Below, piece by piece: positions 1-6,678 of a stretch of 6,678 nt of DNA. The DNA is from Candidatus Hydrogenedentes bacterium CG07_land_8_20_14_0_80_42_17. GTDB lineage: Bacteria > UBA8481. Location of the stretch: NCBI GenBank assembly GCA_002780065.1, contig PEWQ01000157.1:9637-16314 (forward strand). The letters run 5' to 3'. Each line of letters opens with the position of its first letter. The first letter of the stretch is position 1. Made by a program: the position numbers and the translations under genes. A model generated the notes under the pieces. The model was not told the origin of the DNA and did not search any database. It saw only the letters and a program-made list of their open reading frames with translations.

Positions 1-1
1 C

Positions 2-1648
2 GAATTATCGGCTTGCCTTACGGCTATGACGCTGGTCGGCTCAACTCTTGATCTCAATGATGTCTTGAATCGAGCAATAAACTGCGCAAAGGAAGTCATG
101 AACGCCGAAGCGGCGTCAGTCATGCTTATCGACCCTAGCACTGGCGGGCTCTTTTTCAAACAAGCATCAGGCGCCGCATGCGACAAGATCAAAGAGGTTC
201 GAATTCCAAAAGGTCATGGCATAGCCGGATGGGTTGCGGAAAACGGAGAACCGGCTGTAGTCGAGGATGCCAGAAAAGATCCCAGATTTTTCCGAAACGC
301 AGACGACAAAACAGGGTTCATTACCAAATCAATTCTTGCAGTGCCTCTTAAAGTCCGAGACAGAATCATCGGAGTTGCGGAAGTCATAAATAAACAGGAC
401 GGAAATTTTTCAGAATCCGATCTGCCTCTTTTTTCTGCTTACGCTTCGCTTGCCGCAGTCGCAATCGAGAACGCTAAAATGCATCATCAGCTTCTGGAAC
501 AGGAACTCTTATCGAGAGAGCTGGATATTTCCCGACAAATTCAAGATGCCCTCCAGGGGCCTGAATACGCCTCTCTAGGGCTCACTAGATTTAATGCAGT
601 TTCTATTCCGGCTCGCAGTGTAGGCGGAGATTTTTACGATTGGGTCGAGCTCGGAGACGGCAGGGTTCTAATCACAATTGGAGATGTGAGCGGAAAAGGG
701 ATACCTGCCGCTTTGCTAATGTCCAATACAATTTCACGATTCAGAGCAGAAGCTGCGCGGCTCGTTGAACCTAATGAAATTCTTTCGATGCTCAATTCTG
801 TCCTCGCTAAAGAATCGCGCAGAGGGCTCTTCGTTACGCTCTTTACAATGCTGTTGGAGCCTGACGGTCATCTGCATTATTCCAACGCAGGGCATCAGAC
901 ACCTTTGTATCTATCAAAAAATGGCTATGTGGAACTTTCGAAAGCAGGTGGTCCTCCGCTCGGAATCGTTCCTGAATTCAAATACGAGCAGGCTTACACA
1001 ACTCTTTCCGAAGGCGATACCGTAGTAGTTTACACCGATGGTGTGACTGAAGCAGTGAATCCTAAAGGAGAATTCTACGGATTCGAACGCCTCAAGGAAA
1101 AAATTTCCGCACTGCAGAAAGAGGCTGAAACAATTTCCCAAAGAATTCGTGAAGATGTGGAAAATTTTGAGAGCGGTCGAGAGCGCACCGACGACTTAAC
1201 CGTTGTTGTCGTCCATCGAACTCATTCTGCTGAAACACTCGTAAAAAAATACGAACGGCTTTCACCCGATGATCTCGCCGAAAATCGAGCCACACTTGAT
1301 GCATATCTTATCGGGCTCGATGTTGAAGAAAAAGTCAGATCCAGCATTGTCCTCGCTGTTGATGAAGCTCTCACAAATGTTATTAGGCATGCGTATAAAG
1401 GCAATGGTGGCCCTGCTGAGGTCAAATACAGCGCAACTCGAAATCAACTCTTGATCGAGATTCGTGATTCCGGATGTGGTGATGTGCCTCAAATACCAAT
1501 TGAAGAGCGCACCGAAATCAAACCCGGAGGGCTAGGACTTGTCATACTGAAAAAAGTCATGGACGAGGTTTCTTTCAATTCAATTGAAAACGGCGGGTGT
1601 CTCCTCAAAATGAAGAAAACTCTTGAGCATAACCGTGAAACAAGTTAA
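2..1648 (+). CDS. GAF - PP2C (SpoIIE/RsbU-type) phosphatase - HATPase (RsbW-type) kinase fusion, 5' partial
   Basis: Cytoplasmic signalling protein that should both dephosphorylate and phosphorylate a STAS-domain partner. Residues are numbered from the first in-window ATG (base 26). A GAF sensor domain spans about 5-150. A helical linker (about 150-178) leads to the PP2C/SpoIIE domain (about 185-400), with metal-binding acidic motifs GGDFYDW (200-206), IGDVSGKG (218-225), YTDGVTEA (336-343) and RTDDLT (387-392). The C-terminal HATPase_c domain (about 408-532) has an intact N box (E447, N451, H455), G1 box (DSGCG, 481-485) and G2 box (GGLGL, 501-505). Both enzymes therefore look active. The frame stays open to the left edge with no stop; the residues before that ATG continue the usual N-terminal GAF helix, and the ATG lacks a Shine-Dalgarno sequence, so the true start is probably upstream. 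M. tuberculosis Rv1364c is a known protein that also fuses phosphatase and kinase. The STAS gene that follows is the obvious substrate (inference). Confidence 0.93.
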   Translation, partial: ELSACLTAMTLVGSTLDLNDVLNRAINCAKEVMNAEAASVMLIDPSTGGLFFKQASGAACDKIKEVRIPKGHGIAGWVAENGEPAVVEDARKDPRFFRNADDKTGFITKSILAVPLKVRDRIIGVAEVINKQDGNFSESDLPLFSAYASLAAVAIENAKMHHQLLEQELLSRELDISRQIQDALQGPEYASLGLTRFNAVSIPARSVGGDFYDWVELGDGRVLITIGDVSGKGIPAALLMSNTISRFRAEAARLVEPNEILSMLNSVLAKESRRGLFVTLFTMLLEPDGHLHYSNAGHQTPLYLSKNGYVELSKAGGPPLGIVPEFKYEQAYTTLSEGDTVVVYTDGVTEAVNPKGEFYGFERLKEKISALQKEAETISQRIREDVENFESGRERTDDLTVVVVHRTHSAETLVKKYERLSPDDLAENRATLDAYLIGLDVEEKVRSSIVLAVDEALTNVIRHAYKGNGGPAEVKYSATRNQLLIEIRDSGCGDVPQIPIEERTEIKPGGLGLVILKKVMDEVSFNSIENGGCLLKMKKTLEHNRETS

Positions 1649-1689
1649 TCTCTTTTTCAATTATCAAAGTAAAGCATAAAATAAAAGAT

Positions 1690-1694
1690 GGTGA
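1690..1694 (+). promoter_or_regulatory. Shine-Dalgarno of the STAS gene
   Basis: GGTGA lies 4 bases before the ATG at 1699 and matches the 3' half of the canonical AGGAGGTGA, so the short spacing is acceptable. An in-frame TGA at 1696-1698 directly precedes the ATG and the next in-frame ATG is codon 75, so the start at 1699 is effectively fixed. Confidence 0.5.
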
Positions 1695-1698
1695 GTGA

Positions 1699-2034
1699 AT
1701 GAATATAGAAACTAAATCTGAAGGTTCAATACATATTTTTATAGTTTCGGGCGACGTTGATTTAAAATCTTCTCCTCAGCTCAGACAAAAATTGCAGGAA
1801 GCATTGAAATCAAAACCTTCGGGTTTATTGATCGATCTCAAGGCATGTCCATACATTGATTCATCCGGCATCGCCACTCTTGTTGAAGCTCTGCAGGCGC
1901 TCCGATCTACAAACGGTAAAATGGCAATAGCAAGCCCTTCTCAACGAGTTAAAGACATTTTCGAAATTGCACATTTGGACGGAATTTTTCCGATGTTTCC
2001 ATCATACGAAACTGCGATTGCTTCATTGAAATGA
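1699..2034 (+). CDS. Single-domain STAS protein (anti-sigma factor antagonist / MlaB-like)
   Basis: A 111-residue protein made of one STAS domain, the usual length for SpoIIAA/RsbV proteins. The diagnostic loop is PYIDSSGIATL at 51-61; by family alignment the phospho-acceptor would be the second serine, S56. The preceding strand (LLIDLKAC, 43-50) and the N-terminal strands (IHIFIVSGDVD, 11-21) fit the fold. In classical partner switching the unphosphorylated form binds an RsbW-type kinase and releases its target; the phosphorylated form does not. The gene follows a phosphatase/kinase fusion by 50 bases, and its stop overlaps the mlaE start (ATGA, 2031-2034), suggesting translational coupling. 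E. coli MlaB is also a small cytoplasmic STAS protein, bound to MlaF. This product may therefore be the MlaB-equivalent subunit, a conventional anti-sigma antagonist, or both. The STAS assignment is firm; the partner is inferred. Confidence 0.92.
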   Translation: MNIETKSEGSIHIFIVSGDVDLKSSPQLRQKLQEALKSKPSGLLIDLKACPYIDSSGIATLVEALQALRSTNGKMAIASPSQRVKDIFEIAHLDGIFPMFPSYETAIASLK

Positions 2035-2855
2035 CAAATATCCGTCTGCCTTCTATTCTTGATCCGGTAGCAATCATAGGAAAAAAGTTTCTAGATATTA
2101 TCAAACTTATCGGAGGCGTCGGACTACTTTTATCCGACACTTTTTTCTGGGGAATAATTGCTCCTCTGACAGGAAAATTTCCCGACCGTAAATCAATCGA
2201 AAAACAGCTTATCGATGAAGGAGTAAATTCAGTTCCAATAGTCGGTCTGCTCTCTTTCACTGTCGGGCTCATTCTTGCAATGCAAACATCCTTCAATCTT
2301 GAAAAGCTCGGAGCCGCAACTTATTTTCCCGCGCTTGTTGCCGTTGCTACTGTGCGCGAACTCGGTCCGCTTATCTCTTCGATAATTATTTCCGGAAGAG
2401 TCGGAGCTTCAATCGCGGCTGAACTCGGCACCATGGTTGTTGCCGAAGAGATCGACGCTTTGCGGAGCATGTCTCTTCATCCTGTTCGGTTTCTGGTTAT
2501 TCCCAGAGTCATCGCACTATTTATCATGTTGCCGTGTCTCGCAATGCTTGCCAACGTTGCGTCCATTGCCGGAGCATTTGTATTCGGAGCGTCAACACTC
2601 GATATGTCGTTCGCAAGTTTTAAACAAATGGCTTTCGAATACATGACCGACACGGATGTTTGGACTGGGTTATTGAAGGCCGCAGTATTTTCATTTCTTA
2701 TTTCAGGAATTTCTTGTTACAACGGGTTGACAGTGACTGGCGGCGCAGAAGGAGTCGGCCGAGCCACAACAAGGTCGGTCGTATTCTCCATCTTCGCCAT
2801 AATTATCGCTGACGGAATATTCACAGCGGTATTCTACTATCTGTTGAAGCTATAA
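2031..2855 (+). CDS. mlaE: MlaE-family phospholipid ABC transporter permease
   Basis: Inner-membrane permease of the Mla/MCE lipid-transport system; 274 residues, close to E. coli MlaE (about 260). The family hallmark is the segment SGRVGASIAAELGTM (121-135) followed by VVAEEIDALRSM (136-147), preceded by TVRELGPLIS (107-116). Hydrophobic segments lie near 23-46, 67-85, 98-121, 154-187, 213-233 and 247-273; the first is likely the interfacial helix typical of MlaE. A second conserved glycine-rich stretch, TVTGGAEGVGRATTRSVV, lies at 234-251. It should dimerise and bind two MlaF ATPases, with a ring of MlaD on the periplasmic side. The ATG overlaps the STAS stop by 4 bases and has no strong Shine-Dalgarno sequence of its own, so translation probably depends on the upstream gene. 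The stop is 2 bases before mlaF. Confidence 0.95.
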   Translation: MTNIRLPSILDPVAIIGKKFLDIIKLIGGVGLLLSDTFFWGIIAPLTGKFPDRKSIEKQLIDEGVNSVPIVGLLSFTVGLILAMQTSFNLEKLGAATYFPALVAVATVRELGPLISSIIISGRVGASIAAELGTMVVAEEIDALRSMSLHPVRFLVIPRVIALFIMLPCLAMLANVASIAGAFVFGASTLDMSFASFKQMAFEYMTDTDVWTGLLKAAVFSFLISGISCYNGLTVTGGAEGVGRATTRSVVFSIFAIIIADGIFTAVFYYLLKL

Positions 2856-2857
2856 AA

Positions 2858-3706
2858 ATGATCATTCCCGAACTTGGACCTCCAAAAGAAAATATAATTG
2901 TAAAAGCCAACAATCTCGTCAAAGAATTCGAAGGCAGACGCGTGCTCGACAATGTTTCTTTCGAGGTAAAAAAAGGCGAGGTTCTAGTCATCATGGGCGG
3001 ATCCGGTTGCGGCAAATCAACAACTTTGCGAATTCTCATCGGTCTTGAAAAGGCTGATGAAGGTAACGTATGGCTCTTCAACGAGAATATAACCGCTTAC
3101 GATGATAAGCAGTTTGATGCGATTAGAAAACGATTCGGAGTTCTCTTCCAGTCCGGAGCTCTATTCAATTCAATGACCGTTGGTGAAAACGTATCTCTCC
3201 CTTTACACCAGCACACTGAGCTGGACGAAAACGTAATTCAAATTATTATGAGAATGAAACTGGAAATGGTCGGGCTTACCGGATTCGAACATCTCAAGCC
3301 TGCGGAGATTTCCGGAGGTATGAAAAAACGCGTTGGATTGGCTCGCGCAATAGCTTTGGACCCAGAGCTCGTCTTTTACGATGAACCCTCTGCCGGGCTC
3401 GATCCTGTTATGTCCGCTGTAATTGATGAACTAATACTCGACTTGAAGAAAAAAATGAATATAACATCTGTAGTGGTGACGCATCACATGGACTCTGCTT
3501 TCAAAATTGCAGACAAAATGGTGATGCTTTATCAAGGAAGAGTTCTGGCTTACGGAACACCGGATGAAATTCGCAACTCTGATGATCCGGTTGTTCAGCA
3601 ATTTATTTCCGGATCGGCTGACGGCCCGATTCCGTATCGTACTTCCAGAGACCTGTATCTCCAGACTCTTGCAGGAATCGCAGAGGAAAGGATTGACACG
3701 AGATGA
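2858..3706 (+). CDS. mlaF: MlaF-family phospholipid ABC transporter ATP-binding protein
   Basis: Cytoplasmic ATPase that powers the MlaE permease. All nucleotide-binding motifs are intact: Walker A GGSGCGKST (47-55, K53), Q-loop LFQSGALF (96-103, Q98), signature ISGGMKKRVGLARA (151-164), Walker B LVFYDEPSAGLDP (171-183, catalytic E176) and switch histidine in VVTHHM (206-211, H209). The variant signature SGGM and the sequences LFQSGALF and DEPSAGLDP are typical of the MlaF subfamily. The C-terminus (QQFISGSADGPIPY at 247-260, then a tail to 282) resembles the extended MlaF tail, which in E. coli lies at the MlaF dimer interface near the MlaB site. The gene sits 2 bases after mlaE and overlaps mlaD by 4 bases (ATGA). 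At 282 residues it is slightly longer than E. coli MlaF (about 269), partly through the N-terminal 12 residues. Confidence 0.96.
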   Translation: MIIPELGPPKENIIVKANNLVKEFEGRRVLDNVSFEVKKGEVLVIMGGSGCGKSTTLRILIGLEKADEGNVWLFNENITAYDDKQFDAIRKRFGVLFQSGALFNSMTVGENVSLPLHQHTELDENVIQIIMRMKLEMVGLTGFEHLKPAEISGGMKKRVGLARAIALDPELVFYDEPSAGLDPVMSAVIDELILDLKKKMNITSVVVTHHMDSAFKIADKMVMLYQGRVLAYGTPDEIRNSDDPVVQQFISGSADGPIPYRTSRDLYLQTLAGIAEERIDTR

Positions 3707-4704
3707 AACCGAGAGTGAACGAACTGATTGCAGGATTTTTTGTCATCATCATGTTCTTCGTATTTATTATTTTTCTTTCATGGGCAAGCGGCCGCATGGG
3801 TGAATGGATGAATAGACATGAAACCACAATGTATACATGGTTTCACAATACAGGAGGATTAAAGCCTCAGGTGCAAGTGACTTATCAGGGATACAAATTC
3901 GGAAGTGTCACCTCGATCGACTTTGATCCTAAAATGAAATTGATAAGAGTGACGATGACTGTTGACGCGGATTTTGCAAATGCAAATCTTCCTGATCATG
4001 CAGTTGCCATGATTACTACTGCTTCGCTTCTAGGTGACCCCTATCTTGAACTCACTTCGGATTTCAGAACTGTGGATCTGGATTTTCTAGTCAACGGGGA
4101 CTCTAGTGTAATTAAAAAGAAAAATGAAAATAATGAAGACGTCATAATCGTCGATGCAATCGATCCTGCCGGATGGGGAACCATTCAGGTTCAGGCTTCG
4201 AATCTTTTGCGCGACATTCAGTCGCAATTCGGGTCAATGTCCGATACCATCGGAAGCATACTTAGAAGTACTGACTCAATCATTTCCGATCCTCAATTGA
4301 AAGAAGACGTCAAGATAACGATGAATCGTGTAAGAGTTGCGTCAGAGCAGTTGCCTCAAACAATGTCAGAAGCTCGTTCCATGCTCACCTCCGCCAATTC
4401 TGCTACTAGCAGAGTCGATAGGCTTATAGCAAATTCTGAAGATACCGTCTCAAGCATTCTCAATAATACAGATGAGACCATGTTAAACACCAGAGCTCTG
4501 ACTTATACTCTTTCCGAAAGGCCTTCCAGACTCGTCTGGGATGACAAAGATAGGCAGAGAAGAATTGCCGAGGGCGACACAAGTGTAATTTTTGCGTCAT
4601 GGCGAAAACCTGTTTCCAGCTCCAGCTCAAATTCTTCCACCATTACAAATAGAAGACAAAACAGCCGAATGACTTGGGGAAATCCTTCGGCAATATCTAA
4701 TTAA
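3703..4704 (+). CDS. mlaD: MlaD-like MCE-domain protein, membrane anchored
   Basis: Lipid-binding component of the Mla system, anchored in the inner membrane with the bulk in the periplasm. An uncleaved N-terminal transmembrane helix spans about 9-28. One MCE domain (about 42-122) shows the family pattern: WFHNTGGLKPQVQVTYQGYK (46-65), then FGSVTSIDF (66-74) and ASLLGDPYLELTS (107-119). Residues about 165-272 are predicted helical and end in the ALTYTLSERPSRL motif (265-277), matching the L..RP..LI ending of many MCE proteins. The last 30 residues are Ser/Asn-rich (SSSSSNSSTIT, 305-315) and probably disordered. At 333 residues it is much longer than E. coli MlaD (183), as is common for MCE proteins outside Enterobacteria. 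It overlaps mlaF by 4 bases, and a good Shine-Dalgarno sequence (AAAGGA, 3687-3692) lies 10 bases upstream inside mlaF. No mlaC follows. Confidence 0.92.
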   Translation: MKPRVNELIAGFFVIIMFFVFIIFLSWASGRMGEWMNRHETTMYTWFHNTGGLKPQVQVTYQGYKFGSVTSIDFDPKMKLIRVTMTVDADFANANLPDHAVAMITTASLLGDPYLELTSDFRTVDLDFLVNGDSSVIKKKNENNEDVIIVDAIDPAGWGTIQVQASNLLRDIQSQFGSMSDTIGSILRSTDSIISDPQLKEDVKITMNRVRVASEQLPQTMSEARSMLTSANSATSRVDRLIANSEDTVSSILNNTDETMLNTRALTYTLSERPSRLVWDDKDRQRRIAEGDTSVIFASWRKPVSSSSSNSSTITNRRQNSRMTWGNPSAISN

Positions 4705-4708
4705 GGAG
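4703..4708 (+). promoter_or_regulatory. Shine-Dalgarno overlapping the mlaD stop codon
   Basis: AAGGAG is 9 bases before the ATG at 4718 and shares two bases with the mlaD TAA stop (4702-4704). It is the strongest ribosome-binding site in the window and supports both the start choice and co-transcription with the Mla genes. Confidence 0.75.
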
Positions 4709-4717
4709 TGTTATTTT

Positions 4718-6166
4718 ATGTTAAATATAAACGATAAAATCAGGCGAAAAGCAATTAAGCGTTGCAAAGAAAAGGGCATTGTAATTCCGACATTCAAAGA
4801 GCAAAAAAATCCCGAACTGATTTCCGCTGATGTTAAGAAAAGGTTAAAAAATGTCGGACTATGGGACGTCGATCCGCTGAATCTCTATCGCATCACTTGG
4901 AAGAATGAGCCCGTTGAAAAGGGTGGAGAATTTGGAAAGGTTAATTATCTTGAATTTCCGTCCGAGCTTACAGGCGTCAAAGCCAGAATAGTCGGGCTTG
5001 TCGGAAAATATTTTCCAACCGGTGCGCATAAAGTCGGCGCCGCATTCGGATGTTTAGTTCCAAGACTTGTCACCGGTGAATTCGATCCTACAACACAAAA
5101 AGCTGTATGGCCTTCTACCGGCAACTACTGTCGCGGAGGCGCATTCGATTCTGCGCTGTTAGGATGCACTGCAGTTGCAATTTTGCCTGAAGAGATGAGT
5201 CGTGAGCGTTTCGACTGGTTGCGAGAGATCGGAGCCGAAGTCATTGCTACTCCAGGATGCGAATCGAATGTAAAAGAGATTTACGACAAGTGCTGGGATA
5301 TTCGAAAAAATCGTCCTGACTGCGTCATCTTCAATCAGTTTGACGAGTTTGGAAATCATCTCTGGCATTACGAAATCACAGCTTCTGCAATTGAAGAGGT
5401 TTTTGATTCAATAAAGAATTCAAAATCTTCTCTCGCCGCTTATTTAAGTGCAACAGGTTCTGCCGGAACAATTGGAGCCGGCGACAGATTGAAAGAGATT
5501 TATCCAAATATGAAGATCGGAGCGTCTGAGGCTCTGCAATGCCCCACTCTTCTTCTGAATGGATTCGGCGGACATCGAATTGAAGGAATCGGCGACAAAC
5601 ACGTTCCATGGATACACAACACCAGAAATACAGATATGGTTGTCGCTATCGATGATGAAGCCTGCATGAGTATTCTACGCCTCTTTAACGAGCCGCAAGG
5701 AATCGAATATCTTTCTGCTCAAAATATTAACAATAATCTCATTAAAAAATTGCCGCTTCTGGGAATTTCCAGTATCTCCAATCTTATATCTTCTATCAAA
5801 ACCGCAAAATATTATGAGCTCGGAAAAGACGATGTTATTTTTACCATTCTTACAGATTCTGCCGCGATGTATTCTTCAAGACTCGAAGAATTAAAAGAAG
5901 CAGATGGTAATTACACCAAAGAAGACGCTTCAAAACATCTGGCGCGATACATTCATGGAGCTGGAATAGATAACATGAGAGAGCTCTCTTATTATGATCG
6001 AAAGGCTTTGCACAACCTAAAGTATTACACATGGGTTGAACAGCAAGGCAAGTCCACAGAAGATTTGAATCGTCTATGGGATCCCGAATTCTGGGCGGAA
6101 ATTCATACTCAAATTCCCGAGTGGGATTCGGCCATCGAGAGCTTTAATTCCGAGGTTGTAAAATAA
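4718..6166 (+). CDS. PLP-dependent fold-type II enzyme (tryptophan synthase beta/cysteine synthase superfamily), substrate unknown
   Basis: A 482-residue soluble enzyme of the PALP superfamily. The likely Schiff-base lysine is K105 in PTGAHKVGAAFG (100-111). The substrate-carboxylate loop appears as STGNYCRGGA (133-142), an unusual version of the SSGN/TSGN loop. The phosphate-binding loop is SATGSAGTIGAG (244-255). TDSAAMYSSRL (379-389) probably supplies the serine facing the pyridine nitrogen. I recognise the type as the group often annotated 'pyridoxal-5-phosphate-dependent protein subunit beta', conserved in varied bacteria; I know of no established reaction. It is longer than cysteine synthase (about 310) because of an N-terminal extension of about 80 residues (GLWDVDPLNLYRITWKNEP, 47-65) and about 95 C-terminal residues (NLKYYTWVEQQGK, 433-445). 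It starts 13 bases after mlaD, so it is probably in the same transcript, but no functional link to lipid transport is evident. Cysteine synthase or threonine synthase names would be over-specific. Confidence 0.88.
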   Translation: MLNINDKIRRKAIKRCKEKGIVIPTFKEQKNPELISADVKKRLKNVGLWDVDPLNLYRITWKNEPVEKGGEFGKVNYLEFPSELTGVKARIVGLVGKYFPTGAHKVGAAFGCLVPRLVTGEFDPTTQKAVWPSTGNYCRGGAFDSALLGCTAVAILPEEMSRERFDWLREIGAEVIATPGCESNVKEIYDKCWDIRKNRPDCVIFNQFDEFGNHLWHYEITASAIEEVFDSIKNSKSSLAAYLSATGSAGTIGAGDRLKEIYPNMKIGASEALQCPTLLLNGFGGHRIEGIGDKHVPWIHNTRNTDMVVAIDDEACMSILRLFNEPQGIEYLSAQNINNNLIKKLPLLGISSISNLISSIKTAKYYELGKDDVIFTILTDSAAMYSSRLEELKEADGNYTKEDASKHLARYIHGAGIDNMRELSYYDRKALHNLKYYTWVEQQGKSTEDLNRLWDPEFWAEIHTQIPEWDSAIESFNSEVVK

Positions 6167-6168
6167 GG
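6165..6168 (+). promoter_or_regulatory. Shine-Dalgarno for the GTG-started PilZ gene
   Basis: AAGG straddles the preceding TAA stop and lies 8 bases before the GTG at 6177. The upstream in-frame stop (TAA, 6159-6161) leaves no ATG or TTG before this GTG, and the next in-frame ATG (codon 58) would remove the PilZ motifs, so GTG is the only workable start. Confidence 0.55.
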
Positions 6169-6176
6169 TAAAATCA

Positions 6177-6542
6177 GTGAAACAATCGGATGATGAAAAT
6201 TTCGATGATATAAATCGAAGAGATTCGGATCGCCGCGGCGGCCTTAAACCTGCATGGGCTATTATCAGGCTTGATAATAATGTTGAAGTTCCTTGCTGGA
6301 TCATTAACGAATCGAGAAGTGGAATCGGTTTAGAAACCCGAAAGCAAATGAAGCCATTTCCATTGGACCGCGGCGGAACTTATTGGATGCAGATTAAACC
6401 AAGTAATGCCAAAATTTCTTCTTGGGTAGCAGGAACAATAAAACATATCCGTGAGAAGGGAGCCGGCAGTGGAATTTACAGAGTAGGAGTAAAAATAACT
6501 ACAGTTCCTCCTACTAGTCTGGGAAATATTCCAAATATTTAA
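6177..6542 (+). CDS. Small PilZ-domain protein, probable c-di-GMP binder
   Basis: A 121-residue protein starting at GTG, only 10 bases after the PLP enzyme stop. It carries the two PilZ signatures: an arginine cluster NRRDSDRR (13-20), which provides RxxxR (R15 and R19), and NESRSG (44-49), which fits (D/N)xSxxG. Between them is a strand-like stretch, WAIIRLDNN (27-35), and the domain ends with IYRVGVKI (100-107), a typical last PilZ strand. No other domain is visible, so it would act as a stand-alone c-di-GMP receptor in the cytoplasm, binding the dinucleotide and then a partner protein. Its target cannot be read from the sequence. If co-transcribed with the genes upstream it could connect c-di-GMP level to envelope lipid transport or to the PLP enzyme, but that is inference. 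The motif spacing is acceptable, though the overall domain is divergent. Confidence 0.78.
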   Translation: MKQSDDENFDDINRRDSDRRGGLKPAWAIIRLDNNVEVPCWIINESRSGIGLETRKQMKPFPLDRGGTYWMQIKPSNAKISSWVAGTIKHIREKGAGSGIYRVGVKITTVPPTSLGNIPNI

Positions 6543-6545
6543 GCA

Positions 6546-6573
6546 ATTGCTTCGCACCTTCGGTGCTCGCAAT
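6546..6573. repeat. Imperfect hairpin repeat (REP-like intergenic element)
   Basis: Outer arms ATTGC (6546-6550) and GCAAT (6569-6573) and inner arms GCACC (6554-6558) and GGTGC (6562-6566) pair around a TTC loop, with a 3-by-2 unpaired bulge (TTC against TC). Read on the minus strand with flanking bases it runs GTCATTGCGAGC to GCGAAGCAAT. I recall that form as a short dispersed intergenic repeat with a variable centre in many bacterial genomes. It is 3 bases after the PilZ stop and has no T-run, so it is not a classical intrinsic terminator, though it could act as an mRNA 3' end stabiliser. Confidence 0.6.
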
Positions 6574-6608
6574 GACAGCAGGAAATTGCGTCTCAAAGAA
6601 CGTGTGAA

Positions 6609-6678
6609 ATAATTGCAAAATGCAAATTGGAAAAATAAAATTTTCAATTTGCACTTTTCAATTTGCAATTTGCACTTT
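6609..6678. repeat. Inverted array of 7-base units (CAATTTG family)
   Basis: From 6645 to the right edge the sequence falls into consecutive heptamers: CAATTTG (6645), CACTTTT (6652), CAATTTG (6659), CAATTTG (6666) and CACTTT (6673, cut by the edge). On the minus strand the left half reads CAATTTG (6629-6623), CATTTTG (6622-6616) and a decayed CAATTAT (6615-6609). The halves face each other around an A/T-rich centre (6630-6644), and GCAAATTG (6622-6629) pairs perfectly with CAATTTGC (6645-6652). The stem could extend through AAAA/TTTT with one bulged G. It is non-coding and continues beyond the window. It resembles in style, not in sequence, the heptameric short tandem repeats of cyanobacteria. 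Confidence 0.7.

Follow-up and report, generated by a model that had tools for sequence, protein, structure and literature searches.

The 6,678-nucleotide stretch of DNA analysed here (the window) carries an operon for an Mla-type MCE phospholipid transporter (MlaE-MlaF-MlaD), and, judging from sequence comparison, the STAS protein of this operon most likely has two roles: it would bind MlaF in the manner of E. coli MlaB, and the kinase and phosphatase encoded next to it would act on it. The initial annotation had suggested that a transporter, and not a sigma factor, would be the output of this partner switch, and comparative evidence supports such an output well: the gene arrangement is conserved in 26 loci, an MlaF extension that in E. 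coli clamps MlaB occurs together with it, and no SigB/F/G-type sigma factor was found above the cut-off in the cassette genomes searched. Genomes can speak for the order of the genes, its conservation, the catalytic and acceptor residues, the co-occurrence of the MlaF clamp and the fact that no sigma partner turned up in the genes and families searched; the complete model, in which STAS docks on MlaF and the kinase and phosphatase toggle transport, is in our opinion probable, and there is no biochemistry behind it. If true, it would place a lipid-transporting ABC complex under post-translational control by a partner switch, and it is a candidate answer to how envelope lipid pumps are switched on and off, given that the control of MlaB activity was called open.

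Genes of the operon

The source MAG is 2.39 Mb in size and 87% complete. All five genes that had been proposed, GAF-PP2C-HATPase, STAS, mlaE, mlaF and mlaD, were found in that order (Table 1), the first being truncated at its 5′ end by a scaffold gap (N-run) that lies immediately beyond the window. An MlaFED(B)/MCE transporter is expected to have its permease (MlaE), ATPase (MlaF) and MCE protein encoded in one operon, as is the case here. The overlap of STAS and mlaE by ATGA was likewise confirmed (2031-2034), and the junction of mlaF and mlaD is of the same kind. The DSSG motif of the STAS protein and the catalytic motifs of phosphatase and kinase are intact, as had been claimed: the former enzyme has GGDFYD, GDVSGKG, TDGVTE and DDLTV, fulfilling what a PP2C metal site requires, and the latter has EALTN, DSG and PGGLG. 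One detail needs correction, as S56 had been named as the phosphorylation site; this is off by one, since alignment with the solved RsbV and TM1442 gives Ser55 (codon 1861-1863), the first Ser after Asp, as the predicted phospho-acceptor.

Table 1. Features of the operon and their positions in the window
Feature	Position (nt)	Strand	Basis or remark
GAF-PP2C(SpoIIE)-HATPase_c_2	2..1648	+	domain matches, motifs; 548 aa in window, N-terminus cut
GAF domain	50-466	+	part of GAF-PP2C-HATPase gene
PP2C phosphatase domain	656-1219	+	part of GAF-PP2C-HATPase gene
SpoIIAB/RsbW-type kinase domain	1262-1618	+	part of GAF-PP2C-HATPase gene
STAS protein, 111 aa, DSSG	1699..2034	+	alignment, profile, AlphaFold2 model
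MlaE permease	2031..2855	+	overlaps STAS by ATGA
MlaF ATPase	2858..3706	+	C-terminal extension at about nt 3614-3703
MlaD / MCE protein, 333 aa	3703..4704	+	domain matches

Recurrence of the kinase-STAS-Mla cassette

In a first sample of 60 genomes, the positions of MlaE, PP2C and HATPase were compared and the MlaE neighbourhoods were domain-mapped with profiles built here. STAS lies directly upstream of seven of the 75 MlaE genes, and in six of these a HATPase gene lies directly upstream of STAS, the seventh being cut by a contig end; this arrangement exceeds chance by far. A further STAS-mlaE case was seen in genome G006 (L115 6725-7544), where mlaE is split into two reading frames by a frameshift or an assembly error.

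STAS is found directly upstream of mlaE in eight of the 60 genomes, and a profile made from those eight STAS proteins was used to search 386 genomes, with most families represented by one or two, and the neighbourhoods of the matches were then read. The order STAS-MlaE-MlaF was present in 27 of these genomes (21 families) and in an Omnitrophota MAG (L038), 28 loci altogether, and the full order HATPase-STAS-MlaE-MlaF in 25 of them and in L038, 26 loci. The kinase gene is thus directly before STAS at all but two of the 28, the exceptions being G058, where the contig ends, and G236, where no kinase was found in about 13 kb upstream despite the presence of STAS, DSSG and the MlaF clamp. Loss of the adjacency of kinase, STAS and mlaE in relatives would have told against the proposal, and the adjacency is conserved in these 26 loci. 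All but one of the cassette genomes lie outside the phylum of the window. In one class, nine of 18 genomes have the cassette and none of the seven from one genus does, which indicates that the whole set comes and goes together; eight more members from one class were found to have the full order, without exception. Elsewhere, PP2C-HATPase-STAS modules stand without Mla genes nearby (L169, L174 and L183), the same kit of switch proteins serving different outputs there.

Residues for ATP binding and catalysis are retained in all 26 cassette kinases, which have the features expected of the RsbW type (N-box Glu/Asn, DxG and lid), with the N-box Glu and Asn kept in 26/26 and the PGGLG lid in 25/26. 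The PP2C gene is fused to the kinase in nine loci, adjoining in eight, downstream or divergent in three and not found nearby in six. The sensors also differ (GAF, FHA-GAF and the extracytoplasmic domain CHASE2), and this variety fits one common switch with interchangeable inputs. In two cassettes, a CHASE2-PP2C gene follows the MCE gene (L038 4008-5879 and L159 1296-3212), and the phosphatase there may therefore sense the periplasm. The GAF domain of the window is similar to those of cyclic-nucleotide phosphodiesterases and retains part of an NKxnFx3DE-like motif (INKQDGNFSESDL).

The placement of the phosphatase bears on the direction of information flow. Partner switches are symmetrical, and STAS is expected, by inference from the binding faces of SpoIIAA and MlaB, to be shared by MlaF and the kinase, so that the transporter could in principle be the sensor: MlaF would bind or release STAS depending on its state of transport, and free STAS would titrate the kinase, which would control another target. 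However, the kinase is fused to or adjoins a sensor-PP2C gene in 17 of the 26 loci, implying that input comes from the sensor side, and no second target is linked to the cassette; we therefore give this reversed scheme very little credence.

The MlaF extension and predicted docking of STAS

In the E. coli MlaFB structure, MlaB is clamped by two copies of MlaF, one contributing its helical subdomain and the other its C-terminal extension, with Tyr261, Leu265 and Leu266 of the extension in a groove beside MlaB (PMC7367683). The window MlaF has equivalents of the first two in Tyr267 (3656-3658) and Leu271 and meets our definition of the extension, which was scored as Y, F or L at 267 together with L, M, I or V at 271. 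This extension occurs in 28/28 cassette MlaFs versus 1/53 non-cassette MlaFs, so that docking of STAS on MlaF in the manner of MlaB is most likely; we regard the co-occurrence as independent evidence for the predicted binding of cassette STAS to MlaF. The extension is missing from the second MlaF of the window genome, a paralogue on contig 9. Loci with a stand-alone MlaB-like STAS have it too, namely E. coli and the E. coli-type operons of G283 (clear) and G146 (weaker), but it was not seen in loci whose STAS overlaps MlaE or is fused to it (L085, L102, L104, L227 and L228).

The cassette MlaE/F proteins form a single clade (support 100), and the 28 cases are consequently not 28 independent events. 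One nested group in this clade has lost both kinase and extension. A phylogenetic independent-pairs (sign) test of cassette against extension found only two label changes, few enough evolutionary events to put significance out of reach. Mirror-tree distances of STAS and MlaF are saturated and uncorrelated, while those of STAS and HATPase, and of STAS and MlaE, correlate. In L085, L102 and L104, which branch inside the cassette clade, MlaE is fused to or overlapped by STAS or a stretch resembling it, and both the kinase and the MlaF extension are lacking. Such STAS-MlaE fusion permeases (PF13466-PF02405) resemble the window operon in tying STAS to MlaE, but differ from it in that they come without a kinase or the extension and have a variable acceptor residue.

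The STAS protein and its predicted acceptor residue

The AlphaFold2 model of the window STAS protein (pLDDT 94) has SpoIIAA from the SpoIIAB complex as its best structural match (Z 20.7, 1.1 Å over 111 residues), and the predicted structure keeps the C-terminal helix that is missing from MlaB. Helix 55-70 begins at Ser55, as is expected of a phosphorylatable Ser that follows Asp at a helix start. We take this residue to be the counterpart of SpoIIAA S58, RsbV S56 and MlaB T52, with which it aligns. DSS is present in all 28 MlaE-linked STAS proteins, followed by G in 26 and A in two. Ser is also kept in some kinase-less STAS-MlaE fusions (L208 and L217), and alone it is thus not diagnostic; the notion that loss of the kinase always entails loss of Ser was rejected owing to the same two fusions.

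It could still be argued that STAS is a purely structural subunit that stabilises MlaF, with the kinase and phosphatase acting on other STAS proteins, given that E. coli MlaB works without a known kinase and that the window genome has five further STAS-domain matches. Such an explanation has to contend with a kinase gene directly before STAS in 26 loci and with the invariance of DSS in 28 STAS proteins, and it is the one to which we attach the least belief.

Sigma factors and other Mla components

The STAS protein is closest in structure to SpoIIAA and RsbV, and the kinase resembles SpoIIAB and RsbW; hence an ordinary anti-sigma/anti-anti-sigma module, in which the HATPase protein sequesters a sigma factor, with the Mla genes as mere neighbours or as part of its regulon, has to be weighed. 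A sigma or anti-sigma gene immediately upstream and pairing with STAS had been named as a possible refutation of the switch. No SigB/F/G-type sigma factor (TIGR02980) came above the cut-off in the eight genomes with a cassette from the initial set of 60, other families not being excluded, while a true sigma-RsbW-RsbV arrangement, with sigma, HATPase and STAS together, was recovered in G016 as a positive control. The genes checked beside the cassettes (fmt, rpe and polA) include no sigma gene, and an anti-sigma module would leave the co-occurrence of STAS and the MlaF clamp unexplained. We therefore consider such a module highly improbable, and a sigma factor as output was rejected on the TIGR02980 result in those eight genomes.

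A separate mlaB elsewhere in the genome would also have weakened the case, and no match to the canonical MlaB model was found in the window genome (87% complete). The window STAS itself scores 24 bits with this model (NF033618), short of the curated cut-off of 90 bits, which was passed by no sampled genome. The E. coli-type MlaB model misses most cassette STAS proteins; a phylogenomic survey with such a model called MlaB sparse (PMC10665443). MlaC (PF05494) and MlaA (PF04333) were not found in the 87% complete window genome either, which sets it apart from the canonical Mla pathway.

A model for the switch and its relation to known systems

In the model that we favour, unphosphorylated STAS would sit on MlaF as E. 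coli MlaB does, contacting the helical subdomain of one copy and the C-terminal extension of its partner, and would keep the ATPase in the active complex. The HATPase domain would phosphorylate Ser55, part of the docking face, and phosphorylated STAS would be unable to bind MlaF, causing transport to fall, until the PP2C domain, under the control of the GAF sensor, removed the phosphate and restored docking. That STAS is phosphorylated, that this turns transport off and that the GAF domain provides the input are all inferred. The sign of the switch is likewise an inference, by analogy with E. coli MlaB, in which Thr52 is at the centre of the MlaFB interface and T52E cuts MlaF binding (PMC7367683). 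The T52A variant leaves assembly intact and kills ATPase activity (PMC5016091), a warning that a simple dock/undock scheme accommodates badly.

The window operon shares with E. coli MlaFEDB an MlaE, an MlaF with an MlaB-clamping extension, an MCE protein and one STAS protein. In contrast to the mlaFEDCB order of E. coli, with its minimal MlaB carrying DTGG and no kinase or phosphatase gene, the window STAS gene lies before mlaE and is accompanied by both enzymes, and its product resembles SpoIIAA and carries DSSG. The RsbU/RsbW/RsbV and SpoIIE/SpoIIAB/SpoIIAA systems likewise consist of a PP2C phosphatase, a HATPase kinase and a STAS protein with DSSG, all with intact motifs, but in the window an ABC lipid transporter takes the place of the sigma factor. 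In their domain layouts, SypE of Vibrio fischeri, whose STAS partner is SypA, and Rv1364c of M. tuberculosis resemble the window protein in combining kinase and PP2C in one polypeptide that acts on a STAS domain; the Rv1364c structure (3ke6) was among the matches. Their outputs are biofilm control (the SypA/SypE partner switch, PMC10120452) and sigma regulation, and not a transporter.

Phosphorylation of MlaB was hypothesised in 2016 (PMC5016091) and discussed as open in 2020 (PMC7367683), both times without a kinase. We found no paper in the open-licence literature that joins partner switching or RsbW with MlaE, and the titles and abstracts of later MlaB papers give no kinase. Since kinase, phosphatase, sensor and substrate all lie in the transporter's own operon, the idea of MlaB phosphorylation becomes testable with a few purified proteins. 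If the model is true, it would go some way towards accounting for why E. coli has an MlaF extension and a phosphorylatable residue. It is tempting, if rather doubtful, to go further and regard phospho-gating by a dedicated STAS kinase and phosphatase as an old and widespread form of MCE control, of which E. coli MlaB would be a descendant without a kinase, having Thr52 and this same MlaF clamp.

Neighbouring genes

Closely after mlaD, the window encodes a cysteine synthase/CBS-family PLP enzyme (4718-6166), followed by a PilZ protein (6177-6542). Upstream, an N-gap separates the window from L007 602-9251 (- strand), which carries Type III-A CRISPR effector genes (Csx1, Csm5, Csm4, Csm3 and Cas10) beside an RtcR/PspF2-type CARF-sigma54-AAA-HTH gene, the product of which is possibly a transcription activator controlled by cyclic oligoadenylate.
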